This document shows, in pieces, positions 1 to 64,000 of a DNA stretch of 64,000 bases. The first letter of the stretch is position 1. The number at the start of each line of letters is the position of its first letter. Location: positions 124,001 through 188,000 of the forward strand of contig JAJPGV010000035.1 in NCBI GenBank assembly GCA_021325635.1, in the 5' to 3' direction. The stretch is from Chloroflexota bacterium (lineage in GTDB: Bacteria; Chloroflexota; JAJPGV01). The position numbers were made by a program, and so were the translations under genes. The notes below the pieces were generated by a model. The model searched no databases. It was not told where the DNA came from and saw only the letters and a program-made list of their open reading frames with translations.

Positions 1-1
1 C

Positions 2-172
2 GAGATCTGGTACATCCGGGCGAACTGGCCCTGGGTGGCGCTGATGTTCATCTGGAACCTCAACTTCCAGGCCGAGGTCCCGCAGAACGACGAGAAGTGG
101 GGCTTTGGGGTCCTTCGCCCGACCTACGATCCTCGGCCCGCGTACCTCGCCCTGAAGGCGCTGCCGAAATAG
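2..172 (+). CDS. C-terminal fragment of a secreted-type hydrolase (glycoside-hydrolase-like), truncated by window start
   Basis: Frame 2 is open from the window edge to TAG at 170-172: EIWYIRANWPWVALMFIWNLNFQAEVP...GFGVLRPTYDPRPAYLALKALPK; the tail resembles the C-terminus of TIM-barrel glycosidases. Confidence 0.5.
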   Translation, partial: EIWYIRANWPWVALMFIWNLNFQAEVPQNDEKWGFGVLRPTYDPRPAYLALKALPK

Positions 173-306
173 CAGCTCCTGGCTGGCTGGCTAAGCGCCG
201 AACCAATGTTCTAGAATCTTTGTTCGATGGCGCCAGGTCCGATGCCACCGGTCCGGCGTCTTGCCGACTCTCGTAACAAAGCAGCCCGCGTATCGTTCCT
301 ACGGGC

Positions 307-933
307 ATGCTCGAGGCCTTGGCCCTGAAGGGGGTCCAGTTCGCCGTCTCCGCCGAGGAGAAGACGGATCGCGTCAGCGATCTGGTCGATCGCGCCTCCA
401 AGGGTAGCGGAGAAGCGTTCGGGCAGCTCTATCAGCTGTACGTCGACCGCATCTACAACTACATCTACTACAAGACGGGCAACACGGTCGACGCCGAAGA
501 CCTGACCGAGCAGGTGTTCATCAAGGCCTGGGAGGCCATCCGTCGCTTTCGCTTTGAAGGCAAGCCCTTTGCCGCCTGGCTCTTCAAGGTTGCCCGCAAC
601 GTGGTCATCGACCACTACCGCACGCGCAAGAACAACACCGACCTGAGCGAAGTCATCAGCGCCATCGCCCACGACGGCGATCCCGAAGCCTTCGCGCAGC
701 GGCGCGCCACCGCTCAGGTTCTCATGACCGCCATCCGCCGGCTCACCGACGAGCAGCAGCAGGTCATACTGTTGAAGTTCATCGACGGCATGGACAACAC
801 CGAGATCAGCGCCGCCATGGGAAAGAAAGAGGGCGCCATTCGTGCCCTCCAGTACCGTGCGCTCCTGGCGCTGCAGCGCATCCTCATGGACGAGCGCTAC
901 GGCCTAGAGCGGATGCCCGCCCGAGCGACCTGA
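307..933 (+). CDS. ECF-type RNA polymerase sigma factor (sigma-70 family)
   Basis: Region 2 motif (YVDRIYNYIYYKTGNTVDAEDLTEQVFIKAWEAI..FRFEGKPFAAWLFKVARNVVIDHYR) and region 4 (LTDEQQQVILLKFIDGMDNTEISAAMGKKEGAIRALQYRAL). Confidence 0.93.
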   Translation: MLEALALKGVQFAVSAEEKTDRVSDLVDRASKGSGEAFGQLYQLYVDRIYNYIYYKTGNTVDAEDLTEQVFIKAWEAIRRFRFEGKPFAAWLFKVARNVVIDHYRTRKNNTDLSEVISAIAHDGDPEAFAQRRATAQVLMTAIRRLTDEQQQVILLKFIDGMDNTEISAAMGKKEGAIRALQYRALLALQRILMDERYGLERMPARAT

Positions 934-951
934 AAGCACGAGTTGCGCGCC

Positions 952-2208
952 ATGTTCAAACCAGAGGACGTTCTGGAGAAGGTCCTGAGCGGTGAGCTGA
1001 CCCGTCAAGAAGCGATCGATCATTGGCCGGAGATGCACGACCGGCTGATGATGCTGACCGACTTGACCGACGAGCTGCGGGCTTTGCCCGAGCAGCGGCC
1101 CGATCCCGAATTCAGGAACAGAGCTCGTCTCCACCTGCTGCAGCGAATCCAGGAGACCGAGCGGCGTCGCGCGCCCTGGCAGCGCATCCTCGATCCTCTG
1201 GCCGGGCTGTCTGGTTGGGGCACCGGCGTCAGTGCGCTTGGCGTAGCCGGAGGCGTGCTCGCCACCGCGGTTGGCTTTGCTTCGGTGAACGCCCTGCCCG
1301 ACGACCGTCTATATCCCGTCAAGCGCGCCGTCGAGAACGTCCGGCTGGCTCTTGCCCTATCCGACGAGGCCAAGGCCGGTGTCTACCTGGACGTAGCCGA
1401 TCGCCGCGCCGCGGAAATCGCTGCCGTCGCCAGCGACGTTGATGACCGGCAGCTCCACTCCTTGACGTTCGACTACGGCACAACCCTTCAGCAGATGAAC
1501 CTGGTGGTGCAGAAGCTGCCCTCGCCGCCATTGCCGCTCCTGGACAAAATGCAGTCGCACCTGGCTTCCCAGGCAACCGAGCTGGAGGCTAGGGCGGTGA
1601 ACTCCTCATCGCGTCCGGCCGTGCAGCAGAGCCTGACGGACGCCGAGATGGTGGCGTCCAATGTCGTGGATCATGTGACCTTCGTGGCCGAGCAGCGCGG
1701 CAGCCCCGGCGTCCAGGACGTCAGGCTGGCCAATAATGCGCCGGCAGCCGCCACGGCTTCGGCGCAGACGATTCAGCAGCTGGCCACGGCCACCCCTGCA
1801 CCCGCCGTCGGCGTGAGCCCGAACGCCAGTCCGAGCGTGGCCCCCAGCCAGCCAAAGGCTGCCGCCACGCCGCCTGCCACGCCCGCCAGCGTCGCGCCGG
1901 CGGCTTCGAATCCGCCGGCAGCGTCTGCCTGGGACGGCCAGTTCGACCGGCTGTGGAACGACGTGGCTGGCGCGCCGTACATGGGCCAGAAGGTGCGCCT
2001 CCAACTCGAGCAGCACGTCGTCGACGCCAAGCAGAACGCGCGTGCGGGCCGTTTCGACTCGGCCATCGCGGACCTCAACGCATTCGAGGCGCAGCTTCAG
2101 CAGGCGGTGAAGACCTACCAGGCGACGCAGTACACCGCGAGCCACCTGACCGCGGAAGCCAACGGCAGCATCGCGGCGCTAAAGGCCGGCAGCCCCTCCG
2201 CGCATTGA
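952..2208 (+). CDS. DUF5667-like membrane-associated protein, probable regulatory partner of the sigma factor
   Basis: Starts 18 nt after the sigma gene; single TM-like segment, then NALPDDRLYPVKRAVENVRLALALSDEAKAGVYLDVADRRAAEI (DUF5667-like) and a Pro/Ala-rich linker. ATG at 952 preferred over the upstream start at 943. Confidence 0.75.
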   Translation: MFKPEDVLEKVLSGELTRQEAIDHWPEMHDRLMMLTDLTDELRALPEQRPDPEFRNRARLHLLQRIQETERRRAPWQRILDPLAGLSGWGTGVSALGVAGGVLATAVGFASVNALPDDRLYPVKRAVENVRLALALSDEAKAGVYLDVADRRAAEIAAVASDVDDRQLHSLTFDYGTTLQQMNLVVQKLPSPPLPLLDKMQSHLASQATELEARAVNSSSRPAVQQSLTDAEMVASNVVDHVTFVAEQRGSPGVQDVRLANNAPAAATASAQTIQQLATATPAPAVGVSPNASPSVAPSQPKAAATPPATPASVAPAASNPPAASAWDGQFDRLWNDVAGAPYMGQKVRLQLEQHVVDAKQNARAGRFDSAIADLNAFEAQLQQAVKTYQATQYTASHLTAEANGSIAALKAGSPSAH

Positions 2209-2456
2209 GCTGGCTAGGGCCGCGGGCTCGCTGCCAGCGCCGTAGCTGTACGCCCAGCCTAGACCGTCATCCGAGCTCGAGCGACGGATGCCTTTCTTCG
2301 CCGTAGCCCGAATCGGCGCTGTGGGCGCGACTGCTGCGACGGCAGGCCGGAGACTTCTGACGTATCCTCGTTTTCAGTGCCCCAGTCCATTCCGGCTGAA
2401 GCTGCTGATCCGCATCTGGCAGCTCTTGCCCTTATCCCCTGACTCCTATCCCTTCC

Positions 2457-3557
2457 ATGCGGGTTCTGATGATTTCGAAGGCGCTGGTCGTTGGCGCCTA
2501 CCAGCGCAAGGCTGAGGAGCTTGCCCGGCTCGGACTGGAGCTCATGGTCGTGGTGCCGCCGTCCTGGATCCAGGAAGGATCGCCGCTGCCGCTGGAACCA
2601 AAGTTCCTCACAGGCTACCGCCTCGAGGTCGAGCCGATCGCCTTCAACGGCCATTTTCACGTGCACTTCTACCCTCGTTTGGCCCGGCGCTTCGCTCAGT
2701 TCAGGCCCGATCTGGTGCACATCGACGAGGAGGCCTATAACCTGGCGACCTTCCAGGCGCTGCTGCTGGCCCGGCGCTTCCGCTCGCAATCGGTCTTTTT
2801 CACCTGGCAGAACCTCGATCGCCGCTATCCATGGCCCTTCTCAGCCATGGAGCGCTACGTCCTGCGCCATGCCGGAGGCTGCATAGCCGGCAACCAGGAG
2901 GCCGCCAGGATCCAGCGCCGCCGCGGCTTCGAGCGCGACATTGCGGTAATTCCACAGTTCGGCATCGACGCGGAGCTGTTCATCCGCCGGCCGGTCGATC
3001 GGCCGGCGGGCTTCGTGATCGGCTTCGCCGGGCGGTTGGTCGAGCAGAAGGGCCTGCGCGTGCTGTGCGACGCGTTCGAGACGCTGCCGGGTGATTGCCA
3101 CCTGCTGCTGGCCGGCAGCGGCCCGCTCGAAGCCGAGATCCGCGAGCGCGCGGCCAGCCGCGGCTGGGCCGGTCGCTTGACCATCGCCGCGGTCTCGTCC
3201 ACGAGCATGCCCGAGGTCTACAGCCAGATGGACTGCCTGGCCCTGCCATCGCTCACCACGCCCGCCTGGAAGGAGCAGTTCGGTCGCGCCGCCGTGGAGG
3301 CCATGGCCTGCGAGGTCCCGGTGGTGGGTTCGGACAGCGGCGAGATTCGGCAGGTGGTGGGTGACGCCGGCATCGTCGTGCCGGAAGGCGATCCGGTGGC
3401 CCTATCCGCCGCTCTGAACCGGCTGCACGATCAGCCCGACCTGCGTCGCGATCTCGCCGCCCTCGGACGCCGCCGAGCCGTCTCTACGTTCACGCAAGCA
3501 GAGGTTGCCGCGCAGACGTTCGAGGCCTATCGGGCAATCATGAGCTGTGCTAAATGA
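2457..3557 (+). CDS. glycosyltransferase family 4 protein
   Basis: GT4 motifs: GFAGRLVEQKGLRVLCDAFETL, LLLAGSGPLEAEI, EQFGRAAVEAMACEVPVVGSDSGEIRQVVGDAGIVVPEGD. Confidence 0.9.
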   Translation: MRVLMISKALVVGAYQRKAEELARLGLELMVVVPPSWIQEGSPLPLEPKFLTGYRLEVEPIAFNGHFHVHFYPRLARRFAQFRPDLVHIDEEAYNLATFQALLLARRFRSQSVFFTWQNLDRRYPWPFSAMERYVLRHAGGCIAGNQEAARIQRRRGFERDIAVIPQFGIDAELFIRRPVDRPAGFVIGFAGRLVEQKGLRVLCDAFETLPGDCHLLLAGSGPLEAEIRERAASRGWAGRLTIAAVSSTSMPEVYSQMDCLALPSLTTPAWKEQFGRAAVEAMACEVPVVGSDSGEIRQVVGDAGIVVPEGDPVALSAALNRLHDQPDLRRDLAALGRRRAVSTFTQAEVAAQTFEAYRAIMSCAK

Positions 3558-3655
3558 TTTCGATTGGAAATATATATTGGACTTATTGGTCGTCCTGGCA
3601 GATGATGAATGAGCCAGCGAACAGCGGTTCGCCGGCCTTTTCAAAGGAGGACGCC

Positions 3656-3835
3656 ATGGGAATCTTCACCGAAGCCGATCGACATCCGTTCAGTGAGCTG
3701 GATGCAGACGTCTCCGAGCAGGCCCACGGCGGCGCCGGCAATGAGCTTGGGCCACGCGACCTGCGCTGGAGCGAGTTCGTCCGCTCTACGGATCAGCCGC
3801 GGTTTTTCATTCGCGACGAAAGCCTCGCTTCCTAG
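3656..3835 (+). CDS. hypothetical small protein (59 aa)
   Basis: ATG at 3656 follows a strong Shine-Dalgarno (AAAGGAGG at about 3643-3650); MGIFTEADRHPFSELDADVSEQAHGGAGNELGPRDLRWSEFVRSTDQPRFFIRDESLAS. Confidence 0.55.
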   Translation: MGIFTEADRHPFSELDADVSEQAHGGAGNELGPRDLRWSEFVRSTDQPRFFIRDESLAS

Positions 3836-4366
3836 CTAATCCTCACCACTTGGCGAGCCGAGCGACTTCTCGCCACTGAAGCCGCCCCGAGTGGCCTGCG
3901 CCAGGGCCTGCTCCTCTTCATCCGACAACGTGTACTGCGAGCGCCCACCCTCTATGGGTTTGGCGTACACACGCGTCTCCGCGCGGTTGTGCAGGCTGCT
4001 CAACACCACGCCGTTGCCGCCCTGATCCAGCAGCGCAATGGCGAAGCTCTGATCGCCCCCTGTCTCCTCGAAGGGGTTGAAGCGCACCATGCCCACGCGC
4101 TGGATGGCTGTCCGCAAGACGGCGTCAAGCACCTCGACGCCTCTGTCCAGCTCCTCGATGCGCCGGTCATGGCTGTTGATGCGGCCGACGTGCATCGACA
4201 TGATCTCCTCGAGGTTGCCAGCCTGGACGCCGCTCAGCAGCTGGCGATAGCGTGCCAGCATGCGGCTCATTCGCACCTGGAGAACGATGAGCCAGACGAG
4301 GCACACGGCCGCTGCGGCGGCCGCGACCGTGGCGATCGTGAGTGGGTCCGTCAAGCTAGCCGCCAT
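3836..4366 (-). CDS. DUF4446 family protein
   Basis: N-terminal TM, then RIEELDRGVEVLDAVLRTAIQRVGMVRFNPFEETGGDQSFAIALLDQGGNGVVLSSLHNRAETRVYAKPIEGGRSQYTLSDEEEQAL, characteristic of DUF4446. Confidence 0.88.
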   Translation of the reverse strand: MAASLTDPLTIATVAAAAAAVCLVWLIVLQVRMSRMLARYRQLLSGVQAGNLEEIMSMHVGRINSHDRRIEELDRGVEVLDAVLRTAIQRVGMVRFNPFEETGGDQSFAIALLDQGGNGVVLSSLHNRAETRVYAKPIEGGRSQYTLSDEEEQALAQATRGGFSGEKSLGSPSGED

Positions 4367-4488
4367 TATAGGCGCCGCGGAAATGGGTGCCCCTGGTATC
4401 CTGGTTCACAGGCTCAACTTCGAGCGCCCGCGCCACGCGAGGCCCTCGGCCGCCGCACACCACATCCTGTGAGGTTCCTGACGACATC

Positions 4489-4983
4489 ATGCTGAAAAAC
4501 ATCATCATCGGACTTTCCGGCGCACTGCTCCTGGCCCTGGCCGCCTGTGGCGGCGGGTCATCTGCCAGCTCGCCCAGCGTCGCCAAACCAAGTGCCCCTA
4601 CCTCCGCCGCTGCCAAGCCCGCCGCGCCCAGCGCGTCCGTTGTCGGGCAAAAGGCGCCCGGGCCGTTCTCGGCCAACGGCACAGTCACGGTCGACGCCGC
4701 CGGCGCGGCGGCCCTAGAGGCAACTGACACATTGAAGTGGCAGCCCGACGTCCTCGTGGCCAAGCCCGGGACGAAGGTCACGCTGACGGTCAAGAACGGT
4801 GGCGCGTCGGCCCACACCTTCCTGAGCCCTGCGCTCGGCATAACGAGTCCGGTCGAAGTCAACAATGGGCAGACCGTCACGGCGAGCTTCACCACGCCGA
4901 CCCAGCCCGGGGCCTACCAGTTCTGGTGCAATATCCCAGGCCACGCCGAAGCTGGCATGGTGGGTGAGGTGATCGTCCAGTAA
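4489..4983 (+). CDS. cupredoxin-domain lipoprotein (plastocyanin-like)
   Basis: Lipobox (LLALAACGGG), then a cupredoxin C-terminus with ..WCNIPGHAEAGMVGEVIVQ (Cys-His-Met copper site). Confidence 0.85.
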   Translation: MLKNIIIGLSGALLLALAACGGGSSASSPSVAKPSAPTSAAAKPAAPSASVVGQKAPGPFSANGTVTVDAAGAAALEATDTLKWQPDVLVAKPGTKVTLTVKNGGASAHTFLSPALGITSPVEVNNGQTVTASFTTPTQPGAYQFWCNIPGHAEAGMVGEVIVQ

Positions 4984-4994
4984 CGGCTCCGGCC

Positions 4995-5996
4995 ATGCAG
5001 ATAGGCTTCCACCTCACTCCCTTCTGGAGCCCGACGAATCGGACGCCGACGCAGATCATCGACGAGGCCATTGAGGTCGTCCACGCGGCCTCGAAGATGG
5101 GCTTCGCCTGGGTATCAATGGGCAACCACTGGCTGTCCCACCCGACGGTTTGGCCGCAGCCGTTTCCGCTCGTGGCGCGGCTGGCTCCGGAGACGGGTGA
5201 GATGCTCATCAAGACGTCGGTCCTGCTTGTGCCGCTGTTCAATCCTGTCGACGTCGCCGAGAACGTGGCAACCCTCGATCACATCACGCACGGCCGGCTG
5301 GTGCTGGGTATGTCCATTGGATACCGCGAGCAGGAGCTCGACGTGGCGGGCCTGTCCCGCAAGGATCGGGTGCCCAAGCTCGAAGAGTCGGTGGCGCTGA
5401 TGAAGCAGCTCTGGACGGGCGATGAGGTGACCTTCGAAGGGAAGTACACCCGCGTGATCAAGGGTCGCATGGGCTTCACCCCCTTTCAAAAGCCGCATCC
5501 CCTGCTGGAGATGGGCGCGCAAAGCGAGGCTGCCACCAAGCGCGCTGCCCGCATCACCGACGGTGTTTTTCTCGGACCGCAGGTCGCGTGGCCCGACATC
5601 GGCCGCCTGGCCAGTGTGTATCGCGCTGCGCGCCAGGAATTGGGCAAGGATCTGGGCATGCTGGGCGCCTCACGGAGCCTGATGGTGGGCAAGTCGAAGG
5701 AGGATGCCCGTGCGGTGGCCGAGCAGTACCTGGAAAAGACCTTCAGCATGTATCGGACCTGGTCCATGCAGGAAAACCAGATGGTGGAGCTGCAGCTCGG
5801 CTTCGATTCCGGCCTCGACGCCTGGTCCGTCAACGGCTCGCCCGCGGACTGCGTCGAGACTATCTCCTACGCTCGTGACGAGCTCGGCCTCAACCGCATC
5901 GGTTTCACGATCTACAGCCTCCCACCCTCTCCCCAGGCCCGTATCGACTATCTCCAGATGATCGCCGAGGACATCGTCAGCAAAGTCGCCCGCTGA
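4995..5996 (+). CDS. LLM class (probably F420-dependent) flavin-type oxidoreductase
   Basis: TIM-barrel luciferase-like pattern: FAWVSMGNHWLSHPTVWPQPFPLVARLAPETGEMLIKTSVLLVPLFNPVDVAENVATLDHITHGRLVLGMSIGYREQELDVAG. Confidence 0.88.
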   Translation: MQIGFHLTPFWSPTNRTPTQIIDEAIEVVHAASKMGFAWVSMGNHWLSHPTVWPQPFPLVARLAPETGEMLIKTSVLLVPLFNPVDVAENVATLDHITHGRLVLGMSIGYREQELDVAGLSRKDRVPKLEESVALMKQLWTGDEVTFEGKYTRVIKGRMGFTPFQKPHPLLEMGAQSEAATKRAARITDGVFLGPQVAWPDIGRLASVYRAARQELGKDLGMLGASRSLMVGKSKEDARAVAEQYLEKTFSMYRTWSMQENQMVELQLGFDSGLDAWSVNGSPADCVETISYARDELGLNRIGFTIYSLPPSPQARIDYLQMIAEDIVSKVAR

Positions 5997-6038
5997 GCCG
6001 GGCCCTCGCCCCATTGCTCCGGCAGGCACAATAGAGCG

Positions 6039-7034
6039 GTGACTCTGCCGCGCATCACGCTTGTCTTCACCGGCGGCACGATCGATTCGATCGGTGAGGA
6101 TCGGCTGGACCTGGCCTGGTATTACGAGAAGGGCGAACGGCTGGGACCGGGCGAGCTCGTGGCCCGCGTGCCGGAGGTCGCACGCGTGGCGGAGGTGGAG
6201 GAGGTGCCCTTTCGCCGCTTGGCCGGCGGAGCCATCACGCCGGCCGACTGGCTGCAGCTCCTGGCTCGCCTGAACGAGCGGCTCCAGCAGCCCGTGCAAG
6301 GCGCGGTCGTCACCCACGGCACGAATACGCTTGAAGAAACCGCCTACTTCCTCAACCTCACCCTGAAGACCGATAAGCCGGTGGTCGTGGTTGGCGCCAT
6401 GCGTCCCTCTTCCGGCATCAGCGCTGATGGGGATTTGAACCTGCTCAACGCTATCCGCGTCGCGGCACAACCCGCCTCCGGCGGGCGTGGTGTCCTGGTC
6501 CTGTTGAACGACACCATCCACGCCGCCCGCGACGTCACCAAGACGAACACCTTTCGGGTGCAGACGTTCGCCAGCCCGGATAGCGGCCCGCTCGGCTATG
6601 CCGATAGTGATGGTCGGGTCATCTTCTATCGGTCCACCACGCGCAAACACACCACCGCGGCGGAGTTCAATCTGACCGGCCGGGAGACGTTACCCCGCGT
6701 AGACGTTGTGGTCACGTACGCCGGCGCCGATGGCGCGCTCATCGACGCCGCGGTAGCGGCCGGCGCGGAAGGCATTGTCAGCGCCGGTTCCGGCGCGGGC
6801 CGCCCTACGCCGCTCGAGGACGAGGCGATCGACCGCGCCCGCCAGCGCGGCGTGCTGGTCTGCCAGGCCAGCCGGGTGGGATCGGGGCGAGTGGCGCGCA
6901 GCCCGAGATTGCGCCGGCGCGGTATCGTCACGGCCGACAACTTGCAGCCCTGGAAGGCCCGCATCCTGCTCATGTTGGCCCTCACCCGCACCCGCGATCC
7001 GGACCAGGTGCAGGCGATGTTCGAGGAGTATTAG
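6039..7034 (+). CDS. asparaginase family protein (L-asparaginase/glutaminase type)
   Basis: TGGTIDS near the N-terminus, GAVVTHGTNTLEETAYFLNLTLKTDKPVVVVGAMRPSSGISADGDLNLLNAI; GTG start. Confidence 0.93.
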   Translation: MTLPRITLVFTGGTIDSIGEDRLDLAWYYEKGERLGPGELVARVPEVARVAEVEEVPFRRLAGGAITPADWLQLLARLNERLQQPVQGAVVTHGTNTLEETAYFLNLTLKTDKPVVVVGAMRPSSGISADGDLNLLNAIRVAAQPASGGRGVLVLLNDTIHAARDVTKTNTFRVQTFASPDSGPLGYADSDGRVIFYRSTTRKHTTAAEFNLTGRETLPRVDVVVTYAGADGALIDAAVAAGAEGIVSAGSGAGRPTPLEDEAIDRARQRGVLVCQASRVGSGRVARSPRLRRRGIVTADNLQPWKARILLMLALTRTRDPDQVQAMFEEY

Positions 7035-7107
7035 GTCGCCGGATCGGCGCCGCCAGGTTGTGGTTGCCCCCGGGTCAAACGGTCCCATGACCTCAGCCCG
7101 GCAGCAA

Positions 7108-7119
7108 TGCAAGCTTGCA
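7108..7119. promoter_or_regulatory. perfect 12-bp palindrome TGCAAGCTTGCA in the leader of the cysteine hydrolase gene
   Basis: Direct reading; candidate operator. Confidence 0.3.
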
Positions 7120-7269
7120 CAGTGCGGCTGGTCCGATCGTCGAAAACTGCCGCCGGTCCAGCCAGGCGTGCACTCCAGACGCATCTTATATGCGCAGGTC
7201 TCATTGACAGTCAAGGCACTGAATGCAACAGTTGCCAGGCGTAGGACATTCCTTTGGAGGTCGAGCCCG

Positions 7270-8037
7270 ATGTCGGATCGAGTGTGGGATCGTTTCTTGA
7301 CGGAGCAGGACAAGGCGCATCTGCAGCTGTCTCGCGAGCGGCGGGTGGGCTTCGGCACACAACCGGCGCTGCTGCTCATCGACCTCTACCGCTGGGTGTT
7401 CGGTGACGAGCCACTGCCGCTGCTGGAAGGCATGAAGCTCTGGCCGGGCTACTGCGGCCCGGCGGCCTGGAACGCCATCCCGCAGATCCAGCGGCTGCAG
7501 TCGGCCGCGCGGGCCGCCGGCATACCCGTCATTCACGTGACGGGCTTGAATGACGAGACGTCGGGCGTCCCGGGCTGGAACGAAGCCGCCCATCGCGACG
7601 CCGGCCGCCGCGCGCGGTCCGAGGATCCCGTGGCTCGAGAGCGCTACGCCCGCCGCTACGAGATCATGCCCGAGCTCGGTCCTCTTCCTGGTGAGGTGCT
7701 GCTGCACAAGACGTCCCCCAGCGCCTTCTGGGGCACGCCGCTGGTCGGCCACCTGAACTATCTCGACGTCGATACCATCCTGGTCGCCGGCGAAAGCACG
7801 AGCGGCTGCGTGCGGGCGTCAGTTGTGGAGGGCTGCACCAATCGCTATCGCATGCAGGTGGTGGAGGAATGCGTCTTCGACCGCCACGAAGCCTGCCATG
7901 CCATCAACCTGTTCGACATGGACCAGAAATACGCCAGCGTGATCTCCCTGGATGAGGCCACCGGCTATCTGTCCACGATTCGTGGCGGGGCCGCTGGCAC
8001 GAGCCAGCCCCAGCGCGAGCTGATCGCTTCCCGCTAG
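7270..8037 (+). CDS. isochorismatase-family cysteine hydrolase (N-carbamoylsarcosine amidase-like)
   Basis: Asp-Lys-Cys triad context: ALLLIDLYR, LLHKTSPSAFWGTPL, VAGESTSGCVRASVVEG. TTTGGAGG upstream of ATG 7270. Confidence 0.85.
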   Translation: MSDRVWDRFLTEQDKAHLQLSRERRVGFGTQPALLLIDLYRWVFGDEPLPLLEGMKLWPGYCGPAAWNAIPQIQRLQSAARAAGIPVIHVTGLNDETSGVPGWNEAAHRDAGRRARSEDPVARERYARRYEIMPELGPLPGEVLLHKTSPSAFWGTPLVGHLNYLDVDTILVAGESTSGCVRASVVEGCTNRYRMQVVEECVFDRHEACHAINLFDMDQKYASVISLDEATGYLSTIRGGAAGTSQPQRELIASR

Positions 8038-8125
8038 CCCTTATCGGTCCAGGCTCTCGGCAGGCGCGGCCTCGAGGCTCGGGACAGGCCGGAAGGAGGC
8101 TTGCTGTGTGGAGCTTACGCTGCCC

Positions 8126-8272
8126 TTAGCTGAGGAACGCGGTCAGCGCCAGCAGCCCGAGGAGCATCGCCACAACATTGGCGATACGAACAGCGTGCCG
8201 CAGGCCCGGCTGGCTCTCGATCGGGACCAGCAGCACCGGGTGCAGCAGCGTCTCTTCTTGGCTCACATCCAT
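8126..8272 (-). CDS. small single-TM protein (48 aa), below the length cutoff of the supplied ORF track
   Basis: Manual minus-strand translation: MDVSQEETLLHPVLLVPIESQPGLRHAVRIANVVAMLLGLLALTAFLS*. Charged N-terminus, one hydrophobic C-terminal helix, co-oriented 66 nt downstream of the allantoinase-like gene. Confidence 0.5.
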   Translation of the reverse strand: MDVSQEETLLHPVLLVPIESQPGLRHAVRIANVVAMLLGLLALTAFLS

Positions 8273-8338
8273 CCTCGCTGACCTAACAACGATGGTCCCC
8301 CCCATTTGATACGGCTTTCCGCTGCTCGCGCCTGGCCC

Positions 8339-9694
8339 TTATGCCCGGCTCATCATCCTTCCTTGCGGCTCGCTCGCCAGCTCGCCCTCCTCAACCACGA
8401 TCTGCCCTCGCACGATGGTGGTCATGGCCTTGCCGCGCCCCCGCCAGCCGTCGAATGGCGTGACGTGGTTGCGGCTGTGCAGCCTGTCCGCATCGATGCG
8501 CCATTCCTGCTGGAGGTCCACGATGGCCACGTCCGCGTCCGAGCCCACGTTCAGGAAGCCTTTGGCCGGCGCCAGACCCCAAACGCGGGCAGGGTTGTGG
8601 GCCATCGCTCGCACCAGCTGCGGCAGGGTCATTCGGCCGGTGTTGACCGCTTCCGACAGGAACAGCTGCAGACTGGTCTCCACGCCCACGAACCCGGATA
8701 CCGCCTGCCAGATGTCGGCGTTCAGCTTCTCGTTCGGAGTATGCGGCGAGTGGTCGGTGGCGATGGCGTCGACCTGGCCGTCGATGAGGCCCGACAGCAG
8801 CGCGTCGCCGTGGCGATCCCTGCCCCGTACCGGTGGGTTCATGCGCACCCTGGAGCCAGCGGTCTCGTAGACGTCCGCCGGCAGGAAGCAGTAGTGCGCC
8901 CCCGTCTCACAGGTGACGTCCACGCCCTGCCGGCGCCAGGCTGCGACGGCCTCCAGCCCGTCTTTGGAGCTCAGATGGAAGACGTGGACCTTGCAGCCCG
9001 AGTATTTGGCCAGTGCGCCCACCCGATTGATGGCCTCCACTTCGCACACCACCGGCCGGCTGTCCAGGTGGGCTCGCGCGTCGGTCCGGCCCTCAGTTTT
9101 CAGCTTGCGGATCAGGTGCTGCATGATGTCGTTGTTCTCGGCGTGAAAGCCGGCGCGCATGCCCGCGCTGGCCAGCAGGCACAGCTGCTCGAACAGCATG
9201 CCGTCATCCGGCGCGGGAATGGCGCCCACGGTTTCGCCCAGGTAACACTTGTAGCCGACCACTCCCGCCTCGCGCATGGGCAGGAGCTGGTCGAGGTTCT
9301 CCTGGACCATGAGCCCAAACAGCCCGAAGTCGACGTACGAGTGCGCCTCGGCGCGCCGCTGCTTGTCGCGAACCAGGTCCGCGGTCGACGTCGGCGGCTT
9401 GGTGTTGGGCATGTCGATGACGCACGTCACCCCGCCCATCGCCGCTGCCAGCGAGCCGGTTCCGAAATCCTCCTTGTACTCCAGCCCCGGCTCTCGGAAA
9501 TGGACGTGCTCGTCGATGACGCCGGGCATGATGTGCCGGCCACCGGCATCGAGCTGTCGCGCCGAGCTGGGCAGCTCCGGGTCTCGCGCTAGCGCGACGA
9601 CCTTGCCCTGCTCGATCGCGATCCCGATCCCCGGCAGCTCCCCCTCCCCGCTCACCAGCACTCCGTTGTGCACCACCAGGTCGACGTCGGGCAT
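8339..9694 (-). CDS. allB: allantoinase / dihydroorotase-like cyclic amidohydrolase
   Basis: Metal site motifs: DEHVHFREPGLEYKEDF, VGYKCYLGET (carboxylated Lys), HAENND, VFHLSSKDGL, ATDHSPH. Allantoinase versus dihydroorotase versus hydantoinase is inference. Confidence 0.85.
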   Translation of the reverse strand: MPDVDLVVHNGVLVSGEGELPGIGIAIEQGKVVALARDPELPSSARQLDAGGRHIMPGVIDEHVHFREPGLEYKEDFGTGSLAAAMGGVTCVIDMPNTKPPTSTADLVRDKQRRAEAHSYVDFGLFGLMVQENLDQLLPMREAGVVGYKCYLGETVGAIPAPDDGMLFEQLCLLASAGMRAGFHAENNDIMQHLIRKLKTEGRTDARAHLDSRPVVCEVEAINRVGALAKYSGCKVHVFHLSSKDGLEAVAAWRRQGVDVTCETGAHYCFLPADVYETAGSRVRMNPPVRGRDRHGDALLSGLIDGQVDAIATDHSPHTPNEKLNADIWQAVSGFVGVETSLQLFLSEAVNTGRMTLPQLVRAMAHNPARVWGLAPAKGFLNVGSDADVAIVDLQQEWRIDADRLHSRNHVTPFDGWRGRGKAMTTIVRGQIVVEEGELASEPQGRMMSRA

Positions 9695-9703
9695 CAGCCG
9701 CCC

Positions 9704-10189
9704 CTACGTGGCATTTGCGTTGGCCGGCTGCAGCCGCCGAGCAGCGTCCAGCACGGCGTCCATGATCTTCATGTAGCTGCCGCAGCGGCACAGGTTGCCC
9801 GCCAGGTAGGCCTTCACCTGCTCCGGTGTTGGCGCCGGGTTCTCTTCCAGCAGCGCTTTGGTGGTCAGGAGAAACCCGGGCGTGCAGAACGAGCACTGGA
9901 AGGCCGTGTGGTCGACGAAGGCCTGCTGGATCGGATGCAAGCCCTGCCGCCCCAGCGCTTCGACCGTCACAACGTCCTTCTCGGCGGCCAGCGCCGCCAG
10001 CAGCAGGCAGGAGCTCACCGGCTTGCCCTCGACGAGGACCGTGCACGCGCCGCACATGCCGATGCCACAGCCCTCGCGCACGCTGTGCAGCTTGAACTCC
10101 CGCCGCAGCACGTCCAGCAGGGTGTGATGCGTCGCAACCGACACCTCCTGCTCCAGGCCGTTCACCCGCAGCCTGACGGTCTTCTTCAT
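9704..10189 (-). CDS. (2Fe-2S)-binding subunit of xanthine dehydrogenase family
   Basis: CGIGMCGACTVLVEGKPVSSC and CSFCTPGFLLTTKALLEENP...YLAGNLCRCGSY; both [2Fe-2S] motifs present. Overlaps the upstream gene stop (ATGA type). Confidence 0.95.
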   Translation of the reverse strand: MKKTVRLRVNGLEQEVSVATHHTLLDVLRREFKLHSVREGCGIGMCGACTVLVEGKPVSSCLLLAALAAEKDVVTVEALGRQGLHPIQQAFVDHTAFQCSFCTPGFLLTTKALLEENPAPTPEQVKAYLAGNLCRCGSYMKIMDAVLDAARRLQPANANAT

Positions 10190-12534
10190 GCTTCGGCCTC
10201 GCTCCGCCTGGCCAGGCCCGCGAGCACCTTTTCCGGCGTCAGCGGCAGCTCCGTGATGCGCACGCCCACAGCGTTGTAGAGCGCATTGGCCACGCATGGC
10301 ATGACTGGCGGCACCGAGGTCTCGCCGATGCCGTGCACTTCGCCGGCCGACGGGTGCTCCAGCACCGATACGCTCAGCCGCCCAGGGAGGTCTTTGAACG
10401 AGGGGATCATGTAGTCCGACAGGTTGGCGTTGATGAGCTGTCCGCCGTCGTACAGCATCTCCTCGAACAGGGACTGCCCCAGTCCGAACAGCGTGCTGCC
10501 CTCGACCTGCAGCTCCGCCAGCCGGGGATTGACCACCCGCCCGGCAAAGCACGAGGAGTGGAAGCGCAGGATCTCTATCTTGCCCGTTTCGGTGTCTACC
10601 TCCACCTCGCAGGCTGCCGCGGCGTGATGCCAGTGGATAGAGCCGATGCCCTGTCCGGTCTCCGGATCGAGGCCGCCGCTGGTAGCGAAGGTGCCCTGTC
10701 CGAGCAGGTTGCCGCGGCGCGACCTGCGGACCACATCGGAGTAGCTGAGACTGCGCGATCCGTCCCTGGTTCGCACCGTGCCCTCGTCGCAGGTCAAGTC
10801 GTCAGGCCCGATCTCCAGCTGGTCCGCGGCCAGCTCCACCAGCTGGCGCTTCACGTCTTGCACGGCTAAGGTGACGGCGGTGCCCATCGAATAGGTCGTG
10901 CGGCTGGAGCTGGTCTGCTGGTCGTAGGGCGTGCTGTCGGTGTCCGGCTCGGACACAGTGATGGCTTCGAGCGGTATTCCTGCCGCTTCGGCGGCGAGCT
11001 GCGCCAGCACCGTCTTGGCGCCCTGTCCCATCTCGACGCTCGACGTCAGGACGTTCAGGCTGCCGTCTTCGTTGAGCTTGCATGAAGCCGAAGAGGTCGA
11101 CGGCGTTACCGACCCCTTGATCACGCACGTAATGGCCTTCCCTCGCCGTTTGTGGCTGACAGTCGCGCTTCCTGCCCCTCGATCCCCATCCGCTGAGGCC
11201 CGCTGCCACCACGCCTCCGCGCCGGGCCGCCAGTCGATGGCCTTCTGGGCATCGGCCAGCAGCAGCTCGCGGTAGTGCATGTCATGCACCTGCTCGCCGG
11301 TGGCGAACGTATCGCCGTCGTGCAGCACGTTCATCTGCCGGTACTCGAGCGGGTCGTAACCGAGCGCCTCAGCGATCATGTCCATCTGGCTCTCGTAGGC
11401 CCAGGCTGCCTGCGACACTCCGTAGCCACGGAACGCGCCGGCCGGCACGATGTTGCTGTACACGGCGTAGGAATCGACCCACACGTTGGGGATGCGGTAG
11501 GGCCCCGCCGTGGCGTAACCGCCGTTCTTGATGAGCCGTGGGCTGATGTCGGCGTAGGCCCCGGCGTTGAAGTAATTGGTCGCTTTGCGCGCCACGATTC
11601 GACCATCCCTGTCGACGCCCGTCCTGAGGTGGATGACTGCCTGGTGCTTGGTCACCGTCAGGAAGTCTTCCTCGCGGCGCAGGACGATCTTCACCGGTCG
11701 TCGGGCCTTCCATGCCAGCACCGCCCCGATTGGCTCCAGCTTGGTGTAGCACTTCGACCCGTAGCCTCCGCCCAATGTGTGCACGATGACGCGGATCTGT
11801 GCCAGCGGCAGCTGGAAGATCTCGGCCAGCTGGGCGCGGATGTTGTGCGGCGTCTGGGTGCCGCTCCACACGGTCACTTTGCCGGCTTCGACCAGCGCCA
11901 TCGCGACATGCGGCTCCAGGGGGACGTGCTGCACCGGCGGGCAGCGGAAAGTATGCTCGAAAATCCGGTGTGCCTGCTCGAAGCCGGCCTCCACGTCACC
12001 CTTGCGCAGCTTGAAGTGGTTGAGCTGGTTGCTGCCCTCGCTGGGATTGAACACGATATCGGCCGACATCGCCCCGCGTTGCGGTGGGAACGTCTCGTGC
12101 AAGATCGGGGCGCCGGGGACCAGCGCCTCCTCAGGGTCGAACACGGCCGGCAGGGGCTCGTACTCCACCTCGATCAGCTCCAGCGCCTGCTGCGCCGTGT
12201 CGTCGTCGACCGCGGCGACCGCCGCCACGGGATCGCCCACGAAGCGGACCTTGTCCAGGGCGACGACGGGTTGGTCTCGGACCACCGGTCCGAAGTAGGG
12301 GTACAGTGCCGGGTTGTCGACGATGTCTGCCCGGCTGAGAATAGCGATGACTCCCGGCAACTGCTCAGCCCTGGCAGTGTCGATGCGCACGAGCCGAGCG
12401 TGGGGATGCGGGCTGCGCAAGATCCGTCCAGTCAGGCAGCCGGGCAGCTCCGCGTTCAGCGCGTAGGCCACCGTTCCACGCACCCGCTCGTCGGCGTCGA
12501 TCATCCCGACGCTCCGGCCTACCGGGCTAGGCAT
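10186..12534 (-). CDS. xanthine dehydrogenase family molybdopterin-binding subunit
   Basis: Full-length Mo-binding subunit: GTVAYALNAELPGCLTGRILRSPHPHARL, GGGYGSKCYTKLEPI, AFRGYGVSQAAWAYE, VEMGQGAKTVLAQLAAEA, terminal GIGETSVPPVMPCVANALYNAVGVRI. Confidence 0.95.
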   Translation of the reverse strand: MPSPVGRSVGMIDADERVRGTVAYALNAELPGCLTGRILRSPHPHARLVRIDTARAEQLPGVIAILSRADIVDNPALYPYFGPVVRDQPVVALDKVRFVGDPVAAVAAVDDDTAQQALELIEVEYEPLPAVFDPEEALVPGAPILHETFPPQRGAMSADIVFNPSEGSNQLNHFKLRKGDVEAGFEQAHRIFEHTFRCPPVQHVPLEPHVAMALVEAGKVTVWSGTQTPHNIRAQLAEIFQLPLAQIRVIVHTLGGGYGSKCYTKLEPIGAVLAWKARRPVKIVLRREEDFLTVTKHQAVIHLRTGVDRDGRIVARKATNYFNAGAYADISPRLIKNGGYATAGPYRIPNVWVDSYAVYSNIVPAGAFRGYGVSQAAWAYESQMDMIAEALGYDPLEYRQMNVLHDGDTFATGEQVHDMHYRELLLADAQKAIDWRPGAEAWWQRASADGDRGAGSATVSHKRRGKAITCVIKGSVTPSTSSASCKLNEDGSLNVLTSSVEMGQGAKTVLAQLAAEAAGIPLEAITVSEPDTDSTPYDQQTSSSRTTYSMGTAVTLAVQDVKRQLVELAADQLEIGPDDLTCDEGTVRTRDGSRSLSYSDVVRRSRRGNLLGQGTFATSGGLDPETGQGIGSIHWHHAAAACEVEVDTETGKIEILRFHSSCFAGRVVNPRLAELQVEGSTLFGLGQSLFEEMLYDGGQLINANLSDYMIPSFKDLPGRLSVSVLEHPSAGEVHGIGETSVPPVMPCVANALYNAVGVRITELPLTPEKVLAGLARRSEAEA

Positions 12535-12536
12535 GG

Positions 12537-13427
12537 TCAGACCTCCCCGCCGGCGCCCAGCGCCTGTTCGATTGCTCGCCGCACGAACACGGCCGCCATC
12601 CGCCGGCGGTACCAGGCCGATCCGCGCGCGTCCGACAGCGGATCGATGTGCTCGGCGTAGTACTGCGCAACCTGGCCGATGAGATCCGGCCCCAGCCTTT
12701 GGCCCGCGGCGAGCGCCTCGGCCTCGGCGAATTCCTGTGGTTTGCCCGCGACGGCTCCCAGGGTCACTCGCAGCTCCCGGCAGACGCCCGCCTCGTCGAG
12801 ATCGATCCAGGCGCAGGCGCCGATGCAGGGACGGTCTTCGGACGAGCGCGTCACGAACTTGAGATAGCTCTGTCTGGCCCCGGCGGGCTGCTCAGGCACG
12901 ACGATCTCCGTCAGCAGCTCATCTGCGGCCAGGGCGGTCTCGTAGAAGTCACGGAAGAATTCGGTCAGCGGAATCTCGCGCCGCCCGCGAGGGCTCAGGG
13001 CAACGGCCCGGGCGCGCAGCGCCACCAGCACGCACGGCGGGTCGGAAGCGTAGTCCGCTTCGCTGACGTTTCCCCCAACCGTGGCTGCGTGGCGCACGCG
13101 CACATTGGCCACCTTGCCGAAGGTTTCCGCCAGGGTGGGACAGTGCTGCCGTACCACGGCTGATGTCTCCGCCTGGCGAATCGAGGCCAGGGCCCCCAAT
13201 CGCAGCCCCACCCCCGCGCCGTAGGTCACGCCGTCGAGGCCGGGCACCCGCCCCAGGCTGATGAGGTAAGCAGGCGATACGAGCTGGTTCTTGAGCATGA
13301 GCACCAGAGCCGTTCCTCCGGCGATGACCTTGGCCTCATCGCCGTGCTGTGCCAGCGCTGCTACCGCTTCCTCCACGGATCGCGGCTCAAGAATGTCGAT
13401 GTCCCTCATGCCGAAGAAGACCCTCAT
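12537..13427 (-). CDS. FAD-binding subunit of xanthine dehydrogenase family
   Basis: EPRSVEEAVAALAQHGDEAKVIAGGTALVLMLKNQL, VRHAATVGGNVSEADYASDPPCVLVALRA (FAD_binding_5 / CO dehydrogenase medium-chain type). Start at 13427 or 13409. Confidence 0.93.
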   Translation of the reverse strand: MRVFFGMRDIDILEPRSVEEAVAALAQHGDEAKVIAGGTALVLMLKNQLVSPAYLISLGRVPGLDGVTYGAGVGLRLGALASIRQAETSAVVRQHCPTLAETFGKVANVRVRHAATVGGNVSEADYASDPPCVLVALRARAVALSPRGRREIPLTEFFRDFYETALAADELLTEIVVPEQPAGARQSYLKFVTRSSEDRPCIGACAWIDLDEAGVCRELRVTLGAVAGKPQEFAEAEALAAGQRLGPDLIGQVAQYYAEHIDPLSDARGSAWYRRRMAAVFVRRAIEQALGAGGEV

Positions 13428-13531
13428 GTTACAGCGACTGGTGTAGGCGAGGAATCGTTCGCCGATCCGTATGATCACATCTTGCGCCCGAACAGCGGCG
13501 CTTGAATTAAGGCGATACGGAATGAGTCTCA

Positions 13532-15025
13532 ATGTCTGAAACACCCGCATACGACGTCGTAGTAGTAGGCGCCGGCAACGCCGGCCTGGCAGCCGCCTTG
13601 TCGGCGAAGGAGCGTGGCGCCAGCGTGCTCGTGTTGGAGAAGGCGCCCAAGGCGGAGCGTGGCGGCAATTCAGCCTTCACCGGCGGCCTGTTCCGCTTCC
13701 CCTTCGACGACCAGATGCGTGACTTCCCCGCGCTGCTGCCCCACTACAGTCGCGAGGAGCTGGAGGCGGTGGAGATCCCGCCCTACCCGCGGCGTCAGTT
13801 CGAGGCGGACGTCGAGCGGGTCACCGAGGGCCTGGCCGATCCCCAGCTGGTCGACATGTTGCTGTCCAACGCCTATCCGACGATGAAATGGCTCACCGAG
13901 CGGGGCGTTCGCTGGATGCTGGCCACGGGCCGCCAGGCCTACAAGGTCGGCGAGAAGTACCGCTTCTTCGGCAACCTCATCCTGGAGGCCAACGGTGGTG
14001 GCCAGGGGCTGGCGGACAAGGAGTTCGAGATCGCCGAAACCAGCGGAATCGACGTCTGGTACGACAGCAAGGCCACGGCGCTCTCAACCAACGACACCGG
14101 GGGAGTCGTCGGCGTGCAGGTCCGCCTGCCCGATGGCCATCGACAGACCGTCGAGGCCAGGGCAGTGGTGCTGGCGGCCGGTGGCTTCGAGGCCAACGCC
14201 GAGATGCGCTGCCGCTATCTTGGCCCCAACTGGGAGCTGGCCCACGTGCGCGGCACGCGCTTCAACACTGGCGACGCTATCCGCATGGCCCTGGACATCG
14301 GCGCTCAACCCTTCGGCCACTGGTCGTGCGGCCATGCGGTTCAATGGGATCTGATGTCCCCGCCAACAGGCGATCTACGCGTCGGCGACCTTTACCAGAA
14401 GCACTCGTACCCGATCGGCATCATCGTAAACAAGCTGGGGAAGCGCTTCGTGGACGAAGGCGCCGACTTCCGCAACTACACCTACGCCAAGTACGGGCGC
14501 GAAGTGCTGAAGCAGCCGGAGCGCGCGGCCTTCCAGATCTTCGACAGCAAGACAATCCCCCTGCTGCGCGATGAGTACCGCATCAAAGAGGTGACGAAGG
14601 TGCGGGCCAACACCATCGAGGAGCTGGCCGATCAGATGACCATCGACGTCGAAGGGCTGAAGGACACCATCGCCCAGTACAACGCCGCGGTGCAGGAGGG
14701 GGAATTCAACCCCGCGGTCCTGGATGGCAAGCGTACCCTTGGCATCGACCCGCCCAAGAGCAACTGGGCCTTACGAATCGACCAGCCGCCGTACGAAGCG
14801 TACGCTGTCACCTGCGGCATCACCTTCACCTTCGGCGGACTCAAGATCGATGCGCAATGCCGCGTGCAGGACACCGAGGATCGGTCCATACCCGGCCTCT
14901 TTGCCGCGGGCGAGCTCGTGGGCGGCCTCTTCTATCACAACTATCCCGGCGGGACCGGGCTCATGGCCGGCGCCACCTTCGGCCGCCTGGCGGGGTTGGC
15001 CGCCGCCCAGAGTCCGGGTCGCTAG
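13532..15025 (+). CDS. FAD-dependent oxidoreductase, fumarate reductase / tricarballylate dehydrogenase (TcuA)-like
   Basis: N-terminal VVVVGAGNAGLAAALSAKERGASVLVLEKA, AVVLAAGGFEAN, C-terminal GLFAAGELVGGLFYHNYPGGTGLMAGATFGRLAG; most like TcuA. Confidence 0.85.
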   Translation: MSETPAYDVVVVGAGNAGLAAALSAKERGASVLVLEKAPKAERGGNSAFTGGLFRFPFDDQMRDFPALLPHYSREELEAVEIPPYPRRQFEADVERVTEGLADPQLVDMLLSNAYPTMKWLTERGVRWMLATGRQAYKVGEKYRFFGNLILEANGGGQGLADKEFEIAETSGIDVWYDSKATALSTNDTGGVVGVQVRLPDGHRQTVEARAVVLAAGGFEANAEMRCRYLGPNWELAHVRGTRFNTGDAIRMALDIGAQPFGHWSCGHAVQWDLMSPPTGDLRVGDLYQKHSYPIGIIVNKLGKRFVDEGADFRNYTYAKYGREVLKQPERAAFQIFDSKTIPLLRDEYRIKEVTKVRANTIEELADQMTIDVEGLKDTIAQYNAAVQEGEFNPAVLDGKRTLGIDPPKSNWALRIDQPPYEAYAVTCGITFTFGGLKIDAQCRVQDTEDRSIPGLFAAGELVGGLFYHNYPGGTGLMAGATFGRLAGLAAAQSPGR

Positions 15026-15190
15026 CTGCCCAGCGCCCAGCGCCCCAGCCCTCTGCTGACTCTGAACGACCGTGGGTCAGCCTGCAAGTCGACCGTCAGC
15101 CATCTGCTGCTGCGATGCTTGGTTCATGGCAGCTTCCAACCCCTCCTTGGGGCGTTGCACCAGCAACCCAGCCGTTACGCTGGCTGAACT

Positions 15191-15439
15191 GTGGACGGCA
15201 AACTGAGCGATCAATCCGTTGCCTTCATTGAGCAACGCCGCTTAGATCGCAGGTTCAAGTCCTACCGGGATTTAGCCAAGGACTGTGGCATCCATCACGG
15301 CACCATCTCCCGCCTTACGGGACACCGGCCGACTCCGACGCTGGAGCACCTTGAACGCCTAGCGAAGTCGCTCGATTCATCGCCGGCGGAGCGGCCGGTC
15401 GTTATCTATGTGCGTGATGACGACCTAAAGGACGACTAG
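15191..15439 (+). CDS. small helix-turn-helix (XRE-like) DNA-binding protein
   Basis: GTG start; FKSYRDLAKDCGIHHGTISRLTGHRPTPTLEHLERLAKSLDSSP is a Cro/CI-type HTH. Confidence 0.65.
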   Translation: MDGKLSDQSVAFIEQRRLDRRFKSYRDLAKDCGIHHGTISRLTGHRPTPTLEHLERLAKSLDSSPAERPVVIYVRDDDLKDD

Positions 15440-15474
15440 GTTGATGGGATTTACAGATCTGCTGATTACCGCGA

Positions 15475-15488
15475 GTTCGTTGACGAAC
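15475..15488. promoter_or_regulatory. perfect palindrome GTTCGT-TG-ACGAAC between HTH gene and next gene
   Basis: 6-bp inverted repeat with 2-bp spacer, 35 nt downstream of the small HTH gene and 60 nt upstream of the next ATG. Confidence 0.35.
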
Positions 15489-15548
15489 GAACCGCCTGAG
15501 GCCGATGGTGTAAGCTAGCGAGCATTACAGCAGCTGGAGGGTGAGGAC

Positions 15549-16202
15549 ATGGGCAAGAAGGTCTGGCTCGCCGTCGCGGGTGGCGTCCTGCTCATTGGCG
15601 TCATCGCCAATGCGACCAGCGGCAATAAGGGCTCAGGGAGCGCTGCGGCGACCGCAGCCGGCAGCGGGCAGCCACGGTCCTCCTCGGCGCCAGCAGATCC
15701 AGCCACGCAGGCTTCCCTGGCACCGACCGCTGCACCCTCTCTGGTGGCGCCAACGATGACGCCTGCACCTCGGCCAGTGGACCAATTCCCAACCCTGACA
15801 GCCGTGTTGAAGGGCAACACCAATGTATCCAAGTTGCCCCGGCTGAAGGCCTTCGAATGGCGCCCCGATAGCGGCACCGTCTATCTCGACTTGAACGCCA
15901 ATGACAACTTGACGACTGGCTTGACTCGGGATGGCATCAAGACCGACATGAGTGACAGTTACATCGCTCTATTCCACGGCACGGGACCGACTGTTCAGAT
16001 GGCTCAGATCACCGCCTGGATGGTGCTCACGGACAAGTTCGGCACCAGCCGGAACGTAGCCGTGGTAGCTACCAAGTTGGACAAGGCGACTGCTGACCGA
16101 ATCAACTGGGGTGCTGATAAGGCATTGCTGGAGTTACGGATATTGCCTGGGCTGTGGACGACGGTCAACTCACTGCCTGTGGTGCAGTGGGATGCGAAAT
16201 AG
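15549..16202 (+). CDS. hypothetical exported/membrane-anchored protein
   Basis: N-terminal hydrophobic segment (MGKKVWLAVAGGVLLIGVIANATSG), Pro/Ala/Thr-rich linker, globular C-terminus; GGAGGG upstream of ATG. Confidence 0.7.
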   Translation: MGKKVWLAVAGGVLLIGVIANATSGNKGSGSAAATAAGSGQPRSSSAPADPATQASLAPTAAPSLVAPTMTPAPRPVDQFPTLTAVLKGNTNVSKLPRLKAFEWRPDSGTVYLDLNANDNLTTGLTRDGIKTDMSDSYIALFHGTGPTVQMAQITAWMVLTDKFGTSRNVAVVATKLDKATADRINWGADKALLELRILPGLWTTVNSLPVVQWDAK

Positions 16203-16285
16203 CCCAAGGAGCTCTAGCGACTTGCGCCTTGCGCCTAGCGACTTGCGACTAGTAAAGATCCCGGCCCAGAACGTCATACGGGATC

Positions 16286-17080
16286 TCAAGCGCCGCTCCC
16301 TGCTCTGCCTGCCGCGATCTGCTTGACGTAGTCGAGCGCATCCCACATCTGCTGTTCGGTCAATCTGTCCTGCCAGGCGGGCATTCCCGCGGTCTTGCCA
16401 TCGCCGTGTTGGATGACCCAGAAGTGGGCTCCGTCCATGCCTGGCGCCAGGAAGTGCTGCGGGTTGCGGAAGGTCGGCGGTTTGATGCGTAATCCCGCTA
16501 TTGCCGGGCCATTGCCGTCGCCATTCAAACCGTGGCAAGCTGCGCAGTTCTGCTGATAGATGGCCTGTCCGCGCTGGGCGGAGGCCGGGTCACTGGCATA
16601 GGGATTGGGCGTGGTGGTAGCGCTGCGCGGCACGGCCAGGGTCGGGGACATCACCAGCTCGCCGCTCGAGGCGACCACCGTTGCTGCGGTGACGGCGTCG
16701 GCGGAGGCCGCCCCGCACAGGATCAGGACGCCCATGACGGCGCCGCTGGTAAGGGCGGCAAGGCCTTTCGACGAAGGCGTGGCGAAGGGCTTCCCGAGCT
16801 GAAACCAGATGGCCAGGGCCGTCGAGAGGCCGAACGCGGCCGCGGTCGTGAAGCCGTAGAACGACCGCAGCAGGTGCGGCAAGACCTCGGTCAACGACGT
16901 GTACGGGTCGGTCGTCGCCTGCGCCTGCAGGATGAACTGCGCTGCCGCGATCAGTGCGGCCAACCCCGGTACCAGGCTGCTGCGGGTGCCCGATCGAGTT
17001 GTGCGGCCGTAGAGCTGCCAGCCGAGCCACGCGGCCAGCAGGCTGAGCTCGGCAAAGCGCAGCCAGGCGGCGAGGCTCAC
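16286..17080 (-). CDS. multi-TM membrane domain fused to class I cytochrome c domain
   Basis: Several hydrophobic segments, then CAACHG (YQQNCAACHGLNGDGNGPAIAGLRIKPP...HFWVIQHGDGKTAGMPAW). Probable GTG start at 17080 overlaps the copCD stop (GTGA). Confidence 0.8.
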   Translation of the reverse strand: MSLAAWLRFAELSLLAAWLGWQLYGRTTRSGTRSSLVPGLAALIAAAQFILQAQATTDPYTSLTEVLPHLLRSFYGFTTAAAFGLSTALAIWFQLGKPFATPSSKGLAALTSGAVMGVLILCGAASADAVTAATVVASSGELVMSPTLAVPRSATTTPNPYASDPASAQRGQAIYQQNCAACHGLNGDGNGPAIAGLRIKPPTFRNPQHFLAPGMDGAHFWVIQHGDGKTAGMPAWQDRLTEQQMWDALDYVKQIAAGRAGSGA

Positions 17081-18876
17081 TGCTTGGTCACCAGGTCGAA
17101 GCTCGTACGCTGGTCGAGCTGCCCGGGCAGGCGTACCAGCAGGTCGGCCCGCCAGCGGCCACTCATGCTCAGGGCGTCGGCCTGCGCCGAGTACACCCCA
17201 CCACCCTGGGACTGCAGATCGATCACGCTCTGGCCCATGTCCATGTCCAACATGGTGAGCTGCAGCTCCACTTTGTCGGCGTTCGCTGCCGGCTGGCCGT
17301 GGGCGCGAAGGTTGACCTGGAAGAGGTTCGGTCCGGGCTGCATGGGGGCCACCTGGAGGGTGACGCGGACGTCCCCCATGGTCTGGGTCTGGATGGCGCC
17401 GTTGCCCTGGACGTTGGCCGGAGGCAGGTTGGCCAGGACGCCCGTGGCGGCGAGCACGGCAATCACCAGCAGCGCTTCCAGCGGCAGGGTGCGGCTGATG
17501 AACCGCCGGGCACGCGTGGCCGCCACCTTCGACGGCTGTTGCAGGGCTGGTATAAGCCACCAGCGATGGAAGCCGGCGAGCAGCAGGGTGACGACGAAAA
17601 TGCCTGTCTTGATCACCAGGGCCTGCCCGTAGTCGGTTGACAGCGCGGCGTCGAGGCTGCCCACGTGCACCACCGCCTGATAGAAGCCGGTGCAGGCAAT
17701 GACTGCGACCGAGATGAGCGCGACTCGAGAGAAGCCCGTCACAAGGGGTCCCAGCAGCTGGTTCAGCTCGACGTCGTCTTTCCTCAGGTCGGCTTTAGGC
17801 CGCAGCCGGCTGCCGAGCACGGGCATGACGCCGACCGCCAGCGCTATGAGCCCGCCGACCCAGATGCCCGCGGCTGTGAGGTGCAGCCAGTCCACGAAAA
17901 GCGCCAGCTCGGGTGCGCTTTCGACGGCCCCGGCGTGGCTGCCCAGGGCAAACAGGAGCATGATGATCAGGAGCAGGCCCGTGACCAGGAAGCGCTCAAC
18001 GTCGGCCGGTATGGTTTCGAGGCGCATGGCCTGTGCCGCGGCTGCACCCAGCGAACGGTGCCGTGCGCCGAGCATCGGCACGAGCGCGCGGTCGCTGACG
18101 AGCAGTAGGGCCAGAATGACGACCGACAGACCGAGTCGAGCGGCCAGGTTTTGCCCGACGCTGGTGTCCAGCACAGTCACCAGGCCACCGGCCGACAGAT
18201 CGCCGGCCGAACGAGCCGCTTGGTCGAGCAGCATGTCGAGCATGGCAACCACGAGCAGCACTGCCAGCACTCGACCGCTGCGAGTGAACCGGACGGCGAG
18301 CGCTTCGCCCAGCGAAGCACGGTTCCAATTGACCTGGGAAGGCTCCAGGACCAGCGCGCCGAACAGCAGCAAGCCCAGCAGGCCGGTGGTGGCCAGGTAG
18401 CCCAGCCAGCGTATGGCGTAGCTCAACGGGCTCCCGGCGGTTTGCGGAACGGGAAGGGTCGCCTGGCTGTCTGCCCCTGTTGGCTTGACGCCTATGCCAA
18501 AGGCAAAGGCGCCGCCGGTGACGTGGCCGTCGACCGCGGAGGTGGTGCGCCAGCTCACCGTGTAGGTGCCTTGGGGCAGATCGGGTTGAAGCGATTGCAC
18601 CAGGCTTTCGGGATCAGTGGGGGACTGGGCAGCGAGACCGCCGTCCACTCGGCGGCGCTGCTGGTCGAAGACCTGGATGTCGCTCAGCTTCGGCTCGGGC
18701 CGCTCGCTGAACCACAGCTGCACCTGCCTGGGAGCCTGATCCACGCCGGCGTTGGGTTGGGGATCGGCACGAACCAGGTTTGCGTGTGCCAAGGCGGTGC
18801 CTGGCAAAAGCAGGAGCAGCAAGGCCGAAGCCGCGGCGCCGAGGCGCCACAGCTTCGGCCGCCTGCCGCCGGCCAT
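17077..18876 (-). CDS. CopC-CopD fusion copper resistance/transport protein
   Basis: CopC-like N-terminus after the signal (ALAHANLVRADPQPNAGVDQAPRQVQLWFSERPEPKLSDIQVFDQQ), multi-TM CopD domain, C-terminal YtkA-like segment. MAGGRRPKLWRLG at 18876 preferred over 19065. Confidence 0.88.
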   Translation of the reverse strand: MAGGRRPKLWRLGAAASALLLLLLPGTALAHANLVRADPQPNAGVDQAPRQVQLWFSERPEPKLSDIQVFDQQRRRVDGGLAAQSPTDPESLVQSLQPDLPQGTYTVSWRTTSAVDGHVTGGAFAFGIGVKPTGADSQATLPVPQTAGSPLSYAIRWLGYLATTGLLGLLLFGALVLEPSQVNWNRASLGEALAVRFTRSGRVLAVLLVVAMLDMLLDQAARSAGDLSAGGLVTVLDTSVGQNLAARLGLSVVILALLLVSDRALVPMLGARHRSLGAAAAQAMRLETIPADVERFLVTGLLLIIMLLFALGSHAGAVESAPELALFVDWLHLTAAGIWVGGLIALAVGVMPVLGSRLRPKADLRKDDVELNQLLGPLVTGFSRVALISVAVIACTGFYQAVVHVGSLDAALSTDYGQALVIKTGIFVVTLLLAGFHRWWLIPALQQPSKVAATRARRFISRTLPLEALLVIAVLAATGVLANLPPANVQGNGAIQTQTMGDVRVTLQVAPMQPGPNLFQVNLRAHGQPAANADKVELQLTMLDMDMGQSVIDLQSQGGGVYSAQADALSMSGRWRADLLVRLPGQLDQRTSFDLVTKQ

Positions 18877-18961
18877 GCGTGTTACGTGTCCCGCTGCCGC
18901 CGCGCCGCGAGACAGGCGTGCCAGCTCGTCTTTCGTAGCGAGGCCTGTTGCTCGGTCTCGG

Positions 18962-19603
18962 CTACGCTCGTCCCGAGGACGAAGCGGGCGATCCGGCAGG
19001 CTCCGCTCCCGGCTTGCGGCTCCAGCCGGCGATACCGATGGCGATGCCGACGAGTCCGACGGCAATGCCGGCGATCCCCAGCGTGCGGGCCGAGCTGGCG
19101 GCCGTCTGGGCAGCGGTCAGCTGCGTCTGAAGGCTCCCGGGGTCGCCAAGCTTATCGGGGAACTGAAGCGGTGCGACCGGGTCGACGTCGTTGAAGGTAT
19201 TCGGCCCGGACTCGAATTTCTGATCGATTGGGTCGCCATTGATCGTGCCGCTCAGATGGAACTGATAGGAGCCCGTGGCGGTGGGGATGAAGTAGGCGGC
19301 GTACTTGCCGGGCAGGCCGAAGCGCGAGCGCAGGGTGAGCGGCATCGACTTGGCGTTGCCGCCCACGATGACCTCTGCCTTCAGGGTCTTCTCCGCTCCC
19401 TCGACCGGCTTCTTGTCGGCGGCGGTGGTGATCGTGAGGTCGAGGCTGTTCATCTGGTCCTGGATGGCGGGCTCGTTCAGAAAGCCGACGACCAGGTGAT
19501 ACGTGCCCACGTCGCGTTGCTCGTGGGCCAGGGCCGCGGTCGGCAGCAATACGAGGGATCCCAGGATGGCGCTGCCGGCGAGCAGCGCGAGTCGTTTGTA
19601 CAT
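18962..19603 (-). CDS. hypothetical exported protein with C-terminal TM anchor, copper-cluster associated
   Basis: Signal peptide (MYKRLALLAGSAILGSLVLLPTAALAHEQRDVGTYHLVVGFLNEPA...), beta-rich domain, C-terminal TM (TLGIAGIAVGLVGIAIGIAGW). Confidence 0.75.
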   Translation of the reverse strand: MYKRLALLAGSAILGSLVLLPTAALAHEQRDVGTYHLVVGFLNEPAIQDQMNSLDLTITTAADKKPVEGAEKTLKAEVIVGGNAKSMPLTLRSRFGLPGKYAAYFIPTATGSYQFHLSGTINGDPIDQKFESGPNTFNDVDPVAPLQFPDKLGDPGSLQTQLTAAQTAASSARTLGIAGIAVGLVGIAIGIAGWSRKPGAEPAGSPASSSGRA

Positions 19604-19660
19604 CGCATTCCTCCTGATGCTGATACGGACGTTTGCCTGTGCGCGATGTTATGAAACGGG

Positions 19661-20089
19661 TCAGGCCGCCTCAGGAGGAGGGGATGGGGGTGATGCCAAG
19701 AGGGATGGCTGTGCTTGCTGAGACCCGGGCCCAGCCGAGCAGCTCACGGTGGCGGTGCACCACGGCGGCGGCTCTTCCGAAACGAGGTGGCCGAAGCCGA
19801 AGCCCCAGTCCGACGAAACGTTTCCCGCCTGCAGCATGGGCAGGTCATCGAGACCCGGCGTTCGCACGACCGGCTTGGCGGGCTGGCCGTGATGATGGGT
19901 AATGCCCCTGGCCACGAGGGCAGCGTGAAGGGCTGCCTGGGCCGGCGTGACGTGGACTCCGTGGTCCCAGGCGGCGTCCGCTACCTCTGGGCCAAACAGC
20001 ATGCCGGCAGCCAGCAAACAGGCCAGCGCCGTGCGGAAGAGCCACAAAGCAAGCGCTTGCCACGAGTACGGGCACGTCTTCGGGCTCAC
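19661..20089 (-). CDS. hypothetical small secreted/membrane protein
   Basis: GTG start at 20089: VSPKTCPYSWQALALWLFRTALACLLAAGMLFGPEVADAAWDHGVHVTPAQAALHAALVARGITHHHGQP...; signal-like N-terminus. Start uncertain. Confidence 0.5.
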   Translation of the reverse strand: MSPKTCPYSWQALALWLFRTALACLLAAGMLFGPEVADAAWDHGVHVTPAQAALHAALVARGITHHHGQPAKPVVRTPGLDDLPMLQAGNVSSDWGFGFGHLVSEEPPPWCTATVSCSAGPGSQQAQPSLLASPPSPPPEAA

Positions 20090-20183
20090 GAGGGTGAGGA
20101 TAGCCGAGGATCTCCTCGCTTGCCGGAGCCGGAAGCGGCCTGCGGGATGGTCGGGCCAGGACGCCGCGCCTGCCGCTCGCGGA

Positions 20184-20864
20184 TCAGAGCCCGGCGGGAA
20201 ACTCGTACGGTCGGGGAGCCACGTCCTGGTTGACGTCGAGCTGGATCGCGGCGTGCGCCGCCAGCGGGATCGAGCGAACGTCGCCCTGGAAGGGCTGGCC
20301 GCCGACGTAGGCGATGACCGAGCCGCTGGCGGGACCTGCAGCGTTCGAACTGAGGGGCTGCTTCCAGACGTCCATGAATTGGCCCAGCGTAAATGGCTGC
20401 GGTCCGGGGGCTTCCACGTGCACGATGCCGTCGCGGGCATGCGTATGGAGATAGTAGAAGCAGGCGCCGCCCGTGACGAAAGGTTGGCCGCCGTCGGTCT
20501 GCAGCTGGCGAGGCGGGGCGATGCCAATTCCCGGAGGAACGCTGCGCTCCTGTCCGTCCACGAAGATGGCCAGGTGCGCGTGCACGTGGTAGGTCACGAC
20601 CTCGGTTGCGCCACAGGGGATGCCGTCGATGCTGGGATGGCCGGCGTAATCGGGCGCCGGCGCCAGGTCCGAGGGTGCCGTAAGTCCCGACTGTCCGGCC
20701 TGTCCGGCGGATCCGGTATTCCTGGACAGCGCCAGGATGAGCACGACGGCGAGAACCGCGATCGCTCCGACGATTCCGAGGACGATCCCGCCGCGGTTGA
20801 TCGAGGGCTGCGCCAGCGCTCGCCGGCTCACGTCGGAGCCTCGCCGCGATCCGTTTCGCTGCAT
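20184..20864 (-). CDS. membrane-anchored His-rich hypothetical protein
   Basis: One N-terminal TM (GGIVLGIVGAIAVLAVVLILAL), then CGATEVVTYHVHAHLAIFVDGQERSVPPGIGIA...CFYYLHTHARDGIVHVEAPGPQPFTLGQFMDVW. Confidence 0.78.
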   Translation of the reverse strand: MQRNGSRRGSDVSRRALAQPSINRGGIVLGIVGAIAVLAVVLILALSRNTGSAGQAGQSGLTAPSDLAPAPDYAGHPSIDGIPCGATEVVTYHVHAHLAIFVDGQERSVPPGIGIAPPRQLQTDGGQPFVTGGACFYYLHTHARDGIVHVEAPGPQPFTLGQFMDVWKQPLSSNAAGPASGSVIAYVGGQPFQGDVRSIPLAAHAAIQLDVNQDVAPRPYEFPAGL

Positions 20865-20999
20865 GGGGTAATCCTACGTATATGGGCCGCGGGCGGGTAT
20901 TTGGTGGCGATGGCTCGACTGCGACATCGGGCCATACGGCAACCGGTGCGCTAACAGCGATGAGCCGGCACGCGCTCTTGCCCGCCGGGGGTCCGTTTT

Positions 21000-21076
21000 T
21001 GGTGGGCGAAACAGGGCTCGAACCTGTGACCTCCCGGGTGTAAACCGGACGCTCTGACCAACTGAGCTATTCGCCC
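21000..21076 (-). tRNA. tRNA-Val(TAC), CCA encoded
   Basis: Minus strand GGGCGAATAGCTCAGTTGGTCAGAGCGTCCGGTTTACACCCGGGAGGTCACAGGTTCGAGCCCTGTTTCGCCCACCA; cloverleaf folds, anticodon loop TTTACAC gives TAC. Confidence 0.95.
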
Positions 21077-21149
21077 CTGCTGGCCGAGAGCCGGAAGCTC
21101 GACAGGCCAGCTAGGCCGTGAGCCGCCGTTTGCCTCTTGCCACCAGGAG

Positions 21150-21231
21150 TGCCGAGGATGGGACTTGAACCCATACGCCTTGCGGCACACGCCCCTCAAA
21201 CGTGCGCGTATACCTATTCCGCCACCTCGGC
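21150..21231 (-). tRNA. tRNA-Leu(GAG)
   Basis: Minus strand GCCGAGGTGGCGGAATAGGTATACGCGCACGTTTGAGGGGCGTGTGCCGCAAGGCGTATGGGTTCAAGTCCCATCCTCGGCA; long variable arm, anticodon loop TTGAGGG gives GAG. Confidence 0.94.
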
Positions 21232-21371
21232 CTGTGCGGCGTCTAGTATACCTACGGGAGGTGCCCAAAATGGGCGGCGGCGCGGAAAAAGGTCCCGCAC
21301 GGCTAGCCTGCTTAGACAGGCGCTGATAGAATCAGCCGCAACATGGCTCCTTTTCGGAGGGAGGGCCGGCC

Positions 21372-22718
21372 ATGAGGCTGCGATTCTGGGGCACGCGGGG
21401 CTCTATCGCGGTTCCCGGTCCCGACACTGTTCGCTACGGGGGCAACACGTCCTGCGTCGAAGTGGTGAGCAACGACGTGCTCATCATTTTGGACTGCGGC
21501 ACCGGCGTCAGGGGACTGGGCCTGGACCTGATGGCCAATCGCAAGCCGCCCATCGAAGCGCACATCCTCCTGAGCCACACGCACTGGGACCACATCCAGG
21601 GATTTCCGTTCTTCCCCCCCGCGCTGGCGCCAGGGAATCGCATCACGGTCTACTCGGCCCGCGGCTACGAGAAGCCGCTCAAGGAAGTCCTCGAGGGCCA
21701 GATGGACTACACCTATTTCCCCATCAAGCTGGCGCAGATGGCTTCGGATATCAACTTCCGCGAAGTGGACGAGGAGACGTTCGACATCGGTCACGTGCAG
21801 GTGACCTCGCACTTCATGAATCACACCGTGCTGGCGATGGGTTACAAGCTGTTCAGCGGCGGCAAAACCATCGTTTATGCCACGGATACTGAGCCGTTCG
21901 GCACGTACCACACGGACGGCACGACAGGCGGCAGCGCAGTCAGGCCACAGTTCGTGCACGAAGGGGACGTTCGGTTCATTCATTTCATCGAAGGTGCCGA
22001 CGTGCTCATCCACGACGCCCAGTACACCGAGCAGGAGTACCCCAAGAAGGTTGGCTGGGGCCACAGCACCGTGGACTACGCCGTGGAGGTTGCGCTCGCC
22101 GCCAAAGTCGGCCATCTGGTCCTCTTCCACCACGACGTTATTCGGACCGACGATCAGGTGGCCCAGCTAGAGGAGTACGCCCGTAATAAGGTAGCCGAGC
22201 GCGGCAGCTCGCTGATCGTCACCGCCGCGGCGGAAGGCACCGAGATCGATCTCGAAGAGCGTGATGAGATGCGCATCCACCGCCGTCTATCCAGTCCCGC
22301 GCCGGCCACCAGGCGCTACAAGCTGCTGTTCGCCGACGACGATCCCTCCACTATTCGCCTGCTGCAGGAAAGCTTCTCCGACGAGCATCTGTACGACGTG
22401 CACGTGGCGCCGGACGGCATCAAGGCCGTGGAGATGGCCAGCGAGCTGAAGCCGGACCTGGTTCTGCTGGATATGCGCCTCTCGCTGCTCGATGGCTATT
22501 CCGCTACTAAGGAGATTCGCCACCAGGCGCAGCTGAAGCACACGCCGGTGCTGATCATCACCGACCACTCCAGCGAGGAAATCGAAGCCGAGGGCTTCAA
22601 GATCGGCGTCACCGACTTCATGCGCAAACCCTTCGCGATCGCTCAGCTGCGCGCTCGCGTGCAGATGTGGCTGCACCGACAGGATCAGCCCAACAACGCG
22701 ACTTCGATTCTCGCCTGA
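21372..22718 (+). CDS. MBL-fold metallo-hydrolase fused to C-terminal response-regulator receiver domain
   Basis: MBL part: MRLRFWGTRGSIAVPGPDTVRYGGNTSCVEV, LSHTHWDHIQGFPFF, LVLFHHD. REC part: KLLFADDDPSTIRLLQESF, DLVLLDMRLSLLDG, LIITDHSSEE, FMRKPF. Confidence 0.93.
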   Translation: MRLRFWGTRGSIAVPGPDTVRYGGNTSCVEVVSNDVLIILDCGTGVRGLGLDLMANRKPPIEAHILLSHTHWDHIQGFPFFPPALAPGNRITVYSARGYEKPLKEVLEGQMDYTYFPIKLAQMASDINFREVDEETFDIGHVQVTSHFMNHTVLAMGYKLFSGGKTIVYATDTEPFGTYHTDGTTGGSAVRPQFVHEGDVRFIHFIEGADVLIHDAQYTEQEYPKKVGWGHSTVDYAVEVALAAKVGHLVLFHHDVIRTDDQVAQLEEYARNKVAERGSSLIVTAAAEGTEIDLEERDEMRIHRRLSSPAPATRRYKLLFADDDPSTIRLLQESFSDEHLYDVHVAPDGIKAVEMASELKPDLVLLDMRLSLLDGYSATKEIRHQAQLKHTPVLIITDHSSEEIEAEGFKIGVTDFMRKPFAIAQLRARVQMWLHRQDQPNNATSILA

Positions 22719-22720
22719 CC

Positions 22721-23980
22721 TCAGCCGTCCCCATCGGCTGAGCTGGCCCGCGGCTCGTGCGTGAGCGTCAACGGGATGAGCCCCAGGAGCGTGGTGCAGG
22801 CCAGCGCTAGGAAGCCGATCCTGTAGGAGTGCGATCGGTCGACCACGGCACCGAATAGCGGGGCTGCCATCAGCGCCCCGAAGTAGGCCGCCGCGGAATT
22901 GAGCCCTATGGCTGCTCCCGCCCGCTGATAGCCGCCCAGCTCGGCGATGAGCGTGACCACCAGCCCGTTCCAGCTCAGCGCGGTTGCCCCCACGAGCAGG
23001 AGCTGCAGCACCACGAGCCAGGACGGCCAGGCGCGTGATATCGCCGCGAGAGAGGCCACAGCCGCGCTGGCCAGCGGCACGATGGCGCGGATGGCCGGCT
23101 TGCGGGCTCCACGAAACGCACGGTCGCTCACCTGTCCCCAGAACATGCGTCCGCCCACCGCTCCAAGCTGCACCGCCAGCAGCCCCAGGCTGGCCAGGAA
23201 GGCGCTGTAGCCCTCACCCGTCAAGTACAGGATGAGATAGGCCAGGAGCACGTACTGCGAGAAGACGAGCACGAAGGTCAGCGACGCCGCCAGCACCATC
23301 GGAGGGTCGCGGAGGACGCCGGCCATGCCGTGCCACACGGTGGTTTGCGCGCGCGCAGGATTGCCGCCAGGCGGCGCTTTGAGGCAGACCAGAAAGATCG
23401 CCGCGGAGGCGAGCTGCGCGCTGGCGATAGCCGTGAGCGGCAGCTGCCAGCCCCCGATGGTGCCCAGCAGCGGCAGACTGATGGCGCCGATGGCGGCGCC
23501 GGCCGGAATGGCGATTTGTCGCACGCCCATGGCCAGCCCGCGCTCCCGCGGATCGAACCAGCCGAAGACCGACTTGCTGGACGAGATGCCCACGGTTCCG
23601 CTGAGCAGGCCTGCCAGGAACAGCAGCGCTCCTACCGCCCAGGCTTGGTGCTGAACGAGGAGCGTGGCCAGCACCAGGCAACAGCCGACGGCCGCGCCGG
23701 CAGTCACGCTCCAACGCTCGCCCACGCGGTCGACCAGGGCGCCGCTGGGGATACTGCTGATCACCAATCCGGCGCTGAACGAGCTCACCAGGATGCCCAG
23801 CCCGGCCAGACTCAGATCGAAGTGCGTATGGAAGAACGGCGCCAGGATGGGGATGCCCTGCTGCAGCAGGGTGTACATCGCCTGCAGCAGAAAAGCGCTG
23901 AACAGGATCGTCCAACGGTAACGCGGCCTTGTTCGAGGCGAGCGCAACGCCTCACCGGCCGGCTTCGTGTCGGTGATCAC
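22721..23980 (-). CDS. MFS transporter
   Basis: 12-TM pattern; GALVDRVGERWSVTAGAAVG and WFDPRERGLAMGVRQIAIPAGAAIG motifs. Confidence 0.9.
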   Translation of the reverse strand: MITDTKPAGEALRSPRTRPRYRWTILFSAFLLQAMYTLLQQGIPILAPFFHTHFDLSLAGLGILVSSFSAGLVISSIPSGALVDRVGERWSVTAGAAVGCCLVLATLLVQHQAWAVGALLFLAGLLSGTVGISSSKSVFGWFDPRERGLAMGVRQIAIPAGAAIGAISLPLLGTIGGWQLPLTAIASAQLASAAIFLVCLKAPPGGNPARAQTTVWHGMAGVLRDPPMVLAASLTFVLVFSQYVLLAYLILYLTGEGYSAFLASLGLLAVQLGAVGGRMFWGQVSDRAFRGARKPAIRAIVPLASAAVASLAAISRAWPSWLVVLQLLLVGATALSWNGLVVTLIAELGGYQRAGAAIGLNSAAAYFGALMAAPLFGAVVDRSHSYRIGFLALACTTLLGLIPLTLTHEPRASSADGDG

Positions 23981-24161
23981 CGTCTGTAAGTGTGACCGTT
24001 TGGGTGGCCTCGAACGTTTGGGCTGCGCCTTTCAGGCCAGACCCTAGCCAAAGGGGCCATTGCTGATCAACAATTTCCTGCTTGGGCTGGATTGGACTCC
24101 CCTGCACGCGCTACCCTAAAGTCTCAGCCTTGCCGAAGTCCTAAGGAGGAACCCCTACCGT

Positions 24162-24995
24162 TTGGCGACCTTGATGAACGACCCGGTTTCCGCCGAGCAG
24201 CGATCGGCGACGGTGTACGTACGACTGCGTAACGTCACCAAGCTGTACCGATCGCGGCGTGAAAGCGTTGCTGCCGTGAGCAACGTTAACCTGGACATCG
24301 CGACCGGGGAGTTCGTGTCCATCATTGGGCCGCGAGGCTGCGGCAAGAGCACCCTGATGTCGATTGTGGCCGGCTTGATCCCGGTTTCCTCGGGCTCGGT
24401 CTCGATTGCCGGCCGTACGGTGAAGAAGGCTCAGACCGAGATTGGCACTGTCTTTCCCGACCCGATACTGCTCGATTCCCGGTCCGTGCTGGAGAACGTC
24501 CTGCTGCAGGCCGAGATCCGCGATCTGGACGAGCAGGAGTACGTGCCCCGCGCCGAGCGGCTGATCGAGCTGGCCGGCCTGAAGGCGGTACGAGACACGC
24601 AGCTGTTTGGCCTATCGCCGGCGCACCGGCAGCGGGTCACGGTGTGTCGCGCTTTTGTACACGATCCACCGCTGCTGCTGCTCGACGAGCCGTTTGCCGG
24701 GCTCGACGCGGCGCATCGCCAGCAGGCGGTGCTGGATCTGCAGAAGGTATGGATGTTCTCGCCCAAGACCGTGCTGTACATTGCGAGCTCGGTCGCCGAG
24801 GCGGTGCTGCTGTCCGATCGGGTCATCGTCATGACGCCCGCTCCGGGTACGGTCGAGGCCGATGTTGCCATCGAGGTGCCGCGCCCGCGGCTCCTGGACG
24901 CCGCCACGCTGGCTGAGCTGAAGCCGTATGCCGAGCAGATCAGGCGGATCTTCGAAGGCCATGGCATCCAGCCCGAAGACCAGCCCGCTGCCTGA
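24162..24995 (+). CDS. ABC-transporter ATP-binding-like protein (SsuB/TauB/NitD-like) with degenerate motifs
   Basis: Walker A GPRGCGKST and Walker B LLLLDEPFAGLD intact; signature region LSPAHRQRV, Q-loop position Pro, H-loop position Ser. Confidence 0.88.
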   Translation: MATLMNDPVSAEQRSATVYVRLRNVTKLYRSRRESVAAVSNVNLDIATGEFVSIIGPRGCGKSTLMSIVAGLIPVSSGSVSIAGRTVKKAQTEIGTVFPDPILLDSRSVLENVLLQAEIRDLDEQEYVPRAERLIELAGLKAVRDTQLFGLSPAHRQRVTVCRAFVHDPPLLLLDEPFAGLDAAHRQQAVLDLQKVWMFSPKTVLYIASSVAEAVLLSDRVIVMTPAPGTVEADVAIEVPRPRLLDAATLAELKPYAEQIRRIFEGHGIQPEDQPAA

Positions 24996-25002
24996 CCCCC
25001 AG

Positions 25003-25051
25003 ACCCTGAACCCTCGACCCTGAACCCTAGGCCCTAAGCCCTAAACCCTCA
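25003..25051. repeat. seven-unit 7-bp degenerate tandem repeat (consensus RCCCTRA), intergenic
   Basis: accctga/accctcg/accctga/accctag/gccctaa/gccctaa/accctca, exact 7-nt register, between convergent stops. Confidence 0.85.
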
Positions 25052-25052
25052 C

Positions 25053-25715
25053 CTACCCCTTCAGCTTGCGCTCGCGCATTTCTCGGAACATGTCCGCCGC
25101 TTTGGGCTCGCGCCCCTGCAGGAAGTGCTCGACGTGGTCCCAGTGCCGCAGGTAGCCCAAGGCCGCCAGAAGAACCGTGGCGAACACGAACGGGGCAGGC
25201 TCGGGACCTACGCCGGGAGCGAACCACTCCCGCAGCATCATCAGCCCCGGAATGGCGGCAACGGTGATCAGCGAGCTGATCACCGTGTAGCGGCTGGCCA
25301 GCAGAAGGAAGAAATACACGCCTACGGACAGCGCCAGGACGCGCCAATCCAGCGCCAGGACCACGCCAACGGTGGTAGCCGTGCCCTTACCCCCCCGCAG
25401 CCTCAGGAACAGCGACCAGTCGTGGCCGATGACCGCGCCCACCGCGGCCCCCGCCTCGGCAATCGGGCTTTGGGCGGTCAATCCGCCAACCAACAGCACG
25501 GCCGCGATGCCCTTGCTGGCGTCCCCCAAAAGCACCAGGAAGCCGGGCAGCTTGCCGGCTACGACGAAGGCGTTCGACGCGCCGATGTTGCCGCTGCCGA
25601 AACGCCGTAGATCGACCCCCTTCCAGCGCTGCGCCAGGAGGGCGAAGGGAACGGATCCGAAGAGGTATCCGGCGCCTATCGAGGCAGCCAACAGCGACAG
25701 GTGTTGCCAGGGCAT
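25053..25715 (-). CDS. plsY: glycerol-3-phosphate acyltransferase PlsY
   Basis: GYLFGSVPFALLAQRWKGVDLRRFGSGNIGASNAFVVAGK, LRGGKGTATTVGVVLAL; PlsY signatures. Confidence 0.95.
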   Translation of the reverse strand: MPWQHLSLLAASIGAGYLFGSVPFALLAQRWKGVDLRRFGSGNIGASNAFVVAGKLPGFLVLLGDASKGIAAVLLVGGLTAQSPIAEAGAAVGAVIGHDWSLFLRLRGGKGTATTVGVVLALDWRVLALSVGVYFFLLLASRYTVISSLITVAAIPGLMMLREWFAPGVGPEPAPFVFATVLLAALGYLRHWDHVEHFLQGREPKAADMFREMRERKLKG

Positions 25716-25757
25716 CGGCCCGAATTCTAGCCAAGTCCGTCTGCTAGAATCCCGCGC

Positions 25758-26540
25758 GTGAACCGCGCCTTCGCCCTGGCGAACCAGAAGGGCGGCGTAG
25801 GGAAGACCACCACGGCGATCAGCTTGGGGGCCTTCCTCGCGGCGAAGGGCTCGCGGGTGCTGCTCGTGGATCTGGATCCCCAGGCCAACGCCACCAGCGG
25901 TTTGGGCTTCGACAAATGGCACACCCGCCACTCCACCTACGATCTCTTGATTGGCCGTTGTGGCGCCGCGGAGGCGGTCCTGCCGACGAACCGGCGCGGG
26001 CTGGAGATCCTGCCCGCGTCGCCCGATCTGGCCGCCGCTGAAGTGGAGCTGGCTTCGGCCGAAGACCGCGAGTGGCGTTTGCGCGACGGGCTGCAAGCCA
26101 TGTCCGATTCCTATGACTTCGCCCTGATCGACTGTCCGCCGTCGCTGGGGCTGTTGACCCTCAACGCGCTGGCCGCCGCCAGCGACGTCATCATCCCGGT
26201 GCAGTGTGAGTACCTGGCGCTCGAAGGCCTATCCCTGCTGCTCGACACGGTCAATCGGGTGCGCCAGGGAGTCAATGCCGATCTGCGGGTGTTCGGCATC
26301 GTGATGACGATGTTCGATCCTCGAACGAACCTGTCCGAGCAGGTGGTGCAGGAGGTGCGCCAGCATTATCCCAAGACCATCTTCGACACCATCATCCCGC
26401 GCAACATTCGCCTCAGCGAGGCTCCCAGCTATGGCAAGTCCATCCTGGATTACGATGCCTCTTCCAGGGGCGCGGCATCGTATCAAGCCCTGGCCGAAGA
26501 GGCGTTGCGGCGCTCCACACTGCTGGCCGGCGCCGCCTGA
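25758..26540 (+). CDS. parA: chromosome-partitioning ATPase ParA (Soj)
   Basis: FALANQKGGVGKTTTAISLGAFLAAKGSRVLLVDLDPQANATSGLG; deviant Walker A. GTG start. Confidence 0.95.
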   Translation: MNRAFALANQKGGVGKTTTAISLGAFLAAKGSRVLLVDLDPQANATSGLGFDKWHTRHSTYDLLIGRCGAAEAVLPTNRRGLEILPASPDLAAAEVELASAEDREWRLRDGLQAMSDSYDFALIDCPPSLGLLTLNALAAASDVIIPVQCEYLALEGLSLLLDTVNRVRQGVNADLRVFGIVMTMFDPRTNLSEQVVQEVRQHYPKTIFDTIIPRNIRLSEAPSYGKSILDYDASSRGAASYQALAEEALRRSTLLAGAA

Positions 26541-27412
26541 TGTCCGCCTTCCGCGGCGGATTGGGACGCGGGCTGAGCGCCCTGATTCCGGAGACCAAGA
26601 GCAGTCCAGGCCAGACGGCTGCCAGCCTGCTCCACGTGGCTCCCGGCCAGATCCGACCGAACCCACGTCAGCCTCGGCAGTATTTCGATCCCACCGCGCT
26701 GCGTGAGCTGGCAGATTCGATCACCGAGCACGGCGTGCTCGAGCCGCTGCTGGTGACCGAGCTTCCACTGTCCGACAGCGGCGTGCAGGAGTATCAGCTC
26801 ATCGCCGGCGAGCGTCGCTGGCAGGCGGCGAAGCTGGCGCAGATGCCCCGAGTGCCGGTGATCGTGAAGGAGGCTACGCCTCAGCAGATCCTCCAGCTGG
26901 CGCTGATCGAGAACGTGCAGCGGGCCGACCTGAACCCGCTCGAGGAGGCCGGCGCCTACCAGCAGCTGCACCATGAATTTGGCCTCACGCACGAGGAGAT
27001 CGCCAAGCACGTGGGGAAGAGCCGCGTAACGGTGACCAACTCGCTGCGGCTGCTGTCGCTCACCGGAGCGGCGCGCCATGCCCTTGTCGATGGACAGATC
27101 AGCGAGGGCCACGGGCGGGTGCTGCTGAGCCTGCCGACCGAAGCGGCCCAGCTCCAGCTCCTGCGCAAGGTGCTCGAACGGCATCTCAGCGTGCGTCAGA
27201 CGGAAGATCTCGCACGGCGGATGCTGGCCGCCGGCACGGCGGCCGCTTCCGCCGCGAGGTCGGACGATCTCTCCGGCCATCTGGCCCACGAGCTGCAGGC
27301 GATGCTCGGGACCAAGGTGTCGCTCAACCGCGGAGCCCGCGGCGGCAGGCTGACCATCTACTTCTACTCCGACGAAGAGCTGGACGGCCTGGTTCGGCGG
27401 CTGCAGCGCTAG
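26540..27412 (+). CDS. parB: ParB/RepB/Spo0J family partition protein
   Basis: RGLGRGLSALIPE-like N-terminus, IRPNPRQPRQYFD, IAGERRWQAAKLA, ALIENVQRADLNPLEEA, HTH. Overlaps parA stop (TGATG). Confidence 0.95.
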   Translation: MSAFRGGLGRGLSALIPETKSSPGQTAASLLHVAPGQIRPNPRQPRQYFDPTALRELADSITEHGVLEPLLVTELPLSDSGVQEYQLIAGERRWQAAKLAQMPRVPVIVKEATPQQILQLALIENVQRADLNPLEEAGAYQQLHHEFGLTHEEIAKHVGKSRVTVTNSLRLLSLTGAARHALVDGQISEGHGRVLLSLPTEAAQLQLLRKVLERHLSVRQTEDLARRMLAAGTAAASAARSDDLSGHLAHELQAMLGTKVSLNRGARGGRLTIYFYSDEELDGLVRRLQR

Positions 27413-27501
27413 AACAGGGCTGCCGGAAACGTGCGGCCGGCGCCGGCCGCGTCACGGTCAGGGGGTGCTATCGTACGTGCAAGCTGTCGCAGAGTGGCTG
27501 A

Positions 27502-27993
27502 GTGAGTAAGCGCATCCATCCCACGCCGGATGCGTCCTCGCATGATCGAGTGAGCTCCGAATCGCTCCGTGAAGAAGGGCGACGGATGACGCTGCAGCGG
27601 CGCATCATCCTGGACGTGCTGGAGGCCGAGCGCGGCCACCTCGCCGCCGATAACATCTACCAGCGGGTGATCGACCGTTTTCCACAGATCAGCCGCGCCA
27701 CGGTCTATCGCACGCTGGACACCATGGAGCAGCTGGGCCTGGTGAGTCACACTCATGCCGGTCCAGCAGGTGCCCTGTACCACCTCAGCGACAAGCCGCC
27801 GCACCTGCACCTGCTGTGCAGTGGCTGCGGCAAAGTCGAGGAAGCCAGCGGCATCGTCGCGGCCGGGCGCCTGATCGCCGAGCTGAAGGACGCCCACGGC
27901 TTCCAAGCCGACCCCAGCCACTTCGTCATCGGCGGTTGGTGTCGCGCGTGCGCCGCCTCTGGCCACGGCGGCCTTTCCGACCACAGCCACTGA
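27502..27993 (+). CDS. Fur family transcriptional regulator
   Basis: MTLQRRIILDVLEAERGHLAADNIYQRVIDRFPQISRATVYRTLDTMEQLGLV; HLHLLCSGCGKVEE and C-terminal CRAC metal site. Confidence 0.92.
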   Translation: MSKRIHPTPDASSHDRVSSESLREEGRRMTLQRRIILDVLEAERGHLAADNIYQRVIDRFPQISRATVYRTLDTMEQLGLVSHTHAGPAGALYHLSDKPPHLHLLCSGCGKVEEASGIVAAGRLIAELKDAHGFQADPSHFVIGGWCRACAASGHGGLSDHSH

Positions 27994-28073
27994 TCGCCCG
28001 ATCCGGCGCCGGACGCCGTCCTCCCACTGGAGGATCCAAGGCCGTCGCGTGTTAGGCTCCTCCGCGGCCCGCA

Positions 28074-29369
28074 TTGTCTGACAACAGCTCGAAATCCTCG
28101 TCTTTCGGGGCGCTTGCCCACCGTGACTTCCGGCTGCTCTGGGCCGGGCTCGCCATTTCGGCCGTCGGCACCTGGGTACAGGACGTGGCCGATGGCTGGC
28201 TGCTGCTGCAGCTCACAAACTCGCCGCTGCTGGTGGGCCTCAAGGGCGGCTTCACCGCGGTGCCGTTCATCGCCGCCTCGTTCTTCGGCGGCGCCCTGGC
28301 GGACCGTCTGGATCGGCGCCGGCTGCTGATGGTGACGCAGAGCTCGTATGTGGCAGCGGCGGTCACCGAGGGCCTCCTGGTGCTCACGGGGAACATCCAG
28401 GTGTGGCAGATCTACGCCTTCGGCTCGCTCAACTGGATCATCGCGGCCATCGACACCGCCGCCCGCCAGTCCATCATTCCCTCGCTCGTGCCGCGCCAGG
28501 ATCTGTCAAGCGCCATTGCGCTGACGTCTTCTCTGCGCCGCGGCTCCAGCATCCTCGGTCCGGTTATCGGTGGCTTGACCGTGGCTGGGCTGGGGATTGG
28601 CGCTGCCTATATGGTCAATGCCGCGAGCTTCGTACCGGTCGTGGCGGCGGCGATCGTCATGCGCGTGCGCCAGGGGGACTTGCGCACCCGTAAGGAGTCG
28701 TTCGGGCAGGCAATGGTCGGTGGCGTGCGCTACGCCGGCGGGCACCTCATCATTGGCGGCATCATCGTGCTCGAGGCGGGCCTGTCGTTCTTCCAGCCGA
28801 TCATCACCTTGATGCCGGTGTTCGCCCGCGACGTCCTGCACGTGGGACCTGAGAGCTACGGACTGATGCTGTCCATGATGGGCATCGGCGCCCTGCTGGC
28901 AGTCTTCTCCCTGGTGCTGCTTGGCTCGCGCGTCGTACGCGGAAGCTTCGCCCTGGGCGCCGCGTTCGTGTATCCCGCCGTGATGATCGTCTTTGCTCTG
29001 TGCCGCAGCTTCCCGATAGCCCTCGGCTGCCTACTGCTGTTGGGGTTCCTGGACATCGCGGGGGGCACGCTGCGCAACACCATCGTGCAAATGGAGGTCG
29101 AGGAGGGATACCGGGGTCGGGTCATGGGGCTGCTCTCCACGGCCAATCGTGGCGCCTCGACGCTGGGAGCGGTGCCCATCGGAGCGCTGGCGGTACCGCT
29201 TGGCGCCCCGCTGGCAATGGCCGTTGGCGGCCTGCTGTCGGTGACCATGGTGAGCACGGTCGGCTTGCGAATCCGCGAGATCGTCCGCTTCGGACGGCCA
29301 TCCACCGTCGTCCCCGCCACGGCTCCCGGCTTTGAGGTCGAACCGGCCGCGGCAACCGCGCAGTCCTAG
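28074..29369 (+). CDS. MFS transporter (enterobactin-exporter-like fold)
   Basis: HRDFRLLWAGLAISAVGTWVQDVADGWLLLQLTNSPLLVGLKGG; multi-TM. TTG start. Confidence 0.9.
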   Translation: MSDNSSKSSSFGALAHRDFRLLWAGLAISAVGTWVQDVADGWLLLQLTNSPLLVGLKGGFTAVPFIAASFFGGALADRLDRRRLLMVTQSSYVAAAVTEGLLVLTGNIQVWQIYAFGSLNWIIAAIDTAARQSIIPSLVPRQDLSSAIALTSSLRRGSSILGPVIGGLTVAGLGIGAAYMVNAASFVPVVAAAIVMRVRQGDLRTRKESFGQAMVGGVRYAGGHLIIGGIIVLEAGLSFFQPIITLMPVFARDVLHVGPESYGLMLSMMGIGALLAVFSLVLLGSRVVRGSFALGAAFVYPAVMIVFALCRSFPIALGCLLLLGFLDIAGGTLRNTIVQMEVEEGYRGRVMGLLSTANRGASTLGAVPIGALAVPLGAPLAMAVGGLLSVTMVSTVGLRIREIVRFGRPSTVVPATAPGFEVEPAAATAQS

Positions 29370-29444
29370 CCGGCCAGCGAGCGGCCGGCGGCGGATTGCG
29401 GACTTCCTCTTCCTATACTGTCCCTACATCCTCGCAGTAGGACG

Positions 29445-30911
29445 GTGTCCATGGCCAAACAACCTCAGCTTCAGGACTACTCTGCCGCGGCCGCCCGGGC
29501 CCTTTTTCGGACCCGTTATGGCATTGACGAGCGAGCGCTGAGCGAGCTGCTCGACGTGGCGCTCAGCCGGGGCGGCGACTACGCGGACCTGTACTTCGAG
29601 CATCGCCAGACCAGCAGCATCTCCTTTGAAGAATCCAAGGTCAAGACCGCCAGCGGCGGCATTACGCAGGGCCTGGGCGTGCGCGTGCTGGCTGGCGACA
29701 GCACAGGCTATGCGTACACCGAAAACCTGAGCATGGAGAGCATGCGCCAGGCGGCGGCCACGGCGGCGAAGATTTGCGACCGGCGCGACCGCGTTGGCCC
29801 GGTGAACGTGGCCGAGGCGGCCACGCCCGACCGCTATCACATCGACAAGCCGTCGATCGAGATTCCCAGCGCGGAAAAGCTCAGCATCATTCACCGCGCG
29901 GACGAAGCCGCGCGGGCCTACGACCCCTCGATTACGCGGGTGAACGTGAGCTTCGTGGAGGAAGTCAAGCACGTGCTGGTGGCGACCAGCGACGGTCGCC
30001 TGAGCGCCGACTTCCAGCCGATGCTGCGCTTCAACGTGCAGTGTCTGTCCGAAGTCGGCAGCAGCCGCCAGACGGCGGTTGATGGTGGTGGTGGCAGGCT
30101 GGGCATGGAGTACTTCGTCGAACACCCGCCCGAGGCCGTAGCCCGCGAGGCTGCCCGACAGGCGGTGACGCTGCAGAAGGGTGTCGAGGCTCCCGCCGGC
30201 TACATTCCGGTGGTGCTGGGGGCCGGTGAATCGGGCATCCTGCTGCACGAAGCAGTGGGCCACGGTCTCGAGGCCGATTTCAACCGTAAGAAGACCTCGA
30301 ACTACTCCGACCGCATTGGGCAGCCCGTAGCCTCGGAGCTGTGCACGGTGATCGACGATGGCACCATCGATCACAGCCGCGGCACGATCAACGTCGACGA
30401 TGAGGGCAACGTGGCCAAGAAGAATGTGCTCATCGCCGATGGTGTGCTGCAGGGTTATCTGCAGGATCGCATCAGCGCCCGGCACTTCGGCGTGGCGCCT
30501 TCGGGCAACGGCCGGCGGGAAAGCTTTCGCAACTACCCCATGCCGCGCATGACCAACACCTACATGCTGCCGGGTGAGTCCACGCCGGATGACATTGTTC
30601 GATCGGTAAAGAAGGGGCTGTACGCCAAGGCCTTCAGCGGCGGGCAGGTGAACATCAGCAACGGGGACTTCGTGTTCTCGGTCACCGAGGGGTACTTGAT
30701 CGAAGATGGGCAGGTGACCCACCCGGTCAAGAACGTCAACATCATCGGCAACGGCCCGGACACCCTGTCGAAGGTGACCATGGTGGCCAACGACTTCAAG
30801 CTCAGTGACGGCCGCTGGACCTGCGGCAAGGACGGGCAGAGTGTGCCGGTGGGCGTGGGCATGCCCACCGTGCTGGTGTCCGGCATCACCGTTGGCGGGA
30901 CGAAGCAATGA
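29445..30911 (+). CDS. tldD: TldD family metalloprotease subunit
   Basis: HEAVGHGLEADFNRKKTSNY (HExxxH), GRGxxF-like architecture of TldD; followed by the TldE partner. Confidence 0.93.
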   Translation: MSMAKQPQLQDYSAAAARALFRTRYGIDERALSELLDVALSRGGDYADLYFEHRQTSSISFEESKVKTASGGITQGLGVRVLAGDSTGYAYTENLSMESMRQAAATAAKICDRRDRVGPVNVAEAATPDRYHIDKPSIEIPSAEKLSIIHRADEAARAYDPSITRVNVSFVEEVKHVLVATSDGRLSADFQPMLRFNVQCLSEVGSSRQTAVDGGGGRLGMEYFVEHPPEAVAREAARQAVTLQKGVEAPAGYIPVVLGAGESGILLHEAVGHGLEADFNRKKTSNYSDRIGQPVASELCTVIDDGTIDHSRGTINVDDEGNVAKKNVLIADGVLQGYLQDRISARHFGVAPSGNGRRESFRNYPMPRMTNTYMLPGESTPDDIVRSVKKGLYAKAFSGGQVNISNGDFVFSVTEGYLIEDGQVTHPVKNVNIIGNGPDTLSKVTMVANDFKLSDGRWTCGKDGQSVPVGVGMPTVLVSGITVGGTKQ

Positions 30912-31004
30912 TCGAAATGGAAGAGGTCGCGCGGCGACAAGTCGTCAGCTGCTGCTTGTCGGCTGTTAGCAGCTGGACCAGCGTATCCGGCGTCTGGGGG
31001 CTCA

Positions 31005-32399
31005 ATGATGGCCGGCGGTAGCGCTTTGGGATCCGCGCTCGGAGCGCAGGACGCCGAGCTGCTGACGGTGGCCGAAGACGTCTGCCGCCGGGCGCGGAAG
31101 GCCGGCGCCGACGACGCCGACGTCCTGATTGGCGCCGGGACCGAATTCTCCGTCACGGTGCGCAAGCAGGAAGTCGAGAACATCGTCGAGGCGTCCTCGC
31201 GAGCGCTGGGGCTGCGCGTCATCAAGGATGGCCGAGTGGCCGTCAGCTACTCATCGGACTTCACGCCGGACGCCCTGGCCCGGTTCGTCGAGGAGGCGGT
31301 CGAGCGGGCCGAGATCAGCGACGTGGACGAAGCGGCAGGGCTGCCCGACGAGGGGTACGGCCAGGTTGACCCGGCTTCCCTGGACCTGTTCGACCCGGAC
31401 ATCGAGGACATGGACGGCGATCGCGCCATCGACCTTGCCCGTCGCTGCGAGCAGGCCGCCTTCGACCACGATCCGCGCATCACCAACTCCGGCGGCGCGA
31501 GCTATGGCTACAACACTGGCTCTCGGGTGCTGGTCAACACTCGCGGCTTCGCTGGGGCCTCACGCGGCAGCGGCTGTTCCATCTCGGTTGAGGTCATGGC
31601 CGACGACGCCGAGGGCAAGAAGCGCAATGACTACTGGTACACGGCGGATCGGTTCTTCCGCAATCTGGAGTCGCCCGAGGAGGTGGGCCGAAAAGCCGCC
31701 GAGCGGGCTGTGCGCAAGATAGGCGCCGGCAAGGTGCCGACCCGAGAAGTGCCGGTGGTCTGGGATCCGATGGTGTCCCGCACGCTGGTGGGCCTGCTGG
31801 CGCGGGCGGCCAGCGGCGAGCTGCTGTACCGCCGCTCGACCTTCCTGCTCGACCTGGAAGGCCAGCCCATTGCCTCTCGCTTGCTGAACATCGTCGACGA
31901 TCCGCTCATGCCGGGCAAGCTGGGCAGCCGCTCATTCGACGGCGAAGGCCTCATCTCGGTACGGAATGAGCTGTTCCGCGAAGGCACCTTCGTGCGGTTT
32001 CTGCTGGATACCTACACCGCTCGCAAGACAGATCGCCGCAGCACCCACAGCGCTGTTCGGGGGGTGGGTGGCACGCCGTCGGTTGGCACGAGCAACCTGA
32101 TCATGCTGCCGGGGCCGTCCACGCCCGAGGAGATCATCGCCTCGGTGGACGACGGCCTGTACCTCACCGAGCTGCTTGGCTTCGGCGACAACATCACCAC
32201 CGGCGACTTCTCGCGCGGCGCCGGCGGCCTATGGATCGAGCACGGCAAGCTCACCTACCCCGTGACGGAGATCAACGTTTCCGGCAACCTGAAGGACATG
32301 ATGCGGGACCTGGAGATGGTCGGGAATGACCTGGACTTTCGATCGGCGACCGTGGCTCCAACCTTGAAGATGGCCAAGCTGATGATCAGCGGGCTGTAG
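31005..32399 (+). CDS. TldE/PmbA family protein
   Basis: PmbA/TldE-like: RKQEVENIVEASSRALGLRVIKDGRVAVSYSSD; LIMLPGPSTPEEIIASVDDGLYLTELLG; GDFSRGAGGLWIEHGKLTYPV. Confidence 0.9.
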   Translation: MMAGGSALGSALGAQDAELLTVAEDVCRRARKAGADDADVLIGAGTEFSVTVRKQEVENIVEASSRALGLRVIKDGRVAVSYSSDFTPDALARFVEEAVERAEISDVDEAAGLPDEGYGQVDPASLDLFDPDIEDMDGDRAIDLARRCEQAAFDHDPRITNSGGASYGYNTGSRVLVNTRGFAGASRGSGCSISVEVMADDAEGKKRNDYWYTADRFFRNLESPEEVGRKAAERAVRKIGAGKVPTREVPVVWDPMVSRTLVGLLARAASGELLYRRSTFLLDLEGQPIASRLLNIVDDPLMPGKLGSRSFDGEGLISVRNELFREGTFVRFLLDTYTARKTDRRSTHSAVRGVGGTPSVGTSNLIMLPGPSTPEEIIASVDDGLYLTELLGFGDNITTGDFSRGAGGLWIEHGKLTYPVTEINVSGNLKDMMRDLEMVGNDLDFRSATVAPTLKMAKLMISGL

Positions 32400-32426
32400 G
32401 GAGCCAGCCAGCGCAGCAGGCGGCGT

Positions 32427-33227
32427 TCAGCTCAGCCTAACTGAGCGGACCTGGGGAAGCTCGGCGCCGAACATACGCTCGGCGATGCACTCGAACTGCT
32501 CGGTAGGGCTGGTCGAATACAGCTCGTGCTCGGTGCAGTCGCGGTCGTTCTCCAGCCGGTTGACCTCGACGATCAGGCGCGTGGCGGCCGCGGTAGTGGT
32601 TGCCGAATCCACCACCGTGATTTCCGGCCCGACGATCTCTTCGACGGGCTGGCGCAGCAGAGGGTAATGGGTGCAGCCCAGGATCAGCGTATCCACGCCC
32701 TGCCCGATGAGCGGCGCCAGGTAGCTTCGCAGGATGGCTTTGGTGGCCGACGAATGCGCCTGGCCGGCCTCTACCAGATCGACCAGCTTGGGACAGGCTC
32801 GTTCCCACACCTGCGCGGCGGGGTTGATGTCCTTGACGTTGCTGAAGTAGCTGTGGCTGCGCACGGTCGCGGCTGTGGCGATCACGCCTATTCGCCGGTT
32901 GCGGCTGGCCAGTGCGCCAGCCTCGGCCCCCGGCCGGATAACGCCGACCACGGGCACGGGGAATGCCTTACGCATGTCGTTGAGCGCTGCGGCGGTGGCA
33001 GTGTTGCAGGCGACGACCACCATCTTGACTCCTCGCTCCAGCAGGAAACGCATGATCTCGAAGGAGAACTGCTTCACTTCGCGCAGCGGCCGTGGGCCAT
33101 ACGGCAGGCGTGCCGTGTCCCCCAGGTAGATGGTGCTTTCACGCGGCAGCTGACGGTGGATCTCCCGCAGCACCGTCAGCCCGCCGACCCCAGAGTCGAA
33201 GACGCCGATCGGGCGGTGGTCAGCCAT
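32427..33227 (-). CDS. murI: glutamate racemase
   Basis: IGVFDSGVGGLTVLREI, VVACNTATAAAL, LILGCTHYPLL; both catalytic Cys present. Confidence 0.96.
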   Translation of the reverse strand: MADHRPIGVFDSGVGGLTVLREIHRQLPRESTIYLGDTARLPYGPRPLREVKQFSFEIMRFLLERGVKMVVVACNTATAAALNDMRKAFPVPVVGVIRPGAEAGALASRNRRIGVIATAATVRSHSYFSNVKDINPAAQVWERACPKLVDLVEAGQAHSSATKAILRSYLAPLIGQGVDTLILGCTHYPLLRQPVEEIVGPEITVVDSATTTAAATRLIVEVNRLENDRDCTEHELYSTSPTEQFECIAERMFGAELPQVRSVRLS

Positions 33228-33275
33228 ACCGTTGTGCCATAACGACCGGCTTCCCGGTCCGTTCCGGCATGGCGC

Positions 33276-33758
33276 TCAATGCTGGCCCGTCTCGCCCTTC
33301 AGCAGCGAGATGGCATGCGGCAGGACGGGCACGATGACCTCCAGGCACTCGCGGCAGGCCTTGGGGCTGCCCGGTAGGTTGACGATGAGCGTCTTGCCAC
33401 GCATGCCTGCCGTGGCGCGGGACAGCATGGACGTTGGCACCCGCGCCAGTGTGGCCGCGCGCATGGCCTCTCCCAGGCCCGGAGCCTCACGCTCCAGCAC
33501 TATGCGCGTCGCCTCGGGAGTGACGTCGCGCGGGGCGAAGCCGGTTCCACCGGTCGTGAGCACCAGGTCCACCCTGTAGCCGTCGCACCACTCCTTGAGC
33601 TTGCCGGCGATCTTGTCTTTCTCGTCGGGCACGACGGCGCGGTACAGGATCTCGCATTCCATGTCGCGGATCGACTCTTCGATCGCGGTCTTGGACAGAT
33701 CCTCGCGGTGCCCGCTGGACACGCCGTCGCTCACCGTGAGGATGGCCACGGTCATCAT
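33276..33758 (-). CDS. MogA/MoaB family molybdenum cofactor biosynthesis protein
   Basis: [58 protein letters not shown]. Confidence 0.93.
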
Positions 33759-34279
33759 GCCCGGCCGGCTCCCAGATCGGACTTGCCGCCGGTCTTGCTC
33801 AGCAGCCGGATTTGGCCGATTTCCATGGTCTGGTCGACGGCTTTGACCATGTCGTAGATCGTCAGCGCCGCGACCGAGACGGCGGTCAGGGCCTCCATCT
33901 CCACGCCGGTCTTGCCGCGGGTCCGAGCCGTGCCCCGAATGGCGACGCTGCTGCGCTCGAAGTCGAGCTCGAAGTCGACCGCTACGCCGGTGATGAGCAG
34001 CTGGTGGCACATGGGGATCAGCTCCCACGTTCGCTTGGCGGCCATGATTCCGGCAATTTGGGCGGTGGCCAGCACGTTCCCCTTCTTGAGCTCGGCCACG
34101 CCCGAGGGCGCCATGCCGCTTTCCTGAAGCTGAGTGGATGGCTCGGCGATGAGCCGCAAGGTCGTCGGCAGCATGCTGATCGAGCCCAGCGCTACGGCTT
34201 CCCGCAAGGTGTCGTCCTTGGCCGACACGTCGACCATGCGCGCTCTTCCGCGCTCGTCAATGTGCGATAGCGGACCCAT
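33755..34279 (-). CDS. moaC: cyclic pyranopterin monophosphate synthase MoaC
   Basis: [88 protein letters not shown]. Confidence 0.97.
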
Positions 34280-34354
34280 GCGTATAGGGTACCGGGCGCG
34301 CGGGCTGAGCCAGCCCGATTGGGTACCGCAGCTTGGCTGGCCTAAGATCCCGAG

Positions 34355-34801
34355 ATGGGCATCGATGTGGACCGCCGGCTGTCCCGGCAGGATGCGCAGC
34401 CGGCGCCCGGCAGGTCACGCCGGGCGGGCGTGCTGGCGCGCGGCACGGTTGTCGTGCTGGGCCTTGGGACGATAGCGAGCGTTGGGCTGCTGCTGGCCTG
34501 GGACGTGGCGCCGGCGCTCTTTCCGGGGAATGCCCACCTGCTGCTCGGAGCAGCGCCGCTGGCCCTGGTCGCCGTGGCCTACCTTGCCTATCAGGCGGTG
34601 ATATGGCCAGGTGCGCTGCAAGTGGCGAAGGCGGCCATGCTGGCGCTGGCGTTCCTCTTTTGGGCGGTGAACCAGGTGCTGGGTGATGGGCCGCGAGCCG
34701 TGCTGTTCAACGACCTGGCCATTGCGCTGTTTGTGTTCGACGTGGTGTTGACCATGGCCGGCTGGCCGCCTGGTACGAACAGGCCGGACGACAACCTGTA
34801 G
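34355..34801 (+). CDS. hypothetical integral membrane protein
   Basis: Multiple hydrophobic segments with no family I recognise. Confidence 0.65.
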
Positions 34802-34807
34802 AGCCGC

Positions 34808-35353
34808 CTAGGGGAGGACGTAGACGCGCATCTGGAAGAGGCGTGACTGATTGTCGGGACGGCAGGGAGTGGCCGGAGTCACATTGGCACAGCCGAACGG
34901 AACGTTGGCCGTGACGAGCGTCGTGCCGGGTGCGATGGCCTGGTACACGCCATTGTCGGCAGGTGAGATGGGCAGCAGCACGCGGGCATCGTCGACGCCG
35001 CTGAGCCAATCGCCCTTCGGGCCGGAGGTGAGCTGCAGCTGGATGGCTTGCCCAACATGGAGCGTGAGCTCCTTGCGCTCGAAGGTGAAGTCGACGACGT
35101 AGGCGATCGGGCCAGGCGTAACCGTAGCGGTGGGCTTGGCAGTAGCTGTCGGATCAGGCGGCGCCGCGGAGGCCTGAGGCGTAGGTGCCGGTGTCGCGGT
35201 GGATGAAGCCGCGAAGACCTGAAGGGCGGAAGAGGAGGAGGGCAGGCTTCCGGCTGCAGGGCTGCCGCAGGCAGCGAACGTGAGCGCCGCCAGGAAGGCC
35301 AGCGCCGTTGGCCGAGCCGCGTGAGCAATGGCGCCGAGCCGGCTGATGCTCAT
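34808..35353 (-). CDS. hypothetical lipoprotein
   Basis: Lipobox-like LAALTFAACGSPAAG, Pro/Thr/Ala-rich linker, beta-rich C-terminus. Confidence 0.7.
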   Translation of the reverse strand: MSISRLGAIAHAARPTALAFLAALTFAACGSPAAGSLPSSSSALQVFAASSTATPAPTPQASAAPPDPTATAKPTATVTPGPIAYVVDFTFERKELTLHVGQAIQLQLTSGPKGDWLSGVDDARVLLPISPADNGVYQAIAPGTTLVTANVPFGCANVTPATPCRPDNQSRLFQMRVYVLP

Positions 35354-35410
35354 CGCCTTGATCTTCGACCGGGAGGGGCGCGACTGGAGGCTGCCGCCCT
35401 AGAATGGGGT

Positions 35411-35887
35411 GTGGCCGAGCATTTGTGGGCTCCCTGGCGGCTCCTTTATATCAAGGGAGAGAAGGAGGCCGGCTGCATCTTCTGCAACAGGCTGGCTCGA
35501 TCGAATGACGAGGAGGATTTGATCCTCTATCGCGGCCAGCTCTCGTTCGTGATCCTGAATGCCTTCCCCTACACGAGCGGCCACCTGATGATCGTCCCTT
35601 TCGAGCACACAGCTGAGGTCGAGACGCTATCGGACGAGACGCTGGCCGAGATGAACGGCTTGCTGAAGCGCAGCATTCGTGCCCTCAAGGCGGCGCTTGG
35701 CCCGCAAGGCTTCAACGTCGGTTGGAACGTCGGGCGTTGCGCCGGCGCAGGTGTGGACGATCACGTGCACGAGCACCTGGTGCCCCGCTGGAACGGCGAC
35801 ACGAACTTCATGCCGGTGCTGGCTGACACACACGTGATGCCGCAGGTGCTGGCCGAGACCTGGAAGGCTTTGAAGGACCACTTCTAG
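35411..35887 (+). CDS. HIT family protein
   Basis: WAPWRLLYIKGEKEAGCIFCNRL, NAFPYTSGHLMIVPFEHTAEVE, DDHVHEHLVPRWNGDTNFMPV; GTG start. Confidence 0.93.
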   Translation: MAEHLWAPWRLLYIKGEKEAGCIFCNRLARSNDEEDLILYRGQLSFVILNAFPYTSGHLMIVPFEHTAEVETLSDETLAEMNGLLKRSIRALKAALGPQGFNVGWNVGRCAGAGVDDHVHEHLVPRWNGDTNFMPVLADTHVMPQVLAETWKALKDHF

Positions 35888-35911
35888 GCCCCTGCGCCAG
35901 GCGACGCGAGC

Positions 35912-36295
35912 TTAGTCCAGGGCCGGCGCGCCGATGAACGAGAGCACCGCCCGGATGAACAGCTCGGGGTCTTCTTTGGGAATCCAGGCGTCGGCGCGGA
36001 TGGTCTGGGCCAGAAGAGTCTCCTCCGCGTCGGCCGTCAATACCACGATCCGAGCGTGCGTATCTGCCCGGCAGCGATAACGCGCGGCAAACTCCGCTCC
36101 GCCCATGACGGGCATGTTCAGATCCAGGACCACCAGGTCGGGGTGGAAGTCATCCAGCCGCCGCAGCGCTTCGGCGCCGTTGGCTGCCGTTTCGACGGTG
36201 CATCCAAGACCACGACAAGTTCGGGCAAGAACCTCACGCAAAGCCGAGTGGTCCTCTACCACAAGCACGCGGCCAGACTCACCGCCGAAGTCCAT
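35912..36295 (-). CDS. single-domain response regulator
   Basis: RVLVVEDHSALREVLARTCRG, DLVVLDLNMPVMGG, IVVLTADAEE, WIPKEDP. Confidence 0.88.
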   Translation of the reverse strand: MDFGGESGRVLVVEDHSALREVLARTCRGLGCTVETAANGAEALRRLDDFHPDLVVLDLNMPVMGGAEFAARYRCRADTHARIVVLTADAEETLLAQTIRADAWIPKEDPELFIRAVLSFIGAPALD

Positions 36296-36399
36296 GCTGT
36301 CGTATCGTATGACAATTCAGTGGCGATATCAATACGGACGTGTTGAACTAAAGGACTTTCTTCCTAGCCGCCACACCCCTAGATGCAGGATGGCGCTAC

Positions 36400-36918
36400 G
36401 TGGAGACTCTGGCAGAACGCCTTGCCCGACTGATGCTCAGGGACCAGTTGACGCAGGTTGGGTTGGCGAGGAAGGCCGGAGTAACTCCGAACAACGTCCA
36501 GGCAATGCTGACCGGTCACAGTAAGCGACCGGCCGCGGACATCGTCCTGCCACTCTCTCGCGCACTGGGTGTGACGCCGGATTACCTGGTCTTTGGGGAA
36601 GAGCAACCGGCTGCCAACGTTGGCGAGGCGCGCGAACGGCTCGGCGACATGTTCATGGAGCTCATGAGCTTGCTCAATGCACTGGAGCGCGAGTCGCCTG
36701 CGCTGGCCGAACGGCGGGTGGCGGAGACACGCGCGGGGTACGCCGGGCATGAGGTAGGACCAAGGATCGAAGCAAACCGCGCTCGCCTGATCCTCGAGCG
36801 GCTGCGACGGCGCGGCCTGCTGCGGGAACTGGCGCCGGATGAGCCCCGTCTCACCCTTCTGATAGAGGTTCCGGCAAGTGCTCGCCAGGTGCCGGAGATT
36901 CGTGAGTTGTACGAGTAG
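36400..36918 (+). CDS. XRE-type HTH transcriptional regulator
   Basis: GTG start; METLAERLARLMLRDQLTQVGLARKAGVTPNNVQAMLTGHSKRPAADIVLPLSRALGVTPDYLVFG. Confidence 0.85.
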   Translation: METLAERLARLMLRDQLTQVGLARKAGVTPNNVQAMLTGHSKRPAADIVLPLSRALGVTPDYLVFGEEQPAANVGEARERLGDMFMELMSLLNALERESPALAERRVAETRAGYAGHEVGPRIEANRARLILERLRRRGLLRELAPDEPRLTLLIEVPASARQVPEIRELYE

Positions 36919-36923
36919 CGTGG

Positions 36924-36939
36924 GAGCGCTTCGGCGCTC
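36924..36939. other. perfect hairpin GAGCGC-TTCG-GCGCTC just after the HTH gene
   Basis: 6-bp perfect stem, UUCG-type tetraloop, 5 nt after the stop codon; no adjacent T-tract, so not called a canonical terminator. Confidence 0.5.
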
Positions 36940-37045
36940 GTGGATGACCTACGCCAGATGGGCTAAGGCTTTTTTGCGGCGTCTTGTGTGTCCGGCTGCT
37001 TACGCAGTATGGTCTGCCTTACCCGGCACCAAAGGGAACTTCACA

Positions 37046-37279
37046 ATGGACGCTCGCAACTCCGGCCAACGCCCCGAGATCTCCGGCTGGGAGCTGGTGG
37101 CGTTGGGCCCCGCCATCCCGCGCAGCTACATGTGCTTGTGCTGCCTCACGTTCAGGGGCGAAGGCATGAACCGGGGCACGATGACCTACTGCCTGTCGTG
37201 CTGGGAAAAGCGCCAGCATGGGGATCCGTGCTTCCACAAGACCGCCGAAAAGGGCTTCTATCAGCAAGCAGCCGGTTAG
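37046..37279 (+). CDS. small Cys-rich (zinc-ribbon-like) hypothetical protein
   Basis: YMCLCCLTFRGEGMNRGTMTYCLSCWEKRQHGDPCFHKTAEKGF; two Cys-pair knuckles. Confidence 0.6.
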   Translation: MDARNSGQRPEISGWELVALGPAIPRSYMCLCCLTFRGEGMNRGTMTYCLSCWEKRQHGDPCFHKTAEKGFYQQAAG

Positions 37280-37304
37280 GAGCGCTCACGGACCCGTCTG
37301 CCCC

Positions 37305-38390
37305 CTAGGCCGTCACATACGACAGCGATCCGATGCGCCGCACCAGGCCTTTGAGCTCCATCATGGTGAGGGCGCTTGAAACCTGGGACACCGGCAATTT
37401 AGTGGACCGGGCAACGTCGTCGATGTGGCAGGGCTCGGTCGAGAGAGCCGCGAGCAGGGTCGCTTCGACCGGATCTTCGGGCGGCAGGAGCTCGCGCATC
37501 TCCATCTGATGAGCGACGAGCCCCAGGTTCAGCTCGTCCAGCACGTCCTGGACGCCGCTCACCAGCTTGGCGCCGTCCTGAATCAAACGGTGGACGCCGG
37601 CGCTCTGCTTGGAATAGATGCTGCCCGGAACGGCGAAGACGTCGCGGCCCTGCTCACCCGCGAAGCGCGCGGTGATCAGGGCGCCGCTGGTGTCGCCGGC
37701 TTCGATGACGATGGTGCCCAGGCTGAGCCCGCTGACGATACGGTTGCGAGCGGGGAAGTGCACGGCATCGGGCTTGGTGCCCAGAGGATAGTCGGATAGG
37801 ACTGCGCCGCGGCGGGAGATCTCGCGGGCGAGACCCGTGTGCTCGCGCGGATAGATGACGTCGAGGCCGCTGCCGAGAACGGCGATTGTTCGGCCGCCGG
37901 CAGCCAGCGCGGCGCGGTGCGCCTCTGCGTCTATGCCTCGCGCCAAACCGCTGACGACAGTGACGCCCTTGGCTGCCAGCTCGCCGGCAAGCTGCTGGGC
38001 TACCTGGCGGCCATAGGCCGAAGGCACGCGCGTGCCAACCACGGCCACGCCAAGGTCGTCCTCTTGGGCAAGCTCGCCACGAACGTACAGGACGACCGGC
38101 GGGTTAGCGATGTGGCGCAAGAGCTTGGGATAACGATCCTCACTCCAGCAGATGGCGTCCACGCCGGCCTCGGCCAGCCGCCTGAGCTCCGCGCCCAGGT
38201 CGAAACGGCCGCGGGCCTGAACGAAGCCGCGAGCCGTCTTGGCATCGAGGCCAGCCTCGACCAGGCTCGATTCAGGAGCTTGCCAAGCGCGAACCATCGA
38301 GCCGAAGGTGTCGTACAGCCGGCGCGTGCGGCTCGGGCCGATACCTTCCACTCGCGAAAAGCCAATCCAGCAGGCAGCGTCATCGAGCAT
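37305..38390 (-). CDS. dprA: DNA-processing protein DprA
   Basis: VVGTRVPSAYGRQVAQQLAGELAAKGVTVVSGLARGIDAEAHRAALAAGGRTIAVLGSGLDVIYPREH, GALITARFAGEQGRDVFAVPGSI; C-terminal winged helix. Confidence 0.96.
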   Translation of the reverse strand: MLDDAACWIGFSRVEGIGPSRTRRLYDTFGSMVRAWQAPESSLVEAGLDAKTARGFVQARGRFDLGAELRRLAEAGVDAICWSEDRYPKLLRHIANPPVVLYVRGELAQEDDLGVAVVGTRVPSAYGRQVAQQLAGELAAKGVTVVSGLARGIDAEAHRAALAAGGRTIAVLGSGLDVIYPREHTGLAREISRRGAVLSDYPLGTKPDAVHFPARNRIVSGLSLGTIVIEAGDTSGALITARFAGEQGRDVFAVPGSIYSKQSAGVHRLIQDGAKLVSGVQDVLDELNLGLVAHQMEMRELLPPEDPVEATLLAALSTEPCHIDDVARSTKLPVSQVSSALTMMELKGLVRRIGSLSYVTA

Positions 38391-38450
38391 GCTGTAGAGG
38401 GTACAGGACAGCGGCTGCCTGGTACAGGTCGCCGAGGGCGGGATTGGCTG

Positions 38451-38749
38451 CTAACGAGATCCCGCGGTGCGTTTGGACTTGGGCATCCCGCCCACGGGGG
38501 GCATACGGCTGAGAAGCTCGCCGGTACGCCAGCAATGCGTTCGCTTCTGGAAGCAGAGCGTCTGCTCCTCGGCAGTTGTCGGCGGCATGCCCTGCAGGCA
38601 GTAGACCTCGTACAGCACGATCTCGCCATCTTCAGTGCGCCGTCCGTCTTCGGGAATCCAGTGCTCTCGATAGAAGCGACAGGCATTTTCGTGCCTGCGG
38701 AAGGAATTGCGGTCGTCGATGCCCCTATCCTATCGCGCCAGATGGGCAC
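38451..38749 (-). pseudogene. conserved-looking Cys-containing small ORF with apparent 1-nt frameshift or non-canonical start
   Basis: Minus frame 38720-38451: IDDRNSFRRHENACRFYREHWIPEDGRRTEDGEIVLYEVYCLQGMPPTTAEEQTLCFQKRTHCWRTGELLSRMPPVGGMPKSKRTAGSR*; no ATG/GTG/TTG near its N-terminus. Adding one G to GGGG (38722-38725) joins it to a GTG start at 38749 (VPIWRDRIGG-IDDRNS..). Confidence 0.45.
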
Positions 38750-38793
38750 CCCTTCGCGCGCTGTCGAAAGTTTTACTTGAGTGGCTGAGCTCG

Positions 38794-40002
38794 TCAGGGC
38801 TGGGCGGAGACGACGCGCTTCCGTTCGAAGCGGGCGTAGCGCGGAAGAGGAGCGCCGATCAACGGTCGCGCGTACTCCAGGAAGCTGGGCGTGATGAAGT
38901 TGCCCTGGTCGTTGATGAACTCCGGGGGCATGAGCTTCACCGAGTTGGCAACGTCGTCCAGGGGTGCGAGGCCGGTGCCGCAGCGGTATGTCTCGCCCGC
39001 CTCGCGCACGAGCGTAACCATGGCGCCCGATTCCCCACGAAGCGCGTGCGTCACGCCCGCTCGGCCGCACAGGTACGCCTCGCCCAGGTCTGCCTCGGAG
39101 GCGAGCGGCATGGACATGCGCTGCAAGGTGCCGGGCTTGTCGAAGCGCGCGCGCAGGTTCAGACGGGCCTGGACCTCCTGAACGAGGTACGCGGCAGGGC
39201 TATCGAAGTAGGCGTGGCCGAAGGCGTCGACAAAGGTTGGCTCGGCGCTGCGGGCGACGACCTGACCGCGGGGATCGGTGATGCGCTCCGGTACCACGGC
39301 CACCACATAACCAAGGCGGTCGTAGACGCTCTGCACATCGTCGAGGAAACGGTCGACTTCGAGGTGGCGCTCCGGAAAGTAGATGAGGTGCGGCGCGTCC
39401 GCGTCCTCGCGCTTGCCGAGGGCCGCGCCAGCCGCGAGCCAGCCCGCGTCGCGTCCCATGACCTCGATGATCTTGACCGGGTCGAAGCGGCGCATGGCCT
39501 CAGTATCCAGGCCGGCCTCGAGGGTGGAAATGGCCAGGTATCGGGCCACGCTCCCATAGCCGGGACAGTGATCGGTGAACGGCAGGTCGTTGTCGATGGT
39601 CTTGGGCAAGCCCACGACGCAGAGCTCATAGCCGCTCTCCTGGGCCAGCCGTCCGAGTCGAGACGAGGTGTCCGCCGAGTCGTTCCCGCCGATGTACAGG
39701 AAGTAGCGAATCTCCAGCCGGCGCAGCACCTCGAGGATTCGCTGGCACTGGTCCTCGTCGGGCTTGAAGCGACATGAGCCCAGCGCCGCCGAAGGCGTAG
39801 CGCGCAGCCGAGACAGGGTGTCGGCCGACTGAGCGCGCAGGTCGACGACGTCACCATCCAGCAGGCCCTGGACGCCATTGAGCATGCCGTAGATGCCGTT
39901 TACGCCGGGCTCGGCCGTGGCCTGGTCGAGGACTCCCGCCAGCGTTGCGTTGATGACGGCGGTGCAGCCGCCGGATTGGCCAACGATCAGGTTTGCGGAC
40001 AC
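38794..40002 (-). CDS. 6-phosphofructokinase, probably PPi-dependent type
   Basis: VGQSGGCTAVINATLAGV, YIGGNDSADTSSRL, GLPKTIDNDLPFTDHCPGYGSVARY; GGND-S instead of GGDGS. Confidence 0.9.
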   Translation of the reverse strand: MSANLIVGQSGGCTAVINATLAGVLDQATAEPGVNGIYGMLNGVQGLLDGDVVDLRAQSADTLSRLRATPSAALGSCRFKPDEDQCQRILEVLRRLEIRYFLYIGGNDSADTSSRLGRLAQESGYELCVVGLPKTIDNDLPFTDHCPGYGSVARYLAISTLEAGLDTEAMRRFDPVKIIEVMGRDAGWLAAGAALGKREDADAPHLIYFPERHLEVDRFLDDVQSVYDRLGYVVAVVPERITDPRGQVVARSAEPTFVDAFGHAYFDSPAAYLVQEVQARLNLRARFDKPGTLQRMSMPLASEADLGEAYLCGRAGVTHALRGESGAMVTLVREAGETYRCGTGLAPLDDVANSVKLMPPEFINDQGNFITPSFLEYARPLIGAPLPRYARFERKRVVSAQP

Positions 40003-40073
40003 TCCAGGATCTTAAGCGTCGCCAAGATGATGCTTGGGCAAACGGGCGCTACTCTGTTAAGTGATCACCAGCT

Positions 40074-41363
40074 TTGATGCATAGTCCCCACTCCGAGCCT
40101 CGCCACGTTGGAGGCGGCGGCACCACCGCACTCGCGGACATCGAGTCGCTGCACCGGTTCCAAGACAATTTGGATATCGCATCCTCCAAGGAGGAGCTGG
40201 GGCGGCAGCTGCTGGAGCGGATGCGCAGCTTCCAGGGAGCCAAGCTGGTGGGGCTGTTCCTGGTCGACGAGACCTCGCTGGAGCTGAAGCTGGCGCAGGC
40301 GCAGCCGCGGTCTGCCGCTCGCTACCTGCTCGCCGAATTCGAGCTGCAGGCGCAGGCGGAAACGATGGCCACGATACTCGACCAAGGCGCTCCGGCGGTG
40401 CTGTATCCACGGGCGGCCCAGGCCGCTCGCCTGGGCGTACGTGGCCTGGTCGTCGTGCCTCTCGCCGCGAGCTTGCAGACGCTTGGCCTGCTGCTGCTGG
40501 GCGCTGCCGTTGAGCCCGACGGAGTGACCCCCGAATCGCTCGAGCTGCTGTCCATGGCCGGCAAGCAGTTTGCGCAGGCGTTGAGGAATCGCTCGCTGTA
40601 CGAGAGTCTGTGGAAGGAGAAGATCGAGCTCCAGGTCGCGCACGACGAGCTGCGGCGGAACATGAGCGAGCTGGAGCGGGCGCACGAGCGGCTGCAGAGC
40701 GTAGTGAACGAAGTTCGCGTCAAGAGCTCGGAGCTGGAGCAGCTGAAGGGCGATCTGGAGCGTAAGGTCGACGAGCGCACCCAGGAGCTGCAGGAGGCCA
40801 ATCGCGAGCTGGACCGGCTGTCCAACATCGATCCGCTGACCGGCGTCTTCAATCGCCGCCACCTGGATGAAGCCATGGCGGTCGAGACGGAACGGGCCAA
40901 GCGCTATGGGATCAAGACGGCTCTGGTCATCTTCGACCTGAACGGCCTCAAAGCCATCAACGACCTCTTCGGCCACCTGATGGGCGACAGAGCGTTGAAG
41001 GAAGCGGCGCAGCTGCTGCAGCGAGCCGCGCGGAAAACGGACATCGTGGCGCGCTTTGGCGGCGATGAGTTCGTCGTGATCATGCCGCACACGACGCATG
41101 TGGCCTACTTCGTCAAGCGCGTGGAGGCGGCGATCAAGGCCTGGAACAGTGCCGAGGAGCGCCCCCCGTTCGAGCTGAGCATGGCCGTTGGCTTTGCCAC
41201 CGCCGGTCGAGGGGTTGAGCTTGGCATGGCCTTGCGGGACGCCGATCGGGCGATGTACGAGAACAAGGCGACGTACTATGAGCGGCGTGGGGACCAGGCG
41301 TCGTCGCCCGCCGGGGGCCCGACCGGAAAGCCGGCCACGAGGCCCCGGACCGCCGCCGGCTAG
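40074..41363 (+). CDS. diguanylate cyclase (GAF-like N-terminus, coiled coil, GGDEF)
   Basis: DPLTGVFNRRHLDEAM, ARFGGDEFVVIMP, with RKTD (RxxD I-site) five residues upstream of GGDEF. Confidence 0.9.
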   Translation: MMHSPHSEPRHVGGGGTTALADIESLHRFQDNLDIASSKEELGRQLLERMRSFQGAKLVGLFLVDETSLELKLAQAQPRSAARYLLAEFELQAQAETMATILDQGAPAVLYPRAAQAARLGVRGLVVVPLAASLQTLGLLLLGAAVEPDGVTPESLELLSMAGKQFAQALRNRSLYESLWKEKIELQVAHDELRRNMSELERAHERLQSVVNEVRVKSSELEQLKGDLERKVDERTQELQEANRELDRLSNIDPLTGVFNRRHLDEAMAVETERAKRYGIKTALVIFDLNGLKAINDLFGHLMGDRALKEAAQLLQRAARKTDIVARFGGDEFVVIMPHTTHVAYFVKRVEAAIKAWNSAEERPPFELSMAVGFATAGRGVELGMALRDADRAMYENKATYYERRGDQASSPAGGPTGKPATRPRTAAG

Positions 41364-41368
41364 CTCGG

Positions 41369-42691
41369 CTAGAGACCGGCCAGCAACGAGGTTGCGCCAA
41401 GCCGGCGATAGCTGGCGTCGGAGCGCCTCAGCAGCACGACCGTGGAGAGCGCGGCGGTGCCCAGGAGCAGCGTCAGGAAGATCATGCCGTCGATTCCCCA
41501 GGCGTGGGCGAAGGAGCCGCCCGCCGCTCCGCCCGTAACCTCACCGATGCTCAGGAAGACGGAGTACAGACCCATGATGGCGCCCCTGTCCGCCTGGAAG
41601 TCCTCGGTGACGTCGGCCAGGTAGGTCAGCGCGGCGGGAGTGAAGCCGCTTTCGATGCCAACTGCCAGTGCCAGGACCGGCAGGAGCACGAACAGCCAGG
41701 CGGTGCGCTCACCGCCATGATTCAAGGCCAGCAGATCGAAGCACACGATGAACATGCCGCCCAGGGCTATCAGCATGATGGTGGTCTTGTCCGGGACACG
41801 GCTGAACACCGTGGCCCATACGAACGTCCCGACGATGAGCGTAAAGGTGAATAGGCCCAGGATGATGCTGACCTGGTTCCCGGACATCTCGCCGGTCAGC
41901 AACTGGCCGTGCCGGTGGGGTCCCGCGAGCTGGAACACAATGTTGTTGAACCACAGGCCGATCACCGCCGTGACACATACCCAGGCTGGGGCAAAACGAA
42001 GCACGCGCGGGTGGCGGATCACGGCGAAGTAGGACCCGAGCCCGCTCCAGCGCTCGCGCCGGACCTGGTGACCTTCGGCCCATTTCCAGGCAACGACCGC
42101 GCTCAGCACGTAGAACACACCCGCTGCCGGGAACGCTCGCAGGCCGAGCTGCTGCCACAGCACGCCGCCCAAGGCGTATCCGGCGCCGATGCCAACCAGC
42201 GTGGCGATCTCGAAGTAGGCCATGGCGCGGCCGCGCAGATGGTCGTTGCCCGCTTCGGGCGTGAGCGGCTCGGTGTTGTCCCCCAGGAAGCCAAGCGTCG
42301 CGGGCGCCAGCGCGGCGGCGGCCACGCCCTCCAGGCCGCGAGCCAGAAAGAGCACCGCCAGGATCCCTGTGATGGGATAGATCTGGATGGCCAGCAGGCC
42401 CACGAGCGGACCAGCGACAATGAACGCCTTGCGGCCCCAGCGATCGCTCAATGCGCCCATGACCGGCGCTACGAACAGCTCCACCGCATAGCTGCTGCTC
42501 AGCAGCAGCCCGCCGATGATTGCCGTCAGCGGCTGGCCCTGGCTGCCCAGGAAGGCCAGGTAGAAGCCGATGATGACCGCGGCGCACGACTGCCCGCAGC
42601 GCAGGAGGAAGGCCGACCAGATAACGGCTTTGAGCGGCCGGCTCAGGCGCCCAGCGGCGGGGATACGGAACGCGGAGTCGGGAAGAGCCAC
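41369..42691 (-). CDS. MFS transporter
   Basis: 12-TM pattern; GALSDRWGRKAFIVAGPLVG, LEGVAAAALAPATLGFLGD. Confidence 0.9.
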   Translation of the reverse strand: MALPDSAFRIPAAGRLSRPLKAVIWSAFLLRCGQSCAAVIIGFYLAFLGSQGQPLTAIIGGLLLSSSYAVELFVAPVMGALSDRWGRKAFIVAGPLVGLLAIQIYPITGILAVLFLARGLEGVAAAALAPATLGFLGDNTEPLTPEAGNDHLRGRAMAYFEIATLVGIGAGYALGGVLWQQLGLRAFPAAGVFYVLSAVVAWKWAEGHQVRRERWSGLGSYFAVIRHPRVLRFAPAWVCVTAVIGLWFNNIVFQLAGPHRHGQLLTGEMSGNQVSIILGLFTFTLIVGTFVWATVFSRVPDKTTIMLIALGGMFIVCFDLLALNHGGERTAWLFVLLPVLALAVGIESGFTPAALTYLADVTEDFQADRGAIMGLYSVFLSIGEVTGGAAGGSFAHAWGIDGMIFLTLLLGTAALSTVVLLRRSDASYRRLGATSLLAGL

Positions 42692-42797
42692 GCGCTAGCG
42701 CTCAGATCCGCACGGATGATTGATGTCGATCCCGATGCACGAACGGGGACAAGACAGCTTCCTGACGCTCATCGGGATCCTGTTAACATCCGGCTCC

Positions 42798-43199
42798 ATG
42801 GATAAGCAGGGCGAGGATCGCGAGCTGCTCGCGGGCATAGCGATCAACGGCCCCTGGCGAGGCTTCGTGGAGGAGGCGCGCAACCCCAAGCGCCATCATT
42901 ACAGCTGGGGTTACAGCCTGAGAGCCGATATTTCGTCGGAAGCTGCCGAAGCTCTCAAGAGCGGCGACCGCAAGCGGCGGATCAAGAACGGCACGAAGGT
43001 GTACCTGGCCTACTGGGATCCGGGCAAGGACGACGTCGCCAACATCTTCCGAGTCGGCTACGTGGACTACATTCGCCGCGACGGCCACTTCATCTCGTTC
43101 GCCTTCCACCTCGACGAGCTGGTGGACTTGAAGGTGCCTATCGAGCGCGACCCATTGCTGCTGCGTTATATCGACCCGGCCGACATCCAGCCCAGCTGA
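42798..43199 (+). CDS. hypothetical protein
   Basis: MDKQGEDRELLAGIAINGPWRGFVEEARNPKRHHYSWGYSLRADISSEAAEALKSGDRKRRIKNGTKVYLAYWDPGKDDV...; plausible coding, no family recognised. Confidence 0.65.
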   Translation: MDKQGEDRELLAGIAINGPWRGFVEEARNPKRHHYSWGYSLRADISSEAAEALKSGDRKRRIKNGTKVYLAYWDPGKDDVANIFRVGYVDYIRRDGHFISFAFHLDELVDLKVPIERDPLLLRYIDPADIQPS

Positions 43200-43247
43200 C
43201 GAGGCGCCCGCCCGCCATCGCGGGAACTATCGGCTACACTAGGGCCC

Positions 43248-43436
43248 ATGAGTGTGGAGATGCGACCCGATGAGTCGCTCGAAAGCCTCTTGAGACGGTT
43301 CAAGCGGGGCGTCTCCGTTGAGGGCATCACCCGCGTCTTCCGAAGCAAGATGAGCTTCTTGTCGAAGGGAGAGAAGCGACGGTTGAAGCGCAAGCGGGCC
43401 GAGCGGCGCCGCAAGCGCCACGCCTACGAGCGCTAG
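43248..43436 (+). CDS. rpsU: 30S ribosomal protein S21
   Basis: MSVEMRPDESLESLLRRFKRGVSVEGITRVFRSKMSFLSKGEKRRLKRKRAERRRKRHAYER; bS21 length and pattern. Confidence 0.9.
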   Translation: MSVEMRPDESLESLLRRFKRGVSVEGITRVFRSKMSFLSKGEKRRLKRKRAERRRKRHAYER

Positions 43437-43460
43437 CTAACCCTCTCTCGAGGACATCGA

Positions 43461-43484
43461 GGCTCTCTTCGGAGGGCCTTTTTT
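43461..43484 (+). terminator. intrinsic terminator after rpsU
   Basis: GGCTCTC-TTCG-GAGGGCC-TTTTTT: 7-bp stem (one G-T wobble), TTCG loop, T6 tract. Confidence 0.85.
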
Positions 43485-43515
43485 GTTGTTCGCTGAAAAT
43501 GAGACTGCCGAAGTA

Positions 43516-46203
43516 ATGCCGCCAGACGAGACCGCCTCCATCCCACCGCTCGCCGACCTGAGCCGTCCTTTCGACGCCAGGGCCGTGGAGCAGCGAACCT
43601 ATGCCTTCTGGGAGCGTCAGGGTTACTTCACCCCGGCCATCGACCCGACCAAGCGGCCCTACACCATCATGATCCCGCCGCCGAACGTCACCGGCGCGCT
43701 GCACACCGGCCACGCGTTGACGTTCACCATCGAGGACATCCTGGTGCGCTGGCGGCGCATGAGCGGCGATCCCACCCTGTGGCTGCCCGGCACCGACCAC
43801 GCGGCCATTGCCACCAACTACCTGCTCCAGCAGCAGCTGGCGCGCGAGGGCATCAGCTGGCAGGCGCTCGGGCGCGAAGGCTTCCTGGAGCGGGCCTGGC
43901 AGTGGACCGAGACCTACCACGGCCGAATCGTCGAGCAGATGAAGCGTCTGGGCGTGTCCGTCGACTGGAGCCGTGAGCGCTTCACGCTGGACGAGGGGCT
44001 GTCGCGAGCGGTGCGAACGGTGTTCGTGCGCCTGTTCCAGGAAGGGCTGATCTACCGCGGCGAGTACATGTGCAACTGGTGTCCTGGTTGCCAGACCGTG
44101 ATCAGCGACCTGGAAGTGGTGCATCGCGACGAGACGGGCGAGCTGTGGTACCTGCGTTATCCGCTGGCCGACGACTCCGGCCAGGGTATCGAGGTGGCGA
44201 CGACCAGGCCCGAGACCATGCTGGGTGACACCGCCGTGGCGGTGAACCCGGCCGACCATCGCTATCGAAGCTGGGTGGGCAAGACGCTGCGCTTGCCGCT
44301 GGTCGACCGGCTGATCCCGGTCGTGGCCGACGAGGCGGTGGACCCCGCCTTCGGGACAGGCGCAGTGAAGGTAACGCCCGCGCACGATCCGGCCGACTAC
44401 GAGATTGGCCGCAGGCATGGTCTGGCGGCCATTGAGGTGATGAATCCGGACGGGACCATGAATCATGAGGCCGGCAAGTTCGCCGGGCTGGATCGGTTCG
44501 AGGCCCGCCGCGAGATCGTGGCCGAGCTCGAGCGCGTAGGAGCGCTGCAGCGCACCGAGCCGTACCAGCATTCGGTCGGCCACTGCCAGCGCAGCGACGA
44601 CGTGGTTGAGCCGCGCATCTCGCTGCAGTGGTTCGTGAAAATGAAGCCCCTGGCCCAGCCGGCGCTGCAGGCGGTGCTGGATGGGCGGATCACCATCCTG
44701 CCGGAGCGCTTTACCAAGGTGTACGCGCACTGGCTGGAGGAGATCCGCGACTGGGCCATCTCGCGGCAGATCTGGTGGGGGCATCGAGTGCCGGTGTGGT
44801 ACTGCCAGCGCTGCGATGAGGTGATCGTGCAGGTCGAGCCGCCGCGGCGCTGCCCCAAGTGCGGCGGCGAGGACCTGCTGCAGGATCCGGACACCCTGGA
44901 TACCTGGTTCAGCTCCGGCCTGTGGCCCTTCAGCACACTGGGGTGGCCGGACGACACCGAGGATCTGAAGTACTTCTACCCCACCTCGGTCATGGAAACC
45001 GGCTACGACATCCTGTTCTTCTGGGTGGCCCGCATGATCATGCTGGGGCTGCACTTCATGGGCGAGGTGCCGTTCCGCTACGTGTACCTGCACGGCATGG
45101 TGCGCGACGCCTTCGGCCAGAAGATGAGCAAGACCAAGGGCAACGTGGTGGATCCGCTCGACCTCATGGACGAGTACGGCACCGACGCCCTGCGGCACTC
45201 CATGGTGATTGGCAACTCGCCGGGCAACGACCTGCGGCTGTCGGAGCAGCGAGTGGAGCGCGGGCGTAACTTCGCCAACAAGGTGTGGAACGCCACGCGC
45301 TTCGTCTTGACCTACGAGGCGGACGGCGCAAGGCCGGGCGGCGAGCAGCTCTCGGCTCCCGAGCTGCCGGAGCGATGGATCCGGAGCAGGACAGCGGCGA
45401 CCGTGCTCGAGGTCACGCGCATGCTGGAGCAATTCCAGCTGGGCGAAGCCGCGCGAACCCTGGAGGAGTTCTTCTGGGGCGAGTTTTGCGATTGGTACAT
45501 GGAGATGGTCAAGCCCCGCGTGCTGGGCCTTGCTCCAGCCGGCAGCCCCAAGCGTGAGAGAGGGGCCACGGCGCGGCAGACCCTGCGTGACGTGCTGGCC
45601 GTCAGCGCACGGCTGCTCCATCCCTTCATGCCCTACGTTACGGAGGAGATCTGGCAGCATTTCCGGGCCAGCCGGCCGGAGCTGACGGAGACCATCGCCG
45701 TGGCGCTGTGGCCGCGGACCGACGAAGCGCCGACGACGTGGGCAGATGAGATGGCCGAGCGGGACATGCGCCTCCTGATGGAGGCGATTGTGGCCATCCG
45801 CAATTACCGTTCAGAGAACCGGATCGAGCCGGGCCAGAAGCTCGACGTGGCGCAGGTATCCGGACCGGACGCCGGGGTGCTCATCGAGCAGGCCTACCTT
45901 GTCGAGGCGCTGGCCAACGTGAGTCTTTCCCTGGATGGCGCTTCATCAGGCGGAGTGACGCTGCTGGTGGGATCGCTGCAGCTGCGGGTGATCGCGCCGG
46001 TCGACTCGGAGGCAGAGCAGGCCCGGCTCGACCAGGAGCTCGCGGCCGCTCGCTTGGAATGGGAGCGCGCGGACAAGCAGCTGAGCCAGCCGGGGTTCAA
46101 GGACCGCGCACCGGCGGCGGTGGTGCTGAAGGCCGAAGAGCGGCTGGCCGCTGCCGGAGAGCGCGTGGCCAAGCTCGAGCAGCAGCTGCGGGAGCTGAAG
46201 TGA
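43516..46203 (+). CDS. valS: valyl-tRNA synthetase
   Basis: IPPPNVTGALHTGHALTFTIEDILVRWRRMSGDPTLWLPGTDHA (HIGH variant), KMSKTKGNVVDPLDLMDEYGTDALR (KMSKS-type), C-terminal coiled-coil. ATG 43516 preferred over 43483. Confidence 0.97.
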   Translation: MPPDETASIPPLADLSRPFDARAVEQRTYAFWERQGYFTPAIDPTKRPYTIMIPPPNVTGALHTGHALTFTIEDILVRWRRMSGDPTLWLPGTDHAAIATNYLLQQQLAREGISWQALGREGFLERAWQWTETYHGRIVEQMKRLGVSVDWSRERFTLDEGLSRAVRTVFVRLFQEGLIYRGEYMCNWCPGCQTVISDLEVVHRDETGELWYLRYPLADDSGQGIEVATTRPETMLGDTAVAVNPADHRYRSWVGKTLRLPLVDRLIPVVADEAVDPAFGTGAVKVTPAHDPADYEIGRRHGLAAIEVMNPDGTMNHEAGKFAGLDRFEARREIVAELERVGALQRTEPYQHSVGHCQRSDDVVEPRISLQWFVKMKPLAQPALQAVLDGRITILPERFTKVYAHWLEEIRDWAISRQIWWGHRVPVWYCQRCDEVIVQVEPPRRCPKCGGEDLLQDPDTLDTWFSSGLWPFSTLGWPDDTEDLKYFYPTSVMETGYDILFFWVARMIMLGLHFMGEVPFRYVYLHGMVRDAFGQKMSKTKGNVVDPLDLMDEYGTDALRHSMVIGNSPGNDLRLSEQRVERGRNFANKVWNATRFVLTYEADGARPGGEQLSAPELPERWIRSRTAATVLEVTRMLEQFQLGEAARTLEEFFWGEFCDWYMEMVKPRVLGLAPAGSPKRERGATARQTLRDVLAVSARLLHPFMPYVTEEIWQHFRASRPELTETIAVALWPRTDEAPTTWADEMAERDMRLLMEAIVAIRNYRSENRIEPGQKLDVAQVSGPDAGVLIEQAYLVEALANVSLSLDGASSGGVTLLVGSLQLRVIAPVDSEAEQARLDQELAAARLEWERADKQLSQPGFKDRAPAAVVLKAEERLAAAGERVAKLEQQLRELK

Positions 46204-46255
46204 CCCCGCAGCGTTTGACGCCCGATCCCCGACCCCTGGCCTTCGGCCCCCGGCC

Positions 46256-47341
46256 ATGACGCTCTCCGTCGGCATCATGGGGCTGCCCAACTCGGGCAAG
46301 TCGACCCTGTTCAACGCGATCACTCACGCTCACGCGCCCACCGGGACGCACGCGTTTTCGACCACCGACCGAAACATCGCCTCCGTGAACGTTCCCGACG
46401 CGCGGCTGGACAAGCTGGCGGAGATGTTCGATCCCAAGAAGGTCACGCCGACGACGGTGGAGTTCGTGGATATTCCAGGCGTCGTGCGCGGTTCGAGCGA
46501 AGGAGCCGGGCTGGGCAACAAGTTCCTGGGCTACCTGCGCCAATCGGACGTGCTGGCCGAGGTGGTGCGCTGCTTCGACGACGACAACGTGCCGCACCCG
46601 GATGGCAGCATCGATCCGATTCGCGACATGGAGACGGTGCGGCTGGAGCTGGTGCTGGCCGACCTGGCGGTGGTTCAGCGGCGCATGGAGCGTACGCGAT
46701 CTGCCGCCAAGAGCGGCGACAAGAAGTACGTGGCCGAGCTGCAGGTGCTGGAGGAGGTCGCCGCTCGCTTCAACGAAGGCGTGCCCGTACGCGACATGGG
46801 TCTGACCAATGAGCAGCAGGAGCATCTGAGCGAGCTGGACCTGCTGACCTCGAAGCCCGTGTTCTACGTGGCGAACGTCAACGAGGGATCGGGCCCGGAC
46901 GACCCGCGGGCACTGGCCCTGCGCGATGCCGCCGGAGGGGCGGAGGTCATCGCCGTCTCGGCCAAGATCGAGGCTGAGCTGAGCGAGATGGACCCGGAAG
47001 ACGCCAAGGTCTTCGCCGAGGAGCTGGGCATCAAGGAATCAACCCTGGACCAGGTGATTCGCACCGGCTACCGGCTGCTGGACCTGATCACCTTCCTGAC
47101 CGCGGGCGAGCCGGAGGTGCGCGCTTGGACGGTGCGCAAGGGCGCCAAGGCGCCGGAAGCGGCCGGCAAGATTCACAGCGACATCGAGCGTGGCTTCATC
47201 CGCGCCGAAGTCACTCCCTATCCGGAGCTCGTGGCGTCCGGCTCGTTCGCCACTGCCCGTACCAAAGGCGTGCTCAGACTGGAAGGGCGCGAATACGTCG
47301 TGCAGGATGGCGACGTCATCTATTTCCGCTTCAGCGTGTAG
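46256..47341 (+). CDS. ychF: redox-regulated ATPase YchF (Obg-like)
   Basis: GIMGLPNSGKSTLFNAIT, FVDIPGVVRGSSEGAGLGNKFLGYLRQSDVLAEVVRCFDDDNVPH, C-terminal TGS-like domain. Confidence 0.97.
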   Translation: MTLSVGIMGLPNSGKSTLFNAITHAHAPTGTHAFSTTDRNIASVNVPDARLDKLAEMFDPKKVTPTTVEFVDIPGVVRGSSEGAGLGNKFLGYLRQSDVLAEVVRCFDDDNVPHPDGSIDPIRDMETVRLELVLADLAVVQRRMERTRSAAKSGDKKYVAELQVLEEVAARFNEGVPVRDMGLTNEQQEHLSELDLLTSKPVFYVANVNEGSGPDDPRALALRDAAGGAEVIAVSAKIEAELSEMDPEDAKVFAEELGIKESTLDQVIRTGYRLLDLITFLTAGEPEVRAWTVRKGAKAPEAAGKIHSDIERGFIRAEVTPYPELVASGSFATARTKGVLRLEGREYVVQDGDVIYFRFSV

Positions 47342-47467
47342 GGCGGCCCGCGCATAGCGGGACTGCTACACTTCGGCCCGTCTTCTCGCGCGGAGCAGGC
47401 TGGACCGGGCGTGCGTACTGCCCCTGGCTCGTCGCATCGTGCAATCCCATGGGAAGCGGAGGAAAAT

Positions 47468-48151
47468 GTGCGCGACTACGAGCTTATGATCGTCGTCCGT
47501 CCGGACATCGACGACAGTCAGGTCAAGGGCGCGGCGGAGCGCGTCCAGAGCCTGGTCACACAGCGCGGCGGTGAGATCACCAACGTCCAGCAATGGGGTA
47601 AGCGCCGCCTCGCCTATCGCATCCAGCATCACGCGGAAGGCATGTACTTCGTCTACCGCGTGCGTATGGAGGGTGACGCCGCTGCCGAGATCGAGCACGA
47701 GCTCAACCTCGACGAGCAGGTGCTGCGCTTCATCGTCGTGCACCTCGATGCGGTTCAGCTGGAGGCGGTGAAGAACCCGCCACCACCAATGGCTCCGCGG
47801 CCGGAGCGCCGGCGCGAAGAGCCGGCGGCCGTCCCGGCCGCTGTGGCGGCGCCGGTCGCCGTGGCCGCAGCGCCAGCTGCTCCGGCTGAAGCGCCAGCTG
47901 CCCCGGCTGAAGCGCCAGCTGCCCCGGCTGAAGCGCCAGCTGCGCCGGCTGAGGTGCCGGCCGCCGCCCCGGCCGTCGAGGAAAGCGCCGCTGCGGCAGA
48001 GGCTCCAACCGAGGCTGGAGAAGCCGCCGCAGAGCCGGCGCGGGCGACCCGCCCGCGTGCAGTCAAAGCTGAGGCAGAGGCGGAACCGGCGGCGGGAGAA
48101 GCGCCGGCTGCAACCGAGGGCGAGGCGAGCCCGGAGGCGGCCGCGGAGTAG
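47468..48151 (+). CDS. rpsF: 30S ribosomal protein S6 with long low-complexity C-terminal extension
   Basis: VRDYELMIVVRPDIDDSQVKGAAERVQSLVTQRGGEITNVQQWGKRRLAYRIQHHAEGMYFVYRVRM core, then about 130 aa Ala/Pro/Glu-rich tail. GTG start with upstream GGAGG. Confidence 0.93.
   Translation: MRDYELMIVVRPDIDDSQVKGAAERVQSLVTQRGGEITNVQQWGKRRLAYRIQHHAEGMYFVYRVRMEGDAAAEIEHELNLDEQVLRFIVVHLDAVQLEAVKNPPPPMAPRPERRREEPAAVPAAVAAPVAVAAAPAAPAEAPAAPAEAPAAPAEAPAAPAEVPAAAPAVEESAAAAEAPTEAGEAAAEPARATRPRAVKAEAEAEPAAGEAPAATEGEASPEAAAE
47870..47953 (+). repeat. 21-bp tandem repeat x4 inside rpsF, encoding APAAPAE
   Basis: gcgccagctgctccggctgaa / gcgccagctgccccggctgaa x2 / gcgccagctgcgccggctgag. Confidence 0.95.
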
Positions 48152-48229
48152 CGGCGCCTGAGCCGCTCACCAGCTACAATCGGCCAACGATTTCGATGGG
48201 TTGTAGAGAATGAATAGGAGGACAGTGAC

Positions 48230-48649
48230 ATGGCCCGTGGATTGAACAAGTGCACGATCATCGGCAATGTAGGTCGCGATCCCGAGATGCGCTACACACC
48301 ACAGGGCACCCCTGTTACCTCGTTCAGCGTCGCCGTTTCGCGGAATGCCAGCACGCGCGAAGGTGGTGATGCTCGCGAAGAGACGGAATGGTTCAACGTC
48401 ACTGCCTGGAACAAGCTGGCCGAGATCTGCAACCAGTTCTTGACCAAGGGGCAGCGAGTGTACATCGAAGGGCGGGTCACCCTGCACACCTGGGACGGAA
48501 ACGACGGCCAAAAGCATGCCCGCCTGGATCTCATAGCCAACGACATGCTCATGCTGACCAACAAAGGCGAGATGGCCAGCGTGGGCGCGGGCGCGGGCCG
48601 CGATGAGCCGTTCGGCGGCGACGTCGAGCCCGACGACATACCCTTCTAG
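48230..48649 (+). CDS. ssb: single-stranded DNA-binding protein
   Basis: [63 protein letters not shown]; acidic DDIPF tail. Confidence 0.97.
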
Positions 48650-48672
48650 CCCGGGAGTCTGAGAGGAGCACC

Positions 48673-48948
48673 ATGGAACGACGAATGTCGCGCTCTCGCG
48701 CGGAGCGCAAGGAATACGCACAGAAGTATGTGCGCCGCAAGGTCTGCCATTTCTGCGCCGACAAGATCCTGTACATCGACTTCAAAGATGTGGCCCGGTT
48801 GCGCCGCTTCCTGTCCGAGCGCGGCAAGATCGAATCGCGCCGCAAGACCGGCACCTGCGCCCGGCATCAGCGCTCATTGACGACGGCCATCAAGCGTGCC
48901 CGCCACGTAGCGCTGCTGCCGTTCACGGCGGAGCAAGCCCGGGGCTAG
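48673..48948 (+). CDS. rpsR: 30S ribosomal protein S18
   Basis: [60 protein letters not shown]; Cys-containing form. Confidence 0.96.
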
Positions 48949-49037
48949 CGAGGTTCGCCTAAGACGGTGGTAGGTCGGTTGGGCTTCACCCGGCGCTCGA
49001 TGATGCGCCCACCCCTCCGCATGCTCAGCGTTCAGGC

Positions 49038-50078
49038 TTGACTAGACCGGCGAGCCCGACCAAGCGCCCCACCGCGCAGGCGGCAGGGCGGCGGACGGCT
49101 GTCCGGCCGGGAGACCGGCGCGATGGCCAGCCGCTGGTCTTCGGTTGGGGGCGCCATCTCACGCGGGCGCAGAAGCAGCGCTACCGCCAGCTGTTTGTCG
49201 TCGCCGCGGGCGCTTTCGTCTTCGTGCTCGTGGCCCTTGTCCTGGGCATCGGCGCGCTGCAGCAGTTCTACTTCAAGCCGCGACTCGCGGTGGCCACGGT
49301 CAACGGCCAGAAGGTCGAGCGGCAGTGGTACGACAAGAACGTGGCTTATCGGCGCTTCGTGCTGCAGCACGAAGGCCAGGACGAGCAGAGCCAGCTCCAG
49401 GGGATCTATACCAATGCCTTTGCCAAGGCAACGGCCACGGCTTCCGCTCAGCCGGCGGCCGCGGAGGCCAGCCCTGCGCCTCAGCCTTCAGCGGCCGCTG
49501 GGGCCGCCTCCGGGACGCCGAGCGCGGCGCCAACGCCTGCCCCGACGCCTACGCTGGCCCCTGAAGATGCGGCCAGAGCCAGCGCGCTCCAGGCGCAGCT
49601 GAGTGATACCAGCACCAAGTTCAGCGGGGTTGAGGAGCAAACGGTTCAGGACCTCATCGATGCGCTGATCATGCGGCAGAACGCAGCCAAGTTGGGTATC
49701 ACGGTCAGCCAGAGCGACGTGAGCGATCAGGGGCAGCAGACGACCGATGAGCTTGGCGGTGAAGATGCCGTCAAAGATCTGTTCACGCAGGCGAACCTGA
49801 AGCAGTCGGACTTCGATCAGATCCAGTACGACCTCGCGCTCCGCACCAAGTTCGAGGAGTATTTTGCCGACCATCCGGACGCGGCGCCGGCAGCCAGTCC
49901 GACGCCTGCGCCCAGCCCGACGCCCGAGGTCAGTGTGGGCGCTGGTCCAGTACCGCCGACGCCCACGGCCTTGCCCACGCCGGAGCCGGCGGTTGGTTCA
50001 GACGAGCTCGATCGCTGGCTGCAGCAGCAGAGGCAGACGGCCAAGATCAGCAGGGCCTCCTTCCCGCTGCCGAGTTGA
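49038..50078 (+). CDS. membrane-anchored SurA N-terminal-like / peptidylprolyl-isomerase-associated protein
   Basis: One N-terminal TM, VATVNGQKVERQWYDKNVAYRRFVLQHE, QTVQDLIDALIMRQNAAKLGITVSQSDV; Pro/Ala/Thr-rich linkers. Confidence 0.7.
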   Translation: MTRPASPTKRPTAQAAGRRTAVRPGDRRDGQPLVFGWGRHLTRAQKQRYRQLFVVAAGAFVFVLVALVLGIGALQQFYFKPRLAVATVNGQKVERQWYDKNVAYRRFVLQHEGQDEQSQLQGIYTNAFAKATATASAQPAAAEASPAPQPSAAAGAASGTPSAAPTPAPTPTLAPEDAARASALQAQLSDTSTKFSGVEEQTVQDLIDALIMRQNAAKLGITVSQSDVSDQGQQTTDELGGEDAVKDLFTQANLKQSDFDQIQYDLALRTKFEEYFADHPDAAPAASPTPAPSPTPEVSVGAGPVPPTPTALPTPEPAVGSDELDRWLQQQRQTAKISRASFPLPS

Positions 50079-50452
50079 GCAGCGCCAGCCCTCCCTCCCT
50101 GCTGGCGTCTCTGCGCCTGGCGGCCATCGACCTGGGAGGAAGCCGCGCCGTGCTGGTCTTCGTCTTCGCGCTGCTGCTGAACGGCGCGCTGTGGGCCTAC
50201 CTGGCCCTGCGGATGTCCGCGCTGCCTGACGTTTTGCCGATTCACTTCAATTCCGCCGGACAGGCGGACCGCATCGGGCTGAGGACGGAGCTGTTCATTC
50301 TGCCGATCATCGGCACGCTGGCGATCGCAGCGAATACGGCCGCTTCGTTTGTGCTGCGCTCGCGCGAGCGGCAGCTCATCTGGCTCCTTGCCGGAACCAG
50401 CGTTTTGGTGCAGCTGCTGCTGGCGGCTGCCATCGTCCAGATCCTGCACTGA
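50075..50452 (+). CDS. DUF1648-like integral membrane protein
   Basis: ALPDVLPIHFNSAGQADRIGLRTELFILPIIGTLAIAANTAASFVL; typical DUF1648 P-x-HF motif. TTG start. Confidence 0.65.
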   Translation: MSSASPPSLLASLRLAAIDLGGSRAVLVFVFALLLNGALWAYLALRMSALPDVLPIHFNSAGQADRIGLRTELFILPIIGTLAIAANTAASFVLRSRERQLIWLLAGTSVLVQLLLAAAIVQILH

Positions 50453-50459
50453 GGCCGGT

Positions 50460-51599
50460 ATGCCTGAGCAGCTGCGCATAGGGATCAACGCGCAGATCGT
50501 GACCTTCGCGGCCACTTACCGGCAGGCAGGGGTGTCCAGGTTCACGGAGCAGCTGATCCTGGCGCTGCAGCAACGTGACGGTGATGCCCGCTATTCCGTT
50601 TTTGTGAATGAGACCGCTCGCGGAGGGTTCAGCGACAGTGCCAACATGCGCTTCCACTACACGCGTCTGCCGGCCCATCGGCCGCTGGTTCGCATTGCCT
50701 GGGAGCAGTGCTTACTGCCATTGGCAGCGCGCTCGCTCGACGTCCTGCACTGCCCAGTGAACGTCCTCCCGCTGCTTTCGCCCTGCCCAACGGTGCTGAC
50801 TGTTCACGACCTGACCTTCGTGCGCTACCCAGAGCGATTCAAGCCCGAACGCCGGCGCTACCTCGCCGCTTCGACGCGTATGAGCGCGAAGCGGGCACGG
50901 CGGATCACTGCCGACTCGGCCAATACGAAGACCGATTTGGCGGCCGAGTTCGGCGTGCCCGAGGACAAGATCGACGTCGTTTATCCCGGCGTCGACCCGG
51001 AGTTCCATCCGCTCTCGGCCGCCCAGGCCGCGGAGTTCAGGGGGCGAGCCGGCCTGCCGGACGAGTTCATCCTATTTGTCGGAACGCTGGAGCCACGTAA
51101 GAACCTCGACCTGCTGATCGAGGCATATGTCTTGCTGAAGCGGCAGATGCCTTCGCCGCCACCGCTCATCGTGGCGGGTGCACGAGGGTGGATGTTCGAC
51201 CGAATTTTCGCCGCGGTGGAGCGGCATGGGTTGACCGATGACGTGCGATTCCCCGGCTACGTGGCAAGCGAAGACCTCGCCTCCTGGTACTCCGCGGCCA
51301 CCGTGTTTGTGTACCCTTCTCTCTATGAGGGCTTTGGCCTGCCGGCATTGGAAGCCATGGCCTGCGGCACCCCGGTCGTCGTTTCGAACGTCTCCTCGCT
51401 CCCTGAGGTGGTGGGAGACGCCGGAGCGCAGGTCGATCCCCATCAGCCGGAGCAGCTGGCTTCGGCGCTAGCGGAGATCCTGCAATCGAAGAGCAAACGC
51501 GAGCAGATGGCGGCGGCGGGGCTGCAGCGCGCAGCTACGTTTACGTGGAGCCGAGCGGCCGAGCAGATCGCACGGATCTACCGGCAGGCGGCGGCGTAG
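50460..51599 (+). CDS. glycosyltransferase family 4 protein
   Basis: FILFVGTLEPRKNLDLLIEAY, YSAATVFVYPSLYEGFGLPALEAMACGTPVVVSNVSSLPEVVGDAG. Confidence 0.93.
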   Translation: MPEQLRIGINAQIVTFAATYRQAGVSRFTEQLILALQQRDGDARYSVFVNETARGGFSDSANMRFHYTRLPAHRPLVRIAWEQCLLPLAARSLDVLHCPVNVLPLLSPCPTVLTVHDLTFVRYPERFKPERRRYLAASTRMSAKRARRITADSANTKTDLAAEFGVPEDKIDVVYPGVDPEFHPLSAAQAAEFRGRAGLPDEFILFVGTLEPRKNLDLLIEAYVLLKRQMPSPPPLIVAGARGWMFDRIFAAVERHGLTDDVRFPGYVASEDLASWYSAATVFVYPSLYEGFGLPALEAMACGTPVVVSNVSSLPEVVGDAGAQVDPHQPEQLASALAEILQSKSKREQMAAAGLQRAATFTWSRAAEQIARIYRQAAA

Positions 51600-51601
51600 A
51601 C

Positions 51602-53077
51602 GTGGGCCAGGCTGCATTCGAGCTGGACCGCGGCGCCACTGCCCTCCCGGCCCGAGCTCCCGTAGCCCGCTGGGCCTCGCCGCTGTTTTCCTGGAGCACG
51701 GATCTCGTCGTTATCAACGTCGCCTTCGTGCTGGCCTACTGGCTGCGCTACCCCATAGGCTTTCCCAGCCGGGTGCCGGCGGAGAACTACGTCCCGCTCA
51801 GGAATTTCCTCCCGGCCGAGCTGCTGCTGACGGTGATCCTAGCGATCATCCTGCCATACACTGGGCTGTACAGGCGCACCCGCGGCACGCCCCTGACGGC
51901 CAAGTTCTCGGCCATCTTCAACGGCACGACGGTCTCCGTCGGCCTGCTCATCGTGACCAGCTATCTGTCTCGCCTGTACGCCGAGTCGCGCGGGCTGTAC
52001 CTGATTGCCTGGGGACTGATCATCGTATTGGTCGCGCTGAACAAGATGCTCTTCGGTGCGCTGCGGACCTGGCTGCATCGCCGTGGGGTGGGGGTCGAGA
52101 ACCTCATCGTCATCGGCGCCAGCGACACCGGCAAGATGATGATGCAGCATATTGCCGCGGAGCCGGGGCTGGGATACCTGCTGCTTGGATTCCTCGACGA
52201 TATGCCTTATCCCGATGGCCGGTTCGGGCGCTTCCCGCAGCTTGGCCGTGTCGACAAGCTGGCCGAAGTCATTGAAGAGTACGAGGTCAGCGAGGTCATC
52301 ATCGCGCTCCCGAGCGGCCAGCACGACAAGGCCTGGGAGATCGTCAGCCGCTGCCAGGAGCAGAACGTCCGTTACAAGCTGGTCCCCGACCTCTTCGAGA
52401 TGAGCCTGTCCACCGTGGACGTGGACGAGATCGCCGGCATCCCGCTCATTGGTTTTCGGGAGCCCACTATCGCGGGGCCAAATCGAGTGCTGAAGCGGGC
52501 GCTGGACGTCGCCGTGGCCAGCGCCGCGCTGGTGCTCACGCTGCCGGTGTGGCTGATCGTGCCGCTGGCCATCAAGCTCGATTCGCGAGGGCCGGTGCTG
52601 TACCGGCAGATCCGGGTCGGCCGGGATGGTAAGCACTTCAGCTTCTTCAAATTTCGTTCCATGCGCGAGGGCGCCGACGAGGAGTGGCACCGGCTGCGTG
52701 CCCTCAATGAAACCGACGGGCCGATCCTCAAAATCCGCAACGACCCGCGGCTCACACGCATCGGGCGCATTCTGCGGCGCACGAGCATCGACGAGCTGCC
52801 CCAGCTGTTCAATGTGATCCGCGGGGAGATGAGCGTTGTGGGGCCACGTCCGCCGCTGCCGGCTGAGGTGCTGCAGTACGAGCCGTGGCATCACAAGCGC
52901 CTGTCCGCGGCCGGAGGTATGACCGGCCTGTGGCAGGTGAGCGGACGCAGCCATCTGAACTTCGACGAGATGGTGATGATGGACCTGTACTACATCGAGC
53001 ACTGGTCGCTTGGCCTGGACCTCAAGATCATGTGGCGCACCATCCCGGCCATCCTGACCGGATCGGGCTCGTTCTAG
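51602..53077 (+). CDS. undecaprenyl-phosphate sugar phosphotransferase (exopolysaccharide-type polyprenyl glycosylphosphotransferase)
   Basis: N-terminal TM domain, LIVIGASDTGKMMMQHI, catalytic KRALDVAVASAALVLTLPVWLIVPLAIKLDSRGPVLYRQIRVGRDGKHFSFFKFRSMR, RRTSIDELPQLFNVIRGEMSVVGPRPPLP. Confidence 0.95.
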   Translation: MGQAAFELDRGATALPARAPVARWASPLFSWSTDLVVINVAFVLAYWLRYPIGFPSRVPAENYVPLRNFLPAELLLTVILAIILPYTGLYRRTRGTPLTAKFSAIFNGTTVSVGLLIVTSYLSRLYAESRGLYLIAWGLIIVLVALNKMLFGALRTWLHRRGVGVENLIVIGASDTGKMMMQHIAAEPGLGYLLLGFLDDMPYPDGRFGRFPQLGRVDKLAEVIEEYEVSEVIIALPSGQHDKAWEIVSRCQEQNVRYKLVPDLFEMSLSTVDVDEIAGIPLIGFREPTIAGPNRVLKRALDVAVASAALVLTLPVWLIVPLAIKLDSRGPVLYRQIRVGRDGKHFSFFKFRSMREGADEEWHRLRALNETDGPILKIRNDPRLTRIGRILRRTSIDELPQLFNVIRGEMSVVGPRPPLPAEVLQYEPWHHKRLSAAGGMTGLWQVSGRSHLNFDEMVMMDLYYIEHWSLGLDLKIMWRTIPAILTGSGSF

Positions 53078-53192
53078 CGGTGCCTGGGCTGCGGGCAGGA
53101 GGCCGAGGGCCGGGGGTCAGCGCGCCGATGGCTGGGTGCCGGGCGCAGGGTACGAGTGACCTGGGGCGGGGAGCTCGAGCGCGACGCAGCCC

Positions 53193-54371
53193 TTGGTCCT
53201 GAGCTCGCGGGAGACTGGGCGCCAGCCGCAGTCGGGACTTGTGGACGAGCGTCCGGCGGGCGCCAAGCTAGCCCAGCTTCGCGTGGCTCTCGTTCATGAC
53301 TACCTGAACCAGAAGGGCGGCGGGGCCGAGCGGGTGTTGACGTCGCTGTTCGAGCTGTTTCCTCAGGCGACGGTCTACACGTCAATCTACGAGCCGCCCA
53401 ACATGCCCGCCGCAATCCGCGCCATGCCGATTCGCACGTCGTTCATGCAGCGGCTGCCGGGCATCTTTCGCCACCACCGCACGTACTTCCCACTCTATCC
53501 GCTGGCCTTCAAGTCATTCGATCTGAGCGACTACGACCTGGTCATCACCAATACTCAGGGCTTCGCAAACGGCGTAAGGGCCGGCCGCCGAACCACCACC
53601 ATCTGCTATTGCCTCACACCCATGCGCTGGGCCTGGAACACCGAAGAGTACGTGCGGCGCGAGGGCGCAGGCCGGCTGGCTCGGCTGCTGCTGACGCTGG
53701 CCATGGCGGCGACTCGGGCCTGGGATCGCGCGGCAGCCGGCCGAATGGACCACTACATCGGCATCTCGCGTGCCGTGGCGGAGCGCATCAACCGTTTCTA
53801 TGGGCGCGAGGCCGAGGTGATCTACCCGCCTGTCGAGGTGCGCCCGCAGGCCATCTCAGCGCGAATCGAGGATTTCTTCTTGATCGTGTCGCGGCTGGCG
53901 CCCTACAAGAGGATCGACCTGGCGGTCGCGGCCTGCACCAAGCTCAACCTGCCGCTGGTGATTATTGGCGAAGGCCGCGACCGCGCCCGGCTGGAGGCAA
54001 TGGCTGGCCCAAGCGTCAGGTTCCTCGGCTTTATCGCGGATGATGCCGTCGTGCGCGATTACTATGCCCGCTGCCGGGCGTTTCTGTTCCCGGGGGAAGA
54101 GGATTTCGGCATCTCGCCTCTGGAGGCGCAAGCGGCCGGCCGGCCGGCCATCGCATTTGCCGCCGGAGGAGCCTTGGATACGATTGAGCCCGGTGTAACC
54201 GGTGAGCTGTTCTACGAGCAAAGCGTGGAATCGCTGACCCAGGTCCTCAGCGATTTCGACCCGGCGCGGTACGATCCCGAGCGAATTCGGGAGCATGCGC
54301 AGGCGTTCGACAGCAGCGTGTTCAAATGTCGGATGCAGGAGTTCGTAGAGCGAGTGATGCATGGAGCTTAG
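53193..54371 (+). CDS. glycosyltransferase family 4 protein
   Basis: LRVALVHDYLNQKGGGAERVLTSLFELFPQATVYTSIY, EVIYPPVEV, FPGEEDFGISPLEAQAAGRPAIAFAAGGALDTI. True start may be internal. Confidence 0.9.
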   Translation: MVLSSRETGRQPQSGLVDERPAGAKLAQLRVALVHDYLNQKGGGAERVLTSLFELFPQATVYTSIYEPPNMPAAIRAMPIRTSFMQRLPGIFRHHRTYFPLYPLAFKSFDLSDYDLVITNTQGFANGVRAGRRTTTICYCLTPMRWAWNTEEYVRREGAGRLARLLLTLAMAATRAWDRAAAGRMDHYIGISRAVAERINRFYGREAEVIYPPVEVRPQAISARIEDFFLIVSRLAPYKRIDLAVAACTKLNLPLVIIGEGRDRARLEAMAGPSVRFLGFIADDAVVRDYYARCRAFLFPGEEDFGISPLEAQAAGRPAIAFAAGGALDTIEPGVTGELFYEQSVESLTQVLSDFDPARYDPERIREHAQAFDSSVFKCRMQEFVERVMHGA

Positions 54372-55101
54372 AGCCTTCTGGGCGGTGCTGAGCCGCTGGC
54401 GCTGGGTGATCTTCGTGGTAACCGGCGCGGCCATCGTGGCCAGCGGAGCACTGGCCATCATCTCACCCCCCGGCTACAAGGCGCGCACCACCCTGTCGTT
54501 CACCGCCCCGCCGCCGCCGCCCAACGTGACGCTGCCAGGCTTCGACGAGCAGAATCGCTACCTGTTTGCCGAGCAGGCGGTCGACGACTTCACCAAGATC
54601 ATCCCAACGCGGAAGTTCGCCGACGGCGTATCCAAGCGCTTGACGTTTCAGGCGGACCCTGAGCGTCTTGAACGGATATGGATCGTGAAGAAGCAGGCCC
54701 ACCACCTGCTCAGCATCGAAGCTTCCGCTCCGACTGAGGACAAAGCCATTCAGATGGCTAAGGCGGCAGGCGCGGAGATTGCCCAGAATGGCAGCGCCTA
54801 CTACAAGGATCTGAATACGCCGGACCTGAGCGTGGCCGTGCTGGACGACGGCGTAACCGAAGGCCTCTCCGGCCGGCTGCTCGACATCCTGTTCATCGTT
54901 GCCCGCGTCGTGGCCGGCCTGATCGTCGGTATCGGGCTGGCCTTCCTGCTCAATTACATGGACGATCGCATCAGAGGAGTGGACGAGGCGGAAGCCCTGG
55001 GCCTGCGCGTCATCGGCGCCATCCCGCACGGCAATACTTCCCGGCAGTCCAACGGCGCCAAGCCCAGGTTGCCTGATAAGATCACCGCAGTTGGAAGTTA
55101 A
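54361..55101 (+). CDS. Wzz/CpsC-like polysaccharide co-polymerase (copy 1)
   Basis: N-terminal TM, periplasmic domain, C-terminal TM then LLNYMDDRIRGVDEAEALGLRVIGAIPHG. Confidence 0.82.
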   Translation: MELRAFWAVLSRWRWVIFVVTGAAIVASGALAIISPPGYKARTTLSFTAPPPPPNVTLPGFDEQNRYLFAEQAVDDFTKIIPTRKFADGVSKRLTFQADPERLERIWIVKKQAHHLLSIEASAPTEDKAIQMAKAAGAEIAQNGSAYYKDLNTPDLSVAVLDDGVTEGLSGRLLDILFIVARVVAGLIVGIGLAFLLNYMDDRIRGVDEAEALGLRVIGAIPHGNTSRQSNGAKPRLPDKITAVGS

Positions 55102-55834
55102 ACGCTACGCCACCCTCCTGCGAAGGAGCTGGTGGGTAGTCGCAGCGGTCATGGCCGTCGCCATCGTCTCCGCTTACGGCATCAGCAAGGCGATGAAGCC
55201 GATGTTCCGCGCCACCGTCGTCCTGGAAGCCGGCGCGAGCGTCGGCGGCAACGGCAACGCCAGCGAGTACATCGCGCTTACCCAGGGCGGGCTCCTGAAT
55301 AAGTACGCCGCCGCGCTGGGCAGCCGTACCCTGGCCCAGCAGGTCAGCCAGCAGCTCAAGCTGGACATCCCGCCGGAGAAGCTGCGCAGCCAGATCAAGG
55401 CCGTTCCAACCACGCAGAACCTCACCATACGCGTCGACGTCGAGGACACTAACCCCAATCGCGCCCGGGACATCGCCAACAAGCTGGCCGACCAGTTCGT
55501 CAAGCAGAACCAGGAAGAGGCCACCAAGGGCGCGGCCGTGCTCGGCGGGCAGCACGACACGGTCCTGGTCGACGTGCAGGACCACGCCATCACCCCGGCT
55601 GCGCCATTCCGCCCGAACACCAAGGTGAATATGCTGGCCGCGGCCATCCTGGGCCTCATCCTTGGCGTGGTCCTCGTCTTCGCCGCCGACTGGTTCGACG
55701 ATACGGTGCGTGAACCGAGCGAGGCCGAAGTGCTGCTGGACACCCGTATCCTGGCGACCATACCGCAGATTTCGGGGGGCCGCTCCAAGCGCGGCAGGGG
55801 CCGTAATCTGGCCCCGGCTCTGAGCTCGAATTGA
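55091..55834 (+). CDS. Wzz/CpsC-like polysaccharide co-polymerase (copy 2)
   Basis: VKRYATLLRRSWWVVAAVMAVAIVSAYGISK, C-terminal VFAADWFDDTVREPSEAEVLLDTRILATIPQ. TTG start. Confidence 0.88.
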   Translation: MEVKRYATLLRRSWWVVAAVMAVAIVSAYGISKAMKPMFRATVVLEAGASVGGNGNASEYIALTQGGLLNKYAAALGSRTLAQQVSQQLKLDIPPEKLRSQIKAVPTTQNLTIRVDVEDTNPNRARDIANKLADQFVKQNQEEATKGAAVLGGQHDTVLVDVQDHAITPAAPFRPNTKVNMLAAAILGLILGVVLVFAADWFDDTVREPSEAEVLLDTRILATIPQISGGRSKRGRGRNLAPALSSN

Positions 55835-56502
55835 TCGTCGCCAACGATCCGCGCTCGCCGGTCGCGGAAGCCTTCCGCACCCTGCGCACGAACATCCAGT
55901 TCAAGAGCCTGGACAGCCCGGTGCGCACCATCCTGGTGACCAGCTCCACCGCTGGCGAAGGCAAGTCCACGGTGGCTGCGAATCTCGCGGTGAGCCTGGC
56001 TCAAACCGGCGCCGCGGTGATCGTGGTGGATTGCGACCTGCGCAATCCCAGCTTGCATGAGATCTTCGGCGTCGGCAACGACCGCGGGCTCACGTCGCTG
56101 ATGCTGGCGCAGGACACCACCGCGCGGGACTACCTGCAGCGCAGCGAGGCCGGGTCTCTGGACGTGTTGACCAGCGGGCCGCTGCCGCCGAACCCCGCCG
56201 AGCTGCTGGGCTCCAAGCGCATGGAATCGGTCGTGCGTGAGCTGCGCGACCTGGTCGACTACGTGATCTTCGACACGCCGCCCGTGCTGGCGGTAACCGA
56301 CGCGGCGGTGCTGGCCACGAAGGTGGATGGCAGCGTCCTGGTGCTGAGCGCCGGCAAGGCCCGGCGAGACGCCGCCAAGAAGGCGAAGCGCACGCTCGAA
56401 GAGCTGAGCGCGCGCTTTCTGGGCGTGGTCATGAACAACGTCAAGATGGATCGCGAGACCCAAGCCGGGTACTACGGGGGCGGCTACCGCTCGAAGCGGT
56501 GA
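55831..56502 (+). CDS. CpsD/CapB-family tyrosine-protein kinase (BY-kinase)
   Basis: PVAEAFRTLRTNIQFKSLD, TSSTAGEGKSTVAANLAVSLAQTGAAVIVVDCDLRNPSLHEIFGV, DYVIFDTPPVLAVTDA; Tyr-rich C-terminus AGYYGGGYRSKR. Confidence 0.93.
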   Translation: MIVANDPRSPVAEAFRTLRTNIQFKSLDSPVRTILVTSSTAGEGKSTVAANLAVSLAQTGAAVIVVDCDLRNPSLHEIFGVGNDRGLTSLMLAQDTTARDYLQRSEAGSLDVLTSGPLPPNPAELLGSKRMESVVRELRDLVDYVIFDTPPVLAVTDAAVLATKVDGSVLVLSAGKARRDAAKKAKRTLEELSARFLGVVMNNVKMDRETQAGYYGGGYRSKR

Positions 56503-57281
56503 TCGATCTCCACAACCACATCCTTCCGGGCGTCGATGACGGAGCCCGGTCGCTCGACGAAGCATGCAGCATGGCGAGGGCGCTGGTCGCCCGCGGCGTC
56601 ACGGTGGTATGTGCCACGCCGCACACCACCGAATGGGCGACGGCTGGCGACGCGGCCAGCGTGCAGGGCCACGTGGAGCGGCTCAGCACCGAGCTTGCGG
56701 AGCGTGCCATCGATCTTCGGCTGCTGCCCGGCGCCGAGGTTTACCTTACCCCCCACGTGGCGGCACAGGTGCAGAGCCGGCAGGTCGCTACGCTCAACGA
56801 CACGCACTATGTGCTGATCGAATTCCCGTATGACTCGCTGCCGCCCTTCTTCGAGCGCGCCGTTTTCGAGCTGCAGGCTCGAGGGTTCCGGCCGATCATC
56901 GCCCACCCCGAGCGCATCGCGCCCATTGCCGACGATCCCAACATCCTGGCGCGGCTGATTCGGCGCGGCTGCCTCGCGCAGCTCACTGCGATGAGCCTGT
57001 CCGGAGGCTTCGGCGCGCGATCCCGATCCATCTGCGAGCTCATGCTGGAGCACCACCTGGTGCAGCTCGTCGCCTCAGATGCCCACGACGCCGAGCCCGG
57101 CGGCAGGCTGGAAGCCATCGAGCCTGCCCGGGCCGTGGCGGCAAAGGTACTAGGCGCCGCTGCCGAGCGGGAGCTGTTCGAGGATATTCCGGCTAGGATT
57201 GTTGCCGGTGAACGCGTGGATAGTCCGGAGCCAATCGACTACAGGAAACGCCATTTCCCCTTCCTCAAAGGCTTCAGGTAG
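56499..57281 (+). CDS. CpsB/CapC-family PHP tyrosine-protein phosphatase
   Basis: MIDLHNHILPGVDDGARSLDEACSMARALVARGVTVVCATPHTT, HPERI, ASDAHDAEP; GTG start overlapping the kinase stop. Confidence 0.93.
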   Translation: MIDLHNHILPGVDDGARSLDEACSMARALVARGVTVVCATPHTTEWATAGDAASVQGHVERLSTELAERAIDLRLLPGAEVYLTPHVAAQVQSRQVATLNDTHYVLIEFPYDSLPPFFERAVFELQARGFRPIIAHPERIAPIADDPNILARLIRRGCLAQLTAMSLSGGFGARSRSICELMLEHHLVQLVASDAHDAEPGGRLEAIEPARAVAAKVLGAAAERELFEDIPARIVAGERVDSPEPIDYRKRHFPFLKGFR

Positions 57282-57287
57282 CAGCGC

Positions 57288-58352
57288 TTGAAAGCGCTCA
57301 TCCTCTCCGGAGGAAATGCCACACGGCTGCGGCCGATTACGTACACCAGCGCCAAGCAGCTGGTGCCCGTCGCCAACAAGCCGGTGCTGTTCCACGCCAT
57401 CGAGAACGTCGTGGCGGCCGGCATCAGCGACGTGGGCATTGTCGTCGGCCACACTAAAGAGGAGATCAAGGCTGCCGTGGGCGACGGCAGCCGCTGGGGC
57501 GTGCGAGTGACCTACGTGGAGCAATCCGCTCCGCTGGGCTTGGCCCACGCCGTGCTCATCTCGGAGCCGTTCATCGGCAAGGATCGCTTCGTCCTGTTCC
57601 TGGGGGACAACTTCCTCAAGGGCGGGATTCGGTCCTTCGTGGAGGACTTCAAGGCAGGCGCCCAGAACGCGCTGATCCTGCTCACCAGGGTGCCCAATCC
57701 CTCGGAGATGGGTGTTGCCGTGCTCGAAGGGGACAGGATCGTGCGGTTGGTCGAGAAGCCGAAGGAGCCGCCGAGTGACCTGGGCATCGTCGGCATCTAC
57801 ATGTTCGACCGGCACATCTTCGACGCCGCGCGAGCCATCAAGCCGTCGTGGCGGAACGAGCTGGAGATCACCGACGCCATCCAGTATCTGGTCGACAAGG
57901 GCCTCGACGTGCGCGCGCAGGTCATTGCCGACCGCTGGATCGACACCGGCAAGAAAGACGACATGCTGGACGTCAACCGGGTGGTGCTGGCGGACCTGGA
58001 GCGCCGCATAGAGGGCAGCGTCACCGGAAAGTCCGAGATCACGGGCAACGTGGTCGTCGAAGCGGATGCGGAAATCGTGGACTCTGTGGTTCGTGGGCCG
58101 GCCATTATCGGGGCCCACAGCCGCATCGTCCGGTCCTATGTAGGGCCCTTCACGTCCATTTACCACCATGTGACGATCGAGGACAGTGAGATCGAGAACA
58201 GCATCGTCCTGGAGCACACCGAGATCCGGGATGCCGCCGGCCGTATCGACACCAGCCTCATCGGCCGCCACGTTCGTTTCCTGCGATCCCAGCGCCGACC
58301 GAGCGCCTACTCGTTGATGCTGGGCGACCATTCTCAGGTGGAGCTGCCATGA
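57288..58352 (+). CDS. rfbA: glucose-1-phosphate thymidylyltransferase (RmlA, long form with LbH domain)
   Basis: KALILSGGNATRLRPITYTSAKQLVPVANKPVLFHAIENV, FLGDNF, GIYMFDRHIFDA, DRWIDTGKKDDMLDVNR. TTG start. Confidence 0.93.
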   Translation: MKALILSGGNATRLRPITYTSAKQLVPVANKPVLFHAIENVVAAGISDVGIVVGHTKEEIKAAVGDGSRWGVRVTYVEQSAPLGLAHAVLISEPFIGKDRFVLFLGDNFLKGGIRSFVEDFKAGAQNALILLTRVPNPSEMGVAVLEGDRIVRLVEKPKEPPSDLGIVGIYMFDRHIFDAARAIKPSWRNELEITDAIQYLVDKGLDVRAQVIADRWIDTGKKDDMLDVNRVVLADLERRIEGSVTGKSEITGNVVVEADAEIVDSVVRGPAIIGAHSRIVRSYVGPFTSIYHHVTIEDSEIENSIVLEHTEIRDAAGRIDTSLIGRHVRFLRSQRRPSAYSLMLGDHSQVELP

Positions 58353-59365
58353 AGCTGCTGATCACCGGAGGCGCCGGCTTCATCGGCAGCAACTACGTGC
58401 ACCTGGTCCTGGAGGAGCACCCCGAGGACAGCATCACGGTCATTGACAAGCTGACCTATGCCGGCAACCCGGCCAACCTCGAAGACGTCCAGGACCGGAT
58501 CTCGTTCGTGCACGGCGACATTGCCGACGCCGACGTGGTGAACGACCTGGTGGCAGGTGTCGACGCCGTGGTCAACTTCGCCGCGGAATCACACGTCGAT
58601 CGATCGCTCGAGAATTCGGATGACTTCATCCGCACCAACGTGCAGGGCACCAAGACGCTGCTGAAGGCGGCCCTCGACAGAGCCGGCTGCCGCTACCTCC
58701 AGGTTTCGACGGACGAGGTCTACGGCGCCGTTCTGACCGGCCACTCGCGCGAGACCGATGCGCTCGATCCGCGCAGCCCTTACTCGGCGGCCAAGGCCGG
58801 GGGAGATCTGCTGGTGCGGTCGTACTTCTCGAGCTATGGCCTGGACGCGGTCATCACGCGTGGGGCCAACACCATCGGCCCCCACCAATATCCCGAGAAG
58901 GTCGTTCCGCTGTTCGTCACCAACGCCATCGACGGCGAGCCGCTGCCGATCTACGGTGACGGGCAGGCAGTGCGCGATTACGTGTACGTGCGCGACCACT
59001 GTGAGGCCATCGACCTGGTCCTGCGCAAGGGACGCGCGGGCGAAATCTACAACGTGGGTGCCAGTCGGGAGTTGAATACCATCGACGTGTCGGACCGTGT
59101 GCTGGACCTGCTGGGCAAGCCTCGCACCCTCAAGCGTCTGGTGACCGACCGGCCTGGCCACGACCGCCGCTACAGCGTCGACTGGACCAAGATCCGTGAG
59201 CTTGGCTGGACGCCGCGCCATTCGGTGGACGAGACCTTCGATCGCACCGTCCGCTGGTACGAGACCCACCAGCCGTGGTGGAGGTCGATCAAGTCGGGAG
59301 ACTTCGCCGTTTTCTACGAGCGCTGGTACGGCCAGCGGCTGGCCTCGGCGCGCGCCGGGGAGTAA
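58349..59365 (+). CDS. rfbB: dTDP-glucose 4,6-dehydratase (RmlB)
   Basis: KLLITGGAGFIGSNYVHLVLEEHPEDSITVIDKLTYAGNPANLEDV, FAAESHVDRSLEN, RGANTIGPHQYPEKVVPLFVTNAIDGEPLPIYGDGQAVRDYVYVRDHCEAIDLVL. Confidence 0.97.
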   Translation: MKLLITGGAGFIGSNYVHLVLEEHPEDSITVIDKLTYAGNPANLEDVQDRISFVHGDIADADVVNDLVAGVDAVVNFAAESHVDRSLENSDDFIRTNVQGTKTLLKAALDRAGCRYLQVSTDEVYGAVLTGHSRETDALDPRSPYSAAKAGGDLLVRSYFSSYGLDAVITRGANTIGPHQYPEKVVPLFVTNAIDGEPLPIYGDGQAVRDYVYVRDHCEAIDLVLRKGRAGEIYNVGASRELNTIDVSDRVLDLLGKPRTLKRLVTDRPGHDRRYSVDWTKIRELGWTPRHSVDETFDRTVRWYETHQPWWRSIKSGDFAVFYERWYGQRLASARAGE

Positions 59366-60220
59366 GTGTCGCTAGCGGTTATCGGCGCCGCTGGGCAGCT
59401 TGGCCGTCAGGTTCCGGCCGACGTCGGGCTTACGCGCGATCAGCTGGACCTGGCGCGCCCCGAGACCATCGTCCCCGCCCTCGATCGAGCGCAGCCGCAG
59501 GGAGTGATACTCACCGCGGCCTACACCGACGTGGATGGCTGTGAATCGAACCGGGAGCACGCCTATGCCGTCAACGGCACCGGGCCAGGGCTCGTAGCGC
59601 GCTGGTGTGAGGGCAATGGAGCCTGGCTCGTGCTCGTGAGCACCAACTGCGTGTTCGACGGCAGCAAGGACGGGCCGTACGTGGAGGACGACGAGCCGCG
59701 TCCCATCAGCGTCTATGGGGCCAGCAAGCTGGCGGGCGAGCAGGCGGTCAAGGACAGCACGAATCGCTACTTCATCGTGCGGACGTCGTGGATATTCGGG
59801 CCCGGCGGCAGCAACTTCGTGACCAAGGTGCTGCAATGGGCGTCGACGCAGCCGGTGATGAAGGGCGTGTGCGATGAGCATTCCTCGCCGACCTACGCTC
59901 CCGACCTTGGCCCGGCGCTGGTGGCGCTGGGCCTCACGGGCCGCTATGGCACGTACCATCTGGCGAACGCCGGCAGCTGCTCCCGGCTGGAGTACATGCA
60001 GGCGATCCTGGACGAGGCGGGAATCGAGAAGGCGATCGAGCCGGTCCGGCTGGCGGATTTCCAGCGTCCGTCGCGGCCTCCGGCGCAATCTGCCCTGGCT
60101 AACACGCAGGCCGCCGCGTTGGGCATCGAGCTTCGCCCGTGGAGGGCAGCCCTGCATGAGTACGTCCGCGCCGAGCTGGCAGGCGCCGGCAATCGATCGG
60201 CGCCAGGACCGTTGTTGTGA
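59366..60220 (+). CDS. rfbD: dTDP-4-dehydrorhamnose reductase (RmlD)
   Basis: LAVIGAAGQLGRQV, ILTAAYTDVDGCESNREHAYAVNGTGPGLVARWCE, VSTNCVFDG, YGASKLAGEQAVKDSTNRYFIVRTSWIFG. Confidence 0.93.
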   Translation: MSLAVIGAAGQLGRQVPADVGLTRDQLDLARPETIVPALDRAQPQGVILTAAYTDVDGCESNREHAYAVNGTGPGLVARWCEGNGAWLVLVSTNCVFDGSKDGPYVEDDEPRPISVYGASKLAGEQAVKDSTNRYFIVRTSWIFGPGGSNFVTKVLQWASTQPVMKGVCDEHSSPTYAPDLGPALVALGLTGRYGTYHLANAGSCSRLEYMQAILDEAGIEKAIEPVRLADFQRPSRPPAQSALANTQAAALGIELRPWRAALHEYVRAELAGAGNRSAPGPLL

Positions 60221-61182
60221 CCTCGGACGGAGTGGAACAGCCGACGGTGAAGGTGAGCGTGGCCATTCCGAATTGGAATGGCGCTCGTTTCCTGCCCGCC
60301 TGCCTGGACTCCTTGCGAGCGCAAACCTTCCGGGACTTCGACGTCGTGGTCGTGGACAACGGCTCGACCGACGAATCGCTGTCCCTGCTGGAGGAGCGCT
60401 ACCCGGAGGTGCGCGTGGTGCGCTGGCCGGCAAACCGCGGTGTGGCGGCTGCCTTCAACGAGGGTCTGCGCCAGTGCCGCGGCGAGATGCTGGCGCTGCT
60501 CAACAACGATATGGAGCTCGACCGGCGATGGTTGGAGGCGCTGGTGCCAGCGCTCGACTCGGATGCCAGTCTGGGAGCGTGCGCCTCCAAGATCCTGTTC
60601 ATCGACCGGCGGACGATTAACTCCGCCGGTGACTTCTACACCAGGGACGGCGTGCCTGGCAACAGGGGCGCCAGGGAGCTCGATCGGGGCCAGTACGATC
60701 GGCCGGAGCTGGTATTCGGCGCCAGCGGGGGGGCGGCGCTGTTCCGCCGCAGCGTATTCGAGCAGATCGGGCCATTCGACGAAGATCTGGTGAGCTACTG
60801 CGAGGACGTGGACTGGAGCTTCCGTATGCAGCTCGCCGGCTACCGCTGCCTGTACGTTCCTGAGGCCCTGGCCTATCACTGGGGCAGCGCCACCGGTGGT
60901 GGGGAATTGGCCAGCTTCTACTGCGGCCGCAACTTCATCCGGGTGCTGTTCAAGAACCTGCCCAGGAGCGTCCTGCGGAGACACTGGCGCGCTATCCTGT
61001 GGCGGGAGCTCAGCCTGGCGGGGGAGGCCCTGCGGCACGGCCGCGAGCCGGCCGCGCGGGCGCGGCTGGCCGGCCAAGCCGCCGGACTTCGGGCCATTCC
61101 GGCAACGCTTCGAGAGCGCAGGCGAACCATGCGTATGAAAAGGGTGAGTGACGATTACATCGAGTCCATCCTCGTCCATTAA
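60217..61182 (+). CDS. glycosyltransferase family 2 (rhamnosyltransferase-like)
   Basis: VSVAIPNWNGARFLPACLDSLRAQTFRDFDVVVVDNGSTDESL, LLNNDMELDRRWLEALV, SYCEDVDWSFRMQLAGYRCLYVPEALAYH. Confidence 0.92.
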   Translation: MTSDGVEQPTVKVSVAIPNWNGARFLPACLDSLRAQTFRDFDVVVVDNGSTDESLSLLEERYPEVRVVRWPANRGVAAAFNEGLRQCRGEMLALLNNDMELDRRWLEALVPALDSDASLGACASKILFIDRRTINSAGDFYTRDGVPGNRGARELDRGQYDRPELVFGASGGAALFRRSVFEQIGPFDEDLVSYCEDVDWSFRMQLAGYRCLYVPEALAYHWGSATGGGELASFYCGRNFIRVLFKNLPRSVLRRHWRAILWRELSLAGEALRHGREPAARARLAGQAAGLRAIPATLRERRRTMRMKRVSDDYIESILVH

Positions 61183-61963
61183 TCCCCTCCTCAGCATCGT
61201 CATCCCCACCTACAACGAGAAGCAGCGCATCGGCGCAACTATCGAGAAGGTGGCCGCGTTCGTGGTGCAGCAGCCTTATCCGATAGAGGTGCTGGTGGTG
61301 GACGACGGCAGTTCGGACGGCACCGCTGACCTGGTCGACGCTCTGCGCACTGGCAACGAGCGCATCAGCACGCTGCGCGGCGATCACCGCGGGAAGGCGT
61401 ACACGGTGCGTACCGGCATGCTGGCGGCGAAGGGTGATTACGTGCTCTTCTCCGACGCCGACCTTTCCACGCCCATCGAGGAAGTCACCCGCTTCCTCCC
61501 TTTCTTACAGGATGGCTACGACGTGGTCATTGGGTCGCGCGAAGCGCCCGGCGCCCAGCGCTATGACGAGCCGGCCTTCCGCCATCTCATGGGTCGCATC
61601 TTCACTCGGATGGTGCAGGTCATCACCGGCCAGCGCTTCGAAGACACGCAGTGCGGCTTCAAGGCCTTCAGCCGCCGCGCCGCGAAGATCATCTTCTCCA
61701 GGGTGCAGCTGTACGGCGCCAACAGCCCGGTGATCGCCCACAGCAAGGTCACCGGCTTCGACGTCGAGCTGCTGTTCCTGGCCCGCAAGGAGGGCATGCG
61801 CATTCGGGAAGTGCCGGTGCGCTGGTACTACTCGCCCGGCAGCAAGGTCGATCCTCTGCGGGATTCGTGGCAGAACCTGATGGACGTAGTGAAGGTGCGC
61901 CTCAACGACGTTCGAGGCCGTTACCAGGGCGGGCCCAGGGACGCGGAAGTCGAAAGCCGCTAG
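61148..61963 (+). CDS. glycosyltransferase family 2, dolichyl/polyprenyl-phosphate beta-glucosyltransferase-like
   Basis: LSIVIPTYNEKQRIGATIEKV, VLVVDDGSSDGTADLVD, GKAYTVRTGMLAAKGDYVLFSDADLSTPIEEV, FEDTQCGFKAFSRRAAKIIF. Confidence 0.93.
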   Translation: MTITSSPSSSINPLLSIVIPTYNEKQRIGATIEKVAAFVVQQPYPIEVLVVDDGSSDGTADLVDALRTGNERISTLRGDHRGKAYTVRTGMLAAKGDYVLFSDADLSTPIEEVTRFLPFLQDGYDVVIGSREAPGAQRYDEPAFRHLMGRIFTRMVQVITGQRFEDTQCGFKAFSRRAAKIIFSRVQLYGANSPVIAHSKVTGFDVELLFLARKEGMRIREVPVRWYYSPGSKVDPLRDSWQNLMDVVKVRLNDVRGRYQGGPRDAEVESR

Positions 61964-62021
61964 CTTGCGCCGCGGCGGATTGGGCTGCCCCAGGACAGGC
62001 CGGCGCCGCGCAGCCTGACGC

Positions 62022-63386
62022 ATGAGCCTGGCTAGAGCGGACACAGCGCTGTCCATTGGGAGTCCCATGCGCGTCACTCGCGGGCACGCCGCCCTGGCGC
62101 TCATCGCCGCGATCTACCTGCTGCTCGCGACCGCCTACGCCTTCGCCACGCCTCCCTGGCAGGCGCCCGACGAGCCGGCGCACTTCAACTACGTGCAGTA
62201 CCTGGCCGAACGCGGCCAGCTGCCGGTCCTCCAGGCCGGTGATTACCCGGCGCAGATCCTTCCGCTGGGCCCGCGGACCAACCTGCCCAGCCTGGCGCCG
62301 TTCCGCTACGAAGCGCATCAGCCGCCGCTGTACTACGCGCTGGGAGCGGTGGTGTACAAGCTTGGGGGACGGCTCCACGCGCTTCGCCTGCTGTCGGTCC
62401 TGTTCGGGTTGCTGCTGCTGCCGGTGGCCTATTGCTGCGCCAGGCTCGTCCTGCCCGAGAAGGGCCGTCTCGGGCTGGCAGCCGCCGCGATGGCCGGCCT
62501 CCCGCCCATGGTCCTGTTCGTCGACGCTTCGGTCCAGAATGACAGCCTGGCCGACCTGGTCGTCTCGCTGCTGCTGCTGCTGTACGTGGCACTGGCGGCG
62601 GGCTGGCGAAGGCGCTGGGCCTGGCCGGCGCTGGGTCTCTTGCTCGGCGCCGCCCTGCTGACCAAAGTGACCATTTACCTGCCGGCGGCGCTGCTGGCCG
62701 CCGGCTGTGTGCTGTTGGGGTCATGGCGGCCGAAGGATCCCCGCGCAGGCTTTGCCCGGCGTCTGCTGCTCAATGGCGGCCAGGCTGCCGGGGCAGCGGC
62801 TGTGGTTGCCGGCTGGTGGTTCGTGCGCAACGGGCTGATCTACGGCTGGAGCGATCTCTTCGTCCAGGCACGCCAGAAGGACGTGGCCGCGGGTCAGCTG
62901 CAGACGGGAGCCTTCGGCGAGGCGCAGCTGATGAACTTCGTGGCTGTGAGCTTCCACAGCTTCTGGGGGCAGTTCGGCTGGATGTCGGTGCCGCTGCCCG
63001 AGCGGGACTACGCGCTGCTGGAAGCGTTCACGGCGGCAGTAGCAGCCGGTTGGCTGGCGTGGGGAGTCAGACGGCTGGTCAGTCGGGGGATGAGCGCCGC
63101 GTTGAGCGGGGCCCTGGCTTCGGCCGGTCCGGCCTGGCTCGGGCTGTTCCTGACCTGGGCGGCCGTGCTGGCCGGCGATGTGATCTACAACTTGACCTTC
63201 GTGCAGCCGCAGGGACGGTATCTCTTCCCGGCAATGGTGCCGATAGCGCTGTTCACGGTCTGGGGCTTGGCCGGACTGCTGCCTCGCCGGCTCTGGCCCG
63301 GCCTGGCCGCCGCGCTGCCCCTGGCGCTCCTGCTGTTCAGCATCTACACGCTGAGACACGACGTGCTGCCGGCGTTCTATGGCTGA
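62022..63386 (+). CDS. multi-TM protein, DUF2142/PMT (GT39)-like
   Basis: PPWQAPDEPAHFNYVQYLAERGQLPVLQAGDY...YEAHQPPLYYALGAVVYKL; about 10 TM. Start may be 62067. Confidence 0.82.
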   Translation: MSLARADTALSIGSPMRVTRGHAALALIAAIYLLLATAYAFATPPWQAPDEPAHFNYVQYLAERGQLPVLQAGDYPAQILPLGPRTNLPSLAPFRYEAHQPPLYYALGAVVYKLGGRLHALRLLSVLFGLLLLPVAYCCARLVLPEKGRLGLAAAAMAGLPPMVLFVDASVQNDSLADLVVSLLLLLYVALAAGWRRRWAWPALGLLLGAALLTKVTIYLPAALLAAGCVLLGSWRPKDPRAGFARRLLLNGGQAAGAAAVVAGWWFVRNGLIYGWSDLFVQARQKDVAAGQLQTGAFGEAQLMNFVAVSFHSFWGQFGWMSVPLPERDYALLEAFTAAVAAGWLAWGVRRLVSRGMSAALSGALASAGPAWLGLFLTWAAVLAGDVIYNLTFVQPQGRYLFPAMVPIALFTVWGLAGLLPRRLWPGLAAALPLALLLFSIYTLRHDVLPAFYG

Positions 63387-64000
63387 GACGCTGCAGCGAA
63401 AAGCGAAGCTCCGAGCCGCCGTGCGCTCGGAAGGCCCGCCGCTGCTGTTCCTACTGGCGGCTGCGGTGCTGTTCTTCTGGAAGTCGACCTTGGGCGGCAA
63501 GGTGCTCCTGCCGGTGGACGATCTGTTCCAGTTCCAGCCCTGGGCGGCGTACGCGCCGGCCGGCTTCCAGGGACCGCACAACGGCCTGATTGCCGACTCC
63601 ATCCTCGAAAACTTCGGCTGGAAGACGTTCCTGCTGGAGAGCATCCGCAACCGCCAGCTGCCTCTGTGGAATCCGTACATCCTGGCCGGGACCCCCTTCT
63701 TTGCGCCGGGCCAGGCCAGTGTGCTGTACCCGTTCGTGCTGCTGTGGCTGATCGTGCCGATCGCCTACGCGTACGGCTATTTCGCCGCGCTGCACCTGTT
63801 CTTCGCGGGAGCGTTCAGCTACGCCTTTCTGAGGGTTGCCGGCACATCCCGCACGGGCGGGACCAGCGGCGCGCTGGCGTTCATGTTCAGCGGCCGGCTG
63901 GTGACGAGCGTGCTGTGGCCGCAGATGATCGGCGCCATTGTTTACCTGCCGCTGCTGCTCCTGCTGGTCGAGCTCGCCGTGCGTCAGGCCCGGACGCGCT
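63379..64000 (+). CDS. YfhO-like membrane protein, truncated by window end
   Basis: VLLPVDDLFQFQPWAAYAPAGFQGPHNGLIADSILENFGWKTFLLESIRNRQLPLWNPYILAGTPFFA; typical YfhO N-terminus. Confidence 0.8.
   Translation, partial: MAETLQRKAKLRAAVRSEGPPLLFLLAAAVLFFWKSTLGGKVLLPVDDLFQFQPWAAYAPAGFQGPHNGLIADSILENFGWKTFLLESIRNRQLPLWNPYILAGTPFFAPGQASVLYPFVLLWLIVPIAYAYGYFAALHLFFAGAFSYAFLRVAGTSRTGGTSGALAFMFSGRLVTSVLWPQMIGAIVYLPLLLLLVELAVRQARTR

Follow-up and report, generated by a model that had tools for sequence, protein, structure and literature searches.

Results

Three altered motifs in an importer-type ATPase

What becomes of an importer ATPase that keeps the motifs of its own ATP pocket and loses those through which it would hydrolyse ATP and couple to a membrane partner? 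The question is raised by an ABC ATPase, here called the degenerate NBD, that is encoded in a 64,000-nucleotide stretch of DNA from a Chloroflexota bacterium; the whole of this stretch is referred to as the window. The gene and its motifs are as follows.

24162..24995, + strand: open reading frame of the degenerate TauB/SsuB/NrtD-type ABC ATPase, 277 amino acids, TTG start, with an alternative ATG at 24174
24143..24150, + strand: Shine-Dalgarno-like AAGGAGGA, 11 nt 5' of the TTG, read from the sequence
24327..24353, + strand: Walker A, GPRGCGKST, residues 56-64, intact by alignment; S58R is unusual
24447..24479, + strand: Q-loop region, TVFPDPILLDS, with Q99P and W106S
24612..24638, + strand: signature region, LSPAHRQRV, residues 151-159, replacing LSGGMxQR(V/A)
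24672..24707, + strand: Walker B with the catalytic Glu, and D-loop, LLLLDEPFAGLD, residues 171-182, intact by alignment
24774..24803, + strand: switch (H-loop) region, LYIASSVAEA, with T208A and H209S (TH to AS)

An alignment was built of the protein and 134 homologues drawn from its own genome, its own phylum and GTDB species genomes. The original prediction had described Walker A, Walker B and the D-loop as intact and the Q-loop, signature and switch His as lost, and had called for an alignment with SsuB/TauB/NrtD-type proteins; the alignment confirmed both parts of the description in the open reading frame. All 134 homologues are canonical at the lost sites, with the consensus residue at Q99, G153, G154, T208 and H209 in 134 of 134, and the degenerate NBD alone departs (Q99P, LSGGM to LSPAH, TH to AS). 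Because these five sites are invariant across the alignment, the departures are not chance. Following the Q-loop, Ser106 replaces the Trp of LL[PD]W. It had also proposed to check whether homologues in related genomes have the substitutions in common; none of the 134 carries them, the best identity being 51%. At the signature (GGCGGCATG-like to CCGGCGCAC), a single compensated micro-indel, instead of many substitutions, could account for the change; such a compensated frameshift is possible by eye and is not demonstrable.

In ABC ATPases, the signature touches the ATP bound by the opposite subunit, sensing of the gamma-phosphate and contact with the membrane domain fall to the Q-loop, and the H-loop His matters for hydrolysis (PMC7756269; PMC7544095). 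With Walker A, Walker B including its Glu, and the D-loop intact, ATP binding in cis is plausible. Since the Q-loop, signature and H-loop are all lost in one chain, a homodimer would have both of its sites impaired.

Ancestry and genomic setting

The degenerate NBD matches Pfam ABC_tran (PF00005) at 93.1 bits against a cut-off of 25. Its best NCBIfam matches include the SaoA, TauB, NtrCD and SsuB models, and because it scores far under every equivalog cut-off among the models listed, it takes no specific substrate name. CmpD and NrtD are the best PDB matches both by sequence and by fold. The closest homologue (L122, in genome G096) is 51% identical, and the homologues, all at or below this identity, have intact Q-loop, signature and H-loop motifs. 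No match above 51% was found in 400 genomes of the phylum, in the 29-genome class containing the best matches, or among the matches listed from a scan of GTDB r220 contigs, and none of those genome sets yielded an orthologue bearing the same substitutions. The degenerate state is known from this one sequence.

In the tree, the degenerate NBD is nested among canonical importer NBDs, its exact position being weakly supported. Its nearest relatives are ordinary NBDs, nearly all of which adjoin an importer permease and/or binding protein; among its tree neighbours, both a permease and an NMT1-like binding protein adjoin L143, L144, L147 and L042, and a permease adjoins L145. Its own terminal branch is the longest of its neighbourhood, at 0.87 against a median of 0.28 (about threefold). 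Tree nesting, sequence and fold are those of a TauB/SsuB/NrtD-type importer NBD; the Q-loop Gln, LSGG, switch His and a nearby cognate permease and SBP are missing. We conclude that this is a real, well-marked degenerate member of a known family.

The gene sits between a divergent MFS transporter gene and a convergent plsY, with parAB following. The original prediction held that no permease or binding-protein gene adjoins it, and this is so for the window as a whole, where tblastn with the permeases and SBPs of relatives gave a best E of ~0.03. The divergently transcribed MFS gene is a candidate partner by position only. Other features of the locus were noted in passing. A short CCCTGAACCCT/CCCTAAACCCT-like array resembling a degenerate heptamer repeat lies at 24997-25052, between the ABC gene and plsY. 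Further upstream, 21372-22718 on the + strand encodes a metallo-beta-lactamase-fold (RNase Z-like) domain fused to a C-terminal response-regulator receiver domain, and 21000-21231 on the - strand holds tandem tRNA-Val(tac) and tRNA-Leu(gag), on which the open reading frame 20951-21268(-) is an artefactual overlay.

Signs of selection and of decay

The reading we favour, and to which we give an even chance of being right, is that the protein is a former importer NBD that is now a soluble, ATP-binding and essentially non-hydrolysing protein uncoupled from transport. Its ancestor would have been the energising NBD of a taurine/sulfonate/nitrate-type ABC importer; permease and binding protein would have been lost, along with the residues for composite-site hydrolysis and membrane coupling, and the protein's own ATP pocket and fold would have been retained. 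At present it would most likely be a soluble NBD pseudo-ATPase, which may bind or regulate another protein in a nucleotide-dependent manner. A further proposal, tentative and on the unlikely side, is a standalone pseudo-NBD: an importer ATPase that has departed from transport to act as a soluble ATP sensor or scaffold without hydrolysis, having discarded its trans-acting and coupling motifs and kept the ATP pocket. The observed basis is the motif loss, ancestry in a canonical importer clade, the lack of a local permease or SBP, a coding-like composition and a predicted intact fold; from these we infer ATP binding, absence of hydrolysis and a retained cellular role.

The main rival, which we hold to be a serious contender although somewhat improbable, is that the gene is an early relic: an NBD left after the loss of permease and binding protein, decaying in a frame that is not yet broken. 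The orphan state of the gene is consistent with such a history, as is the lack of a close match to the relatives' permease type in its own genome, where the best match (39%, on contig C23) is already served by an adjacent NBD. The long branch is compatible with relaxed constraint as well. That the degenerate state is known from one sequence, with no orthologue bearing it, counts against the favoured reading.

The distribution of the changes bears on this choice. Forty-two of 57 sites that are near-invariant in the 28 closest relatives are kept in the degenerate NBD. Losses fall at 7 of 12 such sites in the Q-loop, signature and switch, at 3 of 18 in its own ATP site (all three outside the catalytic residues) and at 5 of 27 elsewhere, so several conserved residues outside the motifs are lost too, as decay would have it. 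At conserved sites, then, it is mainly the inter-subunit and coupling motifs that have changed, with the protein's own ATP pocket spared; label permutation gave p ~0.004 for this concentration, with a post hoc grouping chosen after the data had been seen. The 15 lost sites represent at least 23 nucleotide changes, at least 12 of them in the 12 motif sites (36 nt). Against decay, each lost motif has taken several nucleotide changes, yet Walker A, Walker B, the D-loop and most of the other invariant sites are preserved, and the frame is unbroken: residues 18-272 of the 277 align to the closest homologue without a stop, frameshift or truncation. When random substitution was simulated at the motif density of 0.33 per nt, the open frame survived in 0.45% of cases, and at 0.20-0.25 per nt in 1-3%. 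Drift so seldom spares the frame in these simulations that purifying selection probably acted on the rest of the gene as the motifs were changing, and selection probably kept the frame through much of the motif loss at least. A recent loss of constraint, or a signature altered in one compensated event, may nevertheless be compatible with this argument.

Codon usage and the Shine-Dalgarno sequence also speak against a relic. Codon usage is normal, with a codon adaptation of 0.63 and GC3 of 0.82, like the neighbours, as against 0.38 and 0.33 in the shifted frames. The Shine-Dalgarno sequence before the start is strong. No sigma-70-like promoter was found upstream of the gene, a point against the favoured reading. 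An AlphaFold model predicts an intact fold (pLDDT 93.6, pTM 0.89), although a confident fold would be expected even for a recently inactivated copy, given an alignment of intact homologues.

Candidate partners in the genome

The original prediction had called the protein a non-hydrolysing or regulatory subunit, perhaps one half of a heterodimer, and had proposed a search of the genome for a canonical paralogue with an orphan permease or SBP. Both types exist; none is specific to the degenerate NBD. The genome contains 71 BPD_transp_1 matches and 66 NMT1-type matches. Its seven TauB/SsuB-like paralogues (L002-L008) are all canonical at the lost positions, and its canonical NBDs of this type are 30-40% identical to the degenerate NBD. 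Five SsuC-type permeases have no adjacent TauB/SsuB-type NBD (contig C60 at 48.5 and 58.4 kb, C57 at 65.9 kb, C25 at 92.0 and 92.9 kb). These are most like each other and the L136 permease, which is paired with a canonical NBD (L002), and we rejected them as orphan permeases of the cognate type since they belong to the L136 subfamily. They were also inspected as specialised partners with altered coupling helices, and none was seen; the helices look ordinary. As the genome is 96% complete, a partner gene may be missing from the assembly.

We consider it improbable that the protein is the degenerate member of an NBD heterodimer, with its canonical NBD and permease encoded elsewhere. Such a pair could be assembled on paper from the canonical NBDs and the five permeases, and NrtCD and CmpCD, of the same family and the closest solved folds, are NBD heterodimers. 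However, cis (Q, H) and trans (signature) lesions occur together in one chain, and a heterodimer with a canonical NBD would have one site without Q and H and the other without the signature, so that both composite sites would be compromised; the lesions are not confined to one site with the other restorable. The Walker B Glu, the residue most often altered in cis at a degenerate site, is intact. The residues for NBD-TMD coupling, Q99 and W106, are lost, and the orphan permeases are kin to the L136 permease rather than to the permeases of the degenerate NBD's own clade. In reviewed degenerate pairs, both NBDs contribute to the deviations of a single site, one having lost the cis motifs and the other the signature, and a consensus site remains (PMC7756269), and the case for a heterodimer is weakened because known pairs concentrate their lesions in one composite site and one chain holds them all here. 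The heterodimer part of the original prediction thus fares poorly, whereas a non-hydrolysing protein is plausible on sequence grounds and is part of the reading we favour.

It is very improbable that the protein is a still-working importer ATPase with unusual motifs that energises an orphan permease in trans, in the manner of MsmX. Orphan multitask NBDs such as MsmX and MsmK are known (PMC7658222), and NBD-less permeases and NMT1-type SBPs are at hand in the genome; however, the protein has lost at once the Q-loop Gln, signature glycines and switch His that every one of the 134 homologues retains, and a canonical orphan NBD at C31:19171 (L004) is a far better candidate for energising in trans. 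That a sequencing or assembly artefact explains the gene is close to negligible even in a draft genome of 63 contigs, as three separate motifs are altered by multi-base in-frame replacements with no frameshift, which is unlike consensus-error patterns.

Two observations concern the genome at large. L004 is 69% identical to the NBD of the L136 operon, and together with the five NBD-less permeases of the same subfamily it makes up a candidate MsmX-like system of shared energisation for substrates other than sugars. In addition, the 66 NMT1/SsuA-like SBP matches stand against ~8 TauB/SsuB-type NBDs and ~10 SsuC-type permeases: the binding proteins are greatly expanded, and most have no transporter adjoining them.

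Discussion

ABC exporters commonly carry degenerate ATP sites, which in the reviewed cases lie beside a working site. In the open literature, we found no precedent for an importer NBD that stands alone and is without these motifs. If our favoured reading is true, a free-standing importer NBD that kept its pocket and dropped the trans-acting and coupling motifs would show that the fold is reusable purely for nucleotide binding; known from one sequence and with no orthologue, the degenerate NBD is a candidate only at present.

With the TauB/SsuB/NrtD-type NBDs of importers that use NMT1-like SBPs, the degenerate NBD has fold, length, Walker A, Walker B and D-loop in common; it differs in lacking the Q-loop Gln, the signature glycines, the switch His and an adjoining permease or SBP. 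The best solved structural matches, with a TM-score of ~0.8, are CmpD and NrtD of cyanobacterial CmpBCD and NrtBCD (PDB 9u9z, 8w9m). These work in a membrane complex, and the aligned CmpD retains the residues that the degenerate NBD has lost. The multitask NBDs MsmX and MsmK are likewise encoded far from any permease gene (PMC7658222), but they are catalytically competent and energise importers. The degenerate NBDs of TM287/288, BmrCD, TAP, CFTR, Pdr5 and the importers RbsA/NupO persist despite the loss of hydrolysis motifs (PMC7756269, PMC4046567, PMC11466899). In those heterodimeric or fused proteins the lesions affect a single composite site and leave a canonical one, whereas in the degenerate NBD described here all of the lesions lie in one standalone chain whose Walker B Glu is intact.
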